Shown here: piece after piece, positions 1-64,000 of the stretch | Numbering within the stretch: the first letter of the stretch is position 1 | Layout of the letters: each line of letters begins with the position of its first letter | NCBI RefSeq assembly: GCF_016765695.1 | Contig: NZ_JAETGO010000089.1 | Coordinates: 124,001 to 188,000, forward strand | Direction of reading: 5' to 3' | Length of the DNA stretch: 64,000 bases | Source of the DNA: Sporosalibacterium faouarense | GTDB lineage: Bacteria; Bacillota; Clostridia; Tissierellales; VENL01 | Program-made: the position numbers and the translations under genes | The notes under the pieces: model-generated | The model's database searches: none | Seen by the model: the letters and a program-made list of their open reading frames with translations, nothing else | What the model was told of the DNA's origin: nothing

Positions 1-1
1 T

Positions 2-913
2 AAAATAGGAAATGTTATTGCATATAAAAAGGGAAGTATAGAGTCACCTAGAGTAATGGTTGCAGCTCATATGGATGAAGTAGGTCTTATAGTCTCCAAG
101 ATTGAAAAAAGCGGACTTATTAGATTTATGCCAGTCGGAGGTCTAGATAAAAGAGTCTTGGTATCAAAGCCAGTAGTCATTGGAGAAGATAAAATTCCTG
201 GAGTTATAGGAGCTAAACCAATACATCTTCAAAAAGGACCTGAACGTTCTAAAGCTCTTTCATATCAACAGCTTTATATTGATATTGGAGCAAGCAGTGA
301 GGAACAAGCTAAAAGCAACGTAAAGATAGGTGATTATATTGCCTTCGACAGTAAGTACGTGGAATTTGGTAAAGACCTAGTCAAAGCAAAGGCACTTGAC
401 GATAGAGTTGGTTGTAGTATGCTAATAGATTTATTAAAATCTGAAACTAATATATCAATCTATGGTGTATTTACTGTAATGGAAGAAGTAGGACTTGTTG
501 GAGCAGGACCTGCAGCTTTTGAAATTGACCCTGATATTGGTATTGTTCTAGAAGGTACTACATGCTCTGATGTGCCTGATGTTGATAATCATCTAACAGC
601 AACAAAATTAGGTGCTGGACCTGCTGTTTCACTAATGGATAGAACTACAATCTTTAATAAGAAGCTACGTAATACTATTGTTAATTTAGCAGAAGAAAAC
701 GATATCCCATATCAGTTTAGGAGAACTACTTTTGGGGGAAATGATTCAGGTAAGATTCACTTAGCTAAGGAGGGTGCTATAACAGCTACCTTATCAGTGC
801 CTTGTAGATATATTCACTCTCCTATAAGTGTTATGAATAAAAACGATTATAAGAATACAGGGAAGCTATTAAAACTTTTAATAGCAGAAATTGAAAAAGG
901 AGGGCTTATGTAA
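2..913 (+). CDS. M42 family metallopeptidase, 5'-truncated by window edge
   Basis: The reading frame is open from base 2, so the true start lies outside the window; the ATG at 56 is internal. The product is a co-catalytic dinuclear-metal aminopeptidase/glucanase-type peptidase of family M42 (FrvX/YsdC), a cytoplasmic enzyme that trims peptides. Visible landmarks are AHMDEVG (metal His and Asp), LDDRVG (bridging Asp), VMEEVGL (catalytic and metal Glu) and a C-terminal YIHSP (metal His). The stop overlaps the start of a second M42 gene (TAATG), which indicates translational coupling. The family is sure; the substrate is not visible. Confidence 0.93.
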   Translation, partial: KIGNVIAYKKGSIESPRVMVAAHMDEVGLIVSKIEKSGLIRFMPVGGLDKRVLVSKPVVIGEDKIPGVIGAKPIHLQKGPERSKALSYQQLYIDIGASSEEQAKSNVKIGDYIAFDSKYVEFGKDLVKAKALDDRVGCSMLIDLLKSETNISIYGVFTVMEEVGLVGAGPAAFEIDPDIGIVLEGTTCSDVPDVDNHLTATKLGAGPAVSLMDRTTIFNKKLRNTIVNLAEENDIPYQFRRTTFGGNDSGKIHLAKEGAITATLSVPCRYIHSPISVMNKNDYKNTGKLLKLLIAEIEKGGLM

Positions 914-1911
914 TGGAATTCAATGGTAAATTACTTAAAAAGTTAGTAGATACATATTCTCCATCTGGAAATGAAGAAAGAATCAAGGATGTTATCACAG
1001 AGGAAATTAAGGGCCTTGTTGACGAAATAAAAGTAGATGCTTTAGGTAATCTTATCGCTAGAAAAAAGGGAAATGGTAAAAAAATCATGATAGCAGGTCA
1101 TATGGACCAAATAGGACTTATGATAACTGATATCGATGACAAAGGCTTTTTAAGATTTACAAATGTTGGAGGTATTTCTCCTCATATTTCTCTAAATCAA
1201 AGGGTTATCTTTGAAAATGGAACTGTAGGTATTATCCATGTGGAACACATAGAAGATATGAGCAAAATGAAGCTTGATAAAATGTTCATTGATATTGGAG
1301 CAACTAATAAAGATGAAGCTGAAAAGAAAGTAAATATAGGCGATGTTTGTGTTTACCACACTGAATACTATGAAAATGAAAATAGAGTAATGACTAAATG
1401 CTTAGATGATAGAGTTGGATGCTTTATCATGATTGAAGCGTTAAAGAAAATGCAAGATACTGATAATGATGTATATATGGTATTTACTGTGCAAGAAGAA
1501 GTAGGATTAAGAGGTGCTAAGACTTCAGCCTATGGCATTAACCCTGATATTGGTATAGCTATTGATGTCACAGGTACAGGAGATACTCCTAAAGCAAGAC
1601 GTATGGCAGTATCATTAGACAAAGGTACCGCTATAAAAGTTAAGGACAGATCAATAATGGTTCATCCTAAGGTTAAAAAACTTATGGCTGATGTAGCTAA
1701 AGAAAATAATATAAAACACCAATTTGAAGTTCTAGAATATGGTGGAACTGACTCTGGAGCAATTCATCTTACTAGAGAAGGTGTACCATCAGGTGTAATT
1801 TCAATTCCTACAAGATACATTCACTCATCAAGTGAAGTTGCATCTAAGGAAGACATAAACAACTCTATTGAATTATTAATAAAAATAATAGAGAAAAATA
1901 TAGAGCTTTAA
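913..1911 (+). CDS. M42 family metallopeptidase, second tandem copy
   Basis: A complete 332-residue M42 peptidase, of normal family length. Metal and catalytic residues are readable: H63/D65 in GHMDQIG, D165 in LDDRVG, E195-E196 in VQEEVGL and H304 in RYIHSS. It starts in the TAATG overlap with the preceding paralogue, and GGAGG inside that gene's last codons serves as ribosome site. The two copies are clearly diverged paralogues and could form a hetero-oligomer, as the family builds large tetrahedral assemblies; that is inference. A strong terminator follows. Confidence 0.94.
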   Translation: MEFNGKLLKKLVDTYSPSGNEERIKDVITEEIKGLVDEIKVDALGNLIARKKGNGKKIMIAGHMDQIGLMITDIDDKGFLRFTNVGGISPHISLNQRVIFENGTVGIIHVEHIEDMSKMKLDKMFIDIGATNKDEAEKKVNIGDVCVYHTEYYENENRVMTKCLDDRVGCFIMIEALKKMQDTDNDVYMVFTVQEEVGLRGAKTSAYGINPDIGIAIDVTGTGDTPKARRMAVSLDKGTAIKVKDRSIMVHPKVKKLMADVAKENNIKHQFEVLEYGGTDSGAIHLTREGVPSGVISIPTRYIHSSSEVASKEDINNSIELLIKIIEKNIEL

Positions 1912-1933
1912 GCTAAAGTATTTAGATTAAATA

Positions 1934-1977
1934 AACCAAGGTTTAGGTGTTAAAATTAACCTAACCTTGGTTTTTCT
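1934..1977 (+). terminator. Rho-independent terminator after the M42 pair
   Basis: Inverted repeat AACCAAGGTTTAGGT ... ACCTAACCTTGGTT followed by a T run. It closes the M42 operon before the MerR-type gene. Confidence 0.85.
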
Positions 1978-2115
1978 ACATTTTTGACTTAAATACGATA
2001 TTATTCTTATCTATATTATCGAATATTGCTAGAATAAAGGGTTAAATATATGGAGGAAATCTAAAATCTGTGAAGAATAGGAGTATTAGGAATAGTTTTT
2101 TGGAGGTGTATTTAC

Positions 2116-2706
2116 ATGGTTAACCCAGAGAAAGAATATTCGATTTCTGAAGTTGCTGAATTAACTGGCTATCAAGCCCATGTTTTAAGATATTATGAAA
2201 AAGAGTTTGAGCTTGACGTCCCTAGAAATGAAGCCAATCATAGATATTATACCTATAAGGAGATTGAAACCCTTAACTATATAAAATCCTTGCAAGAAAA
2301 GGGTTTTACAAACAAACAGATTAAGTTAATTTTAAACTCACCAGAGATACTTGTTAATGATGATGATGAAGCTGCAATAACTACCCTCTCTAACAGTGAA
2401 TCATTAAGCCCAGATAAAATTGATAGCTTAAAGTCCTACATTAAGGAACTAATAGTACATGAGTTAAAGCCTTTACTTGAAGATAATCAGAAAAGTCATG
2501 AAGAAGCAATAACAGGGCTTAGGGATGAAGTATCTAAGCTAAAGAAAGAGATACAAAGCAAAGAAAGAGATGTATTGCTATCTCAAAATGCCAAACTTAC
2601 TCTTAAAGTAAAGGAAAAATCCTATGAAGTAGCTGAAATGAGAGACAAAATTAAAAGGCTTGAATACTCTAAAAGAGGTATTTTTAGCAAATTATTTAAA
2701 AAGTAA
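2116..2706 (+). CDS. MerR-type HTH protein with C-terminal coiled coil
   Basis: Residues 7-75 form a MerR winged helix: YSISEVAELTGY, then LRYYEKEFEL and NHRYYTYKEIETL. Residues about 95-190 are charged and heptad-like (KLKKEIQSKERDVLL, RDKIKRLEYSK), a long coiled coil with a basic end (FSKLFKK). This layout resembles RacA of Bacillus, which anchors chromosomes during sporulation, and other MerR/coiled-coil DNA-binding proteins. No ligand-binding domain is present. GGAGGTG lies 9 bases before the ATG, and the gene is monocistronic between two terminators. RacA equivalence is only a possibility. Confidence 0.75.
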   Translation: MVNPEKEYSISEVAELTGYQAHVLRYYEKEFELDVPRNEANHRYYTYKEIETLNYIKSLQEKGFTNKQIKLILNSPEILVNDDDEAAITTLSNSESLSPDKIDSLKSYIKELIVHELKPLLEDNQKSHEEAITGLRDEVSKLKKEIQSKERDVLLSQNAKLTLKVKEKSYEVAEMRDKIKRLEYSKRGIFSKLFKK

Positions 2707-2716
2707 TTATTATTAG

Positions 2717-2752
2717 CTCTAAGATGATATGTTCATTTTAGAGTCCTTTTTA
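2717..2752 (+). terminator. Rho-independent terminator
   Basis: CTCTAAGATGA and TCATTTTAGAG form an 11-bp stem (with G-U pairs) followed by CCTTTTTAT, directly after the MerR-type gene. Confidence 0.75.
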
Positions 2753-2933
2753 TCATCTCGAAAGATTACAAAAAATAGCTCTAATGGACCAATAAATAAT
2801 GGATTTGACACTTTTTGAATTCTTATTAGTAATTTATCAATAATTATTTTGTGTAAGATATTAAACTTTGATAGAATAATATTGTATGGTAACAATATTA
2901 TTATGTGTCTATGATATGAATGGAGTGTGTTTT

Positions 2934-4403
2934 ATGAGTTCCTTTACAGATATAGTATTAGATAAAGAGTCAAATCAACATCTATATATACAACTTTACT
3001 CTCAATTAAAAGATTTAATAATTCAAGATAAAATTAAACATCATACTAAATTACCTCCTATTAGAAAAATGGCAGATTTATTAAGTGTTAATAATGTTAC
3101 TGTTGTTAATGCTTATAAGCTTTTAGAACAGGAGGGGTATGTCTATAAAAAGATAGGTAGTGGTACTTTTGTACAAGACATTAGTACAAAAAAACTACAA
3201 AATATACTTATGGATGAAAGTGTAGAGCTATTTGGTGAAGAAAATAATCATCTAGCTACATTAAATCTTGCAAGTACAGCACCTACCCCTGACCTATTTC
3301 CTATTAATGACTTCAAAACCGTTTTAAATGAGGTTTTAGATCGCGATAAGGGTAATGCTTTTGTATATCAAGAAAGTCAAGGCTACCACCCTCTGAGAGA
3401 GTCTATTATGGATTACATTAAAGGTTACGGCATAGAAACTAATATTGAAAGTATCCAAATAATATCTGGTGCTCAACAGGGAATAGATATTCTCGCAAAA
3501 TCTTTACTTGACTATGGTGATGTTGTTTTTACAGAAAGCCCTACATACACAGGAGCTATTGCTGCCTTTAAGTCAAGATCAGCAAATATCATTCAAATTC
3601 CAATAGAAGATGATGGAATAGATATTAAGTCTTTAGAAGGAAAACTAAGAAGCTTAAAACCCAAGTTTGTATATATAATGCCTGTTTTCCAAAATCCAAC
3701 TGGACATTCATATAGTCAAGAGAAAAAAAGAAAGATACTAGATTTAGTAGAAAAATATGATACATTTATCGTAGAAGATGATTATTTGAGCGACTTATCT
3801 TTCTTTGATAAGAGTAATTCTACTCTAAAAGCTATGGATAAAAATAATCGAGTTATTTATATAAAGAGCTTTTCTAAGATTTTTATGCCAGGATTAAGAT
3901 TAGGATTTATGGTTATACCTAATTCTATATATAATGAAGTTTTATCAGCAAAGCATACATCAGACATTTCAACTTCTGGCTTAATGCAAAGAGCTTTTGA
4001 TCTTTATCTCAATAAAGGAAAGTGGCAAAAACATATTAGGTATATGGAAAGTATCTATAAAAGACGCTTCAATGTTTGGATAGATTGCCTAGAGAAATAT
4101 ATCCCAAGGGAGATTACATGGTATACACCAAATGGTGGTTTGAATTTTTGGATGTCTTTACCCCATGGATATTCTTCAAATGATCTATATAAGCTATGCT
4201 CAAAAAATAATATTTTAATTGTACCAGGATCAGTTTTCTATGCAGACCAGAGAGATAGTCAGTTTTTTAGAATTAGCATGGCATCAGTTCATTCAAAAGA
4301 TATAGATAAATCTGTTAAAAAATTTGCTGATATAATCAGAATATTTCTAAAGGACAGTACTAGAAAGCAAATACCTATGGATATGTATACTCCATTTCTG
4401 TAG
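2934..4403 (+). CDS. MocR-type regulator: GntR winged helix fused to PLP aminotransferase fold
   Basis: From the ATG at 2934 (GGAGTG ribosome site; an upstream in-frame ATG at 2886 has none) the protein is 489 residues. Residues about 10-80 are a GntR winged helix (LYSQLKDLIIQ, VNNVTVVNAYKLLEQ, GSGTFVQ). The rest is a fold-type I aminotransferase domain with YIMPVFQNPTGH and the PLP lysine in IKSFSKIFMPGLRLG. MocR proteins such as PdxR and GabR sense PLP or amino compounds and control a neighbouring gene. Here the next gene is a convergent K+ channel, so the target is not evident. Confidence 0.92.
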   Translation: MSSFTDIVLDKESNQHLYIQLYSQLKDLIIQDKIKHHTKLPPIRKMADLLSVNNVTVVNAYKLLEQEGYVYKKIGSGTFVQDISTKKLQNILMDESVELFGEENNHLATLNLASTAPTPDLFPINDFKTVLNEVLDRDKGNAFVYQESQGYHPLRESIMDYIKGYGIETNIESIQIISGAQQGIDILAKSLLDYGDVVFTESPTYTGAIAAFKSRSANIIQIPIEDDGIDIKSLEGKLRSLKPKFVYIMPVFQNPTGHSYSQEKKRKILDLVEKYDTFIVEDDYLSDLSFFDKSNSTLKAMDKNNRVIYIKSFSKIFMPGLRLGFMVIPNSIYNEVLSAKHTSDISTSGLMQRAFDLYLNKGKWQKHIRYMESIYKRRFNVWIDCLEKYIPREITWYTPNGGLNFWMSLPHGYSSNDLYKLCSKNNILIVPGSVFYADQRDSQFFRISMASVHSKDIDKSVKKFADIIRIFLKDSTRKQIPMDMYTPFL

Positions 4404-4416
4404 GTATTTCCTACAT

Positions 4417-5496
4417 TTATATTAATTTTTTAGACGCAATATATATTAAGTGATCCTCTTCTTTTAACACTACATTTCTAGAAGGATTTAAATAAGTTTC
4501 TCCATTTCTAAAAAAACCAATAACTGTTGCATTTATAGAAAGAAATTCTTTTATTATATCTTCGTAACTTTGCCCTATATATTTTGGTTCAATTTCAACC
4601 TCATATATCTCATTTCCATAGGAGTTAGTAATCAACTCCTTAAAGGCTTTATTCACACCTTTGTATAGTACACTTCTTACTAAAATTTTGCTTTCTATTT
4701 GATTGCTTACAATAAAGTCATTAACATTAGCTCTTTCAAAATGGACAACATTTTCATGGTTTATTACCTCTGTAACAAGATAAATATCAGGATTTAATCT
4801 GTCAATAGCAAGACAAGTTAGTACTGATTTTCCATCGGTAAGCTCATCATTATTTTTTTCTTTATCCCCTAATACAATAGCTATTTTTGCTTTTTGAATG
4901 TTTGCTCTAGTCAATACTTTATCATTCCATGGATCGCCTTTTATATATGATATATTCTTACTATCATAAGGATTGCTATCTATCCTATCGATTAATGCAA
5001 TCTTTATATCTTCATCTTCATTTATCAATTCTTCAATAATAGACTTTGACCTAAAATTCCATCCAATAATAACTATATGATTCTCAAACTTAACATCCAA
5101 TAGACCCATTCCTTTCTTTAAATTTTTTTCAACCAAAATAGATGCAACAGAAGCAGTTATAAATCCAAATATCCCAATTCCTATTAACATTACTACCATG
5201 GCTATAATACGGCCTATTGATGTCATAGGATAAATGTCTCCATACCCAACAGTTGTACTTGTAACAAAACCCCACCAAAGTGAATCATCAAGTCCTTTAA
5301 TATTTGGATTTTCAACATGTTCAACTTGATAAAATAGCACTGAGCACAGAACAATGAATACTATAACTATAAGTAAAGATTTGTAGAACTTAGCTGCTAC
5401 CATCGATACATGTATTTTTTTTAAAAATGTGAATAAATTTATAATTTTCAACACCCTCTTAATATGTAATAAATAAAATATATTAGAGTAAAACAA
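4417..5496 (-). CDS. Potassium channel with C-terminal RCK (TrkA-N/TrkA-C) domains
   Basis: A 359-residue protein with one transmembrane helix (KSLLIVIVFIVLCSVLFY), a pore loop carrying the selectivity filter TVGYGD, and a second helix (AMVVMLIGIGIFGFITA). These are followed by a Rossmann RCK domain (HIVIIGWNFRS, KGDPWND) and a TrkA-C-like end (YIGQSYEDIIKEF). The layout is that of MthK/YugO-type gated K+ channels. The listed start is a TTG with no clear ribosome site; TTG or GTG codons about 14 residues in, preceded by AAGAGG, are equally plausible. It is convergent with the MocR gene, with only a small hairpin between. Confidence 0.9.
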   Translation of the reverse strand: MFYSNIFYLLHIKRVLKIINLFTFLKKIHVSMVAAKFYKSLLIVIVFIVLCSVLFYQVEHVENPNIKGLDDSLWWGFVTSTTVGYGDIYPMTSIGRIIAMVVMLIGIGIFGFITASVASILVEKNLKKGMGLLDVKFENHIVIIGWNFRSKSIIEELINEDEDIKIALIDRIDSNPYDSKNISYIKGDPWNDKVLTRANIQKAKIAIVLGDKEKNNDELTDGKSVLTCLAIDRLNPDIYLVTEVINHENVVHFERANVNDFIVSNQIESKILVRSVLYKGVNKAFKELITNSYGNEIYEVEIEPKYIGQSYEDIIKEFLSINATVIGFFRNGETYLNPSRNVVLKEEDHLIYIASKKLI

Positions 5497-5598
5497 GAGA
5501 TTATCTTAAACCACATTTTACAAACCTTTACAAAAATATTTTGATATAAAATATTTTCAATTCCAAAAACTAATAGTGTGACAGGAAAGGAGATATGT

Positions 5599-6372
5599 AT
5601 GACTTCCAAAATGAAAGAAACAGTTTCTTTACCTAAAGAAATATCACTTTATAAAAAGATATATACAGAAAATATTGATCCAATCAAAAAAGAAGTATTT
5701 AGTTTTTTTGAAATTGCTTATATTATGAATAACTCAGAAGCTTTTCCTGTAAAAGCTGATGATTACTATATTTTAAAATATGATGTACAGGAAAGAGATC
5801 AATTATTAGCTGTTTTAGCTATGAGTTATATAGCATATAGGTCCTATCAAGAATACAAAACTAATAAAGTTTTGTTATCAGAAGGTGACCTACTATATAT
5901 TATGAGGTTTATTAATAAATTTTATCAATTTGATGTACCTATAAAAGATAAAAAGAATGAAGGAATTTTATGGATTTATCCTAAGCTTGAAATAAAACGT
6001 TTTTTATCTGACTGTATTTCTACTAATAAACTATCAGAATATTATTTTGACGAAGTAACACTAACTAAACTTATACTAATCATTTCAAGCTTTGTCAGAT
6101 ATGAGTATGATAATGCCGATGAAGATATAGTAAGTGAAATAGAAGCTTTAAATTTTCCAACTTTAGTATTGGCAAATATTAAGTTATATGAAAAAGGTTA
6201 TCTAAGACTAATGGATGAAAGTGAAGGTGTGGGAGTTACATTAAATCATAAAGGAAACAATAGTCATGAAAAAATCTTCACAAAGGATACTGACATTTTG
6301 AAAAAAAGAATAATCTCAGTATTAGAATATTCAGAAGGTAGACGTTTTGAAATGGAAGACTTTATGGACTAG
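5599..6372 (+). CDS. Conserved hypothetical protein, function unknown
   Basis: I do not recognise this 257-residue soluble protein. AAGGAG lies 7 bases before the ATG at 5599, so that start is preferred over the GTG at 5578. It is mixed alpha-helical and acidic at the C-terminus, with no signal peptide, membrane helix or recognisable motif. It is divergent from the K+ channel gene and followed by the promoter of the small Cys-rich gene. Confidence 0.6.
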   Translation: MTSKMKETVSLPKEISLYKKIYTENIDPIKKEVFSFFEIAYIMNNSEAFPVKADDYYILKYDVQERDQLLAVLAMSYIAYRSYQEYKTNKVLLSEGDLLYIMRFINKFYQFDVPIKDKKNEGILWIYPKLEIKRFLSDCISTNKLSEYYFDEVTLTKLILIISSFVRYEYDNADEDIVSEIEALNFPTLVLANIKLYEKGYLRLMDESEGVGVTLNHKGNNSHEKIFTKDTDILKKRIISVLEYSEGRRFEMEDFMD

Positions 6373-6528
6373 ATGGTTCTAATTTTATTAAATTAACATA
6401 AATATAATAGTAAGACAAAGAAATGCAATTTATCTACAACTAACATTCATATTCAGGTTAATTTTACGTAAAATGTATCAATTATTGCAATGTTAGTGTG
6501 GTAATATTGCATTTTTTTGAGAATTTGA

Positions 6529-6557
6529 TTGACATAATCTTCTTATGATGATATAAT
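6529..6557 (+). promoter_or_regulatory. Consensus sigma-A promoter of the small Cys-rich gene
   Basis: TTGACA (6529-6534), a 17-base spacer and TATAAT (6552-6557): a perfect vegetative promoter, 35 bases before the ATG at 6592. It is among the strongest-looking promoters in the window, so the small gene is probably well expressed. Confidence 0.88.
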
Positions 6558-6591
6558 ATAGTTAGTAATAAATATAAGAGGGGGAACGTAA

Positions 6592-6741
6592 ATGAAAAAG
6601 AACTTACTTAATAATGGTAATACCGAGATTACTAGCCGATTAAAAAAATGTGGCGCAATAACTTGTATTCATAATATTGATGGTTATTGCAATAGTGAGA
6701 AATGTGAAATTTACGAAAGGGCATTAAGACAGGAACATTAA
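6592..6741 (+). CDS. Small Cys-rich protein (49 aa), possible metal-binding
   Basis: The ATG follows GAGGGGGAA. The 49-residue product carries four cysteines in its second half, with spacing C-x4-C-x7-C-x4-C (KCGAITCIHN, GYCNSEKCEI), reminiscent of small clostridial zinc-binding or DUF1540-like proteins. It has its own consensus promoter and a terminator pair downstream, so it is an independently expressed small gene rather than noise. The function is unknown. Confidence 0.7.
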   Translation: MKKNLLNNGNTEITSRLKKCGAITCIHNIDGYCNSEKCEIYERALRQEH

Positions 6742-6757
6742 TTATGACATAAGAAAA

Positions 6758-6800
6758 GAGGAAGTATCCACTTCCTCTAACCTAAAAGGTTATTTTTTTT
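6758..6800. terminator. Double terminator between convergent genes
   Basis: Hairpin GAGGAAGT-atcc-ACTTCCTC, then a second hairpin AACCTaaAAGGTT followed by a T run. It serves the small Cys-rich gene on the plus strand and could also stop the aminotransferase transcript from the other side. Confidence 0.8.
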
Positions 6801-6803
6801 TGC

Positions 6804-7997
6804 TTATTTTTGACTATTATAAACTTCCAAACCTTTTTTAATTATCTCCATTGATTTTTTCAAATTATTTTCATTTAATACATAAGATATTCTAACTTCA
6901 TCTTTTCCTAACCCCTTAGTTGCATAAAATCCTTCAGCAGGGGCCATCATTACAGTTTCATTATCTATATCAAAGTCTCTTAACAACCAAACTACAAAGT
7001 CTTCTGCATCTTCTACTGGAAGCTTAGCTATTATATAGAAAGCTCCGTGAGGCTTTTTACAAAGAACTCCATCCATATCGTTTAATGCATTGAATACGAT
7101 GTCTCTTCTTTTTTTGTATTCTTCAACAACTTCTGTAAAGTACTCATCTGTAACACTTACTAAAGCTGCTGCACCAATTTGCTCAATAGTAGGAACACAT
7201 AGTCTACTTTGGCAAAGCTTAAGTATTTGCTTCATTAGGTCTTTATTCTTTGAAGCTATAGAACCAATTCTAGCTCCACATGCACTGTATCTTTTAGAAA
7301 TACTGTCTGTAATAATAACTCTATCAGCTATATCATCTAAATGTGCAAAACTCATGTATTCAAATCCATCATAAACAAATTCTCTATATACTTCATCAGC
7401 AAGTATATATAAATCGTTTTCCTTGGCTATATTCCTAAGCATATAGATTTCTTCTTTTGAATATATAGCACCAGTTGGATTTCCAGGATTGGATAAAACT
7501 ATTGCCTTTGTTTTAGGAGTAATCAACTTTTCAATAACCTCTTTACTTGGCAAATGAAATCCATCCTCAGCTTTTGTAGTTATTGGTACAACATTAACTC
7601 CAGCTGAGTTTCCAAAACCATTATAGTTTGTGTAGAATGGCTCTGGTATCAAAACTTCATCTCCATGATCACATATTGTTAGTAAAGAGAATAGTAAAGC
7701 TTCACTACCACCATTAGTTATTAATATTTCATCCTTATCAAAATGAATATCATATTTTTTATAATATTCAATAAAGCTGTCAATTAGCTCAGGAATCCCT
7801 TGAGAGAAAGAATACGCTAATACATCCTCATCAAAATTCTTAACAGCATCAAAGAAAGCATCTGGAGTTGGAATATCTGGTTGTCCGATATTTAAGTGAT
7901 AAACCTTTTTCCCATTTTTCTTAGCTTCCTCTGCTATTGGAACTAATTTTCTAATAGGTGATTCTTGCATTGATGTAATTCTTTGTGAAAATTGCAT
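6804..7997 (-). CDS. Class I/II PLP-dependent aminotransferase
   Basis: A full-length 397-residue fold-type I aminotransferase of the aspartate aminotransferase class. LNIGQPDIPTP is near the N-terminus, LSNPGNPTGA and ADEVYREF mid-protein, and the PLP lysine lies in SISKRYSACGARIG. The typical small-domain end, HGAFYIIAKLP and EVRISYVLN, is present. AAAAGGAGG precedes the ATG. It probably transaminates an amino acid with 2-oxoglutarate; specificity cannot be read. Monocistronic. Confidence 0.93.
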   Translation of the reverse strand: MQFSQRITSMQESPIRKLVPIAEEAKKNGKKVYHLNIGQPDIPTPDAFFDAVKNFDEDVLAYSFSQGIPELIDSFIEYYKKYDIHFDKDEILITNGGSEALLFSLLTICDHGDEVLIPEPFYTNYNGFGNSAGVNVVPITTKAEDGFHLPSKEVIEKLITPKTKAIVLSNPGNPTGAIYSKEEIYMLRNIAKENDLYILADEVYREFVYDGFEYMSFAHLDDIADRVIITDSISKRYSACGARIGSIASKNKDLMKQILKLCQSRLCVPTIEQIGAAALVSVTDEYFTEVVEEYKKRRDIVFNALNDMDGVLCKKPHGAFYIIAKLPVEDAEDFVVWLLRDFDIDNETVMMAPAEGFYATKGLGKDEVRISYVLNENNLKKSMEIIKKGLEVYNSQK

Positions 7998-8201
7998 TAA
8001 AAAGCCTCCTTTTCATAAATAAATCTCCTTTTTACACTACTATAATAACATAATTCATTTGGAAATAATAGTTACAAAAAACTAAAATTTTTAAGTTCTC
8101 TAATGTAATAATCTTTTCTTATATTAGAAGTTTTATCTAATAAATTACTTTTTATAATTAACATAGATATACTATATATACAAATTTATGTTATAATTCA
8201 T

Positions 8202-8233
8202 TATATTAGAAACTAAGTATATTAGAAACTAAA
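8202..8233. repeat. Tandem 16-bp duplication before the GNAT ribosome site
   Basis: TATATTAGAAACTAAG is followed directly by TATATTAGAAACTAAA, ending at the GGAGG of the next gene. A TATAAT at about 8192 lies upstream, so the duplication sits in the 5' untranslated leader. Probably a slippage product. Confidence 0.7.
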
Positions 8234-8244
8234 GGAGGAATTTT

Positions 8245-8790
8245 ATGAATCAGAATTATATTAGTGACTTAATTTTTGATAATAACAAGAAAGTCGTATT
8301 TCGTTATCTTTCAAAAGAGGATTCTATAAATGAAATAACAATATTATTAAATAAAGCATATAAATCATTGGCAGATATAGGACTTAAATATGTTGCATCC
8401 TATCAAGACGATGACGTAACTTTGTTAAGAGTAAATAATGCATATAGATGTATTATTGGTTTATGGGAAAATAAAATAATCTCAACGATTTCTATATATA
8501 CTCCAAAGCCTTCTGATAACTGTAAATGGTATAGCAATGATTTTGTTGCAAAAATAGGTCAGTTTGCCGTTCTCCCAGAGTTACAAAGATTTGGAATAGG
8601 AAGTAGAATGATGAGTTTAATTGAAGATGAAGCTAAGAAGATGGATGGCATAAAGGAAATAGCTTTAGACACTGCTGAAACTGCTTATCATTTGATAGAT
8701 TACTATAAAAGTAGAAGATATAGATATATTGAGACAATAAACTGGGGTGTCACAAATTACAATAGTGTAGTATTAAGTAAAACATTATAG
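8245..8790 (+). CDS. GNAT family N-acetyltransferase
   Basis: 181 residues with a GNAT core: strand IGQFAVLPELQ followed by the acetyl-CoA loop RFGIGSRMM (Q/R-x-x-G-x-G), then IALDTAETAYHLIDYYKSRRY, the usual C-terminal helix and beta bulge. AAAGGAGG precedes the ATG. The acceptor substrate is unknown. Monocistronic with a terminator at 8851. Confidence 0.88.
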   Translation: MNQNYISDLIFDNNKKVVFRYLSKEDSINEITILLNKAYKSLADIGLKYVASYQDDDVTLLRVNNAYRCIIGLWENKIISTISIYTPKPSDNCKWYSNDFVAKIGQFAVLPELQRFGIGSRMMSLIEDEAKKMDGIKEIALDTAETAYHLIDYYKSRRYRYIETINWGVTNYNSVVLSKTL

Positions 8791-8850
8791 ATTACTAAAT
8801 AAAGAATTACATACTTGAGGATTATTAGAATACTATTCTTCTTATATCAA

Positions 8851-8886
8851 AAAAGTATCCCATATAAACTAAGGATACTTTTTTTA
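8851..8886. terminator. Rho-independent terminator
   Basis: AAAAGTATCC ... GGATACTTTTTTT, a 10-bp stem with a T run, downstream of the GNAT gene. Confidence 0.85.
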
Positions 8887-9062
8887 CTTTACTTAGTATT
8901 GATTTTATTCATATTTATCAAAATAACTAAATAGGATTGATTGCTATGAACTTTTCACCTTATCTAATTCCTACTAATAGAAAATATGTAATTAAATGAT
9001 AATTAGTTTTGAGTAAATGTTTATGCAAATTCAATATGAACTATTTTGGGTTGATTAGAAAC

Positions 9063-9476
9063 TTACTTAGGAGAGTTATGCATAAGCTTATATGAAGTAT
9101 CGTCATCTAAAAAAAATATATCTTCTATTAAATGTGTTCCTGCTGAATTCTCTGTAACCCTAAGCATTAAAGTATTTCTGTTATCATATTTAATAACAAC
9201 ATAATTTTCTACTTGATATCTATTAGAGATATGTGTATTAATTTCTTTAAGAATGTTATTGAAAAAATTTTTATCTTTTACTGAAGATAATTCAATAATA
9301 GGTTCTATAGAATCTTCAGAAACAGCTATGTTTACCCTCCGAGCAATTCTAAAGTCATAACCTAAATCATTCTTTAATAATTGATATTTGCTATAGAAAA
9401 AGAAATTTGATAGGAGTAATAATAAAAATAGTAAAACTATTAAATCTTTTTTTCGAATAAAAACATGTGGTTTCAT
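9063..9476 (-). CDS. Hypothetical single-pass membrane protein
   Basis: 137 residues. A basic start (KPHVFIRKKDL) is followed by one hydrophobic helix (IVLLFLLLLLSNFFFYS), then a predominantly extracytoplasmic polar domain. The family is not recognised. AGGAGGTAAAGGT precedes the ATG at a wide but usable distance. It stands alone between long intergenic stretches. Confidence 0.6.
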   Translation of the reverse strand: MKPHVFIRKKDLIVLLFLLLLLSNFFFYSKYQLLKNDLGYDFRIARRVNIAVSEDSIEPIIELSSVKDKNFFNNILKEINTHISNRYQVENYVVIKYDNRNTLMLRVTENSAGTHLIEDIFFLDDDTSYKLMHNSPK

Positions 9477-10051
9477 ACCTTTACCTCCTGCATTGTAATA
9501 TCTAATATATATAATTTTATCATAAAAAGTAATCTATGAGATTTATTTAAAAAATATTTTCTTATTTAAACAAAATAAAAAATATTAGAAATCAAAAGCT
9601 TAAGAGGTAACTTCCGAATAATTCACCTCATGATTTAGGCTAATCTTTTATTTTAAATAAATTAACATATAACCTTTAATTTAGCTAATATCCTTATATA
9701 TAGTATACTAAAATATTAAACTTCGACAAAAGTTTATAGTGAAGATAGATTTATATAAATTTGCTGTCACTAATTGCGAGGAAACGTTGAAATCTCACTA
9801 TTTCCACGGGAATAATATTTATATTAATTATTTCCTATAGTAAATGTTATCTGTCGTATATATTTCTTCTATATTAATAATTTATAAGTAAAAAATCTAA
9901 CAGTTTTAATAAAGCACCTTGTTTATTTTACATGAACTTATAATCTTTCATTGATACTTCTTATACAATGTTTTATTTTTTATTCTTTTCTGATATAATT
10001 AATTTCAATATTAGTTAAACTAAGTATATAAGAAGTTAAGGAGGACTAGCA
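9477..10051. other. 575-bp intergenic region upstream of miaB
   Basis: No reading frame of note. It holds one Spo0A-box-like site (CTTCGACAAAAG at 9721, TTTTGTCGAAG on the minus strand) and a less AT-rich patch at 9770-9815 (TGCGAGGAAACG, TTTCCACGGG) whose parts can pair weakly and do not match a riboswitch I know. TGATATAAT at about 9992 is a possible -10 for miaB, and GGAGG at 10040 is its ribosome site. Confidence 0.5.
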
Positions 10052-11410
10052 TTGCAAAATAATATAAATAATACCCAAGATAAAAATCAAAAGAAATATA
10101 CAATTGTTACTTGGGGTTGTCAAATGAACGAGCATGACTCTGAGAAGATGGCAGGAATGCTTGAAGAAATGGGTTATGTCAATACTGATGACATTCAACA
10201 TACAGATTTAATCATATATAATACTTGCTTGGTACGTGAAAATGCTGAGCTAAAGGTTTATGGAAACCTTGGTGAGCTTAAAGCGCTTAAGAGAGATAAG
10301 CCCGATTTAATAATAGCAGTTTCAGGTTGTATGATGCAGAAAAAAGAAGTAAGAGATGTAATTAAACAGAAATATAGATTTGTAGATATCTTATTTGGTA
10401 CACATAACTTACACAAACTACCAGAATTTATTGCAAATCACAATCAAACCTCTAAGATGATCGTGGACGTATGGGAAGATGGTGGAGAGATAGTTGAAGG
10501 ATTACCTGCCCATAGAAAGCATGGTTTTAAAGCTTTCGTTAATATAATGTACGGTTGTAACAACTTCTGTTCATATTGTATAGTTCCTTATACTAGAGGT
10601 AGAGAGCGTAGTAGAAACCCAGAAGATATAGTAAAGGAAATTGAGAAATTAGCAAAGGAAGGCTATAAAGAGATAACTCTACTTGGTCAAAATGTTAATT
10701 CCTATGGCAAAACATTAGAAAACAAAGTAACCTTTGCAGAACTCTTACGTATGATTGATAAAATTGAAGGTGTAGAGAGAGTTAGATTCATGACATCTCA
10801 TCCTAAAGACCTTTCTGAAGAGCTTATCTATGCTATGAGGGATTGTGATACTGTTTGTGAGCATTTCCACTTACCATTCCAAGCAGGAAGCAATAGAGTA
10901 TTAAAAATTATGAATAGAAAATATACTAAGGAAAAGTACTTAGAGATAGTAGGAAGACTTAAAGAAGAAGTACCTAATGTATCAATAACCACTGATATAA
11001 TAGTGGGCTTCCCAGGAGAAACTGATGAAGATTTTGAAGAAACTTTAGATGTAGTAAGAAAGGTAGGCTTCGATTCAGCCTTTACATTCTTATATTCTAT
11101 TAGGGAAGGCACACCTGCTGCAGATATGGAAAATCAAGTTCCTGATGACATAAAGAGAGAAAGATTCCAAAGACTGTTAGATACCCTTCGTCCTCTAAGT
11201 CACGAAGCAAATCAACATTATGTAAATGAAGTAGTAGAAGTTCTTATAGAAAATGTGAGTAAAAATAATGATGATGTTTTAAGTGGTAGAACTCGTACTA
11301 ATAAGTTAGTTCACTTTGCAGGGACAAAGGATCTTATAGGACAATTAGTGAATGTTAAAATAGATGAGGCTAAAACATGGACATTAGAGGGGCATATAAT
11401 AAATGAATAA
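10052..11410 (+). CDS. miaB: tRNA-2-methylthio-N6-dimethylallyladenosine synthase MiaB
   Basis: Radical SAM methylthiotransferase that adds the 2-methylthio group to i6A37 of tRNA. The start is TTG behind AAGGAGG. The N-terminal cluster domain shows [22 protein letters not shown] and VSGCMMQ (three cluster cysteines). The radical SAM motif is [20 protein letters not shown] (CxxxCxxC). The C-terminal TRAM domain ends EVLIENVSK ... GQLVNVKI. At 452 residues it is of normal length. It overlaps ricA by 8 bases, the same order as in Bacillus subtilis, and its substrate is made by MiaA, encoded downstream. Confidence 0.97.
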
Positions 11411-11804
11411 AAATAACTATTCTAATCCTTTAGATAAAGCTAGGGAGTTAGGCTCAGCTATTATTAATTCAAAGGAATATTCTGAGCTTAAGGAAGCTGA
11501 AAAGCAATTCTTAAATGATAAGGCTTCTGATTTATTAGATAGCTATAATTCAAAAATGAAGGAATATAGTAACCTAGTATCTAAAAAAGACCGAAATCTC
11601 GAAGAAGAAGAGAGTTTAATGGCTGAATTAAAGGATTTAAAGAAAGAAATTGATAATAACGAAGTGATTAACTATCAATATGAATGTCAAAAAAAATATG
11701 ATAAGCTTATAAAAGATATAAATGATATAATAAACTACATGACTGGCAATAATCAAAAGAAAAGCGGTTGTAGTGGTTGCAGTGGTTGTCATAAAAACGG
11801 CTAA
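11403..11804 (+). CDS. ricA: RicA/YmcA family protein (YlbF/YmcA) with Cys-rich tail
   Basis: A 133-residue helical YlbF/YmcA-family protein ([17 protein letters not shown], then [19 protein letters not shown]). It ends in [13 protein letters not shown], three regularly spaced cysteines (C-x2-C-x2-C), plus one cysteine in the core. In Bacillus the RicA-RicF-RicT complex carries Fe-S clusters, directs RNase Y processing and affects sporulation and competence. Placement directly after miaB, overlapping it, matches Bacillus synteny. The stop codon lies inside the terminator stem. Confidence 0.9.
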
Positions 11805-11826
11805 GTTAATTCTTAGCCGTTTTATT
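11794..11826 (+). terminator. Terminator overlapping the ricA stop codon
   Basis: AAAACGGCTAAG ... CTTAGCCGTTTT, a 12-bp perfect stem with a T run. It ends the miaB-ricA unit before mutS. Confidence 0.9.
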
Positions 11827-11883
11827 ACAACTTTTTGTTATGTTATAATATGTATATGCATATAGAAATTGGAGGGAATAAAT

Positions 11884-14610
11884 TTGGCTAAATTAACACC
11901 AATGATGCAACAATATATGGATATTAAAAATAAAAATAAGGATTCTATCCTTTTCTTTAGATTAGGTGACTTTTATGAAATGTTTTTCGATGATGCACTT
12001 TTAGCTTCTAGAGAGCTAGAAATAGCTTTGACAGGCAGAGAATGTGGACAAGAAGAAAAGGCACCAATGTGTGGTGTTCCATACCACTCAGCAGACTCTT
12101 ACATATCTAAACTAGTAAAAAAAGGCTATAATGTAGCTATTTGTGAGCAAGTTGAAGATCCTTCTCAAGCAAAGGGTATTGTAAAAAGAGATGTAGTGAG
12201 AATCATAACACCTGGTACTATTACTGACGTTAAGGTACTAGACGAAAAAGATAACAATTATTTATGTTGCGTTTATATGAATGAGAATGGATGTGGAATA
12301 TCATATGTAGATATTTCTACAGGAGATTTATTCACAACGGATTTAATTGATAATATGAGTAGCGCTTCAAATCTATTAATTGATGAGCTAGCTAAGATTG
12401 GTCCAACAGAGATCATAGCCAATGAATTCTTTTATAAGAAAAAAGATTTGGTTAATGAAATTGAAAAGAGATTTAATATTGTTATCAAAAAATATGAAGA
12501 TTGGGCCTTTGATACTGAATTCGCTAGAGATAAGATTAAAAATCAACTGTCAGTTATTAGTCTAGACGGTTTTGGCTTAAAAAATAGAAATTTTGCAGTT
12601 TCTTCAACTGGAGCCCTTATAGAGTACCTAAATGAAACACAGAAAACTACTTTAGATCATATAAATAATATTTCTACCTATAGAATTAGTAATTTTATGG
12701 TTATAGATATTAATACTAGGAGGAACTTAGAGTTAACTGAAACTATGAGGGATAAGAGTAAAAGAGGCTCCCTATTATGGGTCTTAGATAAAACATCAAC
12801 CGCAATGGGCGGTAGACTACTTAAAAAGTGGATTCAAGAACCTCTACTAAAATTGCAAACTATCACTAATAGACTTGAATCAGTAGAAACATTGGTAAAT
12901 AATATATTCTTAATGGATGAAATAAAAGAGCTATTAAAAAAAGTTTATGACATTGAAAGACTTATGGGAAGAATAGCTTATGGTAATTGTAATGCTAGAG
13001 ATTTAATTGCATTAAAAGGTTCGATTTCTATTATACCTGAGCTTAAAGCTCTATTAAGCGACCCAGATTACCCTAGTTTAAATAAGCTGGCTAATGAAAT
13101 GGATACCTTGGAAGATGTACACGACCTTATAGAAGATTCAATATTAGAAGATCCACCTCTGGCAGTAAAAGAAGGTGGCATAATCAAAACCGACTATAAC
13201 GAAGATTTAAAAGCTTTAAGAGAAGGTGCAACTAAAGGTAAGGAATGGTTATCAAATCTTCAAAGTACTGAACGAAAAAGAACAGGTATTAAATCTCTAA
13301 AGGTCGGGTTTAATAAAGTTTTTGGATACTATCTTGAAGTTACAAAATCCAATATGAGCTTGGTTCCAGATGACTATATTAGAAAGCAAACCTTAGCAAA
13401 TTCGGAGAGATACATCACTCCTGAACTAAAGGAAATGGAATCTAAAATTCTTGGTTCTGAGGAAAAGATGACTGCTCTAGAATACAGTATATTCCTTGAA
13501 ATTAGAAATAAAATAAAGTCAGAAATAAAACGAATACAAAAGACTTCTAAAATAATTTCAACAATTGATGTTCTAAATTCTTTAGCTGAAGTAGCCTATA
13601 AAAATAATTATATTAAGCCTACAATGAAAGAAGAGGGTACAATAGATATAATAGGTGGACGTCATCCTGTAGTGGAAAAGATGTTGAATGATGAGTTATT
13701 CGTCCCAAATGACACTCATTTAGATGATAACAAAAACAGAATCTCTATTATTACCGGCCCAAACATGGCAGGTAAATCAACATATATGAGACAAGTAGCT
13801 CTAATAACACTAATGAGTCAGATAGGAAGCTTTGTACCAGCTGAGGAAGCTAATATAGGAATAGTAGATAAAATCTTCACGAGGGTTGGAGCCTCTGATA
13901 ATTTAGCCCATGGACAAAGTACTTTTATGGTAGAGATGAGTGAGGTAGCCAATATTTTAAATAATGGCACTAAGAATAGTCTTATAATATTAGATGAAAT
14001 AGGAAGAGGAACAAGTACCTATGATGGATTAAGCATTGCTTGGTCTGTGGTTGAATACATTAGTGAGAAATCGAAAATCGGTGCTAAAACCTTATTTGCC
14101 ACTCACTATCATGAGCTTACTGAGCTAGAAGGCAAAATTGATGGAGTTATAAACTATAAGATTCATGTTCAAGAAAAGGGAAAAGATATTATATTCTTAA
14201 GAAAGATAAAAAGAGGTGGAGCTGATAAAAGCTACGGTATTGAAGTGGCAAGGCTAGCTGGTGTACCTAACCCAGTAATAGATAGAGCAAAAGAAATACT
14301 CGCTGAATTAGAGAAAAGAGATATAAATAAATCAGAAATTCTGCAAGAGTGTAGTATTACTAAGGAAGATGAATTAAATAGTAAAGTTATAACTCCCAAT
14401 GCTTATAAACCAGATCAAAATGAAGAAATTAAAGAAATTGATAATAGTGAAAAAATAGAAGAAAAAAGTAGTGAATTCCAATTAGATATGTTTAATGTAA
14501 AGGAAAAACAGGTATTAGATAAGTTAAAGAATATTGATATGATGAACGTTACACCACTTGATGCTATTAATATTCTTTATGAATTAGTAAACAAATCTAG
14601 GGATATATAG
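11884..14610 (+). CDS. mutS: DNA mismatch repair ATPase MutS
   Basis: About 908 residues from the TTG at 11884, which follows GGAGGG. Domain I has the mismatch-reading FFRLGDFYEMF motif (Phe-x-Glu wedge). The ABC-type ATPase has Walker A GPNMAGKSTYMRQ, signature region STFMVEMSEVANIL, Walker B LIILDEIGRGTSTYDG and the ATHYHEL switch His. The C-terminus has a beta-clamp-like QLDMF motif. It recognises mismatches and recruits MutL, encoded next with an 11-base gap. A TATAAT lies about 35 bases upstream. Confidence 0.98.
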   Translation: MAKLTPMMQQYMDIKNKNKDSILFFRLGDFYEMFFDDALLASRELEIALTGRECGQEEKAPMCGVPYHSADSYISKLVKKGYNVAICEQVEDPSQAKGIVKRDVVRIITPGTITDVKVLDEKDNNYLCCVYMNENGCGISYVDISTGDLFTTDLIDNMSSASNLLIDELAKIGPTEIIANEFFYKKKDLVNEIEKRFNIVIKKYEDWAFDTEFARDKIKNQLSVISLDGFGLKNRNFAVSSTGALIEYLNETQKTTLDHINNISTYRISNFMVIDINTRRNLELTETMRDKSKRGSLLWVLDKTSTAMGGRLLKKWIQEPLLKLQTITNRLESVETLVNNIFLMDEIKELLKKVYDIERLMGRIAYGNCNARDLIALKGSISIIPELKALLSDPDYPSLNKLANEMDTLEDVHDLIEDSILEDPPLAVKEGGIIKTDYNEDLKALREGATKGKEWLSNLQSTERKRTGIKSLKVGFNKVFGYYLEVTKSNMSLVPDDYIRKQTLANSERYITPELKEMESKILGSEEKMTALEYSIFLEIRNKIKSEIKRIQKTSKIISTIDVLNSLAEVAYKNNYIKPTMKEEGTIDIIGGRHPVVEKMLNDELFVPNDTHLDDNKNRISIITGPNMAGKSTYMRQVALITLMSQIGSFVPAEEANIGIVDKIFTRVGASDNLAHGQSTFMVEMSEVANILNNGTKNSLIILDEIGRGTSTYDGLSIAWSVVEYISEKSKIGAKTLFATHYHELTELEGKIDGVINYKIHVQEKGKDIIFLRKIKRGGADKSYGIEVARLAGVPNPVIDRAKEILAELEKRDINKSEILQECSITKEDELNSKVITPNAYKPDQNEEIKEIDNSEKIEEKSSEFQLDMFNVKEKQVLDKLKNIDMMNVTPLDAINILYELVNKSRDI

Positions 14611-14620
14611 GAGAGATATT

Positions 14621-16609
14621 ATGTCTAACTTAATAAAACGATTAGACGAAAAAACTATAAATAAAATTGCTGCTGGTGAGGTTGTTGAAAGACCCTCTTC
14701 AGTCATTAAAGAGTTAGTTGAAAATTCAATAGATGCTAATTCTACATCAATAATAATAGAGATTAAAGCTGGTGGCAAAAAATATATTAGAGTGACAGAT
14801 AATGGTTCTGGTATTAATAGAAATGATTTAGACATTGCCTTCTTAAGACATTCAACCAGTAAAATAAACTCTGTGGATGATTTAGAAGTTGTTAGATCTC
14901 TAGGATTCAGAGGTGAAGCATTGGCTAGTATATCTGCTGTCTCTCTATTAGAGATTGTCACGAAAACTCAGAATGATGCTACAGGTACACAAGCTAATTT
15001 GCAGGGTGGGCAAGTTGCAAATAAGAAAGATGTTGGATGCCCCAATGGAACTACTATAATAGTGAAGAATCTTTTTTATAACGTTCCTGTAAGGAAAAAG
15101 TTTTTAAAAAGTGATAACGCTGAAGGATCTCAAATTAGTAATATTGTATACAAATTGGCATTAAGCAATCCTAATATATCTTTTAAATATATTAAGGACA
15201 ACAAGCTTATTCTTAAAACTCCAGGTAATGGAGATATGAAAGCAACTATATATAGTTTATTTGGTAAAGAATTTACTAAATCTTTGTTTAAAATTAATTA
15301 TAATGGTGAAGATATAAAGATAAAAGGAATGATTTCTAATCCCTCTTTCACTAGAGGTAATAGAGGCCATCAGTATTTATTTGTAAATGGGAGATATATA
15401 AAGGATGATAATCTTTCAAAGGTTGTTGAGGATGCATATAAATCTTTAATACCTATAAATAGGTTTCCTATTTTTATAATCTTTCTAGAGCTTAATGGAA
15501 ATCAAATTGACGTAAACGTTCATCCAACTAAAACTGAGATTAGATTTGATAATGCAAATAAAATTTATTCAGTTATAAATAATGTGATTAAAGATACTTT
15601 AAAGCAAGAAAATTTGATTCCAGAGATCAGTATAGGGTACAAGAAAAAGAAAGATAACGGAGAACAGAAAAATTTTATTGATACTTTAGCTAAGCCGATT
15701 AATAAAATAAAAGAGAAGTCTAATATAGATATTAATAATGTGAAAAGAGATAACTCGGGTACTGATACTAATGAAAGTAAAGCAAGTAAGACAAGAGGAG
15801 ATTCAATTAATCAACAGATAAACGAAGAAAAGCTAACAAACCAAGATATTATAACTATTAACTATGATGGTGATGCAAATACTAGTTTAATTTCAGATAA
15901 AGCTAGCTTGCCTATTGATTCTTTATCTTCTACTATTTCCGAACAAGAATCACCTGTATTTGAAGAAAATAAAGTAGATTATTATAATTTAGAAAGAAAC
16001 AATCAGAAAAAAGAAAGAAAAATTATAATCCCTGAGTTAAATATAATTGGAAATCTATTTGACACTTATATTTTAGCTCAAGATAAAGTAAATGAAGTTT
16101 TTTATATGATTGACCAACATGCTGCTCATGAAAGGATTATGTATGAAAAGCTAAGGAATCAATTTAATGATGAAAATGTTGTAATACAAGAGTTATTAGC
16201 ACCAAATATAATAGAATTAACCCATAGTGAAGTACAGCTTATAAACGAGAATATAAAAACATTTGAAAAGCTAGGTTTTTTAGTTGAAAGTTTTGGTACT
16301 GGTTCAATTATCCTTAGAGGAGTACCTTTAGTTTTTGGAGAACCAGATTCTAAAAAATTATTTCTTGATATTCTTGATAATTTAAATGAGAATATCGGTA
16401 GTGGATATGACTTAAGGGTTGAAAAAATCATGAAGATGGCATGTACTAGTGCTATTAAGGCAGGTCATCAGATTAAGGAAATAGAAGTTAGTCAACTTAT
16501 TTCTGACTTAAGAAAAGCTGAACAGCCTTTTACTTGCCCCCATGGTAGACCTATAATAGTAAAAATGACAAAATACGAACTAGAGAAAAAGTTTAAAAGG
16601 GTGATGTAA
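14621..16609 (+). CDS. mutL: DNA mismatch repair endonuclease MutL
   Basis: 662 residues. The N-terminal GHKL ATPase has IAAGEVVERPSSVIKELVEN, DNGSGI, FRGEALASI and an NVHPTKTEIRF end. A low-complexity linker spans about residues 330-470. The C-terminal dimerisation domain carries the endonuclease motif DQHAAHERIMYE, ACTSAIKAGH and CPHGRP, so this is the nicking MutL of bacteria lacking MutH. GGAGAG precedes the ATG. It is coupled to miaA by a TAATG overlap. Confidence 0.97.
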   Translation: MSNLIKRLDEKTINKIAAGEVVERPSSVIKELVENSIDANSTSIIIEIKAGGKKYIRVTDNGSGINRNDLDIAFLRHSTSKINSVDDLEVVRSLGFRGEALASISAVSLLEIVTKTQNDATGTQANLQGGQVANKKDVGCPNGTTIIVKNLFYNVPVRKKFLKSDNAEGSQISNIVYKLALSNPNISFKYIKDNKLILKTPGNGDMKATIYSLFGKEFTKSLFKINYNGEDIKIKGMISNPSFTRGNRGHQYLFVNGRYIKDDNLSKVVEDAYKSLIPINRFPIFIIFLELNGNQIDVNVHPTKTEIRFDNANKIYSVINNVIKDTLKQENLIPEISIGYKKKKDNGEQKNFIDTLAKPINKIKEKSNIDINNVKRDNSGTDTNESKASKTRGDSINQQINEEKLTNQDIITINYDGDANTSLISDKASLPIDSLSSTISEQESPVFEENKVDYYNLERNNQKKERKIIIPELNIIGNLFDTYILAQDKVNEVFYMIDQHAAHERIMYEKLRNQFNDENVVIQELLAPNIIELTHSEVQLINENIKTFEKLGFLVESFGTGSIILRGVPLVFGEPDSKKLFLDILDNLNENIGSGYDLRVEKIMKMACTSAIKAGHQIKEIEVSQLISDLRKAEQPFTCPHGRPIIVKMTKYELEKKFKRVM

Positions 16610-17559
16610 TGAGTGGGAAAATACCATTATTAGTACTTATTGGTCCAACAGCTGTTGGTAAAACAAGTACATCAATTAAAGTAGCACAAAATTTAAATGG
16701 AGAAATTATATCTGCTGATTCAATGCAGATTTATGAATATATGGATATTGGAACTGCTAAGGTTACAGAGGATGAAATGGAGAATATTGAACATTACATG
16801 GTAGGAGAGATTTTACCCGATGAAGATTTTAGTGTTTCTGATTTTCAAGATAAAGCTAATGAATATATAGAAAAAATATATAGTAAGGGAAAGCTTCCTA
16901 TGGTTGTAGGAGGTACAGGATTATATATCAATTCATTAGTTTATAATTTGGATTTTACAAATGCCGTTTCAAATCCACAATTAAGGGAAGAATATTTAAA
17001 TGAGGCTGAAATTCATGGCAATGAGGTTTTAGTTAAGAAGCTTAAAAAGATTGACCCAGAGTCAGCAGAAAGAATCCATATTAATGACACAAAGAGACTT
17101 GTAAGAGCATTGGAAATCTATCATGAAACTGGTAATCCTATGTCTAAATATTATAAGAACTTTAGGCAACCAAATGATGATTATAATATTGTAATGATTG
17201 GATTAAATATGGATCGTAAAAAACTATACGACCGAATTAATAAAAGAGTTGATATCATGCTTGAATCAGGTCTTATAGATGAAGTAAAATCATTATTAGA
17301 TAAAGGATATGACAAGAACTTAACTTCATTACAAGGACTAGGTTATAAAGAAATAATAAGTTATTTAAATGGTGAATATACATATGATGAAGCAATTGAA
17401 ATACTAAAAAGAGATTCTAGGAGGTTTGCAAAACGACAATTAACATGGTTCAGGAGAGATAAAAGAATAAAGTGGGTTATGGTTGATGAATTTGATAGCC
17501 AAGGGGAGATTGTAAAAGAAATAACAGAGTATGTAGAGAAAAAATTAGAATTAGAATAA
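16609..17559 (+). CDS. miaA: tRNA dimethylallyltransferase MiaA
   Basis: 316 residues with P-loop [41 protein letters not shown], the [12 protein letters not shown] helix and a C-terminal [12 protein letters not shown] motif: complete MiaA. It prenylates A37 of tRNAs reading UNN codons, and MiaB later thiomethylates the product. It overlaps mutL by TAATG and is followed by hfq after 34 bases, the widespread miaA-hfq pair. Confidence 0.98.
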
Positions 17560-17593
17560 CTTTTTCTTATATAATTTAATGGAGGGGATAATT

Positions 17594-17830
17594 TTGAAAA
17601 ATAATATTAATCTACAAGATATTTTTCTTAACAAAGTAAGAAAGGAGAACATTTCTATAACAATTTTTTTAGTTAATGGATATCAGCTTAAGGGGTATGT
17701 AAAAGGATTTGACAATTATACAATTGTTTTAAGTAGTGAAGGTAAACAGCAATTAATTTATAAACATGCTATATCAACGATATCACCTAGTATTGATGTT
17801 AATTTTATGAATAGAAACAATAATGATTGA
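17594..17830 (+). CDS. hfq: RNA chaperone Hfq
   Basis: 78 residues from the TTG at 17594, which follows GGAGGGG; the ATG at 17579 overlaps the ribosome site and is not the start. Sm1 and Sm2 motifs are readable: [36 protein letters not shown] and YKHAISTI (the KH core motif). It forms a hexameric ring on small RNAs and poly-A tails. Terminator immediately downstream. Confidence 0.96.
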
Positions 17831-17842
17831 TAAGTATATTTA

Positions 17843-17868
17843 GGGATCTCAATAAGAGGTCCTTTTTT
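17843..17868 (+). terminator. Rho-independent terminator after hfq
   Basis: GGGATCTC-aataa-GAGGTCCT followed by TTTTT. A second weaker hairpin (AAAGTGgactatCACTTTTTT) lies near 17940. Confidence 0.8.
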
Positions 17869-18019
17869 AGTAACTAAAATCTAAACTCTCCTTCAACATT
17901 TTATTTGTAATAAAAAAACTCTATCATCTATCAAAAAAGAAAAGTGGACTATCACTTTTTTCATATTTATAGCATATTATAATAATAGCAACTTTTTTGA
18001 GGTGATACGAGGTGATATT

Positions 18020-18961
18020 ATGGATAATGAAATATTAAATTTATACAGGGTAGGTAAAGTCAGCCTAAATCATACCTTCGACCAGTTGTTTAATAGTGAT
18101 TCTAAAGAATTAAGTAAAGCGCGTAGTAATAAAAAGATAGAAGACAATGATAGTATTGACTTAATCTTATCTGAGCTACATAATCTAGTTGGCTTAAGAA
18201 ATGTTAAGGAACTTATAGACGAAATAATGGCTTTTGTAGAAATACAAGGTAAAAGAAAAAAAGAAAACCTATTAACAGAACCTGTAGTTCTTCATATGGT
18301 TTTTAAGGGTAATCCAGGTACTGGGAAAACAACTGTAGCTAGAATAATAGGCCGCTTATTTAAAGAAATGGGAGTTCTGGAGAAAGGACATTTAATCGAA
18401 ATAGAAAGAGCAGATATAGTTGGAGAATATATAGGGCACACAGCCCTTAAGGTACGTCAGCAGGTAAAAAAAGCTCTGGGTGGAATACTGTTTATAGATG
18501 AAGCCTACTCCCTAGCTAGAGGTGGAGAAAAAGACTTTGGAAAAGAAGCTATTGATGCACTAGTAAAATCTATGGAGGACAATAAAGATAATTTAATTCT
18601 AATACTGGCAGGTTATGATTATGAGATGGAAGATTTTCTTAGAACTAATCCGGGACTAAAATCTAGATTTCCAATACATGTGGATTTTAAAGATTATAGT
18701 GTTGAAGAATTGATTGAGATTGGACTAATCATGGCTAAGAATAGAGAATATAAGTTAACAAATACAGCTGTAAATAAGCTTAAGCAAATCCTAGTAAAAT
18801 ACAATGATTCCTATAATAGTGGTAATGCAAGGCTTATGAGAAATATCATTGAAAAATCTATAAGAAAACAGGCCTTAAGATTAAAAAGACAAAAATATAT
18901 TTCTAAAGATGACCTTTTATATTTAAAAGCTGTTGATATAGAAGGGAATGATAAATATTGA
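18020..18961 (+). CDS. spoVK: Stage V sporulation protein K (AAA ATPase, CbxX/CfxQ type)
   Basis: From the ATG at 18020 (GAGGTGAT ribosome site) the protein has about 313 residues. The AAA domain shows LVGLRNVKELIDE, Walker A FKGNPGTGKTTVARI, IGHTALKVRQQVKKA, Walker B GGILFIDEAYSLARGG, sensor ILAGYDYEMEDF and NPGLKSRFP. It is the clostridial SpoVK, needed late in sporulation in Bacillus, and it sits at the same place after hfq as in B. subtilis. The stop overlaps the TTG of the next gene (TTGA). Confidence 0.93.
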   Translation: MDNEILNLYRVGKVSLNHTFDQLFNSDSKELSKARSNKKIEDNDSIDLILSELHNLVGLRNVKELIDEIMAFVEIQGKRKKENLLTEPVVLHMVFKGNPGTGKTTVARIIGRLFKEMGVLEKGHLIEIERADIVGEYIGHTALKVRQQVKKALGGILFIDEAYSLARGGEKDFGKEAIDALVKSMEDNKDNLILILAGYDYEMEDFLRTNPGLKSRFPIHVDFKDYSVEELIEIGLIMAKNREYKLTNTAVNKLKQILVKYNDSYNSGNARLMRNIIEKSIRKQALRLKRQKYISKDDLLYLKAVDIEGNDKY

Positions 18962-19557
18962 AAAAGTCAATTATTGTTGGAAAAACCAATGCTGGAAAGA
19001 CCTTATTTATGATAAATTTTGCGGAATATATAGGCTTAAAAAAAATAGTATTAAAGCAAGAGTATCCAGATGGCAAAAAGTTGAGTAAAGAAATGTCTAC
19101 TGATTTAGCTAAAAGTTACCTTTCTTCCGACAGAGAATATAAAACTCAATGTATTCAATCTATTTGCATAGATTTGCCTGTATATAAAGGAAAGAAGGAA
19201 ATTACTCTTCTTGATACCAGTGGATTAATAGATGGTATTCATCCCAAGTTAAGCGTTCGAAATGGAATAATACAAACCTTAGAAAAGATTCAAGAAGCTG
19301 ATATAATACTACATATGCTTGATATTGCTTTACTAATTGATAATAATACTTTAAGTGAAATTGATAGACAAATTATAGAATATGGTAGGAATAGAAAAGG
19401 TTATGTCCTGATTCCAAACAAAATTGACTTAGATAAAGATAAGATAGGGTTGCATACCCTAAGACAAGAATATCCTAAGCAATTTATGATACCAATTTCC
19501 GCGCTATATAAAAAAGGTTTTGATGAGGTGAAAGCTTTTGTTATTAGGTCTATTTGA
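18958..19557 (+). CDS. Small Era/TrmE-like GTPase coupled to spoVK
   Basis: 199 residues with G1 VGKTNAGKT, G3 LLDTSGLIDGI, G4 PNKIDLD and a G5-like IPISALYKKG. No partner domain is attached. It starts at a TTG inside the spoVK stop and itself overlaps the following membrane gene by 20 bases, so the three are translationally coupled. In B. subtilis this chromosomal slot holds hflX, but this protein lacks the HflX N-terminal domain. The role is probably linked to sporulation by context only. Confidence 0.8.
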   Translation: MKKSIIVGKTNAGKTLFMINFAEYIGLKKIVLKQEYPDGKKLSKEMSTDLAKSYLSSDREYKTQCIQSICIDLPVYKGKKEITLLDTSGLIDGIHPKLSVRNGIIQTLEKIQEADIILHMLDIALLIDNNTLSEIDRQIIEYGRNRKGYVLIPNKIDLDKDKIGLHTLRQEYPKQFMIPISALYKKGFDEVKAFVIRSI

Positions 19558-20140
19558 TATTAAGTATATTATCGCAGTTTTACTAACGGGAGTAGTAATT
19601 AAACTTATGGATGATTATATAGATTTAGATCAAGAAGGTGACTCGTTTTTAGTTAATAATATGAATAGAGGCCTTCTTCCTTATTCTTTAATAATTCTGT
19701 CTATGGCATGCTCTTTAGATATTAAAGTAACTGTTTCCCTAATTTCATCAGCTTATATGGTAGGAATGTTTAAGGATGGGAATAGAAAATTGTCATTTAA
19801 GTTAAAAGGATATCAAGAATCACTGATAATAGCAGTAATTTTTTCACTTTTATTAGGTTTTCATGAACTTCTTTCATCATTAGTTATAATTTCAATTATT
19901 CAACTTACAGATGATATAATAGATATAAGAAAGGATAGATACTTTAATAATAAAAATTTCATTTTAGAATTTGGATTTATTGAAGTTATCCTTTTAAATC
20001 TTATTTTAATACTGGCCGCTCTTAAGTTAGACTTTAAAAAGTTTATAATTTCTATTATAGTTTTCTTTGCCTTACAAGCCATAGAATTTTTCTTTACTAA
20101 GAGAATTTTAGATGAAAGGGATGAGCCTAGATGGATATAA
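19538..20140 (+). CDS. UbiA-like polytopic membrane protein
   Basis: 200 residues, largely hydrophobic with about six helices. Two aspartate-rich motifs sit at membrane edges: LMDDYIDLD near residue 25 and LTDDIIDIRKD near residue 130. Paired Asp motifs of this kind are typical of UbiA-family prenyltransferases, although the protein is shorter than usual. The start is TTG within the GTPase gene. Probable role: transfer or handling of a prenyl or lipid group in the spoVK cluster; this is inference. Confidence 0.6.
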   Translation: MLLGLFDIKYIIAVLLTGVVIKLMDDYIDLDQEGDSFLVNNMNRGLLPYSLIILSMACSLDIKVTVSLISSAYMVGMFKDGNRKLSFKLKGYQESLIIAVIFSLLLGFHELLSSLVIISIIQLTDDIIDIRKDRYFNNKNFILEFGFIEVILLNLILILAALKLDFKKFIISIIVFFALQAIEFFFTKRILDERDEPRWI

Positions 20141-20313
20141 TTACTTACATAATTATTATATTATTACTAGTTCTATTAGGATACAGTGTAGGTAGAAGGG
20201 TAGGATATAAACAAGGTTATGAAGAAGGCGTAAGTTATGCTCCCATAGAAATGAAAAGAAAAATACATAAATTAAAAAAATGTCCCATTTGCAATAAGCC
20301 AATTGATGAATAA
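20131..20313 (+). CDS. Small single-pass membrane protein with CxxC end
   Basis: 60 residues: one transmembrane helix (IITYIIIILLLVLLGYSVG), a Gly/Tyr-rich linker (RRVGYKQGYEEG) and a C-terminal KKCPICNKPIDE with a CxxC that could bind zinc or pair with a partner. It overlaps the UbiA-like gene by 10 bases, the fourth member of the spoVK cluster. No known family is recognised. Confidence 0.7.
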   Translation: MDIITYIIIILLLVLLGYSVGRRVGYKQGYEEGVSYAPIEMKRKIHKLKKCPICNKPIDE

Positions 20314-20381
20314 AAAAAGGTATGATAAAATACTTAGGACAAATGAGATAAAATATAACTATACATAAAGAGGAGATTATT

Positions 20382-21674
20382 ATGAATAAGGATACTATAA
20401 ATATATTATGTGAACTATATGGTGTTAATAGTAAAATAGTGGACTATGTCAATGATAAAGAGAAGCTAATAAAGGATAAATTCAATGCAATCAATGAAAT
20501 TAAAGAATACAATCAATATAAAGTTATTGCTGCTATGCAAAAGGCTAAATTAAATGCTACACACTTTGGTTGGACTACTGGATATGGCTATGATGATGTT
20601 GGTAGAGATAAAGTAGAGGAGATCTATTCATATATATTTAATACAGAAGACTCCCTAGTAAGACCAACCATTGTATCTGGGACCCACGCAATAACCTTGA
20701 CAATTTCGGCTATAGTAAGACCAGGAGAAGAACTATTATCAATAACAGGTAGCCCCTATGACACATTACAAAAAGTAATTGGTATTAAGGGAGATTCTAA
20801 GGGTAGTCTTAAAGATTATGGACTTGAATACAACGAAATACCTTTAGATAGTGACGGCAATATTGATATTAAGACGACACTAAGAAGTATAAATGAAAAG
20901 ACTAAGTTAATACTGATTCAAAGATCTACTGGATATAGTGATAGAAAAGCTATAACTTTAGATGAAATAAAGAGAGCGGTTGAATCTATTAAAGCTGAAC
21001 ATAAAGATATAGTTATTATGGTAGATAATTGCTATGGTGAATTTTTAGACAAAATTGAACCAACTGAGATTGGTGTTGATATTATAGCTGGTTCGCTAAT
21101 TAAGAATCCAGGTGGAGGACTAGCTTTAACTGGGGGCTATATAGCTGGTAAAAGAGATTTAATAGAGTTAGTTGCAAATAGAAGTACTGCTCCTGGAATA
21201 GGCAAGGAGTGTGGACTGACATTTGGTACAACAAGAACAACTCTTCAAGGATTATTCTTAGCTCCAAATGTCGTAGCAGAAGCTCGTAAGGGAGCATTGC
21301 TAACAGCTATAGCCTATAAGTCTCTGGGATTTAGAGTTATACCTGATTTAGATGATGAAAGAAGTGATATAATACAAGGAATAGAATTTAAGAATAAAGA
21401 TAGCGTTATTAAGTTCTGTCAGGGAATTCAAGCTGCATCTCCAGTTGATTCTTATGTGTTACCTCAACCTTGGGCAATGCCAGGTTACGAAGATGAGGTT
21501 ATAATGGCTGCTGGTGGATTTATACAAGGATCATCAATTGAATTAAGTGCAGATGCACCTATCAGAGAACCATACATTGCTTATTATCAAGGTGGATTAA
21601 CATATGAACATTGCAAACTTGGAGTTATTAAAAGCTTAGATAATTTAGTTACAAACAATCTAGTGAAATTATAG
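20382..21674 (+). CDS. ynbB: YnbB-type PLP enzyme (methionine gamma-lyase / aluminium resistance family)
   Basis: 430 residues of the family named for aluminium resistance, a cystathionine beta-lyase relative. Motifs are FGWTTGYGYDDVGRD, IVSGTHAITL, RSTGYSDRKA, VDNCYGEF, and the PLP lysine in AGSLIKNPGGG. AGAGGAG precedes the ATG. In B. subtilis ynbB also lies between the hfq/spoVK region and glnRA, so synteny supports the name. The physiological substrate is unknown. Confidence 0.93.
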   Translation: MNKDTINILCELYGVNSKIVDYVNDKEKLIKDKFNAINEIKEYNQYKVIAAMQKAKLNATHFGWTTGYGYDDVGRDKVEEIYSYIFNTEDSLVRPTIVSGTHAITLTISAIVRPGEELLSITGSPYDTLQKVIGIKGDSKGSLKDYGLEYNEIPLDSDGNIDIKTTLRSINEKTKLILIQRSTGYSDRKAITLDEIKRAVESIKAEHKDIVIMVDNCYGEFLDKIEPTEIGVDIIAGSLIKNPGGGLALTGGYIAGKRDLIELVANRSTAPGIGKECGLTFGTTRTTLQGLFLAPNVVAEARKGALLTAIAYKSLGFRVIPDLDDERSDIIQGIEFKNKDSVIKFCQGIQAASPVDSYVLPQPWAMPGYEDEVIMAAGGFIQGSSIELSADAPIREPYIAYYQGGLTYEHCKLGVIKSLDNLVTNNLVKL

Positions 21675-21743
21675 ATTAAATATATTTGATTTTAGTAATA
21701 TTTTAATAAATAATGTTAAAATTAATTGTTCCAATAATAAATA

Positions 21744-21780
21744 AAAAGAATGGTGAATACTTTAAATTCACCATTCTTTT
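21744..21780. terminator. Bidirectional terminator between ynbB and lexA
   Basis: AAAAGAATGGTGAAT ... ATTCACCATTCTTTT, a perfect 15-bp stem with A and T runs on both sides, serving both convergent genes. Confidence 0.92.
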
Positions 21781-22400
21781 TATTTTAAAGATCTAAATAC
21801 ACCAACAACTTTACCTAAAATCTTAACATCGGTTGATATAATAGGGTCCATAGATTGATTTTCTGGTTGCAATCTTATATAATTTTTCTCCTTATAGAAT
21901 CTTTTCACTGTAGCTTCATCTTCTAAAAGAGCAACTACTATATCTCCATTACTAGCAACATTTTGTTGTTTTACTAGTACATAGTCACCATCCAAGATAC
22001 CAGCTTCAATCATACTTTCACCTTCAACACTAAGCATAAAAGCAGAAGTGTTCTCAACAAAATTAACCGGAACAGGGAAAGTATCTTCAATATTTTCAAC
22101 TGCTAGAACAGGTTGACCTGCTGTAACCTTACCAACAATAGGTACATCAACTATTTCTTTTCTAGGAAGTATTCCTTCATTATCTTTATCTAATATCTCT
22201 ATAGCTCTAGGCTTAGTAGGATCTTTTCTTATGTATCCTTTATCTTCAAGTTTAGATAAGTGCCCATGAACTGTGGAAGTAGACCTAAGATTAACCGCCT
22301 TGCAGATTTCTCTAACTGCAGGGGGATATCCTTTGGTCTGAATCTCATTTTTTATAAAATTTAGAATTCTTATTTGCTTTTCAGATAAATCTTCATACAT
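21780..22400 (-). CDS. lexA: SOS repressor LexA
   Basis: 206 residues from the ATG at 22400 (GTGGGGTG site; the ORF can be opened five codons earlier without support). The N-terminal winged helix reads [13 protein letters not shown] ... [32 protein letters not shown]. The cleavage site is the Ala-Gly in [11 protein letters not shown], and the Ser/Lys dyad is in [16 protein letters not shown] and [11 protein letters not shown]. It represses SOS genes until RecA triggers self-cleavage. Its own SOS box is upstream, and it is divergent from yneA. Confidence 0.98.
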
Positions 22401-22456
22401 AGCAGCACCCCACATATTTATTTTACAAATATTATATCATATGTTCGGTATATAAT

Positions 22457-22470
22457 CAAACATTCGTTCG
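22457..22470 (-). promoter_or_regulatory. SOS (LexA) box upstream of lexA
   Basis: CGAACGAATGTTTG on the minus strand fits the Gram-positive consensus CGAAC-n4-GTTYG. It is 57 bases before the lexA start, consistent with autoregulation. Confidence 0.85.
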
Positions 22471-22528
22471 ATATTGTTGAAATATTAGAATAATTTATAT
22501 GCATAAGAAAAATTTTCAAAAAAAGTTA

Positions 22529-22557
22529 TTGACTTAGAACGTACGTTCTTTTATAAT
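22529..22557 (+). promoter_or_regulatory. yneA promoter with LexA operator in the spacer
   Basis: TTGACT (22529-22534) and TATAAT (22552-22557) are 17 bases apart. The perfect palindrome AGAACGTACGTTCT (22536-22549) fills the spacer, so LexA binding would directly block RNA polymerase. Confidence 0.92.
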
Positions 22558-22569
22558 ATAATTAAAGGT

Positions 22570-22583
22570 CGAACAAACGTTCT
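22570..22583 (+). promoter_or_regulatory. Second SOS box in the yneA leader
   Basis: CGAACAAACGTTCT lies downstream of the -10 and just before the GGAGGG ribosome site, giving yneA two LexA sites 34 bases apart. Confidence 0.88.
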
Positions 22584-22597
22584 TGGAGGGTGATTTT

Positions 22598-22906
22598 ATG
22601 AGTGAAAAAAATACTAAACTTGTCATCGTAAATAAAACTAGATTTATTATATTTGTTACTATTGTACTATTATTCTTAAGCATAATAATGGGAGGTATCT
22701 TCAAATTAGATAAAGCCTACAGTTCTACATATAAGACATGGAAAGAGATTACTATACAAAGTGGAGATACCCTTTGGCATATAGCCAGAAAAAATAATCC
22801 CCATAACCATGATACAAGAAAAGTGGTTTATGAGATAATGAAGTTCAATAGCATGGAGGATGCATCTATAAGAACAGGAGATGTAATTAAGATACCTACT
22901 AATTAA
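22598..22906 (+). CDS. yneA: YneA-like cell-division suppressor with LysM domain
   Basis: 102 residues from the ATG at 22598 behind GGAGGGTG. One N-terminal transmembrane helix (FIIFVTIVLLFLSIIMGG) is followed by an extracellular LysM domain (ITIQSGDTLWHIARKNN ... IRTGDVIKIP). YneA delays division during the SOS response in Firmicutes, and divergent pairing with lexA is the standard arrangement. Two SOS boxes control it. Compared with Bacillus YneA, the helix and LysM order agree. Confidence 0.92.
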   Translation: MSEKNTKLVIVNKTRFIIFVTIVLLFLSIIMGGIFKLDKAYSSTYKTWKEITIQSGDTLWHIARKNNPHNHDTRKVVYEIMKFNSMEDASIRTGDVIKIPTN

Positions 22907-22935
22907 ATGGCACCCCTTTCATCAAAATATATTAA

Positions 22936-22982
22936 AAGCTTGGATTATCATAGTCAATAGATATGTATGATCCAAGTTTTTA
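22936..22982 (+). terminator. Terminator after yneA
   Basis: CTTGGATTATCATA ... TATGTATGATCCAAG with one bulge, followed by TTTTTAT. Confidence 0.75.
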
Positions 22983-22984
22983 TA

Positions 22985-23087
22985 TTTGTCGAAATAAAAT
23001 AGGAATCGCTGTAATTTCATGATGTCGAAAGTAATTGTCGATATTTTATGTCGGAATAATATGTCATAATCATGTGTTGATACCTGT
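22985..23087 (+). repeat. Array of 13-bp TGTCGA-type direct repeats
   Basis: Starting at 23023 five units follow one another without a gap: TGTCGAAAGTAAT, TGTCGATATTTTA, TGTCGGAATAATA, TGTCATAATCATG and TGTTGATACCTGT. A weaker sixth (TGTAATTTCATGA) precedes them at 23010, and an isolated perfect Spo0A box, TTTGTCGAAAT, is at 22985. Strict 13-base phasing suggests ordered protein binding. The core matches the Spo0A box TGTCGAA, but Spo0A need not be the binder. Confidence 0.7.
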
Positions 23088-23147
23088 AGAATAGCAATAA
23101 TACAATTTTTACTATATTATGATTATGCTAATCTTCTTATCGAACAT

Positions 23148-23159
23148 GAACATATGTTC
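23148..23159. promoter_or_regulatory. Additional SOS-like box before the DUF3795 gene
   Basis: GAACATATGTTC is a perfect palindrome matching GAAC-n4-GTTC. It is 81 bases upstream of the DUF3795 start, suggesting LexA control of that gene. Confidence 0.7.
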
Positions 23160-23228
23160 TGATATTATTAGATTATACATATATTATAATTTTGCTTAAA
23201 TTTAAATAAAAGAATGGGGGATAAAAGC

Positions 23229-23459
23229 ATGACTGAAGTAACAGCATATTGTAGAATTAAATGTCATGAATGTCCAGTATACCAAGCTACTATTAACAAT
23301 AACATCGAAGAAAAAGCTAAGATTACAAAAGAAAAGTGTGGTTCTAAGCTAAATGTAAAAAACTGCAGCACTTGTATAGATTATCCTTGTGATAAACTTA
23401 ACAAAGTTTTCGACAAATCTCCTGAAGCTAAAACAACATTAGAAAACTTAAGGAGATAG
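23229..23459 (+). CDS. DUF3795-type Cys-rich protein, internally shortened
   Basis: 76 residues from the ATG at 23229 (GGGGG site at 23216). The start (TAYCRIKCHECPVYQAT) and end (CGSKLNVKNC, CIDYPCDKL, DKSPEAKTTLENLR) match DUF3795 proteins, which normally have about 110-115 residues. The central part with another CxxC pair is absent, while the frame stays open, so it looks like an in-frame internal deletion of about 35-40 codons. The conserved CGIKC is CRIKC here. It is probably damaged or a minimal variant. An SOS-like box and the 13-bp array lie upstream. Confidence 0.75.
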   Translation: MTEVTAYCRIKCHECPVYQATINNNIEEKAKITKEKCGSKLNVKNCSTCIDYPCDKLNKVFDKSPEAKTTLENLRR

Positions 23460-23514
23460 ATAACTCTGAGTCGTAAATATATATTTATATTTCAAAAATA
23501 TATTTCAGAAAGAT

Positions 23515-23560
23515 AAAACCAAGAAGCTCTAACCGGATTAAAAGCATCTTGGTTTTAATA
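23515..23560 (+). terminator. Terminator after the DUF3795 gene
   Basis: AAAACCAAGA ... TCTTGGTTTT with a 22-base loop. The T run is short, and it may act in both directions toward the recombinase gene. Confidence 0.7.
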
Positions 23561-23627
23561 TCAAACATATAAATAAATCAAAAGTTAAAAGTAACCAACT
23601 AAGATTAATATGTAATTTAAAGCTTAT

Positions 23628-24593
23628 TTATTCATTGCTATCATTTTGACTGATAGAAGATAGTGGATTACTCTTAACTGCTTTCCTTAAACGCTCATCA
23701 TCAATATGAGTATAAATCTGAGTAGTAGAAACATTCTCATGACCTAATATCTGCTGAAGAGCTCTTATATCAACATTACCATGCTTGTACATAAGTGTAG
23801 CAGCTGTATGTCTAAGCTTATGAGGCGAGTATTTTTCTGAATCAAGACCAGCTAATTTCACATACTTTTTCACCATATACTGAACAGCTTTAGGACTAAG
23901 ACGATTTTTCTTTCTACTTATAAATAATGCTTTTTTATCTTTGCCATCACTAGGTCTAACCTTCAAATAATTATCTAAAGCATTGATGCATGCATCATTA
24001 AGATAAATAGTTCTTTCTTTATTACCTTTACCAATAACCGTGAGGGTATCTCCCTTAATCTTATCTATATCAATACTAACTAATTCAGAAAGTCTCATTC
24101 CACAGTTAAGAAATAGAGTTATAATCGCATAATCTCTTTCTTTAAACTGACCATCAATAGCTTCTAATAACTGTTTAGCTTCTTCTAAAGTTAAGTACAC
24201 AGGATGCCTGGAATCGGTCTTGGGTGATTCCAAATCCAGGGCAGGGTTCTCATCAATTAATCTCACCTTAGAATGTAGGTACTTAAAGAAAGAACGTAGA
24301 CTTGCTACTTTACGGGCCTTAGCATGATTATGATTATTTCTTTCCTTATCTACGTATGATATGAATGCATATAAGTCTTGGATATTAACTCTTTTTATAA
24401 TATTAATGTCAATATCACTAATATCAATCTCTTCAAAATCTGTACTTTTAGTAACTATTCGATATCTCACTTTTAAAAACTTAAAGAATGTTCTAAGATC
24501 ATAATGATATTCTCTTACAGTATTAGAAGATTTTCCTCTGATTGTCTCGATATAGTTGAGAAAGTCTTCAAGCAATATTGGTGTATCGTCCAT
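23628..24593 (-). CDS. XerC/XerD-type tyrosine recombinase linked to lexA
   Basis: 321 residues. The N-terminal SAM-like core-binding domain is LLEDFLNYIETIRGKSSNTVREYHYDLRTFF. Catalytic residues are the Arg in CGMRLSELV, the Lys in GKGNKERTIYL, HKLRHTAATLMY (H-x-x-R), LGHENVSTTQIYTH, and the Tyr in that last motif. GGAGG is 12 bases before the ATG. The dif-type Xer recombinases are similar. In many Clostridia such a gene lies beside lexA, so it is more likely a resident recombinase than a recent phage integrase. Its target site is unknown; TGTCGA-type motifs flank it on both sides. Confidence 0.92.
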   Translation of the reverse strand: MDDTPILLEDFLNYIETIRGKSSNTVREYHYDLRTFFKFLKVRYRIVTKSTDFEEIDISDIDINIIKRVNIQDLYAFISYVDKERNNHNHAKARKVASLRSFFKYLHSKVRLIDENPALDLESPKTDSRHPVYLTLEEAKQLLEAIDGQFKERDYAIITLFLNCGMRLSELVSIDIDKIKGDTLTVIGKGNKERTIYLNDACINALDNYLKVRPSDGKDKKALFISRKKNRLSPKAVQYMVKKYVKLAGLDSEKYSPHKLRHTAATLMYKHGNVDIRALQQILGHENVSTTQIYTHIDDERLRKAVKSNPLSSISQNDSNE

Positions 24594-25640
24594 TTTATCA
24601 AAACCTCCTAGATATTACCTAAATTTGTTACTTTTTTGCTCCAATGTCGCAAAATATACATTTTGTATAATAAAATATTCGATATTTATAAGGATTTTCC
24701 TTCTATTTTTCATTATTTTTTTAAGATTTTTAGTAATTTTATCTATTTCACCTTCAAATTAGTTCTTATTTTAATAATTTAAGTTTATTTATTCTTTATC
24801 CTATAATTTAATCGTTAATTTTCATCATTATTTGCATTCTTTATTATTAAATTAGTCCGATGAATATCTTAAATCGACATTTCGACCATTTTCACTTCAG
24901 TTAATATTCGACATTTTATTGATGCTTCCCTTTAATATCTACAATTTTACATATTATTACATTTTATTGCCTACTATCATATCTCATTATTAAATTCATT
25001 AAACACTTATACAATAATCAATTAATAATCACTTATATTATGCAAGTTTGTAATTATAAAACCAGTTTAGTATACATAATCATTTTATAGTCTACTTATT
25101 TCACGTATCTTAAGTTAGAATTTAAATCAATAGCATAATAATACAATTATTTACATTTTATTACACTTTCTAAAAATATCGACCCTTCATTTTCTCTTCT
25201 AAAGGGTTTTTAGCGCATTTATAATGCTATAGGTTGTCTAATTTAAATATTTTAGTTATAGTCTGTTTATGCTTGTCATTCTTGAATTTCCTTAATTTTC
25301 TTCAACTTTAATTGTTAATTTTATTAATAAATTTATTTATTAATACTACAAGATCTACTTCTAACAAAATTAGTATAAACAGCTGCCCAAATGTCGAATA
25401 ATATTTAGGATAGAAAACTACTAGTGTATTTTTTGATAAGAAAATTTCATTCATTAATTCAAATCATTTAACGACATTCTTTTTCACTTCATAATAAATA
25501 AAAAAATGCTCCATATTGTAATAACAATTTTATAATTCAAAACCTTTACTACAAAGAAGCATATTTTTTATTAATATCTTTAATTTATAAAATTTAAATT
25601 TGCAAATCAAATCTCTTTTTCTTTACATAATATATTTATG
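24594..25640. other. Gene-free AT-rich kilobase upstream of the recombinase
   Basis: No credible coding frame in 1,047 bases, in a genome whose gaps are usually under 200. It holds TGTCG or TCGAC motifs at 24645, 24874, 24882, 24908, 25179 and 25393, several of them Spo0A-box-like (two of these are 26 bases apart). A long-loop hairpin, AAAAAATGCT ... AGCATATTTTTT, lies at 25500-25567 and may terminate the GNAT transcript arriving from the right. Confidence 0.6.
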
Positions 25641-26150
25641 TTATACTTCTTTTTCTATAGAATATAAATAAGTTAAAATTCCTCGATTTCTTTTATTTAT
25701 AAACTCATTTTCTTCTTTCATTCCAATTTTTTTAGCTAATTTAATTGAAGAGTAATGATCCCATGCCATATTTGCAATAATTCTTTTCATACCTAACTTT
25801 GTAAAGCCATAATTTAAACAAGCTTCAGCAGCTTCCTTTCCATAACCCTTATTCCAATAATCAGCATGAATAATATACCCTAAATCATTTTCAACCTTAT
25901 CATTAATGTCAACAACCAAAAAACCAACATCACCTATAACTCTATTCTCTTCCTTTAAGCAAACTAGCCATCGTCCATATCCATATTGCTTGTATGCTTT
26001 TATATTTCTTTCTATCCAATTTTCCACTTGGTTAATACTAAATGGTTTTTCCCAAAACTTCATAGTTCTTGGATCAGTTAAAATTCTGGACAATTCATCT
26101 AAATCTTTACTAGTCATTTCACGCAAAATAAGTCTTTTAGTTTCAATCAT
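25641..26150 (-). CDS. GNAT acetyltransferase, RimJ/RimL type
   Basis: 169 residues: IETKRLILREMTSKDLDEL at the start is the RimJ/RimL signature. LGYIIHADYWNKGYGKEAAEACLNY is the acetyl-CoA pocket (x-x-G-x-G), and RIIANMAWDHYSSIKLAKKIGMK the usual end. AGGGGTGG precedes the ATG. It is the terminal gene of the minus-strand accessory array, with a 29-base gap to its upstream neighbour. Acceptor unknown. Confidence 0.9.
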   Translation of the reverse strand: MIETKRLILREMTSKDLDELSRILTDPRTMKFWEKPFSINQVENWIERNIKAYKQYGYGRWLVCLKEENRVIGDVGFLVVDINDKVENDLGYIIHADYWNKGYGKEAAEACLNYGFTKLGMKRIIANMAWDHYSSIKLAKKIGMKEENEFINKRNRGILTYLYSIEKEV

Positions 26151-26179
26151 CTTTTACCACCCCTAAATTTCATTCTCTA

Positions 26180-26944
26180 TTAAATATCCTTTTCACCTAT
26201 TTTATTTACAGTATTTATAAGGTCTTCTCTAGCATCTGCACTATCTAAATATGCTATTCTCCAATCTGCACTAGGGGTTAACTCAGCAGCTTCTCTTTCT
26301 ATCTCAATTCTTTTTTTCAAATAATATTTCATGCCCTTTGGAAATATCAGTTTAGTTGACTTAGTTTTTAATATATTATCTCTTTCAATATTATCCATTT
26401 TAACTCTTGAATAACTTTCTTTTCTCATTCCTGCTATAATTTTATTTATATTTGAGTATTCAGCTAAAATTAAAACCTTACTATAACCTTTAGATTTCTT
26501 TAAAATATTTGATTTTATTTTAATCGTTCTTTCACTGCTCATTTCTCCTGGTTTTATATCATTCTCTATCCACCAATCAATTCCATCAAAGTCAATACCC
26601 AATTCTTTAGCAGTTAAAGCTCCAAACAACATTTCTATCGAACCATCAGCCAGATTATCACGTTCTATTTCTTCAGGTCTATTTTCTAATAACAATATAT
26701 CAGGCCTTAAATTTCTAATCACTGCATCTATATGTAGTAATGAGTACCTATCATTTTCTAAATGTTCATCTGAAATAGTACCTAAAATAAAGATATCCTG
26801 TTTTCCTTTTCTAAGCTTTATAAATGCTTTTTTTATAAAATAAGGTGTGCTTACTTTCTTTATTAAAAACAACCTTATATCTGGACTAAATATTAAAATA
26901 ACAACAATTAGTATAAATAAAATCAATTCAACAATATAATCCAT
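26180..26944 (-). CDS. Membrane-anchored TraB/TIKI-like protein
   Basis: 254 residues. An N-terminal transmembrane helix (IVELILFILIVVILIFSP) precedes a domain starting IFILGTISDEHLENDRYS and LRPDILLLENRPEEIE. This resembles the LGTxHxxH and Glu motifs of TraB/PrgY/TIKI proteins (erythromycin-esterase-like fold), with one His replaced. The Arg/Lys-rich C-terminus is unlike the family. Call is by pattern only. Confidence 0.5.
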   Translation of the reverse strand: MDYIVELILFILIVVILIFSPDIRLFLIKKVSTPYFIKKAFIKLRKGKQDIFILGTISDEHLENDRYSLLHIDAVIRNLRPDILLLENRPEEIERDNLADGSIEMLFGALTAKELGIDFDGIDWWIENDIKPGEMSSERTIKIKSNILKKSKGYSKVLILAEYSNINKIIAGMRKESYSRVKMDNIERDNILKTKSTKLIFPKGMKYYLKKRIEIEREAAELTPSADWRIAYLDSADAREDLINTVNKIGEKDI

Positions 26945-27026
26945 CTATTAATTCATTCCCTTCACACTTGCGATATAGTTATAATAGATAAAATAGCTTT
27001 AAATAATTTATTACACAACATTTCTA

Positions 27027-27143
27027 TTAAATAAATTGATTCTTCTTTAAGAGTACAATTGATTCTTTTATTTCCTCAGGCTTAACTTCTAATGACCAAG
27101 CCGCCTCAGGATCATAATTTTCTAAAAGATCAAGAGTTTTTTT
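27027..27143 (-). pseudogene. C-terminal gene remnant
   Basis: An open stretch of about 38 codons with no start codon. It ends LENYDPEAAWSLEVKPEE ... IKESIVLLKKNQFI and a stop. The composition is protein-like (helical, charged, Trp-containing) and unlike the surrounding intergenic DNA. It begins directly after the stop of the next upstream gene, so the N-terminal part of the gene has been lost. Parent family not recognised. Confidence 0.55.
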
Positions 27144-27149
27144 AGTTTA

Positions 27150-27688
27150 TTACTTATTAACTCCTGCGTTTTGAACCTTTTTTAATAATACTACTATTCC
27201 TCTTGACTTTATTAATAATAAAAGGCCAATTATTACCTCAACAATTAATTCTATCATATTAAATATGGCTTTAAACCTAGTATTAAAATTAGTCAAAGCA
27301 TAGTTCTTCTTTAATAAAATTAGATTTGAAATTTCCTCTATAATATTGGGTAGTACATTCGTTAATATTATTAACCCTACTACTGAAAACGTAAGGACTT
27401 GCAATTCTTTATAATTAATTTCTTTACATTCCTTTTCTAATTCATTTTCAGGAACTATATAAAAACTAATTTTTCCCGATCCAATCCATAATATTAATCC
27501 CAAAACTATCATTACTACTGTAGGAACTAATGAATAAAGCAGTAACGAACTAGTAATTTCAAAGTGATTCCCATTACTCAAATATGGTACTATCGACATC
27601 GTTATAATTGAAGAAATATTTCTTAAAGCTTGTACAAATATGTAAATTGCTAATACCTTTAATGAAATTAGTGCTATTTTTCTTTCAT
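27150..27688 (-). pseudogene. Four-helix membrane protein gene with an early frameshift
   Basis: The long frame (149 residues from an ATG at 27599 lacking a ribosome site) continues upstream without a stop to a GGGGGAG site. A well-placed ATG at 27688 reads MKEK and then TAG. Adding one A in the five-A run at 27677-27681 would join it into KEKIALISLKVLAIYIFVQ and the long frame. The natural gene was therefore about 178 residues with four hydrophobic segments, and it now carries a one-base frameshift. A rare ATA start is the alternative. Family unknown. Confidence 0.65.
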
Positions 27689-27768
27689 TTATTTTAACTC
27701 CCCCTAAAAATAAACTATTTCTTAATATCCAAAATCTATGTGCTCCTTAATCTAGTTAAATTTTAAAA

Positions 27769-28380
27769 TTATTCTAAGTTAATTTCTATTTTATTGGTAG
27801 ACTCATTTCCAAACTCAGAAATTTTTAATCTTTGAATGTTTCTATTATCATCAAAATATCCACTAACCATAAATATGCCTTTGTTCGATTGAATTAGCAA
27901 AGTATAAGACTCTTGTCTAGCTCCAATTGTAGGTTGTCTTCTAGAAAGATTAAAACTATTAACATTCTTAATATCACTACCAATAAAGTCTGTCGCTTCC
28001 TCATTATTTTCAATAGCTTGAATAATTTCATTAGTATATTCCTGAGTTTTTTTCATCTCCCTATGCTCTAAAGTTACATTAATAATGATGAGAGAAATTA
28101 TAAAGATCGCTACAACCCATCCAGCTATTGCCCACTTTCTCTGTGTTCTATGTAGATCATCTATATCATACCATGTCTTATTTTTCCAAGCTAATTCATT
28201 ACCTTTAGCTCCCAAATAAAACGGAATTATAATATTTACAATTGGTAAAAACGCTAATAAAGCTATATATGATTTGTTTGCTAATCCCCAAATCCAAGTT
28301 AACCAAAATGCTCCCCAATTCCATTTACTCACTCCTGGTGGAACAGAAGTATATTCTCCGTGTCCTGAAGTGTTTTCCAT
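27769..28380 (-). CDS. DUF2628-like membrane protein with periplasm-side domain
   Basis: 203 residues. The start, VPPGVSKWNWGAFWLTWIWGLANK, is typical of small bacterial membrane proteins of the DUF2628/Coa1-like group. Helices lie at about 30-60 and 85-105 (GWVVAIFIISLIIINVTL). The C-terminal half is soluble (NEIIQAIENNEEA ... LLIQSNKGIFMVSGYFDD). GGGGGAGATAG precedes the ATG. Function unknown. Confidence 0.65.
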   Translation of the reverse strand: MENTSGHGEYTSVPPGVSKWNWGAFWLTWIWGLANKSYIALLAFLPIVNIIIPFYLGAKGNELAWKNKTWYDIDDLHRTQRKWAIAGWVVAIFIISLIIINVTLEHREMKKTQEYTNEIIQAIENNEEATDFIGSDIKNVNSFNLSRRQPTIGARQESYTLLIQSNKGIFMVSGYFDDNRNIQRLKISEFGNESTNKIEINLE

Positions 28381-28424
28381 TCTATCTCCCCCAATTCATT
28401 TATATCTAATTATACTTTTTTCTA

Positions 28425-28715
28425 CTACATATCGTCAGTAGAATTAAAATACTTTTTCTCGTTTTTATTCCATTGTGACAGTCCACCACTAACACCAATT
28501 AGTACTCCTGAAAGTACGACTGTACCGATATATTCTCGAAAATAACTCCTCGTAAAAATAAAATTAAAACTAAACTTAAAAATAGATGTGAAAATAGGAT
28601 GTATGATTGCCATAAAATAAATATTAGGTAAAATATAATCTATAATAATATAGCGTTTCCTTCCCTTAAGTCTCTTTTCACCCCATGTAGCAACAAAGTT
28701 TGACGTCTTTTCCAT
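28425..28715 (-). CDS. Hypothetical small membrane protein
   Basis: 96 residues with two or three hydrophobic stretches (YIIIDYILPNIYFMAII, IGTVVLSGVLIGVSGGLS) and a charged, Asp-rich tail. GAGGAG precedes the ATG. No family recognised. Confidence 0.55.
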   Translation of the reverse strand: MEKTSNFVATWGEKRLKGRKRYIIIDYILPNIYFMAIIHPIFTSIFKFSFNFIFTRSYFREYIGTVVLSGVLIGVSGGLSQWNKNEKKYFNSTDDM

Positions 28716-28895
28716 AAAAATTACTCCTCTATTATTTCTTTTGTTAATTGTATCATGATTTAAGTTAAAAATTTGTCGTATTATATCGATATAACAGAAA
28801 AGTAATTCGATTTAATATTAAAAAGCCCTTCAAAAATAAATCGAAAGACCTCATATATAAGCTGATATCATTTTAAAGTTGTACTATTTACTCTA

Positions 28896-29192
28896 TTATG
28901 AAATAATATTTGCACAGCCAACTAGCAATATTGCAACACAAGCCATTATAAGTCCTGCTTTACCATAATTCTTTAAAGTTGTATTACTAGACCCAAAAGC
29001 TAAGAATAACAATACAATTATATTAACGATAGGAATCCCTGTTCCAATTAAGATTAGTACCCAAGTTCCAATACTAACCTCATCACCATCTCCATTATAA
29101 GTATAATTAACATCATTTCCATACTGATTATTTTGATTTTGGAATGAACCCATATTGTTATCAAAGCGTCCATCATCATTAAAATTAGACAT
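28896..29192 (-). CDS. Small membrane protein with disordered Asn/Gln-rich N-terminus
   Basis: 98 residues. The first 45 are rich in Asn, Asp, Gly and Gln (MSNFNDDGRFDNNMGSF), then come two helices (VLILIGTGIPIVNIIVLLFLAFG, AGLIMACVAILLVG). The two-helix part resembles small DUF-type proteins common in Firmicutes. GGGGGAT precedes the start, and the second of two in-frame ATGs has the better spacing. Confidence 0.65.
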   Translation of the reverse strand: MSNFNDDGRFDNNMGSFQNQNNQYGNDVNYTYNGDGDEVSIGTWVLILIGTGIPIVNIIVLLFLAFGSSNTTLKNYGKAGLIMACVAILLVGCANIIS

Positions 29193-29301
29193 AATCATAT
29201 CCCCCTTTTAAATTATCTAAATATATTATCTATATAAACATAATAATAAACTTTTGTAAAATTAGCAAATAATTTCCATTAATAAATGTATTTATTAGCT
29301 T

Positions 29302-29688
29302 CTAGTCATTATATACTAATTCTTCAACCAATGGTATATCAGCGGGGGCTAGTTTATAATTGAGTAAATATTCTCTATCAACCCATCTAAATTCGTCATG
29401 ATCTACTAGATGTATATCACCTCTTGCTATTCTTCCTTTATATCCAATCAGCTTAATGACTTTATCACCATAGTCATAAATACTCTCACATAAGAAATCC
29501 TCTACATCAACATGAATACTCATTTCTTCCATCAGCTCACGTCTTAAGCTTTCTTTAGGATCCTCTCCTTTTTCCATTTTACCTCCAGGAAATTCCCAAA
29601 AGCCCTCAAGGTGTTTACCACTCTTTCTCTTGGCAATCAACACTTCATTCTTACTATTTATTAATATCCCTGCAACTACTTCAATCAT
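29302..29688 (-). CDS. MutT-like Nudix hydrolase
   Basis: 128 residues from the ATG at 29688 (AAGGAG site). It has an intact Nudix box, GGKMEKGEDPKESLRRELMEEM, giving GX5EX7REUXEE with the metal-binding glutamates. The strand IEVVAGILINSKNEVLIAKR and GFWEFPGG are typical of the (deoxy)nucleoside triphosphate pyrophosphohydrolase MutT/CTP group. It probably sanitises oxidised nucleotides. Confidence 0.92.
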   Translation of the reverse strand: MIEVVAGILINSKNEVLIAKRKSGKHLEGFWEFPGGKMEKGEDPKESLRRELMEEMSIHVDVEDFLCESIYDYGDKVIKLIGYKGRIARGDIHLVDHDEFRWVDREYLLNYKLAPADIPLVEELVYND

Positions 29689-29844
29689 TTCTTTCTCCTT
29701 CCACACTATATACTTATTATATTATTAAGAATTATATCCATTAAATTAGTATTTTACAATATTACAGTTAGGAGAAATAAACAATATATTATTAATGTCT
29801 ATATAGATATATGTTGATATTTATTAAGAAACATGCAAATCAAT

Positions 29845-30678
29845 TTATTGCAGTTTATTATTTTCTAATGTAATTTTCACCTTGTCAAAATAATCATCTA
29901 ATCCTTCTTCTTGTTTTAATCTAAAGTATAGACTTCTAAGTAAATTTTTAGCATTTGAAACCACTATGTGATCTACAGAATAGTCACCAGTATTATTAAT
30001 ATCGATAAATCTATCAATCCATTTTTTTAATTCTCCCCCACTAATTAACTTTCTTTTCAAAATACTAATAATAGCTACAGCCATTCGTTCATCTTCACCA
30101 TTATAATATAAATACTCATTGGTAAACATCTTATAATGGATTGCGTCCAGTATATCCATCAAATCAAATTTATTCATAGTATTACACTTGGCTAATTCAT
30201 CAAAACCATCAGAAGTATGGGCGACTGAATGTGCCCACCCTTTATTAGCTACAAAGCCTCTTAAATCCTTTTCTTTCTTATTATATTCGATTAATTTATC
30301 TTTAACCAATTGAATATCCTCTGCTGATAGATATGAATCTTCAACATGAGTTCCAACCAAAAGAGGAGGAAGTAATACAGAGAAGGTCCTTCTAAATACT
30401 GAGTCAGTTCCTATTTCACCTATTTTATAAAACAAATACTCTTCATTAAGTACCTTATAAAGAATTTCTTTTTTCTCATCCGCAGAATAAACTCCTCTAA
30501 TAATCCAGTGAGCGAATACTCTATATATCAAATCATCTCTTAACTCTGGATCAGTGTCACCAATATTGTTTAATAAATACTCAGTGAGTCCTAGATAATT
30601 AATATCTTCTGTTGGTTTATAATCATTTTCTTTAATTTCAATTAACTTTTTCTTTAAAGCAATCTTATCTCTATACAT
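29845..30678 (-). CDS. DUF2785 family protein
   Basis: 277 residues, fully helical in appearance. DPELRDDLIYRVFAHWI, RRTFSVLLPPLLV and FVANKGWAHSVAHTSDGFDEL are the hallmark blocks of DUF2785, a soluble family of unknown function. GGGGGATGAGGT precedes the ATG. A 27-base gap separates it from the upstream GNAT gene, so the two are probably co-transcribed. Confidence 0.85.
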   Translation of the reverse strand: MYRDKIALKKKLIEIKENDYKPTEDINYLGLTEYLLNNIGDTDPELRDDLIYRVFAHWIIRGVYSADEKKEILYKVLNEEYLFYKIGEIGTDSVFRRTFSVLLPPLLVGTHVEDSYLSAEDIQLVKDKLIEYNKKEKDLRGFVANKGWAHSVAHTSDGFDELAKCNTMNKFDLMDILDAIHYKMFTNEYLYYNGEDERMAVAIISILKRKLISGGELKKWIDRFIDINNTGDYSVDHIVVSNAKNLLRSLYFRLKQEEGLDDYFDKVKITLENNKLQ

Positions 30679-30705
30679 ACCTCATCCCCCTCTACTAACA
30701 CCAAT

Positions 30706-31272
30706 TTACTTATTTTCACCCTTAATAACTCTTTTTCCTAAATAAATATCTGGCTTTCCTAACCCATTAGCATCTGGCATTACTCCAATAATCTTATATC
30801 CAATCTTTTGATAAAACTCATATGGATGTCCTTTAAAATTTTTAATATTTTTAATTTTATCCCATAGATTATCATAAAGGTCAACATTAGATAAAGAAGT
30901 CATGTTATTCTCATCATCACTACCCAGTTGAATAGTTATTCCACCTTTAGTTCTCACCTGTTCCTCTAAATCTAGTACCAATTTTCTTCCAATGCCTCTT
31001 TTCCTAAATCTAGAATCTACTACCAAAGGATGTAGCTCCCACACATTGCCATCATATTGACTTATTCCGCCTATCCATCCTAATACCTGGTCCGTATTGT
31101 CTACTGCAATTCTACAAAGCCTACCATCTTGGAAGCAATTATTAACTTCTTCCAATGCGCTCTCTAAAGTAGGCCACCCATTTGGCCAATTTTCTTTAAA
31201 TCCATCTACTAATAGCTTTGCTGCTTGAATAATGTATTTATCATCATTTTTATTCAGTGACACAATTTCCAC
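30706..31272 (-). CDS. GNAT acetyltransferase, aminoglycoside 6'-like
   Basis: 188 residues from a GTG behind GGAGGTG. The blocks AAKLLVDGFKENWPNGWPT, VLGWIGGISQYDGNVWELHPLVV and RFRKRGIGRKLVLDLEEQV (acetyl-CoA loop), then HPYEFYQKIGYKIIGVMPDANG, resemble AAC(6')-type acetyltransferases. Whether it acts on aminoglycosides cannot be told. It is divergent from uvsE across 279 bases. Confidence 0.87.
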   Translation of the reverse strand: MEIVSLNKNDDKYIIQAAKLLVDGFKENWPNGWPTLESALEEVNNCFQDGRLCRIAVDNTDQVLGWIGGISQYDGNVWELHPLVVDSRFRKRGIGRKLVLDLEEQVRTKGGITIQLGSDDENNMTSLSNVDLYDNLWDKIKNIKNFKGHPYEFYQKIGYKIIGVMPDANGLGKPDIYLGKRVIKGENK

Positions 31273-31551
31273 ATGTTCACCTCCAGATTAATTGTACAAT
31301 TTAGTTCGATGTCCTAATTATTATTATACCATTAAGTAACATTACTAGAATTCTATTCTAGTTTTATTTTATTAAATTTTATCTATTTAAAAAGATACAA
31401 ATATTATATTAAAGATAAGTACTAAGAAATAATTAAAATCAGCTAAAAATACATAGACTAAGATATGTGAATTTATATGTTAACTATTTTTAAATAAACT
31501 TGACTCTTAAAGTTAGCTATATATAAATTATTTCGAAAGGATTTGATTTTG

Positions 31552-32514
31552 ATGAAAGTTAGATTAGGCTATGTAGCAATGGCTATAGATTTAAAAGACT
31601 GCTCTCCTTCTAAAACAATTACATATACAAGATATGAAAAATTAAAAGATGACGAATTAAAGCTATACAAACTTAATAAATTGACTGAAAAAAATTTAGA
31701 AAATACAAGAAGGATTCTTTTATATAATAAATCTCATAATATAAAAGTATATAGATTAACTTCTAAGATAGTTCCTTTAGCTACTCATAATAACGTTATT
31801 GAATGGGATTATGTAAGTGAGTATACAAAAATTTATAATAGTATTAGCAATATTATAAAAGAAAATAATATGAGAATAAGTGCCCACCCAGACCATTTTA
31901 CTATTATTTCTTCACCTAGAGAAGATGTCGTAGAGGCATCAATAAAAGATTTGATTTACCATAATAATATTATGAATGCTATGGGACTAAGTTCATCTGA
32001 AGGTAAGTTAGTTCTACATATAGGTGGTAAATATGATTCAAAAGAGAAAACAAAGCTACGATTTATAGATAACTTTAGGAAACTACCTGAGGAAATTAGA
32101 AATAGAATTATTTTAGAAAACGATGACAAGATATATAATATAGAAGATGTGTTGGAAATTACTAAAGAACTTAATATTCCTATGGTAGTAGACATTCATC
32201 ATCATTGGTGTAACCACAAAGAAGATAACTTAGATAATCTCCTTGAGCAGATATTTGATACCTGGAATAACCAAAAGCTATCACCTAAAATTCATATATC
32301 TAGCCCTAAATCTGATAAGAAAAAAAGAGCCCATGCAGATAATGTGGATTTTAACTTCTTTTATGATTTTATGAAAAATGCTAAAAAGGTAAACAGAGAT
32401 TTTGATATAATGATAGAAGCAAAAAATAAAAACGTGGCATTATTTAACCTCATGGAAAATATAAAAGAGAATGAGAACTTTAAAATAATCAATAATTCCA
32501 CCTTTGAAATGTAG
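31552..32514 (+). CDS. uvsE: UV DNA damage endonuclease UvsE
   Basis: About 320 residues from the ATG at 31552 (AAAGGA). Landmarks of the TIM-barrel UVDE family are RLGYVAMAIDL, LYKLNKLTEKNLENTRRIL, RISAHPDHFTIISS (metal His), LVLHIGGKYDSK, RIILENDDKIYN (Glu), VVDIHHHWCN, KIHISSPKS and AHADNVDF. It nicks 5' of UV photoproducts independently of UvrABC; in Bacillus it protects spores. It is the only plus-strand gene in the accessory array. No SOS box is visible upstream. Confidence 0.95.
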   Translation: MKVRLGYVAMAIDLKDCSPSKTITYTRYEKLKDDELKLYKLNKLTEKNLENTRRILLYNKSHNIKVYRLTSKIVPLATHNNVIEWDYVSEYTKIYNSISNIIKENNMRISAHPDHFTIISSPREDVVEASIKDLIYHNNIMNAMGLSSSEGKLVLHIGGKYDSKEKTKLRFIDNFRKLPEEIRNRIILENDDKIYNIEDVLEITKELNIPMVVDIHHHWCNHKEDNLDNLLEQIFDTWNNQKLSPKIHISSPKSDKKKRAHADNVDFNFFYDFMKNAKKVNRDFDIMIEAKNKNVALFNLMENIKENENFKIINNSTFEM

Positions 32515-32537
32515 CTTGTTATCTTAGAAAGTTAATT

Positions 32538-32595
32538 ACCCTTAATAGCAAAGACTCCTTCAGGTGAATGATAGGATATCTTTGTTATTAAGGGT
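32538..32595. terminator. Long hairpin between uvsE and the radical SAM remnant
   Basis: ACCCTTAATAGCAAAGA pairs with TCTTTGTTATTAAGGGT, 17 bp with one G-U, around a 24-base loop. It separates convergent genes and lacks a long T run, so it could act as terminator or as a stabilising 3' end. Confidence 0.6.
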
Positions 32596-32629
32596 ATTCC
32601 TTATCTTATAGGGATTTCGTTATAACACT

Positions 32630-33134
32630 TCATAATCCTTCATATTGTCTTGATTTTTCTCTAAGGGTTGCACACATATCACAAATTGAGAAAAACTCCT
32701 CAGAATCAAGCCTTATCCCTTTATTCTTCATTTGTATTAGCAAACCTTGTACTCCCTCTTCTAAAATTACTTTCATCTGTTCATTTTCATAAGGGTCATA
32801 ATTATCTATTATTTCAATGATATCAATCTTGATAATATTTCCAATACTAAAATCCCTACAAATGATTACATCTCCATTGGGGTCAATACTTAATGATTTA
32901 ATTTTATCAAGGGGATCAGTATAGGGTACGTCTCCACATTTACCAGTTGAGAAATATTGTTTCTGTGGTAAATAGTCTAGTAAGTTTTCAATAGCTGCTC
33001 CCTCTGGGTATAGTACATTGCCATTCCCAATTTGAAGTATTTTTACTTTGTACAGAACAGTGCTTACACCTCGAACCACATTCATTAGTAACGAAAAATT
33101 CTAATCTTTCTAAATTAATATATCTATTGGTCAT
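32630..33134 (-). pseudogene. Radical SAM/SPASM gene with internal deletion
   Basis: From the ATG at 33134 (GGGGGAT site) the frame reads LEFFVTNECGSRCKHCSV, a radical SAM CxxxCxxC start, for about 33 codons. The reading frame then shifts, and the other frame carries the SPASM-like second half (FSTGKCGDVPYTDPLDK, SIDPNGDVIICRDFSIGN, CDMCATLREKSRQ). Roughly 150-200 residues of barrel are missing. The 151-residue frame starting at 33085 is therefore not a native protein. Intact relatives would mature peptides or modify proteins. Confidence 0.85.
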
Positions 33135-33154
33135 GATTATCCCCCTAATTTTGC

Positions 33155-33712
33155 TTAATCACCAGGTACTACAGATTTTTTCATCTTATTATATAAAGTA
33201 GTTGCTTCTTGCATTGAATTTGCCGGTGCTGCAATTACTTCACCATTTTCAGAAAATGAATTCTTACTGCTCTCTTCAACTAAAGATATTACACATTTTT
33301 CAAACCTTTTATCAAGTATTACATTTCCTAATAGCACATATTCACCTGGTTCAATATATAGATTTCCTTTTTGACCTCCGCCCAGTGAAGGGTCATAGTA
33401 AAGTATGGGTTCATTAAAATAATTCTGATTTTCAGAAAAATAAGTTGATATTTTAATTTTAGGATATTCAATACCATTGATAAAAATACTTCCTTTAAAA
33501 ATAGTAGCTTTTAAAACCTTTCTATGTACATATCCCTTAAACTTTATTGTAACCTCTTCTTGACTATCATTATCTTTGTCATATTTAATACCTACCATAC
33601 TCGTCTCAACATCTCTTGGAAAAATATAATAAATATAGCTAATAACCATTATTAGTATTATAATAATTATTATTCTTGATTTTTTCTTAATTATATACTG
33701 CTCAGAATCCAT
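33155..33712 (-). CDS. Hypothetical membrane-anchored protein
   Basis: 185 residues. A basic start (YIIKKKSR) and one helix (IIIIIILIMVISYIYYIF) precede an extracytoplasmic domain with beta-rich character (EVTIKFKGYVHRKVLKAT, EPGEYVLLGNVIL). Family not recognised. AAAGGAG precedes the ATG. It is in line with the zinc-ribbon/DUF2007-like gene upstream (30-base gap), so probably one unit. Confidence 0.6.
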   Translation of the reverse strand: MDSEQYIIKKKSRIIIIIILIMVISYIYYIFPRDVETSMVGIKYDKDNDSQEEVTIKFKGYVHRKVLKATIFKGSIFINGIEYPKIKISTYFSENQNYFNEPILYYDPSLGGGQKGNLYIEPGEYVLLGNVILDKRFEKCVISLVEESSKNSFSENGEVIAAPANSMQEATTLYNKMKKSVVPGD

Positions 33713-33742
33713 ATCTTATCTCCTTTGCTAAGTATGATATTA

Positions 33743-34282
33743 TTAAAATATTTGTCTCATATAGATTAGAACTAGAATCAAAACAGGTATAATGCAAAAT
33801 AATAAAATAACCCATCTAAAACTTTTATTTTTAGATATATCCTCATTTTCTTCGAATTCTTTAGTATCTACACTTTCAATTAATCCTTCTTCTTCAGAGC
33901 TTTTCTCTTCAAAATAATCAGAATCCGATGAATTATGCTCTAGAAACTCTATTACTTCCTCAGCCTTTTCAATCTGATGCTTTGGTACATATAAATCGGT
34001 GCCTTGACAATTCCTTGCACCATAAATTTTTAGCAATTGACCTGATCCTTTTTGTTTCTCAAAAACAATAATATCATTTGACTCTAGCAAAGATATAACT
34101 GTATCACTTTCAAATCCATCAGATATATTTTTTAAAAAAACTAGTTCCATTTCCTGTTCAGTTTCCATATAATTATCTTTTTGCTCTGAAACTTCTTCTT
34201 TCTCTACCAAATTAACATTACAATCACTACATATTTTAAAACCTTCCCTGTATTCATTCTTGCACTTCGGACATACTAGCAT
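33743..34282 (-). CDS. Zinc-ribbon, DUF2007-like, membrane-tail protein
   Basis: 179 residues. The N-terminal ribbon is VCPKCKNEYREGFKICSDC (two CxxC pairs). The middle is a DUF2007-like domain (FLKNISDGFESDTVISLLES ... TDLYVPKHQIEKAEEVI), a fold found in putative signal-transducing proteins. An acidic Glu/Ser linker and a C-terminal transmembrane helix (WVILLFCIIPVLILVLIY) follow. AGGGGTGAC precedes the ATG. The ribbon would face the cytoplasm. Confidence 0.75.
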   Translation of the reverse strand: MLVCPKCKNEYREGFKICSDCNVNLVEKEEVSEQKDNYMETEQEMELVFLKNISDGFESDTVISLLESNDIIVFEKQKGSGQLLKIYGARNCQGTDLYVPKHQIEKAEEVIEFLEHNSSDSDYFEEKSSEEEGLIESVDTKEFEENEDISKNKSFRWVILLFCIIPVLILVLIYMRQIF

Positions 34283-34392
34283 ATTGTCACCCCTAAAACT
34301 TATTTATAAAAATATTTTGAATCATAAGAACCTAATTTACATCGAAAAGTTTATAGTTATATGTTAAAAATACTATCTTTCCCAACAGAACT

Positions 34393-35268
34393 TTACTCGA
34401 CTCTTTCAATCCTCTTATATGTATTATCTAATGAATCTTCTAAAACAATTTCTATTGTTATTTTAGATTTATCTAATTTATTAATTTTACTTAAATCTAC
34501 TTCTTCAATTATGAACCAATAATCTTGTCCATCGTGTTCTAACTGTTTTCTAGGAGCTTTCCTATTATCCTCTTGATTAGCCTCAATTATATCAATTGAT
34601 TTAATTTCTTTGTTATCATAATATACATTACAAATCGCTTTAATCAGCTTTGTATCGTCAATAAACCTAAATTTCGCAATCTGTGCGTCAAATTCCAACT
34701 TATCATTATTAACTTTATAAATATTAATGTCTTTCATAAATGTTGCTTCAGATTTTGAATATAAATCTAAGGATGGAATCTCTTCATACCTTATCTTATT
34801 ATCATCCATAAATGAAACCTTTAACTCATAATTGCTAGAAAAAGGTACTACTAGTTCACTTTTAAATATTCCTGTATTATCAACTAATTTTACACTATTC
34901 CACTTCTCTTTGGAATAATCATAATTTTCTCCTTTAGTTGAATCAAAAGCCTTGCGATATAATAGTTTCAACTCCCTATAATCTTGTAACTTATTTGATG
35001 TAATTTCTATATCAGTCTTTGCCAAGATTTCATCATTTTCTTTTATTTTGCTCACACTATAATTTGTATCAGCTATAATTTCATATTTATTTTTTAGTAC
35101 ATCTATCTGCTCGGTCAAATTGCTAACATCAAATGTTAGTTGGCTTACTCTATGTTTTACTTGCTGCAATTGATTGCTTAAATTGAATGTCCAAAACACT
35201 AATATAGAAATGATTATTATTAATATTACTGTGGTGAAATTTTTTAGATTAAGTTCCTTGCCTTCCAT
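34393..35268 (-). CDS. Hypothetical membrane protein with coiled coil
   Basis: 291 residues: one N-terminal helix (TTVILIIIISILVFWTF), a coiled coil at about 30-62 (LSNQLQQVKHRVSQLTFDV), then a 220-residue extracytoplasmic domain of alternating strands (ELVVPFSSNYELKVSFMDD). It may be a cell-surface sensor or anchoring protein; no family is recognised. GGGGAG precedes the ATG. Confidence 0.6.
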   Translation of the reverse strand: MEGKELNLKNFTTVILIIIISILVFWTFNLSNQLQQVKHRVSQLTFDVSNLTEQIDVLKNKYEIIADTNYSVSKIKENDEILAKTDIEITSNKLQDYRELKLLYRKAFDSTKGENYDYSKEKWNSVKLVDNTGIFKSELVVPFSSNYELKVSFMDDNKIRYEEIPSLDLYSKSEATFMKDINIYKVNNDKLEFDAQIAKFRFIDDTKLIKAICNVYYDNKEIKSIDIIEANQEDNRKAPRKQLEHDGQDYWFIIEEVDLSKINKLDKSKITIEIVLEDSLDNTYKRIERVE

Positions 35269-35303
35269 ATAATTCTCCCCTTTGCATAAAACTATCTAAA
35301 GCC

Positions 35304-35774
35304 TTACTTGTCCAAAACTTTTCCCATAAGGAATACTTTATTCTTTCTATTTTCTTCACATATTTTTTTCATGCCAAAATTTCTATAAAATTCAAATGCA
35401 TTTTTATTAGTTGATGAAACTCTTAAATGATATTCATTTAAGGATAGTTTTCTAAAGAACTCTTCAGCATACTTTAACATTTCCCTACCATATCCTCTAG
35501 CACGATATTCAGGTATCAGATAGATTAAATTGATATAACCAATTGACTTTCCACAATAATCTCTAACCAGGAGTCCTAGTTGCCCAATAGCTTTATTATC
35601 TTTTTCAACAATGAGCTGTCCATTCGGAAATTTATTGATTCTCCTCCTCATTCTATTTAAATAGGCATCTTCATCAAACCCCTCTTCTGCTCCATTACTA
35701 ATTATATGGGTATCTCTTCTAAATTTAAGGATTATATCCTTATCTTTCTCAAAATTAATATATCTTAACTCCAT
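35304..35774 (-). CDS. GNAT family N-acetyltransferase
   Basis: 156 residues from the ATG at 35774, which follows GAGGAGAAG (the frame can be opened 13 codons earlier without a ribosome site). IGYINLIYLIPEYRARGYGREML is the core strand with the acetyl-CoA loop, and YHLRVSSTNKNAFEFYRNFGMKK the substrate-side end. Substrate unknown. Confidence 0.88.
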   Translation of the reverse strand: MELRYINFEKDKDIILKFRRDTHIISNGAEEGFDEDAYLNRMRRRINKFPNGQLIVEKDNKAIGQLGLLVRDYCGKSIGYINLIYLIPEYRARGYGREMLKYAEEFFRKLSLNEYHLRVSSTNKNAFEFYRNFGMKKICEENRKNKVFLMGKVLDK

Positions 35775-35911
35775 AGTAATCTTCTCCTCATAGATCCTTA
35801 TTATTTTTATCATCTACTTTAGTTCCATATATATTCAGCTTCACTGTCCACTCGTAATTATGTTATTTTAATATCCTTAATATGGAATACTCTTATAAGC
35901 CTTGTCCAATA

Positions 35912-36694
35912 TTAAAAGAATTCATCCATAATAATATAAAACTTTATTTTATTCCAATCAGGTTTCACAATACCATAAGTACTAAAAAATAGTTCAAGCC
36001 ATTCCTCACCAAGATCTCCTTTAATAGTACGAACAGCTAATGCTATGTCTTTATATTTATCACCAACTCCAGCTCTTCCTAAATCGATAATGCCGTTTAA
36101 TTTATTTTCCTTAATAATTATGTTATCTAAGCAATAATCGCCGTGGATAAAAACATTTTCATTGCTCTGAGGTTTGAGGGATACTAATTTATCATATAAT
36201 TCTATTGGACTAATATCTCTGAACTCGCCATCTAAATCACTTTGTTTAATACCCAGTTCTAGATTTTTTCTTGCTTCTACAAGCATATTATCATCACTTT
36301 CTATATTAGGACATCCAGTTATATCAATACTATGTATCAATTTTAAGCTCTCAGCATATATTTTTACAGTATCTTCAATTGAAGCACTCTGACTTAAATA
36401 TTGTTCTAATGTAACTCCATCAATGGCAGTCATTAGTAGAAAAAAATTATTTTCACTTTTTTTGAATTCTATAATTTGTGGAGCTTTAAACCGTTCCTCA
36501 AGCCATTTAAGAAGCTTATATTCAACTTCAAGTTCCCCAGAAAATTTGTTATTAACATCTATAATCTTAAGAAAATATTCCTTACCTTCGACTATGAATT
36601 TATGCAATTCTGCCCCTGACATTCCACCGGGAACTCTTTCAAGTTCATGATTCACTAAGTAATTTTTTATTTTCTTTGGCAATTCATAATTCAT
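35912..36694 (-). CDS. APH(3')-like phosphotransferase
   Basis: 260 residues of the aminoglycoside phosphotransferase/choline kinase fold. A glycine-rich start (VPGGMSGAELHKF) and the ATP lysine in YFLKIID are present. The catalytic loop is FIHGDYCLDNIIIKENK (H-x-D-x4-N), and the metal motif IDLGRAGVGDKYKDIALA matches the DxGRxGxGD of APH(3') enzymes. It ends DWNKIKFYIIMDEFF, as APH(3') does. It may give kanamycin-type resistance; activity is unproven. GAGGAG precedes the ATG. Confidence 0.9.
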   Translation of the reverse strand: MNYELPKKIKNYLVNHELERVPGGMSGAELHKFIVEGKEYFLKIIDVNNKFSGELEVEYKLLKWLEERFKAPQIIEFKKSENNFFLLMTAIDGVTLEQYLSQSASIEDTVKIYAESLKLIHSIDITGCPNIESDDNMLVEARKNLELGIKQSDLDGEFRDISPIELYDKLVSLKPQSNENVFIHGDYCLDNIIIKENKLNGIIDLGRAGVGDKYKDIALAVRTIKGDLGEEWLELFFSTYGIVKPDWNKIKFYIIMDEFF

Positions 36695-36828
36695 TATGAT
36701 CTCCTCTCTCCGTTAATACTTTATTGTTTTTACTATCCAATCTTTAGTTGAGTTCACAACTTCATTTCTTCTATTTTATAAGACTTAATTTAGTTCTAGA
36801 AAAACTTCACCCTATTATATAATATAAT

Positions 36829-37317
36829 TTAATCAAGTCTATTTAAATATAGGTCAGATGGTTCATCGAAGTACACTGGATCATTATTAGGGTCCAAATA
36901 ATGATAATCATAGTGCTGTTTCTTAATGAGTTCACTAAATCCCCATGAGTTATAAATACTCTTAAGTTTCTCATAATTATCATTATCTACACCTATTGTA
37001 ACTTCAAAAAAACCTTTGCTCTTAACTCTATTTAGTACTACCTTCATTAACTTACTTGCCAAGCCTCTTCCTTGATATTCCTCTTGAATCCTAAATGCAC
37101 ATAAATATGCTCTTTTAACCCCATCAGCTTCGTCAGGATCTTCTGAATTCCAAAAAATGTATAGTTCACCTATAAGCTGATTTTCTTTAGTATCTTCAAC
37201 AGTCCAAAACTCTATATTTTCATCATATATCCCATCTACAAAATAGTTATATGTCGGTGAACCACTATATTCCCATAATTCCTTCATTTCATCAACTGTA
37301 GCAATCCGTATATTCAT
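36829..37317 (-). CDS. GNAT family N-acetyltransferase
   Basis: 162 residues with IGELYIFWNSEDPDEADG, RAYLCAFRIQEEYQGRGLASKLMKVVL (acetyl-CoA loop Q-G-R-G-L-A) and FFEVTIGVDNDNYEKLKSIYNSWGF: a complete GNAT. It ends in an acidic tail. AAGGAGATG precedes the ATG. Substrate unknown. Confidence 0.9.
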   Translation of the reverse strand: MNIRIATVDEMKELWEYSGSPTYNYFVDGIYDENIEFWTVEDTKENQLIGELYIFWNSEDPDEADGVKRAYLCAFRIQEEYQGRGLASKLMKVVLNRVKSKGFFEVTIGVDNDNYEKLKSIYNSWGFSELIKKQHYDYHYLDPNNDPVYFDEPSDLYLNRLD

Positions 37318-37444
37318 ATAGTCATCTCCTTAAAATTTCAAACTATCCTTTAATTATTCCTATCTATTTCCAATAGCACCTACTGTTCAAAATCTATTAT
37401 TGCCTAAGATGTACTTAGAATACTAGTTAGAATACTAGATTAAA

Positions 37445-38071
37445 CTATAGATAAACCATAATTAAAAAGTATATCTTTTCTGTTAGATATTTAGATATTT
37501 CTATCAATATAATAATTGGAACAAAGACTGTAATGAAAATATTAATTTTGTCAGTATATGCAAATTCTTTCACACATGTAAAAATAGAAGCTATGGACCA
37601 TATTAATGTAAAAATAAATATAACTAATATATACATTGAACTAGAAAAATTAGGTCTAAACATGACATCTGTTTCAATAGTCAATATGGTTATAACTCTA
37701 ATAATCACTGATACAATATTCCCAAATAATAGAGTGATACTCCCCCATGATATACAGCTTCTAATTGCTTTAGCTGTTAATTTAATTCCTATCATTTTAA
37801 ATAGAAGTTTTGAAATATGAGCAATTCCAAATAAAGTGAAAATCCCAATAGGTATACCTAAAATAACTGAATTAATTATTGCATCTTTGAATGTTAAAAA
37901 AACACTTCCTAAAGCTTTATCATATATTACAATATTCAAAAACATAAATAAAATTGTATTCAATAAAAATATTAGAATTGTGCCTTTATCACCATATTTT
38001 TCATCAGCATCTTTAATATGATAGCTTGGAGCAAGAATCATTTTAAACATTAATTTAAGCATCTTTATCAT
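37445..38071 (-). CDS. Yip1-like polytopic membrane protein
   Basis: 208 residues with about five hydrophobic helices (GTILIFLLNTILFMFLNIVI, AIINSVILGIPIGIFTLFG, SITLLFGNIVSVIIRVITIL, ILVIFIFTLIWSIASIF, IFITVFVPIIILI). This fits the bacterial Yip1 domain group. An in-frame ATG three codons in has the better spacing to AAGGAG. No catalytic residues are evident. Confidence 0.55.
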   Translation of the reverse strand: MIKMLKLMFKMILAPSYHIKDADEKYGDKGTILIFLLNTILFMFLNIVIYDKALGSVFLTFKDAIINSVILGIPIGIFTLFGIAHISKLLFKMIGIKLTAKAIRSCISWGSITLLFGNIVSVIIRVITILTIETDVMFRPNFSSSMYILVIFIFTLIWSIASIFTCVKEFAYTDKINIFITVFVPIIILIEISKYLTEKIYFLIMVYL

Positions 38072-38128
38072 CAGCTCCTTAGAAATAGAACTATAAAATA
38101 AAAAAATAATAATATGCTAGATTTATTA

Positions 38129-38824
38129 TTATTGATTCCTATAATCCTTAATAATATTGAAATCATCAAACAATCTCTTGAAAACTTTTTGAATATCAAT
38201 GCTAACTCTATATTTATTACAAATCTCATTAAAAATAATTTCAATATCTCCTTCAAATGAATCATCAAACCTCAAGTCACAGATTTCTAAATCTATAAGA
38301 TTTTCCTTTATTTCCAATAAAAAGTTATATGCACTTTCAGTTTTATTCGATAAATACTTTACAGTCCCTTTATGAATTAAGCGTAATACTCGATACCACA
38401 AAGGTTTATTTGAATCTAAATTAGAATTCAAATCATATCGTAGTACTTCTTCATTACTCACAATAAAGTCTTCTTTAACATCTAGTAGAATCTTGCTCTC
38501 ATTAAGTTCTCTAGAAGAAATAGTTTTTCTAACATCTAAATCAATACTAAGTCCGTCTTCATAGATTAGTATTACTATCCCTTTAGGATTCTCTGTGAAA
38601 TTTATCATAACTGGCTTACCGTGAATCAAAATTAACTCATCAATTTTTTCATCTAAATCTTCTCCAATTACAATTAGATCTATATCCGAATATTTTGTTG
38701 AATTATTATTTGCTAGGGAACCTTTCATTAGCATAGCGAGATTATTCTTACTGCAGTAACCATAAACTTTTTCAATATACACCTTATGATTTGATGATGG
38801 ATAAATAATGTCTGATCTTATCAT
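38129..38824 (-). CDS. Pol-beta superfamily nucleotidyltransferase
   Basis: 231 residues. The N-terminal domain has MLMKGSLANNNSTKYSDIDL, the G-S ... D-x-D metal-binding motif of nucleotidyltransferases, and a third acidic residue in LSIDLDVRK. The C-terminal half is helical, like the antibiotic/MNT-HEPN-like adenylyltransferases. It could modify an antibiotic or a protein. AAGGAGAAG precedes the ATG. The gene ends 57 bases before the Yip1-like gene. Confidence 0.78.
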   Translation of the reverse strand: MIRSDIIYPSSNHKVYIEKVYGYCSKNNLAMLMKGSLANNNSTKYSDIDLIVIGEDLDEKIDELILIHGKPVMINFTENPKGIVILIYEDGLSIDLDVRKTISSRELNESKILLDVKEDFIVSNEEVLRYDLNSNLDSNKPLWYRVLRLIHKGTVKYLSNKTESAYNFLLEIKENLIDLEICDLRFDDSFEGDIEIIFNEICNKYRVSIDIQKVFKRLFDDFNIIKDYRNQ

Positions 38825-38970
38825 TTTAGTCTTCTCCTTTTCTAATATGTTAGATTGGAAATATTAATGTTAGCATTTTTATTACAGAATTTTAAATCTG
38901 TAATGTATTTTACATAATAATTAAATTATATCAAATATTTCATATTAATAACACTTAATACAATAAATTC

Positions 38971-39010
38971 CACAATAAAGAATCCATATTAATATGGATT
39001 CTTTATTGTG
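38971..39010. terminator. Perfect 40-bp palindrome, probable terminator
   Basis: CACAATAAAGAATCCATATT is followed directly by its exact reverse complement. This is downstream of the 39034-39636 gene. Without a spacer the hairpin has a minimal loop, and it could equally be a protein-binding palindrome. Confidence 0.7.
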
Positions 39011-39033
39011 TGCTTAAATATGTCTTTGTCTTA

Positions 39034-39636
39034 TTAATCAGTTCTATATTCTAATTTATTGATAAATAGATTAATCTTATCTTTTTTAAGCATTTCTTGA
39101 GAATGATATATATTTACTAAATCGTTCATTATTGCCCCTACTGAATCAGAAAAGATAAAGAAATCACTAAACCATATGTAATTTACCCATTCTAGCATTT
39201 CATTTTTATCTATTGCTTCATATTTTACTTTTAACAAAATATCTTTTAAATCTGTATTTGCTATCTTTACCGGGCGATCAAAGAAGTACTCAGCATCAGC
39301 CTCTTCTATGGATTTATCTAAGTCTTCGATATCTATTTTCATATTTTTAAATTGCTCAAGCTTATATGAAACTTTTGATATTTCAGAATCTGAAAGCTTA
39401 ATTTTAGAGGCTTTCTTGAGTTTTCTTCTTCCATTACTAATTATTAACACACCAGAAACTTCACAAATAGATATTAATAATATTAGTACAATGATTTCAT
39501 AATCGTCAAAGTCAAGATACGATATGCTCGGTGCAACCAGCATGAGTACTACTCCAGTAATAATTAATCTAAAACCTTCTTTTCTCAAAGTTTTAGGCCC
39601 TTCATCATAGATTTTAAGATACTTATCTTGTACCAT
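39034..39636 (-). CDS. Hypothetical two-helix membrane protein
   Basis: 200 residues: two close helices (FRLIITGVVLMLVAPSISYL, YEIIVLILLISICEVSGVLII), then a 120-residue cytoplasmic helical domain with DIEDLDKSIEEADAEYFFD. No family is recognised. GGGGGAT precedes the ATG. The palindrome at 38971 probably ends its transcript. Confidence 0.6.
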   Translation of the reverse strand: MVQDKYLKIYDEGPKTLRKEGFRLIITGVVLMLVAPSISYLDFDDYEIIVLILLISICEVSGVLIISNGRRKLKKASKIKLSDSEISKVSYKLEQFKNMKIDIEDLDKSIEEADAEYFFDRPVKIANTDLKDILLKVKYEAIDKNEMLEWVNYIWFSDFFIFSDSVGAIMNDLVNIYHSQEMLKKDKINLFINKLEYRTD

Positions 39637-39698
39637 TTAATATCCCCCATAGTCAGTTATACTAATTCTAAAAATAATCTTTTGTAGTGAGAATCAAC

Positions 39699-39827
39699 TT
39701 ATTGTTCTTTTGGTTTTTTTGGTAAATGTATTTTTTCATATATTGAAACCCACCAAAATAGAGCTGAACCTATGAATAAAACTCCTAATCCTGCAAAGAA
39801 AATACCTATAGAAATAAAAAATTGCAT
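39699..39827 (-). CDS. Small membrane protein (42 aa)
   Basis: The ATG at 39827 follows GGAGGGGAAATA, a strong site. The product is one long helix (ISIGIFFAGLGVLFIGSALF), two Trp (FWWVSIYEK) and a basic, Pro-containing tail (IHLPKKPKEQ). It lies 62 bases upstream of the two-helix membrane gene, so they may be co-transcribed. Too short for a family call, but the ribosome site and composition support a real gene. Confidence 0.65.
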   Translation of the reverse strand: MQFFISIGIFFAGLGVLFIGSALFWWVSIYEKIHLPKKPKEQ

Positions 39828-39882
39828 TATTTCCCCTCCTATCTAAAAGACGTCTATTTAACACAATTATATTAGCTAAATT

Positions 39883-40290
39883 TTATTTATATTCCCTATG
39901 ATAAGGTAATAGTTCACTAATAGTTACAATGCTATCTTTACTTACCATAACCTCACATTCGTAGTTTTTATCATGAATTTGACTGATAAATTCTCTACAC
40001 CTTCCACATGGAGGTATTATTTTTCCGTCTTTATAAACTGCAACAAGCTTTAATATTTTATTTTCACCAGCTGTAATCATGGTAGCAATGGCTGAATGCT
40101 CTGCACAAAATCCCATCGAAGCTGGTGTATCAATACATACACCAGTATAGATTTTTCCACTTTCGCTTAAAATAGCTGCTGCAACAGTTCCAGAATATGA
40201 ATTCTTTGAAAGCTGTTTTGGATTTAATGTATTTAAAGCAGCTTTATATAAATCATCAAATGTTGTTATTATCTTTATTTTGCTATCCAT
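39883..40290 (-). CDS. Cytidine/blasticidin deaminase-like protein
   Basis: 135 residues, the length of tetrameric cytidine deaminases. Zinc and catalytic motifs are MGFCAEHSAIATM (C-A-E) and IIPPCGRCREFI (P-C-x-x-C), with the substrate-side YSGTVAAAILSESGKIYTGV. The first motif has CAEH rather than CAER, and the last part (EVMVSKDSIVTISELLPY) favours the blasticidin-S deaminase-like branch. It deaminates a cytosine nucleoside or analogue. Start at the ATG behind GTGGGAG. Confidence 0.88.
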   Translation of the reverse strand: MDSKIKIITTFDDLYKAALNTLNPKQLSKNSYSGTVAAAILSESGKIYTGVCIDTPASMGFCAEHSAIATMITAGENKILKLVAVYKDGKIIPPCGRCREFISQIHDKNYECEVMVSKDSIVTISELLPYHREYK

Positions 40291-40329
40291 CAATCTCCCA
40301 CCTTATAATCTAAATAATTATATATTTTT

Positions 40330-41031
40330 TTATTTCGTCATATTCTCAAAATATTCTTCTATATTAACTTGTCCAAATAATTCCGTGCCAAACAGCTCAT
40401 CTTCTAGTTGATGACAAAACAATTCTATAAACTTCTGTTTTTCAGTTAATATTGATTTTGCACTTTCTGTGCTTAACATCTCAAGTTTTTTATCACAAAA
40501 ACTTATTTCAAAGTTTTCTACTCTATCCAAAAGCATGTTGAAAAACAATGGATTACTTCTATCTATCCAACTCGACGCCATAAAAATTGATAGAACACCA
40601 ATTTCATCAAGTGTATCAGCATCTCTTAATACCTTTAGACTATAATCATTTTCTTTACTTTTTTTATCAGAATGTCTTTCAACTAAAAATAATAATTTCT
40701 TATATTCTTTACTTTCTACATTCATTATCTGGTTTCCTCTTATCCAGCTAGCAATTATATCTTTACTCAAGAGTGCGTGATTCTCTCTTTGGTGAATTCT
40801 CCCTATATCATGTAATATAGCTGCTAACCTGACAGTCAAAACTTCATCACTAGACAAACTATGGTTTTCTTTATTCAATATTTTCCTGACGTAACCTTCA
40901 ACCCTAAGAGAGTGAAGAATAACAAACTCCCAATTATTTCTCCACGGGTGTATTGTTTTATAATCAAATTTTTTATCTTTTACATAGGAATATAAAAATT
41001 CTTTAGCTTTGCTTATAATGTTTTCATTCAT
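40330..41031 (-). CDS. HD domain metal-dependent phosphohydrolase
   Basis: 233 residues. The histidine/aspartate set reads EFVILHSLRVEGYV, LAAILHDIGRIHQRENHALLSKDI (H-D) and VERHSDKK, with the final Asp in LRDADTLDEIGV: a complete HD site, as in small YfdR/YedJ-type hydrolases. GTG and ATG starts are within two codons; the ATG is preferred. Substrate probably a nucleotide; not determined. Confidence 0.88.
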   Translation of the reverse strand: MNENIISKAKEFLYSYVKDKKFDYKTIHPWRNNWEFVILHSLRVEGYVRKILNKENHSLSSDEVLTVRLAAILHDIGRIHQRENHALLSKDIIASWIRGNQIMNVESKEYKKLLFLVERHSDKKSKENDYSLKVLRDADTLDEIGVLSIFMASSWIDRSNPLFFNMLLDRVENFEISFCDKKLEMLSTESAKSILTEKQKFIELFCHQLEDELFGTELFGQVNIEEYFENMTK

Positions 41032-41121
41032 GAACACACAACCCCAGTCAATAATATATAATCTAAAATTTGAAATTAAATATTATTATATATTCAATAT
41101 TTTAGTTTCTTTAATGACTAC

Positions 41122-42915
41122 TCATCTCAACTCTTCATAAGTTTTTAACAAATTTCGCATGTTTTTAATTGGATATAATTCTTTTAAGATACTGTGTATA
41201 TATTGAATAGTTTCCTCATTATTTAATATATTCTTTTTAATAATTACTTCTTGATACTTACCTTCCCAATAGTATTTTATATCTTTTTCTTTATCCATTT
41301 TTTCAAAACAAACTAACGCTTCTTTAATATTATCTTCTTTAAAATAACAAATCCCTAGATAATAGTAATATTTATTCCAGTAATCATCACTAATGCTTAG
41401 TTTTTTTAACCAGTCCAATAATTTTTTATGATCTCTATTTTTCTTATATTTAGATATTTTAGTATCTAATTTTATTTCATTCGTAGACCTTTTATCTGTA
41501 AGTATTATAGACTTTTCCTCAGAATTATTAGGTATTTGTCTTTCATTAATCCATTTAAGGTTGAATGAAGTTAAATCTATATCACAATATAACTCAAGTC
41601 CATTCAAAAATTCTTTCCACTCATAGCAGCCTTTGTTTTCTAGAAAAGCTCTACAGTAAGTTATAAATTTATCTTCACCAACAATATTCATTAATTGATA
41701 TAGAACAAGAGGAGCTTTTTTATAAATAATGACATTTCCAAAGGGAGGAACTCTATTAGCCTTAGCTAAAGACCTATCGAATCCTGTTATTTCCAATACA
41801 TCTTTCTGAGCATTTTCAATAACCAAATTAAAATACTCGTCACCTAATATATTCCTATTGGTAATCCATTCAAACAAAACAGTCATACCTTCAGTCAATA
41901 AAAATTTTCCTATTCCATCTGATGTTATCCTATTACCCCACCAATGATGTATAAATTCATGCCAAATAAGACTGTATTTAGAATAATTGTCTATATTATC
42001 AGAATCAACAAAGTAATTTTCATTTATAATTATTCCATGTGTGAGTCCATACCCTCCAGCTATAATAGGAAGACCATATAGGTTTAGTTTATTTAATTGA
42101 AAGTTATTTAGATTATTAATAATATCATCTATTCCTTCAAATAAAGTATGTTGCAAGTTTTGAAAGTCCTTTTGTCTTGAGTGTCTATAATAGAAATTTA
42201 TATCAAGATTCTTTGATGAATAACATATTTTGTCTAACTTCCCTCCACATAAGAAAATCTTGTTTTTTTCACCTCGAAAACTCTTGATTCTATATTCTAA
42301 ATAAGATTTTTGTGTTACTTCTCCTTCTCCCACGACAATTCCTTTTTTTGATAGAGAAACATTTATTTCAAAGGGACATTTGTTTGCTTCTGGAATATCC
42401 CCTGATAAAAGCTCACTTAATTTAATCTTATTTCCTAGAATAGGATACCATAATGCATATAAGTGAAATTCATCATTTTCAATATAGTTTTCTAATATCG
42501 TCGACATATCATCACGATAGTTACCCGTTTTAATTTCATAGTCTATAGAAACATCTAACTCCTCATTTTTCCTCCAACCTTCTATTTTATCTAAGACCAA
42601 ATAGTTTACCTTATAATTAAAGAAAGGTAATACTACTGAATATAGTTTGAAGTTATCATGCTTCACTTTATTTAAATTAACTTTTTTAATTTTAATCTCT
42701 TCTCTGAAGCCTATCCAAAAAGTAATCCTTCTTCTATTCTTTACTTTACTTATAGAATATAGAGCCTTATTAACCAGAGTCTTCTTCTCAAAATTAATAT
42801 ATAGAGACATTTTTCTTTCATTAATATTAAAATATAAATTACTTCCTTTACCTTCTATCCATCTGTAGCAAATATAATATAGTATGAATCGAAAATAGTT
42901 AAATAAGCTTTTCAT
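41122..42915 (-). CDS. M1-like gluzincin metalloprotein with TPR-like tail
   Basis: 597 residues. HEFIHHWWGNR at 319-329 and the third ligand E342 in LLTEGMTVLFEW give the HExxH-x18-E zinc site of M1 peptidases, preceded by a beta-rich M1-type N-terminal domain. The exopeptidase GxMEN is not present (AGGYGLTHG stands in its place), so it may be an endopeptidase or a noncanonical aminopeptidase. Residues about 500-560 (YYYYLGICYFKEDNIKEALVCFEK) form a tetratricopeptide-like repeat. It has a membrane-like first helix (FNYFRFILYYICYRW). Confidence 0.82.
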   Translation of the reverse strand: MKSLFNYFRFILYYICYRWIEGKGSNLYFNINERKMSLYINFEKKTLVNKALYSISKVKNRRRITFWIGFREEIKIKKVNLNKVKHDNFKLYSVVLPFFNYKVNYLVLDKIEGWRKNEELDVSIDYEIKTGNYRDDMSTILENYIENDEFHLYALWYPILGNKIKLSELLSGDIPEANKCPFEINVSLSKKGIVVGEGEVTQKSYLEYRIKSFRGEKNKIFLCGGKLDKICYSSKNLDINFYYRHSRQKDFQNLQHTLFEGIDDIINNLNNFQLNKLNLYGLPIIAGGYGLTHGIIINENYFVDSDNIDNYSKYSLIWHEFIHHWWGNRITSDGIGKFLLTEGMTVLFEWITNRNILGDEYFNLVIENAQKDVLEITGFDRSLAKANRVPPFGNVIIYKKAPLVLYQLMNIVGEDKFITYCRAFLENKGCYEWKEFLNGLELYCDIDLTSFNLKWINERQIPNNSEEKSIILTDKRSTNEIKLDTKISKYKKNRDHKKLLDWLKKLSISDDYWNKYYYYLGICYFKEDNIKEALVCFEKMDKEKDIKYYWEGKYQEVIIKKNILNNEETIQYIHSILKELYPIKNMRNLLKTYEELR

Positions 42916-42957
42916 ACTATCCCCCCAATCGAAAAATTTATTAATACTCCTTAAATA

Positions 42958-43425
42958 CTAATATTTCTTAATTATATAAACCATTGGGATAAATTTGATT
43001 CCGTTAGTAACTTGTTCTTTATCAGTATCAACAAAACCCAAACGATGATAAAACTCTTTTGCATATGGAGAAGAATTAACAGTGATTTTATTACTATTAC
43101 TTTCTCTTATACAAGTTTCTTTTACTGTTTGAATTAATTTTCTAGCAATCCCTTTTCTGTGATGCTCTTTTTTAACAAATAACATGCTAATATGATTTAA
43201 TCCTCTTGCTGCTATTACGCCTGTTAATATATCTTGTTCAAAGCAACCCCAGAAGCACATTGTATTTTTGTTAATCTTATCAATGATTTTATCGTATGAT
43301 ATAAATCTTCTAAATTCTTCAATCCCTTCACTAGAGTAATCAGGGGCTTCAAATTCCTCAAAAACTTCCCATATTAATTTAAGGGCACAACTAATATCAC
43401 CTTTATGTAATGTCTTCACTTCCAT
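42958..43425 (-). CDS. GNAT family N-acetyltransferase
   Basis: 155 residues: VKTLHKGDISCALKLIWEVF at the start, ISMLFVKKEHHRKGIARKLIQTV with the H-R-K-G-I-A acetyl-CoA loop, and VNSSPYAKEFYHRLGFV at the end. This is a complete small GNAT. GGAGAATG precedes the ATG. Substrate unknown. Confidence 0.9.
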   Translation of the reverse strand: MEVKTLHKGDISCALKLIWEVFEEFEAPDYSSEGIEEFRRFISYDKIIDKINKNTMCFWGCFEQDILTGVIAARGLNHISMLFVKKEHHRKGIARKLIQTVKETCIRESNSNKITVNSSPYAKEFYHRLGFVDTDKEQVTNGIKFIPMVYIIKKY

Positions 43426-43500
43426 AGTCTATCATTCTCCATCCATAATTTTAATAATATTCTTTTATAACACAACTAACCTATATCCCATATTTACAAT

Positions 43501-43599
43501 CTATGAGTTCTTTTCAACATAATCGATAATTTCATTTAGAAATTTTATTACCCACTTGCCCTCTTTATTTCCACTCCTATCTAGATGAATTACGTTAAT
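43501..43599 (-). pseudogene. C-terminal gene remnant
   Basis: About 32 codons without a start: VIHLDRSGNKEGKWVIKF then LNEIIDYVEKNS and a stop. The composition is clearly protein-like, and it is bounded upstream by a stop in the same frame. It looks like the end of a lost gene of unrecognised family. It fills most of the gap between the GNAT and HAD genes. Confidence 0.55.
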
Positions 43600-43615
43600 T
43601 TACCACCTTTTTATA

Positions 43616-44347
43616 TTATGATATCCTTTCTAGTATATCTCTTAGTTCGAACCAATCATATATCTCCAGATGATTACTTTGCGGTGTTTTTTTCTCGACA
43701 TCCTTAATAGCCCCTTTATACCAAACAGGAAATATCCTACAGTTTGATGCACCATCAACATCACATACAGCATTGTCTCCACAATACCAAACGTCCCTAG
43801 GAGCTAATTTTGCTTTTCTAAGTGCAAGCTGGAAAATTCGCTTATGTGGCTTCCTAAAAACATATTCACTACTAGCTATAATAAATTCAAAGTTGTTATT
43901 TGGAATATAAGTATCAATTTTCTCTTTCAATAAACTTCCACTAAAAGAAATATTACTAATAACACTTGTCCTAATTTTCTGTTCATTTAGATAAAATAGA
44001 AGATTTTCAATATTTTTAGTTGTCTCTGAACTAATTGCTGCTTTTTCAAAAATTCTCTCTACTTCTTCATGAGGTTTAGTCAATTCTATATCAAAGTATT
44101 CATAAAGATATTTCTGAAAAATATGATTATGTACTTCTAAAACTGACTCTTTATCTAGGTCAATCACATATCTACCTATTTCCTTATTTAGCTCAGTTGC
44201 TAGTCCTTGAATTTCCTTAACTGAAATATTATTAGGATTCTTAGCTGCATTTAGTAAAACTGCTTTTGTACCTGCAAAAACATCAAACTCCTTTTCATTT
44301 ATAAGGGTTTGTCCATAATCAAAAATAATCATCTTAGGTTTTATCAT
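43616..44347 (-). CDS. HAD family hydrolase
   Basis: 243 residues from the ATG at 44347 (GGAGG). HAD motifs are I IFDYGQTLIN (D-x-G-x-T, with Tyr for the usual Gly/Asp proton donor slot), II TSVISNIS (Ser), III Lys in FRKPHKRIF and IV VWYCGDNAVCDVDGA. The catalytic second position is Tyr-Gly rather than an Asp, so phosphatase activity may be altered. The cap domain is helical. Substrate unknown. Confidence 0.85.
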   Translation of the reverse strand: MIKPKMIIFDYGQTLINEKEFDVFAGTKAVLLNAAKNPNNISVKEIQGLATELNKEIGRYVIDLDKESVLEVHNHIFQKYLYEYFDIELTKPHEEVERIFEKAAISSETTKNIENLLFYLNEQKIRTSVISNISFSGSLLKEKIDTYIPNNNFEFIIASSEYVFRKPHKRIFQLALRKAKLAPRDVWYCGDNAVCDVDGASNCRIFPVWYKGAIKDVEKKTPQSNHLEIYDWFELRDILERIS

Positions 44348-44432
44348 AATATCCTCCATATGTTACTTCTTCAAGTAGTTTATATTAAATTTCCAATGTA
44401 TTTTCCATTGCTAGAAGCTAGTATCTTATAAT

Positions 44433-44885
44433 CTATTTACTAGATTCTTTGATTAAGTTATCTTTCTTTTTAAGCAAAAAATTTCCAGGTATTAATACTA
44501 CTAAATCTAAAACAATACTATAAAAGATAATAAGCAATGCTAGTGACATATAAGGTCCTACACTAGATGGATCTGTTAGACGATGTAGCATATTTACTGT
44601 CCCAATTATAAATCCTAATAAACTAATTAAAATTGAAGACTTTATTAATAACTCAAATGTTTTTATACTTTCATCCAAATCTGATTTCCTAATCTCTATA
44701 TTATTTAAAATCAAAATTCTAAATCCATGAAGCAATGATTTAAAGCTATTAGTTGAAATTAGAATAGCTAAATTGGATAAGAGTACAAATAAAATACTGG
44801 GCAAATAAATTAAATAATTTAAGTCAGCTACACCTACTGAAATTACTATAATAATCATCCATGCTAAAACACCTAATAGAAACAT
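44433..44885 (-). CDS. Hypothetical four-helix membrane protein
   Basis: 150 residues. Helices are MFLLGVLAWMIIIVISVGVA, YLPSILFVLLSNLAILIS, SSILISLLGFIIGTVNML and MSLALLIIFYSIVLDLVVLI, with a cytoplasmic loop of 30 residues between 2 and 3. It resembles the MotA/ExbB-like topology only loosely. AGGTATTTT precedes the ATG; family unknown. Confidence 0.55.
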   Translation of the reverse strand: MFLLGVLAWMIIIVISVGVADLNYLIYLPSILFVLLSNLAILISTNSFKSLLHGFRILILNNIEIRKSDLDESIKTFELLIKSSILISLLGFIIGTVNMLHRLTDPSSVGPYMSLALLIIFYSIVLDLVVLIPGNFLLKKKDNLIKESSK

Positions 44886-45085
44886 AAAATACCTCCCTAA
44901 TTAATTTATAATCAACTTAGTTTCTAAAAATATTCCTTTGAAAACATCTATAAAATACTACCTATTAATTATACTTATGCACATCATTATATCATTACTA
45001 AACATTGCAATTTGTTGTAAAGTGTCGAAAATAGGATTAGTTTATTAACTTAATTGTTTCCTCATATTATTTTTCTTTTAATGAC

Positions 45086-45114
45086 AAAAAACACCGAGAT
45101 AAATCAGTGTTTTT
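45086..45114. terminator. Rho-independent terminator
   Basis: AAAAAACAC-cgagataaatca-GTGTTTTT, an 8-bp stem with A and T runs on both sides, in the gap before the DUF692-like gene. A Spo0A-box-like TGTCGAAAA lies at 45023. Confidence 0.75.
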
Positions 45115-45242
45115 CATTAGCTTATATTTTTTCTTGTTAATATGAAAATTAATATTTAAAACAATACTTTTCATTTGATCTATCTATTAAATTACTAAAA
45201 TCGGTTTTAGATTTAATTATTTTGCATATTATCATAGGTCTT

Positions 45243-46049
45243 TTATTTCATTCTATTTCTTATCTCATATAATCGATTTAATTGTCTCTCTATAGCATCA
45301 ATATTACTTCGCCCTGTAGTTTTCGGTCTCCCTATTCCCCCATACTCTAAAGTTAAGTATTGAATTGAACATTTATCAAGTAGCCATTCAACTATTTCAT
45401 AATCTTCTTCTTCCATTTCCAAATGTTTATCTTTTACTCCATGAATTTGGTCATTAATTGTTCCATTCACATGTAATTCAATAACTCTATCAAGAGGAAA
45501 TTCTAATAAATATGATTTTAATGATTGTCCTTTATGGTGGGCACTTACTTTAGCATGTCCAATGTCTAAAGTTATTTTTAAATCTAATTGTTGGCACATC
45601 TTATGAAATATATCTGGTTCTGAGGTTAAATGATGATTACCCAAAGAATCGTAATATAGGGAATAAGGATAATTTTCTATAGCTAGAGGTACACAAAGTT
45701 CCTTTTTCCAACGTCTAAGCACATTTTCTAATCGCTCCATTATTTCATCATATGAAGGATCATCTGTCTCAAAATCCTCTTTTTCAATATAACAGTGCAA
45801 TGCACTAATTGGTGATTTCAAGTATTTTAATTTCTCATTAATCCAATCAAAGTCAATTTTCTCAAAATCATTCATAGTGGCTCGTTCCTCATGCCCCATA
45901 TAGTGAACCATTATAGGCTTAGTAGCCTTTGCTACTTCTAAATGGTCTTTACATACATCATCTATTGCTATTTTAATATAATCAACATCTACTTTCTTTT
46001 CATTTAATAATTGTAAGAGTTCTTCAGAGTAATTACAGCCAATTTGCAT
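45243..46049 (-). CDS. DUF692/xylose-isomerase-like TIM barrel
   Basis: 268 residues of a metal-dependent TIM barrel. Likely ligand motifs in order are KPIMVHYMGHEE, LAIENYPYSLYYD, TLDIGHAKVSAHHKG, VIELHVNGTIND, VKDKHLEM and YLTLEYGGIGR. The His and Glu positions correspond to the multi-His metal site of DUF692 (MbnB-like) and sugar-phosphate isomerase/epimerase barrels. The LDIGHAKVSAHHKG block favours DUF692. GGGGAGAC precedes the ATG. Without an adjacent precursor peptide, an MbnB-like role is unsupported. Confidence 0.65.
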   Translation of the reverse strand: MQIGCNYSEELLQLLNEKKVDVDYIKIAIDDVCKDHLEVAKATKPIMVHYMGHEERATMNDFEKIDFDWINEKLKYLKSPISALHCYIEKEDFETDDPSYDEIMERLENVLRRWKKELCVPLAIENYPYSLYYDSLGNHHLTSEPDIFHKMCQQLDLKITLDIGHAKVSAHHKGQSLKSYLLEFPLDRVIELHVNGTINDQIHGVKDKHLEMEEEDYEIVEWLLDKCSIQYLTLEYGGIGRPKTTGRSNIDAIERQLNRLYEIRNRMK

Positions 46050-46199
46050 ATCTAGTCTCCCCTTTATTTATTCGATTCGCTTTAAAGTGATTCACAAAAC
46101 TTTCTTAGAATGATTTTAAATTGTTTACTATCATTATCAAAATTCATTATCCCTTCTATAGACATAGCTTGTACACAAACAAATCATCCTTTCATGTCA

Positions 46200-46931
46200 T
46201 TACTCAGAATCAAGTTTTATCTCTTCTTCAATAGCTATTTGAAAATCAGGTGGTAACATAAACTTCATATATACGCTTGTAAATTGATTATTCTCTAGAG
46301 AGTACGCTCCTTTGAACTCTGAGCCATCCTTAAGATAAAATGCTACTAAATATAGTTTTTCTGCTTGTCTATCAGATGATATCTCCACTGGAGAATTTAG
46401 AAGCATATCAGTTATATCTTTAACTGTCTTTTCTTCTGTTATTGTAGCTATGACCTCTCCATTTTCGCTATTGTTTATTCTTATAAAATCTACTTTATCA
46501 AAAATATCTGCTATATCAGAGCCTACTTTTGCATTTGGGTTGGAAAACACTTGATATACAATAACTTGATCTTTATCTTTTACCGCTATACGAAAAGTAC
46601 TATTGTATCCATTAATACTGTAAATTGGAGTTCCCTTCTCTAAATATGCAGCATCTCCATCCTTAATTTCATAATTTGTGTCACTAATATTACCTGATAA
46701 TTTAAAATTAACCTCATCAATTTTCGGTCCCAATTTTTCATTGTCTACAGAAAAATTAGTGTCGACATACTGAATTCCATTTAGTTTTATAAAATTTACC
46801 CAATCAATATCTATATTTTTTTCAGATTGATATTCATTATTTAATTCAGAATTATTACTTGATTGATTACAGCTACTTATACTTAATAAAACTGTTAAAA
46901 AAATTAGCATTGTAAGAAATCGTCTAAACAT
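46200..46931 (-). CDS. Hypothetical lipoprotein
   Basis: 243 residues. The lipoprotein signal is FRRFLTMLIFLTVLLSISSC, with the lipobox Cys near residue 20 followed by an Asn/Ser linker. The mature domain has a beta-rich, surface-like composition (FRIAVKDKDQVIVYQVFSN, GEVIATITEEKTVKDITDML). It probably faces the outside of the membrane. GAGGAGG precedes the ATG. Family unknown. Confidence 0.75.
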   Translation of the reverse strand: MFRRFLTMLIFLTVLLSISSCNQSSNNSELNNEYQSEKNIDIDWVNFIKLNGIQYVDTNFSVDNEKLGPKIDEVNFKLSGNISDTNYEIKDGDAAYLEKGTPIYSINGYNSTFRIAVKDKDQVIVYQVFSNPNAKVGSDIADIFDKVDFIRINNSENGEVIATITEEKTVKDITDMLLNSPVEISSDRQAEKLYLVAFYLKDGSEFKGAYSLENNQFTSVYMKFMLPPDFQIAIEEEIKLDSE

Positions 46932-47050
46932 GTTGATATAATCCTCCTCATCCTTTTTTTAATCCTAATAATTGAAATAATTATTCCCACCAGTAATTTT
47001 TTGTTTCTACTAATCACTTTTTTATTCTTCAAGCTTTTTTCAATCAGTCT

Positions 47051-47653
47051 CTACAGTAAATGCTCATTATTCATAAAATCATTTATAAGGTGTTCATTAG
47101 CATTTATTAGGTAATTTAAAAATCTCAAATGTGGACCTGCATACATTTCTAGATTTGGATCTAGTTTTCTCTGTTCAACAATCTTTCCCACCAGCTTGTA
47201 TAAAATCCTTTAATAATACTCTAGAATTACAGACTCTTTTAACATAATTTTTATTTAGATATATTATTCCATTTGTTTCAGCTGATGGTATTAGCTCTTT
47301 CTTAGCATAAGATAAAAAATTATTGTTGATCTATTATCATCAACACATATTATTACAGGTCTTTTAGAGAATGGTAAACTGTCATTTGTTTTAATACACT
47401 CTCCAGAATCCCAATCATTTTTATAATATGTTATAGGCGAATTTACAATTTCAACTTCACTAGATGTTTCTTCTTCAATTTCTCTTGTAATACATTCTAT
47501 AGCTGACTCTTTTTCTTCAATATGACCACCAAATCTAACTATACCTAGTTTATCTAAGGATTTGTTTGGTCCAATCATAAAAGCGAAAGTATTTTTATAT
47601 AAAATAAAAACTCCAACAGTTCTTAAATTTTTATATGACTTTAAGTTAACCAT
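47051..47653 (-). pseudogene. Nudix hydrolase gene with two frameshifts
   Basis: From the ATG at 47653 (GGAGG) the frame reads a full Nudix box (GGHIEEKESAIECITREIEE) and runs to VDDNRSTIIFYL, then ends early after a frameshift. The next frame continues ELIPSAETNGIIYLNKNY and VKRVCNSRVLLKDFIQAGG to a stop at DC. A third frame continues KLDPNLEMYAGPHLRFL and ends NDFMNNEHLL. Re-joining gives a single protein of about 200 residues, so two small indels split one gene. The Nudix core itself is intact. Confidence 0.85.
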
Positions 47654-47750
47654 AATTTCAACCTCCAGATAAAATACTACTATTTGCAATGTTCTTTTCT
47701 CAGCAATATATATTTATATTTCCAAACTACTTCATATATTAATTTTCAAC

Positions 47751-48281
47751 TCAATATAACCTTCTATTTTCTACAATTAAACAAACACTGAATATTAGCT
47801 CTATAGCTATCATAACAAAAGCCAGAACAAATGGCTGAAATTTTAACCCTATAATCAACGCCAAGAAAGGAATAATAACAGCAAATGAAGTATAGCTCTT
47901 AGATTTATACAACCATCCATATGGCAATAAATGAGCGCCAAAAATCATTGCAATTATCATCAACATTTTTTCTGGAACAGTTGGATACACCCACATTGCA
48001 ATTAGCAAATAGAGTATTTGATTAAAAGAAAATATTACACCTAACTTTGTTAAAGGGTTATCCTTATTCTGAAAATCTACATTGATAATTTTTGATATGA
48101 AGAATGCCAATGGCATAAGTGGAGCTGTGAAACAGAAAACCAGTAGATTTTTGGTTAACATTGGTAATGATGTTAACTGAACTATAGAAATTGCCATCCA
48201 AATAAAAACTGAAGCTATTATAAAATGCAAGCCTTTCTTTTGTTTTATAGCACAATCATTTCTTAACTCTTCTAAGTTCAT
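47751..48281 (-). CDS. DUF7010-like polytopic membrane protein
   Basis: 176 residues. LRNDCAIKQKKGLHFIIASV at the start resembles the DUF7010 group. About five helices follow (FIWMAISIVQLTSLPML, NLLVFCFTAPLMPLAFFI, MLMIIAMIFGAHLLPYGWLY and two at the end). No catalytic residues stand out. The start follows GGGAAAT. Function unknown. Confidence 0.62.
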   Translation of the reverse strand: MNLEELRNDCAIKQKKGLHFIIASVFIWMAISIVQLTSLPMLTKNLLVFCFTAPLMPLAFFISKIINVDFQNKDNPLTKLGVIFSFNQILYLLIAMWVYPTVPEKMLMIIAMIFGAHLLPYGWLYKSKSYTSFAVIIPFLALIIGLKFQPFVLAFVMIAIELIFSVCLIVENRRLY

Positions 48282-48340
48282 TTAATTTCCCACTTTCATT
48301 AAATATTTAATTTCCTATAAATAATAGAAAAATAATTTTA

Positions 48341-48973
48341 CTATTCATTTACCTCTTCTATTTTTATCTTAAGTAAAAGTACTATATAATCATCTTCTAT
48401 CATTTGTTTTACAGAAGCTGGATCTTGATAATTATATCCTGTTCTTATTTGTTTTTTCCCTTGTCTATAAACTCCTATTAGCTTCTCTTCTCCATACTTT
48501 AACTTGATTGTTTCATCGCTTTTAAAAGCATAGTCCCAAGTACTGACAAAAAAATCATTTAAAATATCACTATTTATAGTATCGAGAGAACTGCTAACAT
48601 TTGGTGCATATAAAAAGAATAATGGTTTATTATTGGACTTAATTATTCCAAATCCCATATTCCCTTCATGAACTTCTGTAGGACTCCTACCATAAGAAAT
48701 TTTTGTAAGAGGAAATGGTTCAATAGCTTTTCCATCCTTATACCCTTCAACCCATATATTAACCCAACTTTTATTAGCTTTAGTTAACTTCAAGTCAAAA
48801 TCAGATACTACTCCTAGTTTTAATTCTTCAAATGTATTCTGATAATCCGAGCCTTCATTTGCTGAAATATATGCAATGGATTTATCCTTCTCACTTTTAT
48901 TGCTACATCCTACATTGACAGTAATAAATATAATAGTTATAAACAATAAAATTTTCTTGAACTTTTCTAACAA
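48341..48973 (-). CDS. Hypothetical lipoprotein
   Basis: 210 residues from a TTG behind GGGGGAG. Lipoprotein signal KILLFITIIFITVNVGCSNKS with the Cys near residue 23. The mature part is a compact domain (VSDFDLKLTKANKSWVNIWV, FGIIKSNNKPLFFLYAPN) ending VLLLKIKIEEVNE. Family unknown. Another lipoprotein lies two genes away, a frequent class in this array. Confidence 0.72.
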   Translation of the reverse strand: MLEKFKKILLFITIIFITVNVGCSNKSEKDKSIAYISANEGSDYQNTFEELKLGVVSDFDLKLTKANKSWVNIWVEGYKDGKAIEPFPLTKISYGRSPTEVHEGNMGFGIIKSNNKPLFFLYAPNVSSSLDTINSDILNDFFVSTWDYAFKSDETIKLKYGEEKLIGVYRQGKKQIRTGYNYQDPASVKQMIEDDYIVLLLKIKIEEVNE

Positions 48974-49083
48974 AACAACTCCCCCTTAAGTAAATGAAAG
49001 TATCCTATTTATTTGCGAATTACTTCTCAAACCAATAGGATTTTTAAGTTTTATAATGCAACTTTTGATTTCTTTGTGATATA

Positions 49084-49392
49084 CTATTTCCCTTGTGCAT
49101 TCACTATTTCATACCTAGCAATAAACGGTACTAGTAATGTAATGGTTATTATATATAAAATGTAAAATAGCAAACTGTATTTACCAAATATTTCAAACAT
49201 GTTGTCATGGAATATAATATTCAAAAGAATTGGCAAAGGTATCAATGGAGCAATTAAAAGTCTAGACCAAATACTGAATGTATATTCTTGATTACAAGCA
49301 TTACATATTATTGGTGCATACCCCTTCATCAATGAACCTAACTTAGATGACCATCTTATTTTTTTGCCACATTTACAGCATTTATTAATCAA
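49084..49392 (-). CDS. CXXC-20-CXXC type zinc-ribbon membrane protein
   Basis: 102 residues from a TTG behind GTGGAG. The ribbon CCKCGKKIRWSSKLG ... ICNACNQEY has two CxxC pairs about 20 residues apart, characteristic of the TIGR04104-type family. It is followed by two transmembrane helices (LLIAPLIPLPILLNIIF, YSLLFYILYIITITLLVPFI). Topology places the ribbon in the cytoplasm. Function unknown. Confidence 0.75.
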   Translation of the reverse strand: MINKCCKCGKKIRWSSKLGSLMKGYAPIICNACNQEYTFSIWSRLLIAPLIPLPILLNIIFHDNMFEIFGKYSLLFYILYIITITLLVPFIARYEIVNAQGK

Positions 49393-49513
49393 AAAAATCA
49401 CTCCACTTAATAATTAATTTTACTTATATCATAAGTCTCTCATCTTTGAAAATCTTTATGTTCTTAGCTTTTGTTCAAAACTCAACATTACTAATAAGTA
49501 ATTCTACATTTGA

Positions 49514-50680
49514 TTAATCTATATATATACTTTGTAAAAATCTTCCTTGCCCTTGAATATCTTCAAGTTCAGCAAAAAGTCCTTTCTTAATAAGATACTC
49601 ATTGATTTCACCAAAGACTAGATGCCATAATTCATTTGAAATTTCTTTTATTGATACATTATGTTTTACTGGTGTTAAATTATTTAAAATCTCATTATTA
49701 CCGTTGAAATAAGAGCACACTTCGCTATCTATCATTTCTAGAACAATATTTTCAATCTTACTCTTAAGCTTTACATCATTACCTTTGAAAATTGGCACTT
49801 TAATTTCTATTGTTTCTTTATCAGTGATATCAACATATCCTATCTCTTTCATAAAATCAGTATAAATATCAAAAACATATTCATTAGTAGAAATTTTCTC
49901 AAGTCTTTCTCCAATTTTTCTTAATAAGTTTTGATTATATCCTTCATTGATTTCATTATATATTTGATTCAATTTATAATTATCTGTAGATTTATCAATA
50001 GCCAATTGATTTTGACGAAAAAATCTATAAATATCTTTTCTATTACCATTTCCATCTCCAAAGCTATTAAATCTATATTTACCACTTACTTTATTATTAC
50101 TACTACAAAGTAACTTTTTGCTAAATTTCTCAATTTCATTGGATGATTCATATCCGATTAATATATAATCTCTATTATCAACTTGTGGTTTAGATATATT
50201 AAACAATCCCTTATCAGAAAAGTAATCTAAAGCCACTCCATCAAATACTCCATCACCAATCAAATGATAGAGTATTCTTTCCATATCAAAGCTTCCATAG
50301 ATTTTCATTTGCTTTACTATGTCCAATAATTTGTCTCTATTACTAAGTATGATATCACTAATGCTATGGGATACACTTTTAGAAAAGCCTTTTATATATT
50401 CAATATCTTTATTTAAAAAAACAGTGAAACAAATTCTATAATAGCCTCTATTAGATTCTGTCATACCAAGTCTATTCGTTTTCTCTAATTTTTGTTTGAT
50501 AATATCATGGTTAGCACTAAGCTTCTTAGATAAATCAAAGCTATTAAACTCGTATCGATTCCCGTTAGCTATTAAATATAATAATTCAGGTACATATTCT
50601 TCGTTATAAAACCTTATTGGATTATATTCATCAAATGACCCACAATCACCAAATTGAAATAAATCAATTTTTTTATTCAT
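49514..50680 (-). CDS. Hypothetical 388-residue protein with possible winged helix
   Basis: Not recognised. The first 90 residues (VPELLYLIANGNRYEFNSF, LSKKLSANHDIIKQKLEKT) read like a helix-turn-helix with a following strand (GYYRICFTVFL). The middle and end are helical with a Gly/Asn-rich stretch (NSFGDGNGNRKDI). There is no signal peptide or membrane helix. GAGGGGAG precedes the ATG. A transcription factor role is possible but not shown. Confidence 0.5.
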   Translation of the reverse strand: MNKKIDLFQFGDCGSFDEYNPIRFYNEEYVPELLYLIANGNRYEFNSFDLSKKLSANHDIIKQKLEKTNRLGMTESNRGYYRICFTVFLNKDIEYIKGFSKSVSHSISDIILSNRDKLLDIVKQMKIYGSFDMERILYHLIGDGVFDGVALDYFSDKGLFNISKPQVDNRDYILIGYESSNEIEKFSKKLLCSSNNKVSGKYRFNSFGDGNGNRKDIYRFFRQNQLAIDKSTDNYKLNQIYNEINEGYNQNLLRKIGERLEKISTNEYVFDIYTDFMKEIGYVDITDKETIEIKVPIFKGNDVKLKSKIENIVLEMIDSEVCSYFNGNNEILNNLTPVKHNVSIKEISNELWHLVFGEINEYLIKKGLFAELEDIQGQGRFLQSIYID

Positions 50681-50743
50681 GTCTTGTACTCCCCTCTATG
50701 TTTTAAGCAATGTAATTTAAATCCTTTATACCTGTCCTACGCC

Positions 50744-50976
50744 TCAAGGCTTAATTACCCTTAATGCCACTTTTAATACTTTAATTTTATTTTCATTATC
50801 ACTAACCTCATGAAAAGTTAAACAACTGACAACTGCATCAAATTCATTTTCCTTAATACTTAAAAGGTAAAAAAAGATTTGTTGAAAATATCTAGAGTGA
50901 AGATTTTTTTACTAAATATTAAGAAAACACCATAAGCTATAAAGCTAAGTCCAGTAATAGAAATAGAATAAGCCAT
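50744..50976 (-). pseudogene. Methyltransferase gene with internal deletion
   Basis: An ATG at 50976 with AAGGGG upstream reads a membrane-like N-terminus (AYSISITGLSFIAYGVFLIF) for 38 codons to a stop. After a jump, another frame carries FDAVVSCLTFHEVSD ... KVALRVIKP, the post-motif I region of a class I SAM methyltransferase, ending TGA where KPGG is expected. The SAM-binding GxGxG region between them is missing, and nothing follows KP. The gene is dead. Confidence 0.72.
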
Positions 50977-51129
50977 ACTATTACCCCTTATATATCTATA
51001 AGTGTCCATATCTTATAATTTATTTTACACATTTTCTTCTAGACTCCTCTATCTATCTTTGCAATTAAAATATTCATATATTAATATAATAGATTATCTT
51101 TTATATTAATTAGTACAATAAGCTTTCTA

Positions 51130-51639
51130 TTAATACTCAAAGCTCCAAACTGGTGTAATCTCAATTTCTTCTAATATTGGATTACCATTCTTATCATCGT
51201 ATTCTATTTCTACCACAATATTGTGTTCATCATAACTCATCATTTCAAGGGGATATGAGATGCCCACAATTCCTGATTTAAAATTTTTAAGCTCTTCCGA
51301 TTTAAACATGCTTCCAGTTGAAAACTTCTCGTTCTGATCTGTATTTTTATCCTTAAATCGAAGAGTAAAAGATATATTTTCTGATAAATAATATTCATCT
51401 CCAATATAATCAACTGAATCTATTCGTAAATGGACATGCTTAGTCGTATTAACTAAAACTCCATCATTAATTTTCCAATTATCACTTTTTCCACTTAGTC
51501 TAAACACTGATAACAAAACTTCTGATTTTTCTTGACTCAACTGGGTTTTCATATCACGATTATTAGTAAACAGTATTATACAGACAACTAATAAAATTAA
51601 ACTTATTAAAATTAGTAATTTCTGAATTTTTATATTCAC
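51130..51639 (-). CDS. Hypothetical membrane-anchored protein
   Basis: 169 residues from a GTG at 51639 that follows GGGAGGG (the frame can be opened earlier without support). One N-terminal helix (LLILISLILLVVCIILF), then a beta-rich extracytoplasmic domain (HLRIDSVDYIGDEYYLSENI). Ends VEIEYDDKNGNPILEEIEIT. Family unknown. Confidence 0.6.
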   Translation of the reverse strand: MNIKIQKLLILISLILLVVCIILFTNNRDMKTQLSQEKSEVLLSVFRLSGKSDNWKINDGVLVNTTKHVHLRIDSVDYIGDEYYLSENISFTLRFKDKNTDQNEKFSTGSMFKSEELKNFKSGIVGISYPLEMMSYDEHNIVVEIEYDDKNGNPILEEIEITPVWSFEY

Positions 51640-51752
51640 CTTGGGCCCTCCCTTAATGCTAATCTTACACATAATCTATTTGCTACCTCATAAATCTCAA
51701 TAAACTAAGCATTTGATTATAAAATATATAATGACTAAACTAATTATCACAT

Positions 51753-52535
51753 TCAAAGCTTAATTTTGAATGATTCGTATATATGTGTGCCACTTCCTTG
51801 AAATAGCTTTTTTCTTTTCTCTATATCCTCAAAGGCTAATTTCACTTTCTCAAGTAATTTTACTGGTATATCTAAGTTATAATGCCCTGGTAATAATCTA
51901 CTTATTTTTTGTAAAGAATTAATTTTTACAATAGAATCATAAAAATGAATAGGATTAGTACTTGGATAAAAAGCATAAAGTGTTCCACTATATATTAGAT
52001 CTCCAGTAAAAAGATATCCTTTTTCCTCTTCATAAATACATATATGGCCTGGTGAATGACCTGGAGTATGTATTATTCTCAAAACTCTTTTTCCTAAATC
52101 TATATAATCATCATCTTTTAACTTAATATTTGGCTTTCCTTTATAAATCGTGTAGTTTGATATATTGAAGTCATTAGGTATTTGGTCTTGAAGAAGTCCC
52201 TTCATCAGTTTTTGTTTGATATCTTTCACTGGAATTGGAAGTCCATTTTCCATCCAATTACTATCATTTTGATGAATATAGATATTATTGAAAAATTTAT
52301 GTCCTCCAACATGGTCCCAATGAAAATGAGTTGTGATTACTCTGACTGGTTTGTTAGTTAAGCTTTTTACTACATCTCCAATATTGCCAATTCCTAAACC
52401 CGTATCAATTAGACAGGCATACCTTTCTCCAATCAATAAGTAAGAATGTACTTTTTCCCAATGCTTATACTCACTTATTGCATATGTATTACTGTCAATC
52501 ATCTCAACTGTAAACCACTTCTGTTCTTTCCACAT
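51753..52535 (-). CDS. Metallo-beta-lactamase fold hydrolase
   Basis: 260 residues. The motif VITTHFHWDHVGGH (H-x-H-x-D-H) lies at about 79-92. The third ligand His is in HTPGHSPGHICIYE, the Asp in FTGDLIYSG, and the final His in LLPGHYNLDIP: a complete dinuclear metal site of the glyoxalase II/lactonase-like group. No signal peptide, so probably not a secreted beta-lactamase. AAGGAG lies before the ATG. Substrate unknown. Confidence 0.92.
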   Translation of the reverse strand: MWKEQKWFTVEMIDSNTYAISEYKHWEKVHSYLLIGERYACLIDTGLGIGNIGDVVKSLTNKPVRVITTHFHWDHVGGHKFFNNIYIHQNDSNWMENGLPIPVKDIKQKLMKGLLQDQIPNDFNISNYTIYKGKPNIKLKDDDYIDLGKRVLRIIHTPGHSPGHICIYEEEKGYLFTGDLIYSGTLYAFYPSTNPIHFYDSIVKINSLQKISRLLPGHYNLDIPVKLLEKVKLAFEDIEKRKKLFQGSGTHIYESFKIKL

Positions 52536-52573
52536 GGCAATACAACTCCTTCATTTAACACTTTTATACTAAT

Positions 52574-52726
52574 CTAAACTCTTAGCTCTACATGTGTAGA
52601 GTTCAAGGCAGCTAAATAGAAGAAAATAACAAATGGAGCATTAAAGCTGTCCATTGGGAATGTAGTCTTTCCTGCGCCAGAATACCCAAATATAATAATG
52701 CTCCTTGTTATCCAATTACATCCTAT
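52574..52726 (-). pseudogene. P-loop kinase N-terminal remnant
   Basis: A frame of about 50 codons without a start reads RSIIIFGYSGAGKTTF, a Walker A motif of the adenylate-kinase-like/DNA topology modulation type, then runs into unrelated sequence ending LNSTHVELRV. Walker B and lid regions are absent. It is the beginning of a kinase gene fused to other DNA by deletion. Confidence 0.65.
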
Positions 52727-52767
52727 TTATGTAACGCTACCTTCTAATTATAGTGATATTCAATAAC

Positions 52768-52992
52768 TTAGTTTTTACTTAATATATCTAAGGCTTCATT
52801 TGCCATTGTTAAAATATTATCCTGAATATCATCTGTATTATTCAGCTCTTCCTTATTATACCATTTTAACAAATTAGATTCTCCTTCATTATGTCCACCT
52901 AATGGAAGCATTTTTTTAGCTTTTTTATGTAAGTGTAATAATACTTTATTTTTATGAACTATAAATACAGAAACTGTAAAATGTCTATCCAT
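52768..52992 (-). pseudogene. Nudix gene with the Nudix box deleted in frame
   Basis: From the ATG at 52992 (AAGGAG) 74 residues read DRHFTVSVFIVHKNKVLLHL then LHKKAKKMLPLGGH, the normal start of a Nudix protein up to the first Gly. They jump to NEGESNLLKWYNKEELNNTD, a normal C-terminal part. The REUXEE catalytic box is missing, yet the frame stays open. The product cannot be an active Nudix hydrolase. Intact relatives have about 150 residues. Confidence 0.8.
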
Positions 52993-53051
52993 GCTTAAAT
53001 TCTCCTTAAAATTCTTTTGATAAGGTATCTTACATACCAATCAGCAGGTAC

Positions 53052-54062
53052 TTATATACCTATTCCAGAATAGAAAATAATTAATAGACTTCTAAAACTT
53101 AAATCACTAATTCTTCTCTTAGATGATCTCCAATCCTTCTCTAGTGCTAAACCTATATATGGAGACCATTTTCTGAAATAATAATGATTTAGTTTCTTTT
53201 TAAATAAGTTATCATCTTCTTTTATAAGTGTAATAAGAGTTTTAACTTGATTTCTTAATTCTTGAATCTCATTCACAACTCCCAATCTAGACAATAGTTC
53301 CATACGATGAAACCACATCATCCATTCTTTATCATCTATTTCAGCTAAGTTTGAATCAAAATCATTCATACAAAAAGAAGCTGCTGATATAAATTGATGA
53401 TTTTTAAATACACTAATATCAGGAATAGGAGAAAACTTTATTAATTTTTTTATGGAATCAATAATCATGTTCTTATTGTTATTATTTCGCCAACTATTCG
53501 AATATGCAAGGAGTCTGAGGTGATATATGCTTGGCCACTTTACTCCCTCTGAAAAAATTAGTTTATTTTTATACTCTTCTGTTATCTGGTTTACTGAACT
53601 AACTTTAGTTAAATATCTAAAACAATCTAGAGTATTTTTAATTTCTTCTTTTACAAATGATTTGTTGTCTAATCCTGCATATGTAAAAGCTACTGCTCTC
53701 ATTAATTTTGAACCACCAAATCCTTCTTCATCTAAAATCTTTCCTACTTTAGATAAAGAGCCATTATCAAATGTTTCATCTCTTCGTTCTAATTCATTTA
53801 GCATTTTCTTATAGGGCGAGTAACTAATATCTATACCTTTTTCAAAGAAAACTCTAGCAGCTGTTTCAACTCCACTTTCACTATGAAAATCTTCATCTAT
53901 CCACCCTATTTTATTTTGTCTATCTACAATTTCCTTAATTTTTTGATCATTCAATATTTGCTTATATAAGTTTGAATCTATTTCATTAAAAATTTCTTTT
54001 TTTATTCTGTATTTGATAGAAGGACAGCCTTCTTCAATCAAATAGTTTATTATTTTTTTCAT
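53052..54062 (-). CDS. Conserved hypothetical helical protein (alpha/alpha toroid-like)
   Basis: 336 residues, helical with a repeating pattern. Blocks like EEGCPSIKYRIKKEIF, SGVETAARVFFEKGI and GVKWPSIYHLRLLAYSNSW resemble prenyltransferase/squalene-cyclase-like alpha/alpha toroids of clostridial hypothetical proteins. No catalytic residues can be assigned. AAAGGAG precedes the ATG. Family not named with confidence. Confidence 0.6.
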   Translation of the reverse strand: MKKIINYLIEEGCPSIKYRIKKEIFNEIDSNLYKQILNDQKIKEIVDRQNKIGWIDEDFHSESGVETAARVFFEKGIDISYSPYKKMLNELERRDETFDNGSLSKVGKILDEEGFGGSKLMRAVAFTYAGLDNKSFVKEEIKNTLDCFRYLTKVSSVNQITEEYKNKLIFSEGVKWPSIYHLRLLAYSNSWRNNNNKNMIIDSIKKLIKFSPIPDISVFKNHQFISAASFCMNDFDSNLAEIDDKEWMMWFHRMELLSRLGVVNEIQELRNQVKTLITLIKEDDNLFKKKLNHYYFRKWSPYIGLALEKDWRSSKRRISDLSFRSLLIIFYSGIGI

Positions 54063-54143
54063 AACTAACTCCTTTAATAATATTAATTATTTTCTAGTTG
54101 TTTTAGATTTGAATCTACTTCCCTAGACGCCTCTGAAAGATTC

Positions 54144-55223
54144 CTATATTACCGTAGTCAAGTATTCCTTGTAATCACTATTGTAATCATTGTATTTATA
54201 ATCATCAGGGATTCTTATAAAACAACCAATTGTACCATCACGCTTTCGTTTTATAATCCCTGAAACATTCTGATTGTTTATATTTCCTTCTGCTACAATA
54301 AGATATTCACTTTCACAAGAAAGCACTACACCTGTATGGTCATGCCATGGGCTATTTTCAGGTTTGTTCTCTGGCGAAACAATATTATTATAAATTACAA
54401 TATCACCTCTCGAAGGTATGAAGTCCTCATTGTCGTGAAAACAAAAACCATTATCCTTTCCCCATTCATACCAAGTTCCCACCCCCGCAAACCTATATTT
54501 AAATGGTGGTTGCTTAATAGGAAGTTCAATCCCCGCTCTTAATGCACAATGGTAGACAAAAGCAGCACACCAACTATTTTTCAGTTCGTCAAAAGCACTA
54601 GCTTCAGGATAATATTTGATAATATCCATATAAATATTATTGTCTCGTTCGCCACATATATTTTTAGCTGCAAGTTCTTCCGCAATATCTGCAAATTCGG
54701 ACCTTTTAAATGCTTTTTTTACTGAAGTTCCTTTTTTCATTTCATTTTCAATAGGTTTTACAATAATTTCGAATTCACCAAGAATTCTATTAAGGCGAGG
54801 AACATCAATATGAAATAGATTAAAAGATGAAGTATTTAAAAAAGCATGTAAAGTCTCTGCATCTTTTAAAACTTCGTCGTATTTATCATGAATAAGTTCT
54901 TTATGAGAATGATAAAAAATTGCTGATAAAATAATTTTCTTTTCATCGTCTGAAAAAATATTCATCCTTTTAATGGCGACACGAGCCATATCTGCACCAC
55001 TTTGAGCATGACATAAGTGACTTCCTGTAAAATAAGCATATATATCATGTAAAAGACCACTTATATATGCAAGTTCGGAATCTAATCTTCTTTTGTCAGC
55101 GATTATTGAGCAGCATTGAGCAACACCGTATGCATGAATATATGCGTTTCTTCGTTCTTCCGTAGATATGATATTTTCTATAATATTATCTACATATTGC
55201 TTTACAATTGGAATTCTTTTCAC
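54144..55223 (-). CDS. HD phosphohydrolase - CHAP amidase fusion protein
   Basis: 359 residues from a GTG behind GAGGTG. Residues about 25-170 are an HD domain (AYIHAYGVAQCC, ISGLLHDIYAYFTGSHLCH, FYHSHK, DAETLHAFL). Residues about 210-345 are a CHAP/NlpC-type domain: NSWCAAFVYHCALRAGIELP (catalytic Cys), SRGDIVIYN, WHDHTGVVLS (His) and VAEGNINN (Asn/Glu). No signal peptide, so the amidase part would work in the cytoplasm. A fusion of nucleotide hydrolase and peptide amidase is unusual. Confidence 0.85.
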   Translation of the reverse strand: MKRIPIVKQYVDNIIENIISTEERRNAYIHAYGVAQCCSIIADKRRLDSELAYISGLLHDIYAYFTGSHLCHAQSGADMARVAIKRMNIFSDDEKKIILSAIFYHSHKELIHDKYDEVLKDAETLHAFLNTSSFNLFHIDVPRLNRILGEFEIIVKPIENEMKKGTSVKKAFKRSEFADIAEELAAKNICGERDNNIYMDIIKYYPEASAFDELKNSWCAAFVYHCALRAGIELPIKQPPFKYRFAGVGTWYEWGKDNGFCFHDNEDFIPSRGDIVIYNNIVSPENKPENSPWHDHTGVVLSCESEYLIVAEGNINNQNVSGIIKRKRDGTIGCFIRIPDDYKYNDYNSDYKEYLTTVI

Positions 55224-55266
55224 ATTTTTTCACCTCTCATACAATATAAATAATCATCCATACTAG

Positions 55267-55440
55267 TCATAAGTATATATGAAATTGAGCTCTATATATT
55301 TTGTTGATTAGTGCTATTTCATATGTTCCTTTTAATAAATACCATTGATCGCCCAGCTCCAATTGGAATATATTAACTTTTTCATCTAACTTCATTCCTA
55401 GCTTTACTAAGAATTTACATGATTTAGTCTTTTTAGTTTA
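55267..55440 (-). pseudogene. GNAT C-terminal remnant
   Basis: An open stretch with no start reads CKFLVKLGMKLDEKVN then QLELGDQWYLLKGTYEI and runs to a stop. FL-x-KLGM with a following acidic strand and W-x-LL is the typical end of a GNAT acetyltransferase. The N-terminal and acetyl-CoA parts are gone. It overlaps the last bases of the SnoaL-like gene region. Confidence 0.55.
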
Positions 55441-55840
55441 TGATTTCATATGTTGTTAATTTTTTTATTTTTCCATTTCTACCCGCACTAGTGAAAGTCA
55501 ATACATGACAGAAATCTATCTTGCCCTGTTCATAAGTGAAATTTCCATTAATAGCTCCAGTTTTTCCATGTGTTATAATAGTGCTAATCTCTATTTCCTT
55601 AACAAAATAGGTCTGTATTTGCTTGTATGTATCCAAGAAATTAGTTTTACCTTGAACAGACCTGTCTCCGATAATATTCCAACAAACACTTTCTGAAATA
55701 TTCTTCTCAATGAACGTAAGATTATTTTTAACCCATGCTAGAATAAATTCTCTCAGAAACAATTTTTTTGGTGCATTTCCACAATCTTCATCGCAAATAA
55801 TCTTAAGATCCTTTTGGAGATTTTCATTCACAATAATCAC
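55433..55840 (-). CDS. NTF2/SnoaL-like fold protein
   Basis: 135 residues: LREFILAWVKNNLTFIEKNI, CWNIIGDRSVQGKTNFLDTY, then strands IEISTIITHGKTGAINGNFTY and FCHVLTFTSAGRNGKIKKLT. This is the helix-then-curved-sheet order of nuclear-transport-factor-2-like proteins. No active-site Asp/His pair can be assigned with certainty. The start follows AGAAGGTG. Confidence 0.8.
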   Translation of the reverse strand: MIIVNENLQKDLKIICDEDCGNAPKKLFLREFILAWVKNNLTFIEKNISESVCWNIIGDRSVQGKTNFLDTYKQIQTYFVKEIEISTIITHGKTGAINGNFTYEQGKIDFCHVLTFTSAGRNGKIKKLTTYEIIN

Positions 55841-55921
55841 CTTCTCTTTATTAATTTTTATTATTTTGAAAAAACTATCTCTAAGTTTATTATATAATAA
55901 TTTCTTTTCAATAAAAAATAG

Positions 55922-55960
55922 GGAAAAGCAAGTATAGTGGCATACAAATTGCTTTTCCTT
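55922..55960. terminator. Hairpin between convergent-looking gene ends
   Basis: GGAAAAGCAA and TTGCTTTTCC form a perfect 10-bp stem with a 17-base loop and an AT-rich flank. It lies downstream of the AraC-type gene and upstream of the SnoaL-like gene. Confidence 0.65.
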
Positions 55961-55999
55961 ATTTATCCATTAATCTAGTATAATAAAGTCTAAAAATCA

Positions 56000-56026
56000 T
56001 GTGTCCCGGTGGTCCGATTTGAATCT
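56000..56026 (-). other. Possible tRNA 3'-end fragment
   Basis: The minus strand reads GATTCAAATCGGAC then CACCGGGACACATG. TTCAAAT matches a T-loop, followed by five T-stem and seven acceptor-like bases, as at a tRNA 3' end, but the 5' T-stem half does not pair and there is no tRNA body. This is the pattern left by tRNA-targeting integrases, or coincidence. Confidence 0.25.
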
Positions 56027-56045
56027 GTAATATTGATTTTATTAG

Positions 56046-56903
56046 CTATTTAATAATTGGTATCCATACTTCTGATTTATAATTTTCATCATTAACATCA
56101 CCAGGATAATATATTTCAAGTTCAGGACCATCGGCATGCTTGTATCCTGTTGAAGGGAACCACTCAGAAAATATTCTTTTGGTTACATCCTGAATTGCAT
56201 CAGGTATTGCCCCTATTGCTTCAAATACTGCCCAGGTTGAAGCAGAAATTTCTATTTCAGTTAAATCCAGTTCTAAAGATTCGTCTGGTTTTTCGATTGC
56301 TATCATATAGGTAAATTCATCATTCTCCATATCCATATCTGTACATACGCCCATCAGTCCTAACTCACCCATTTTCTCTGATAACTTACTACATAGACTA
56401 TTTTCATTGCATTCTTCCCAAAATTTTGGAATACGTTTAAAGTTTTCTCCATTACCAGTAGAAACTCTAATCCCCTTTCCGACAATTGTAAAACCTTCTT
56501 TTTCAACAATCTTATACTTCATTTTTTCAGCTCCTTTTAATTGTATATTAAAGGAAAGACGTGGATATGCTTCCAGAGTATTTTCGCTATTACCTACAAT
56601 AGAAGGACTTATCTTATGTAATTTGCTAAATGCTTTAGAGAATGACTCTGGAGTTGAATAACCATACTTTAAAGCTATATCTATTACTTTAGAGTTAGTT
56701 ATAGCTAATTCTTGTGCTGCCAATGTTAATCTTCTTTTCCTTATATATTCTCCTACTGTTATCCCAGTTAGTATGTGAAACATTCTCTGATAATGAAATT
56801 TTGATAAACAGGCTACCTCTGCTACCTTTTTAATATCAATATCTTTAGATAAATTTTCTTCTATATAATCAATACTGTCATTCAACTTCCCTAAATGCTC
56901 CAA
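56046..56903 (-). CDS. AraC-type regulator with GyrI-like effector domain
   Basis: 285 residues if started at the TTG at 56903, which follows GGGGAGATGG; an upstream TTG start at 56963 has no site. Two HTH motifs lie in residues 1-105 (DIKKVAEVACLSKFHYQRMFH, VIDIALKYGYSTPESFSKAF). The GyrI-like/SHV domain at about 130-285 (YKIVEKEGFTIVGKGIRV, YMIAIEKPDESLELDL, AVFEAIGAIPDAIQDV) is the drug-binding fold of Rob and BmrR. It probably senses a hydrophobic compound. Confidence 0.9.
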   Translation of the reverse strand: MEHLGKLNDSIDYIEENLSKDIDIKKVAEVACLSKFHYQRMFHILTGITVGEYIRKRRLTLAAQELAITNSKVIDIALKYGYSTPESFSKAFSKLHKISPSIVGNSENTLEAYPRLSFNIQLKGAEKMKYKIVEKEGFTIVGKGIRVSTGNGENFKRIPKFWEECNENSLCSKLSEKMGELGLMGVCTDMDMENDEFTYMIAIEKPDESLELDLTEIEISASTWAVFEAIGAIPDAIQDVTKRIFSEWFPSTGYKHADGPELEIYYPGDVNDENYKSEVWIPIIK

Positions 56904-57118
56904 TCTCCATCTCCCCTTCCCAAATATAATAACACCTAAAGCATTATATGTCCTGTCAATCAATGCTTTTTATTGACAGATTCTAATTGATATGTTTTTC
57001 TTTATCCTAAATTTTACTATTATCTTCTTTTCTCATCTACTCTTAGATTCAATAAGATTACCCTAGAGTAACTATTTCACTTAACTATTATATACCTGAA
57101 TAATGATAACTTTTATAA

Positions 57119-57901
57119 TTATAAATAATTTATTGCCTCTACTAACTCCATATTTCTAGAATCATTTATAAGTTCCCTCAGTGTCGCCAAGTGTCCCGCT
57201 CCATATATAACTAATATTCTGTCATCTTCCTCTGATATATCTTGTAAATTAGAAAAAATACGTATATTTCTTTCATACCATTTAGAGAGAACATCCGATC
57301 CACAATAATTATCTCCTGACCCTAATCTACAGAAGTCTATATATACTTTATGCTGTTCTTTTATTTCCTTAGGATCATTAAATTTTTTCAGTATCTCTCC
57401 TATAGTTAAATTATTATGCATATAGTTAGTTTCATTTTCTAGTTCTTTCATCTTTTCATTAAAATGTTCCATAAATTCTGGTTTATTCTTATTTGCATAC
57501 TCAAATGCTTCTTCAAAAGGTATCATACCAACCACATCAATAGGATATATTCTTTTATGATTAAGACTTTTAGCTAATTTAAACCCAAGTTGTTCTACTT
57601 CATCTCTATGATCAGTAATTTCCTCTCTATCTTTTTCTTCAATAAGATCTCCACTACACCATCTATTATACTGACCATTTAATACTTTACTATTTTCAAT
57701 CTTTACTTCTACAGCTATCTTATTAGGTTTAAATTCCTTTAGTTTATCTAAAACTTCGTTTAGTTCTCTCTGAGCTTCATCACTCATAATATCCTTTGGC
57801 TTATCTTTAACAGTATGAAGATCATTCTCTTTAAAATGAAATGTCCCCAATACCATTACTTTAACCTTTCTTTCGTATACCATGTTACTTTCTTTTCCCA
57901 T
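57119..57901 (-). CDS. DUF5694 family protein (TraB/TIKI-related)
   Basis: 260 residues. VMVLGTFHFKENDLHTVKDK and KIAVEVKIENS are conserved His/Glu motifs of the family, IYPIDVVGMIPFEEAF and VIYGAGHLATLRELI the later ones. The fold is related to erythromycin-esterase-like and TIKI metalloproteases. No signal peptide. AGAGGGGAT precedes the ATG. A second TraB-like gene is at 26.2 kb, at the other end of the island. Confidence 0.82.
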   Translation of the reverse strand: MGKESNMVYERKVKVMVLGTFHFKENDLHTVKDKPKDIMSDEAQRELNEVLDKLKEFKPNKIAVEVKIENSKVLNGQYNRWCSGDLIEEKDREEITDHRDEVEQLGFKLAKSLNHKRIYPIDVVGMIPFEEAFEYANKNKPEFMEHFNEKMKELENETNYMHNNLTIGEILKKFNDPKEIKEQHKVYIDFCRLGSGDNYCGSDVLSKWYERNIRIFSNLQDISEEDDRILVIYGAGHLATLRELINDSRNMELVEAINYL

Positions 57902-58019
57902 TATAAAATCCCCTCTGATTTATTTTAAATATTCTTATAATTAGAACTCTTAAAACTCCTGTGCAAAATCTTTATTATAGACTATAATGATGCATTTTAC
58001 ATCACTCCAAAGATAATAC

Positions 58020-58715
58020 TCATTTATCATTAACTTTATTTAATTCTTTTAAAAACTCTAAGACAAAATTTTTAGTTATAATAGAAGCTTGTGTACAATT
58101 TTCTTCAAATTTTTCTATCCCCAAATGTATTGCAGTATCTGTTATGGATCGCACTGAAATAAAAGGTATTTTATTCACATAACATACATGGGCAATACTT
58201 GCAGTCTCCATATCAACTGACAATGGCGAATATTTTTGGTTTATTCTATCACGATTATTATCTTCAATAAATTTTTCTCCTGTTACCATTCGTCCAAAAT
58301 GTACATTGCTAAATTTGTTGCAAGTCATTTTAGCTATATCTAAGAAGTTTTTATCAGCATTGAAATATATAGAAGATAGCCATGGATGAAATTCAGTTAA
58401 TATACTATCATCAACGTCATGATATACCACTTGAGTTGAAATTATAATATCGAAAAGATTTATACTATTATCCATTCCACCAGCTGTTCCTGCATTTATA
58501 ATTGAATCAACACAATAAGTATCTATTAATATTTGAGATGCAATTGCCGCATTAACCTTACATACACCACTGTATAGTGCAACAACCGATACACTATTTA
58601 TATTTCCCTCATAAAACTTCAACATAGCTTTTTCTGTCACTACTATGTTTTCTATGTGTGATAAAAAAGGCTTAAGTTCTTCGTCACCAGCACAAAGTAT
58701 ACCTATTTTATGCAT
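58020..58715 (-). CDS. MTA/SAH nucleosidase-like phosphorylase-fold protein
   Basis: 231 residues of the 5'-methylthioadenosine/S-adenosylhomocysteine nucleosidase family. Motifs are IGILCAGDEELKPFL, VVALYSGVCKVNAAIASQ, INAGTAGGM, VTGEKF, VDMETASIAHV (the catalytic-pocket Glu) and SVRSITDTA. It would cleave adenine from MTA or SAH in the methyl cycle. GAGGAT precedes the ATG. Sequence features such as INAGTAGGM are close to MtnN, though a second copy is usually elsewhere in the genome. Confidence 0.85.
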   Translation of the reverse strand: MHKIGILCAGDEELKPFLSHIENIVVTEKAMLKFYEGNINSVSVVALYSGVCKVNAAIASQILIDTYCVDSIINAGTAGGMDNSINLFDIIISTQVVYHDVDDSILTEFHPWLSSIYFNADKNFLDIAKMTCNKFSNVHFGRMVTGEKFIEDNNRDRINQKYSPLSVDMETASIAHVCYVNKIPFISVRSITDTAIHLGIEKFEENCTQASIITKNFVLEFLKELNKVNDK

Positions 58716-59147
58716 GTATTTATCCTCCTATTATATAAATAATCATTGACACTTATTACTGTACAGATACGCATAAACACATATATCTCTTTGTAATATT
58801 TTTCAATTAAGACCCTCAAAAAGCTTTCCGCATATCATCATTTATTATTAAGTCAAACCTGTTTAAAAAACTATTTTAGATGTATCAAAATTTAATAGTT
58901 ATGTCGCTTTCCTTTTTAATTCTAACCCCTATGCTAAATTTTTTAAGTCTATACATTCTCCCCACGTAACGGTCTTTTCTCTATTTTGAGTGAACTATAG
59001 AGTTAAGATAAAGATATACATTATCTGACACAGCATCTTTTGTCATAGAAAATTCCTTTTTTTAAATGTACTACCTTGTTGTGTTATTTAGAATGTCGAG
59101 CACGAAATTAAATAATGCACTTTTTGATAATTCCAATAATAAACTCA
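58716..59147. other. 432-bp gap without a convincing gene
   Basis: A start-to-stop frame of 21 codons with GGAATTTT upstream (TKDAVSDNVYLYLNSIVHSK) is present near 59030 on the minus strand, perhaps a gene start cut short. Otherwise only AT-rich sequence with no repeat or hairpin of note. Confidence 0.4.
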
Positions 59148-59336
59148 TTAAATTCCTCTTTGCTCTATCTGAATTTTTATGATAAACAGATCATTTCTAT
59201 TCTTATTTATCTTAATATTGCACAATGGTGTATGTTTACTAGTAATTAGACCAAAACCATTAGTTACAATAGTTTGGTGGCTCAATCCATCAATACCAGC
59301 AAAAATGTACACTCTTCCATGATACACTGCAAACAC
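59148..59336 (-). CDS. Hypothetical short protein, possibly a fragment
   Basis: 62 residues from an ATG with AGGAG upstream, 40 bases after the lipoprotein stop. VYIFAGIDGLSHQTIVTNGF then PLCNIKINKNRND are beta-type and resemble part of a larger domain, so it may be a remnant of a bigger gene. Function unknown. Confidence 0.4.
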   Translation of the reverse strand: MFAVYHGRVYIFAGIDGLSHQTIVTNGFGLITSKHTPLCNIKINKNRNDLFIIKIQIEQRGI

Positions 59337-59375
59337 ATTGTTTACTCCTATATCCTATGATAAGCAAAATTGAAT

Positions 59376-59996
59376 CTATTTCAGTTTTAGTGAATTCATA
59401 ATACACTCTGCTACAGGCTTCCAATCCTTCATTTCCTTTTCTGTACAATTAAAGGTCATCATTAGCAATTTTCCATCTAAATCTGTAAAAAACATTAAGT
59501 TATAAACTTTTGTATCAAGTGCTGGGGTTAATAATTCAAGTACTCCTATATCTCTATTATCTACTTGAATTAAATAATCTCGATACCATTTTGCTGAAGG
59601 ATGCAGCTTTGACAGAGTTTCCTTAAAGAAGTCTTTATATTCTTTGATTTGATTATTTGTTACTTTACTTTGAGTATAATTAAAAGCTATATTAACTGAG
59701 CCTGTATCATTTGTATATACTAATTTTGGCCTTCTTTCATATGGATATTTAAATTTTGCCATTTCTTCTGACATAAGATTAAATGATTTAGGGATAAGAA
59801 TTTCTATCCTATCATTCAAAATTTTTTTATGTTGTAGTAAAACTTTTTCATTACCTATATTGAATTCCAAATCTACAGTACTTTTTTCTGTATTATTTGC
59901 TTCTGAAATATCTTCTGTACTAAAATTAGAACAAGCTGTTATAAAAACATTTAAAACTAATAAAAGAACTATTAATATATTTTTCGATTTCTTCAT
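59376..59996 (-). CDS. Hypothetical lipoprotein
   Basis: 206 residues. Signal KNILIVLLLVLNVFITACSN with lipobox ITAC and the Cys near residue 22. The mature domain (KILNDRIEILIPKSFNLM, YKDFFKETLSKLHPSAKW, DIGVLELLTPALDTKVYN) resembles PsbP/DUF-type surface proteins of Clostridia with a beta sandwich. GAGGGGAAG precedes the ATG. Confidence 0.72.
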   Translation of the reverse strand: MKKSKNILIVLLLVLNVFITACSNFSTEDISEANNTEKSTVDLEFNIGNEKVLLQHKKILNDRIEILIPKSFNLMSEEMAKFKYPYERRPKLVYTNDTGSVNIAFNYTQSKVTNNQIKEYKDFFKETLSKLHPSAKWYRDYLIQVDNRDIGVLELLTPALDTKVYNLMFFTDLDGKLLMMTFNCTEKEMKDWKPVAECIMNSLKLK

Positions 59997-60153
59997 TTTT
60001 TCTTCCCCTCATATTTCAATTATATCGCCTTAGTATTATCATTCTTTAATATTTGAGAATCATGGTATGCACGGCATCCAAAACCCGGGTCCCTCAGATA
60101 TGCTCACTTCAGTAATCTGCTATAGTCTTTATATAGCTTTCTTACTATTCTTC

Positions 60154-60522
60154 TCAGTAAAATAACCTCCGTAATAAGTAGGCTACATTTACAGTTTCAT
60201 TCAATCCATTTGCGACAAAAACTAGCATCTATCTATTTGCTTCATATTCAATAGTCCACTCTCCATCATAAAGTTCCATTGCTTCATTCTCATATGGATT
60301 ATTCTGGTAACTTGGCTCACCTAGTACTGATTTAATTTCTTTAGATGTCATTCCAAGTTTTACATTGCAAATTTCTTTGTTGTCTCCATAAATACCTATC
60401 CATATAACATCTGCATATTGAATTTCACTACCATATAAGACTGTATTCGTAGAAAAAACGACTCCTTTATCGTCATATGCTAAGTACAATTCTCCCATAA
60501 AGTTATCGTATCTATTAGGCAT
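60154..60522 (-). pseudogene. Fragment with frameshift, YjgB/stalk-type C-terminal domain
   Basis: The 97-residue frame from the ATG at 60522 reads VKLGMTSKEIKSVLGEPSYQ then GEWTIEYEANR and a stop. After a one-base shift it continues MLVFVANGLNETVNVAYLLR and ends FY and a stop. The GMT-x-KEI-x-x-x-LGEP block is typical of C-terminal domains of stalk-type and YjgB-like clostridial surface proteins. The N-terminal part of the parent is absent. It abuts the truncated CHAT gene, so the junction may be a deletion scar. Confidence 0.65.
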
Positions 60523-60531
60523 ACCCCCTTT

Positions 60532-62118
60532 TTAAATAATATCGCCACTATATGAACCAATTCCACGTGGACTAACATGACAAGCACTTAGCATAACTAA
60601 ATGTGGCATGATATGTTCATTTTCATGAGCAAACCACGTCTCATTCCCGATTACTATACCTGACAAATTACTTTCCTTCGAATACTTTCCATGTGCTGAA
60701 ATTACCAAAATATCAGCATTTGAGTTAGATTTTAAAAATTCTTTCATACTCTTAATTGATGTGATATTTTTTTTTATTACATTGAAGTTTTGATTACTCT
60801 TAGAAAGATTATCTACTAATGACCATATATGATCTGAATAAGGTCGGATGTGATCATTATTTTCTAAACACTCCGCTATTATGACTTTGCATGAGTTACC
60901 TATATATACGCTAGGAGTTCTGACTAACTCCATTTGCATTGCTCTTGTTAGCGGAGTTAAAGGACTATATGATATTGGTTTATGGCAACATAGTGGTGCT
61001 GTAGTTTCTGGTAATATAGCAAGTCCCACAGGAAAATTTGTAAAAGCAGTTATCTTTGAGGCTCTTTTAATAGCTTGAACACCATCTTCTCCTAGTTGAA
61101 TTGCTAATCTCTTACCGATCTCCTTTAATGTTTTCCATACATAACTATTTTTCTGACTATCTTTACAACAATGATCCTCTAAATTATTTAAAGATGAATA
61201 CAACTCATCAGCAACAGGTTCACAATCATAATAGTAACCATTTTTTGATATTGCATGGTGTGCAGAGATCAGGCTAATTGCTTTATTCTCAATATCTGGT
61301 ATTTTACTTATACAAGCTGCTTTCTTATACTTTGGTGGCATGCCAGGAAATGATATAGTTAGAGGAATTCTTGCTTTAGGAATATAATCTTTTATTAACT
61401 CTACTGGCTCAGTTTTTGATAGACCTTTCTCCAAATCGCTTAAAGCCTGTAACTTCGCTTTTTGAAATACCGCTTGATTTAGAATTTTTACATAGTCAAT
61501 ATCAGTAGAATTATGATTACTAATGTATGACCCAACTGTCCCAAACTGATTCTCAATGAATAGTTGAGGTAATAATCTGATATTGATGTCACTAAGTCTT
61601 TCTTCCTCAAAATTTGGAACACATAGTTCTCCTTCAACACCTGTAGTTAAAGCTGATAATTCGTTCCAAATACTAGACAAATAAACACTACTTAGATTAC
61701 TAACAGAAAGTGATTTCATTTTAGGCATAAAAGTATCTTCAAGTTCTTTAGCTTCATTCATACACTCATCTTGATAAATAATAAGAGTTGGTTTTTCAAA
61801 ATCAGGTAACTTGATTTTACATATACTGTGAGCCATATCAGATGGTATCATGACAATGTTGTGTGGAACATACGATCCAGCCATTACTTGATCAATATTT
61901 ATATTTACAGTATCTAAACTTACCCGAGGTAAGTGAAGACAAAATTCGATTGCTGGTATAATATCCTTTAAATCACTATCAAATAAGTGATAAGATGATT
62001 CTGCTTTAATACTTTCTATATCAACTATTGACGAATAATACTGACTTTATGGCTCCGATTTAAAAATAATAAAGTAATTTAAATAAATTCTACTAGCAGT
62101 TTCACTAAATTTATTCAT
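60532..62118 (-). pseudogene. CHAT (caspase-like) protease gene, nonsense-mutated and truncated
   Basis: Reading starts at an ATG at 62118 behind AGGGGGAAT. After 23 codons (ending FIIFKSEP) an in-frame TAA at 62047-62049 occurs, and the same frame resumes and runs 505 codons. The CHAT dyad is intact: His398 in VISAHGKYS and Cys435 in MLSACHVSPRG (counted from the internal ATG at 61884). The protein then ends 15 residues after the Cys, where relatives continue with a conserved block, so the C-terminus is lost. CHAT proteases act in defence and cell-death systems. Confidence 0.85.
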
Positions 62119-62206
62119 CCATATTCCCCCTGATATTGTACTATTAATTAATTTATGAGTAATATGCCACCATCACCATAGAGCCGATAGTCATTGCTCC
62201 TGGCAC

Positions 62207-62243
62207 AGATCCCAGCGTGCGGATTTCCCGCACTGGGCTCCTC
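62207..62243 (-). other. Group II intron domain V
   Basis: The minus strand reads GAGGAGCCCAGTGCGG then GAAA and CCGCACGCTGGGATCT. This is a 34-base hairpin with the AGC catalytic triad, a GAAA tetraloop and a two-base bulge, which is the invariant domain V design. The intron core is preserved here even though the protein gene is damaged. Confidence 0.82.
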
Positions 62244-62275
62244 AGTTGTATATTTCTACTTCCGCTCTCCAGCTT

Positions 62276-63495
62276 ATATAATTATTCCCATTTGTTTGTT
62301 TAGACTTTCTGTGAATGGTCTTTGTATTGGATGTTTTTCTTTTAATTTCTAATTAAACTCTTTCCAATTAAAGCTTCGCTTTTGACTCCTTCGGTTCATC
62401 CACTTATACAACAATCTTTTAACTATCAAATTCATCTTTTCTAGCATGTTATAGTTTCCTACAACCCCATAATAATTATAATAATCTTTTAGTTTTATGT
62501 TCAACAGATCTATTATAGTTTTGAGTCTATTGTTTCTGTTTTCTTTTATCCACTTTTTTATCTTTTGTACTGATGATTTGAACTTATTCTTGCTTTTTGT
62601 GTGAGTTATAATATCTGTTCATTTCCGTGATGTAAACCACCCAAAGGTAAATTCTAAAGAATCAAATTCTTCATTTCTAACTTTGCTAAATTTATTAAAC
62701 CTTATGACCTTAATCTTTTCTTTGGCAAGCTCTAAGCCAAACTTTTTGAAACGTTTTTCTAGTGCAATCATGAACTTCTCTGCACACCTTTTATATGACT
62801 TTTAACTACTTTTTCAAACCATATATCCAAAACATAATATAGGTATATATTAGCTAGATCGGCCTTATTACACCACCTTGCGATGTTCCTTTGTGAGGCT
62901 TTTCTATAATATTTTCCTTTAACATAATACCCGACTTTAACTATTTGTTTATTAATTTAAGAAATGGCCTGTCTGCTATGTCATGGGCTAACATTTCTAT
63001 TAGCCTTTCATGATTTATATTTTGAAAATACTCTTTTATATCTGCTTCTACTACATATCCATATTTTCCATAGTTGAGTTCTTTTCCTAAGTGCTTTACT
63101 GCATCCTTTGCTCCTCTACCTTTACGGTATGCATATCGTGTCTCATAGAACTTAGATTCATATACTACTTCTAGTATTTTACTACATGTTGTCTGTAGTA
63201 GTTTGTCTCTTACTGTTGGTATTCCAAGTGGTCTTTGATCTCCATTTGTCTTACTTATGTAGGTTCTTCTTACTAGATTTGTGTGATATGACTTATTTTT
63301 AAGTTCCTTTCTAATATATTTACTTCTTTGGTTAGATTTGCTTCAAACTCTTTTGCACTGATTTTGTCTATACCTTTTGATGCCTTTCTATTCATATACT
63401 GCCATGATTGTCCTAGATTCCACTTATTCAGTAGTCTGTACAGATTTTCAAACTTATGGTTTTTCTTATATCTTGCTTTCCTTTGAATAATTCAT
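62276..63495 (-). pseudogene. Group II intron reverse transcriptase/maturase, broken
   Basis: Starting at the ATG at 63495 and crossing several frames, I read KFENLYRLLNKWNLGQSW, KTNGDQRPLGIPTVRDKLLQ, YAYRKGRGAKDAVKHLGKEL, YVVEADIKEYFQNI (RT domain 3), GTSQGGVI (RT 4), then ALEKRFKKFGLELAKEKI and maturase-like SSVQKIKKWIKENRNNRL. The YADD active-site block is missing between RT 4 and KFGLEL, and there are at least four frameshifts or stops. The protein is inactive. Confidence 0.85.
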
Positions 63496-64000
63496 GCTCC
63501 TGTTTCCCCCTTCCCCATGTAGACAGCTTTCCTGCCCTCAGAGTACTATGAGGAAATCCGAATTCTCACTGTCTTTACAATACAATATCTTCTTTTTCGA
63601 TTGTATATTGATTCTTAGTTCCCTAAGTGACTGTGAGACCTCCCAAGTTCCTAACATTACTTTTCATACATACCACATGCTTTGTCCCCGACAGACCCTC
63701 CAGAATCTTGACTTTTCGATTCCTTAGTATTGACTTCCGTAACGTTAAAACTTCGTCATATTCATTTTTATTCCTTTCGGAACCAAGATTAACGGGGCTG
63801 AATATACTTCAAGTATTATAGTCTGCTCCTTGGTCTATTGGTGCACTAATATCCATATGTTACAGACATTTTCGTCCGCTAGGGATGTCGCAAAGCTTAC
63901 TAATTTATCTACTCTAAAAATATTGTAAGTTTTGTAATAGAGAGATGTGGTTCAATAATCCCTCAGATCTCTACACCACACCTTCATGATAACATCCAAT

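Follow-up and report, generated by a model that had tools for sequence, protein, structure and literature searches.

A 13-bp-phased row of TGTC repeats lies at the replication terminus of Sporosalibacterium faouarense beside a Xer-type recombinase gene with a dif-like site

At the replication terminus of Sporosalibacterium faouarense, a member of the Tissierellales, an array of direct repeats with a period of exactly 13 bp lies beside the gene of a Xer-type tyrosine recombinase, which is itself associated with a dif-like site and a sigma-H-type promoter. The array was found in a stretch of 64,000 nucleotides (contig NZ_JAETGO010000089.1 of assembly GCF_016765695.1, positions 124,001 to 188,000), hereafter called the window, and it is confirmed as a genuine feature. 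Our preferred explanation, which we hold tentatively and at a little less than even confidence, is that the array is a head-to-tail row of protein-binding sites at the terminus, next to a Xer/dif-like module wired to sporulation, and that its likeliest ligand is Spo0A~P.

An earlier sequence-only reading had described 13-bp direct repeats beginning with TGTC or TGTT, and all five positions and the exact phase are read directly from the DNA: TGTC starts at 23023, 23036, 23049 and 23062, and TGTT at 23075. The units, all on the forward strand, are TGTCGAAAGTAAT (unit 1, 23023..23035), which has a perfect 0A-box core; TGTCGATATTTTA (unit 2, 23036..23048); TGTCGGAATAATA (unit 3, 23049..23061); TGTCATAATCATG (unit 4, 23062..23074), the fourth exact TGTC at this period; and TGTTGATACCTGT (unit 5, 23075..23087), which overlaps a weak sigma-A -35-like hexamer, TTGATA, at 23077. 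The weaker unit that had been placed at 23010 is also present and in phase (TGTAATTTCATGA, 23010..23022, forward strand); it begins with TGTA, only its TGT matches, and it is not kept in the relative described below. A perfect extra TGTCGAA does exist ahead of the array, although it occupies 22987..22993 (forward strand) instead of starting at 22985, and it is out of phase, 36 bp ahead of unit 1. The array had moreover been called gapless, which is correct for its 13-bp phase but not for its sequence. In fact, when the four TGTC units are compared in pairs, identity is 0.90 over bases 1-5 and 0.44 over bases 6-13, and since the chance identity for AT-rich linkers is 0.43, the latter value is at chance level; the repeating part of the units is their first five bases alone.

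Tandem Repeats Finder, applied to the window, did not report the array, and Rfam gave only a sub-threshold microRNA match. In a Markov simulation, any 4-mer holding two or more G/C was accepted when it recurred four times in phase, with all periods of 8 to 40 allowed; this gave an expectation of 0.01 such cases per 64 kb, and the array is the sole case in the window that satisfies this definition. The pattern TGTC-N9-TGTC-N9-TGTC has no second match anywhere in the 4.12-Mb genome.

GC skew changes from +0.20 (18-22 kb of the window) to -0.32 (24-28 kb), with the switch at about 21.7-24.6 kb, and because of this flip the locus is identified as the replication terminus. The same sign pattern surrounds the recombinase gene in 36 of 38 loci compared, namely that of the window and 37 others, taken as stretches of 10.5-20 kb around this gene. 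The array is preceded by lexA (21780..22415, reverse strand) and by yneA (22583..22906, forward strand), which encodes a cell-division suppressor (LysM) and has two SOS boxes, at 22537 and 22571. The window contains three perfect GAAC-N4-GTTC SOS boxes, one of which (GAACATATGTTC, 23148..23159) is located between the array and a DUF3795 gene (23229..23459, forward strand) whose ATG is preceded by GGGGGAT; because of this perfect box upstream, the sequence suggests that the DUF3795 product is SOS-induced. The sequence-only reading had put the array at an SOS locus, between yneA and the recombinase gene. The place holds, and lexA and yneA do adjoin it, but the intervening DUF3795 gene with its own SOS box was missed, and both the replication terminus and the dif-like site were overlooked. 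A tie between the array and the DUF3795 gene was considered and rejected, since the relative that also carries the array lacks that gene at this place; by this comparison the DUF3795 gene is outside the conserved arrangement.

The recombinase gene (23628..24593, reverse strand) encodes 321 aa matching PF00589 (E = 1.9e-44), and inspection of the translation by eye shows that the catalytic R-K-HxxR-H-Y residues are all present; judged from these residues, the neighboring gene is that of an intact Xer-type recombinase. Its scores remain below the curated NCBIfam cut-offs for XerC (234.5 vs 335), XerD (214.8 vs 329.6) and XerS (161 vs 267), it barely reaches the XerA/integron-type model, and a separate XerD is encoded in the same genome (C68:91524, on the contig of the window). 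As classified by these models, the enzyme is neither XerC nor XerD. A strong ortholog is found in 58 of the 60 genomes searched, the source genome being counted.

Immediately upstream of the recombinase gene lies a palindrome, TGTCGCAAAAT-ATAC-ATTTTGTATAA (24645..24670), which is single in the source genome in a search allowing up to 3 mismatches. Of 57 genomes examined, 48 have an equivalent palindrome, likewise upstream of this gene. Across the 48 genomes the inner CAAAAT/ATTTTG is invariant, the outer arms vary and 18 different centers occur; the sites were chosen partly by their inner core, so that the invariance of the core is partly built in, while the free center is not. XerH reads the inner 5 bp of difH and, outside them, mostly the backbone (PMC5241119), and we label the site dif-like because its conserved inner arms and free center match this manner of reading. 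It is a single palindrome with conserved arms and a variable center, at the GC-skew switch, and in the family of the window its left arm begins with TGTCGC.

Other candidates at the terminus were also considered. A stretch at about 20388-20415 resembles the canonical Firmicutes dif (AGGATACTATAAATATATTATGTGAACT), and relatives have their equivalents of it between -3.4 and -4.4 kb; it consists of the first codons of a methionine gamma-lyase gene, which show the same resemblance in many relatives, and it was dismissed as a dif because coding conservation explains the matches. The likeness, located as it is at the terminus, is thus probably coding conservation. A candidate dif at 23107-23134 was rejected, as the scan gave no support for it. 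A second terminus palindrome, AGTTTACATAA-N5-TTATGTAAACT, is perfect or near perfect in about 20 genomes of the order, nearly always in one copy per genome (e.g. at L154, L156, L158) and mostly some 0.3-0.5 kb before the start of the recombinase gene; in the window itself there is no more than a weak form, near 25619. Each arm of this palindrome equals the XerD arm of B. subtilis dif, but its center has 5 bp.

A sigma-H-type promoter of the recombinase gene, AGGA-N17-GAAT, is predicted by motif match at 24677..24701 (reverse strand). The pattern searched upstream of the gene was AGGA, 16-18 nt and GAAT or GAAA, after the sigma-H consensus. Of 40 genomes with Spo0A, 24 have a promoter of this type upstream of the dif-like site, against 0 of the 17 that lack Spo0A. 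The spo0A promoter of the source genome has the same AGGA-N17-GAAT (G000:C68:81093-81117, forward strand), and a TGTCGAA overlaps its -10 (AGGAAATAAATAGCATTTGTCGAAT); the same overlap occurs at the xer promoters of four genomes (G028, G050, G056 and G008). The TGTCGAA adjoining the dif-like site in these four was therefore rejected as a separate box and removed from the contrast by Spo0A presence given below, because it is the -10 element of a sigma-H-type promoter. The combination of a Xer gene with a dif-like site and a sigma-H-type promoter is wider than the array and well supported; throughout Tissierellales, the resolution of dimers may be coupled to the onset of sporulation.

On the far side of the recombinase gene from the array there are a TGTCGA box at 24874..24879 (reverse strand) and perfect TGTCGAA boxes at 24907..24913 (reverse strand) and 25392..25398 (forward strand). 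From 24594 to 25640, upstream of the recombinase gene, 1 kb of DNA is noncoding and AT-rich; its GC skew is strongly negative (-0.34), and it contains several TGTCG boxes in both orientations. Over the 38 loci, noncoding DNA lying 3-10 kb from the dif-like site predicts 0.64 TGTCGAA for the noncoding sequence up to 1.7 kb from it, and 15 were observed (about 24-fold), the highest enrichment of 180 CG-containing permutations; 4 of the 15 are sigma-H -10 elements. Genome-wide box statistics were drawn from pattern searches and from 124 kb of contig C68, where five of the ten TGTCGAA fall within 2.55 kb at the terminus (p = 8.5e-7). Once the sigma-H overlaps are removed, 11 of the 40 genomes that have Spo0A carry noncoding TGTCGA[AT] boxes near the dif-like site, and the other 29 carry none there; among the 17 genomes that lack Spo0A the count is 0 (p = 0.024). 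The contrast takes no account of phylogeny and is weak, and the link of the boxes to Spo0A presence is only suggestive. As a KOPS/SRS-type motif TGTCGAA did not qualify, being rare and unoriented, with forward and reverse copies on both sides and no polarity.

The source organism encodes Spo0A (PF08769 at G000:C68:81675, E = 8e-47), a protein that contacts G2, C4 and G5 of TGTCGAA (PMC3485338). The full core is present in the 22987 box and in unit 1, as in the 0A boxes of Bacillus and Clostridioides, which have the same 7-bp TGTCGAA; G2, C4 and G5 are also kept in units 2 and 3, whereas in units 4 and 5 not all three are present, and these two are poor 0A boxes. The conserved positions of the units, TGTC(G), mostly match the contact bases. 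Those known 0A boxes differ from the array of the window, in which four to five units follow one another every 13 bp at the replication terminus, and from that of the relative, which lies away from any promoter-like match. The sequence-only reading had taken the TGTCGAA core for the Spo0A box of spore-formers, and this is strengthened by the contact bases and by boxes that track Spo0A, while the spacing may speak against it. Tandem Spo0A boxes, as at abrB, lie about 10 bp apart, against 13 bp here.

The 13-bp phase is conserved at the orthologous locus, yet it is rare. Across 249 genomes of the order, a stricter pattern for the array, TGTCG-N8-TGTCG-N8-TGTC, matched in two, the source genome and a genome of another genus of the same family (G001). 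In the latter the match is at C9:18771, again between yneA and the recombinase gene in the orthologous gap, and reads TGTCGAAATATTA TGTCGTAATTAAT TGTCTAAATATGA, aligning with units 1, 2 and 3 respectively; a single TGTCG stands 24 bp ahead of it. When at least three phased TGTC were accepted at any period from 8 to 40, again only the window and G001 qualified among the 38 recombinase loci, both with period 13. In G001 the array is flanked by a methyltransferase gene, whose stop codon precedes it, and by the convergent recombinase gene, whose 3' end follows it; no promoter-like match was found over the array. In both genomes the array lies beyond the 3' end of the recombinase gene, at about 0.2 kb in G001 and about 0.5 kb in the window. 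A third member of the family (G002) has no array beside its recombinase gene, with other sequence in place of the 3' flank. Since the pattern is restricted to the window genome and one genus of the same family, and G002 and all other genera lack it, the array is not an order-wide element. The conservation of the 13-base phase, which had been proposed as a check, thus holds at the same locus in G001 and fails in G002 and the other genera; loss of the spacing in relatives, which had been named as what would speak against the array, is not what we see, the spacing being kept in one relative only. In a class-wide sample of 391 genomes, further matches came only from G606 and, once, from G426, the latter in a stretch without a skew flip. 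The G606 case (L196, 1450-1600) is an intergenic 13-bp minisatellite of TTGTCGGTTTAGC between convergent genes, with no skew change, and it was rejected as a relative of the array because it is a true 13-bp minisatellite with no skew flip nearby.

That such a minisatellite, with no evidence of function, exists in a member of the class is the point in favor of regarding the array as a decayed 13-bp minisatellite or a product of chance. We consider this improbable, the least credible of the readings: a core conserved at 90% between linkers at chance identity is the opposite of a young duplication, the simulated expectation speaks against chance, and G001 keeps the phase at the orthologous place. 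In another reading the array is an ordinary operator, and an activator on it would switch on the DUF3795 gene at a TTGATA-18-TACAAT promoter (23077-23106). Unit 5 overlaps the -35-like hexamer, and the same DUF3795 leader contains an SOS box, which are the points for this operator; the weak sigma-A-like promoter after the array also counts against our preferred explanation. The operator is nevertheless unlikely, as the promoter scan performed no better than shuffles (27 vs 23.2) and the array of G001 has neither the DUF3795 gene nor a promoter-like match. Because that array is located between convergent genes without a promoter-like match, an ordinary operator is not required, and a role in structure or at the terminus fits better than a simple operator.

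Phasing of this kind had been attributed to either a cooperative binding site or a recombination accessory site, and of the two it is binding at multiple sites that is favored. Accessory (arm-type) sites of the Xer recombinase, serving synapsis or the choice of direction, would agree with the TGTCGC that starts the family's dif-like left arm, resembling the TGTCG of the units, and with the position of the array, which in the window and in G001 alike is 3' of the recombinase gene. What stays invariant in the dif-like arms of 48 genomes, however, is the inner CAAAAT, and XerH reads the inner 5 bp of its site (PMC5241119), whereas the units keep the outer TGTCG alone; a search for Xer arm half-sites found CAAAAT in none of them, which makes this role less likely. 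Orthologous recombinases occur in dozens of genomes without the array, and the accessory role seems to us quite unlikely. Xer enzymes, moreover, are not known to have an arm-binding domain. A different head-to-tail binder, either an OmpR/PhoB-type response regulator or a family-specific organizer of the terminus with a MatP- or ZapT-like role, deserves more weight and is possible, if doubtful: position 6 of the units is free and T3 invariant, unlike the strict TGNCGAA box, the period is 13 and not 10, and the array is restricted to one family. Direct repeats of TGTC characterize regulators of the PhoB/OmpR type, although the pitch of those repeats is 11 bp; a candidate protein was not identified, and the boxes near the dif-like site track Spo0A presence.

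Spo0A~P is, from motif and distribution, the likeliest ligand, and we infer this ligand and every functional step that follows. At sporulation entry, (i) sigma-H would raise the level of the recombinase; (ii) Spo0A~P would fill the boxes around the dif-like site; (iii) the filled array would control or structure the terminus, acting on local transcription, on terminus folding or on the alignment of sister termini for Xer. The arrangement represents a new variation on the Xer/dif modules already known, with the array confined to a narrow family. XerS/difSL and XerH/difH likewise place a recombinase gene beside a palindrome of about 26-28 bp at the GC-skew switch, and XerH/difH shares the invariant inner arm and variable center; the recombinase of the window differs in scoring below the XerC, XerD and XerS cut-offs, in coexisting with a XerD and in having a sigma-H-type promoter, its dif-like site being predicted from sequence. 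The matS/MatP and ZapT sites are likewise clusters of a short motif restricted to the terminus. Compared with them, the boxes described here are confined to about 2.5 kb and do not span a macrodomain, their sequence is unrelated and there is no candidate protein.

In early sporulation of B. subtilis the sister termini cohere, which is likewise a sporulation-linked event at the terminus; its cause is open and protein bridging is one model (PMC7515245). That work is microscopy in another organism, with no site or protein known, and a link to the array is speculation: that Spo0A~P on the array holds or aligns sister termini in early sporulation, and that this explains the cohesion in B. subtilis, is a long shot.

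In one short stretch of DNA at the terminus, the resolution of chromosome dimers would come together with a regulator of sporulation and an SOS cluster. If a protein binds the array, sister-terminus cohesion at the start of sporulation would gain a concrete site and a candidate. Found across the order, the Xer gene with its dif-like site and sigma-H-type promoter suggests that dimer resolution is raised at sporulation entry in Tissierellales.
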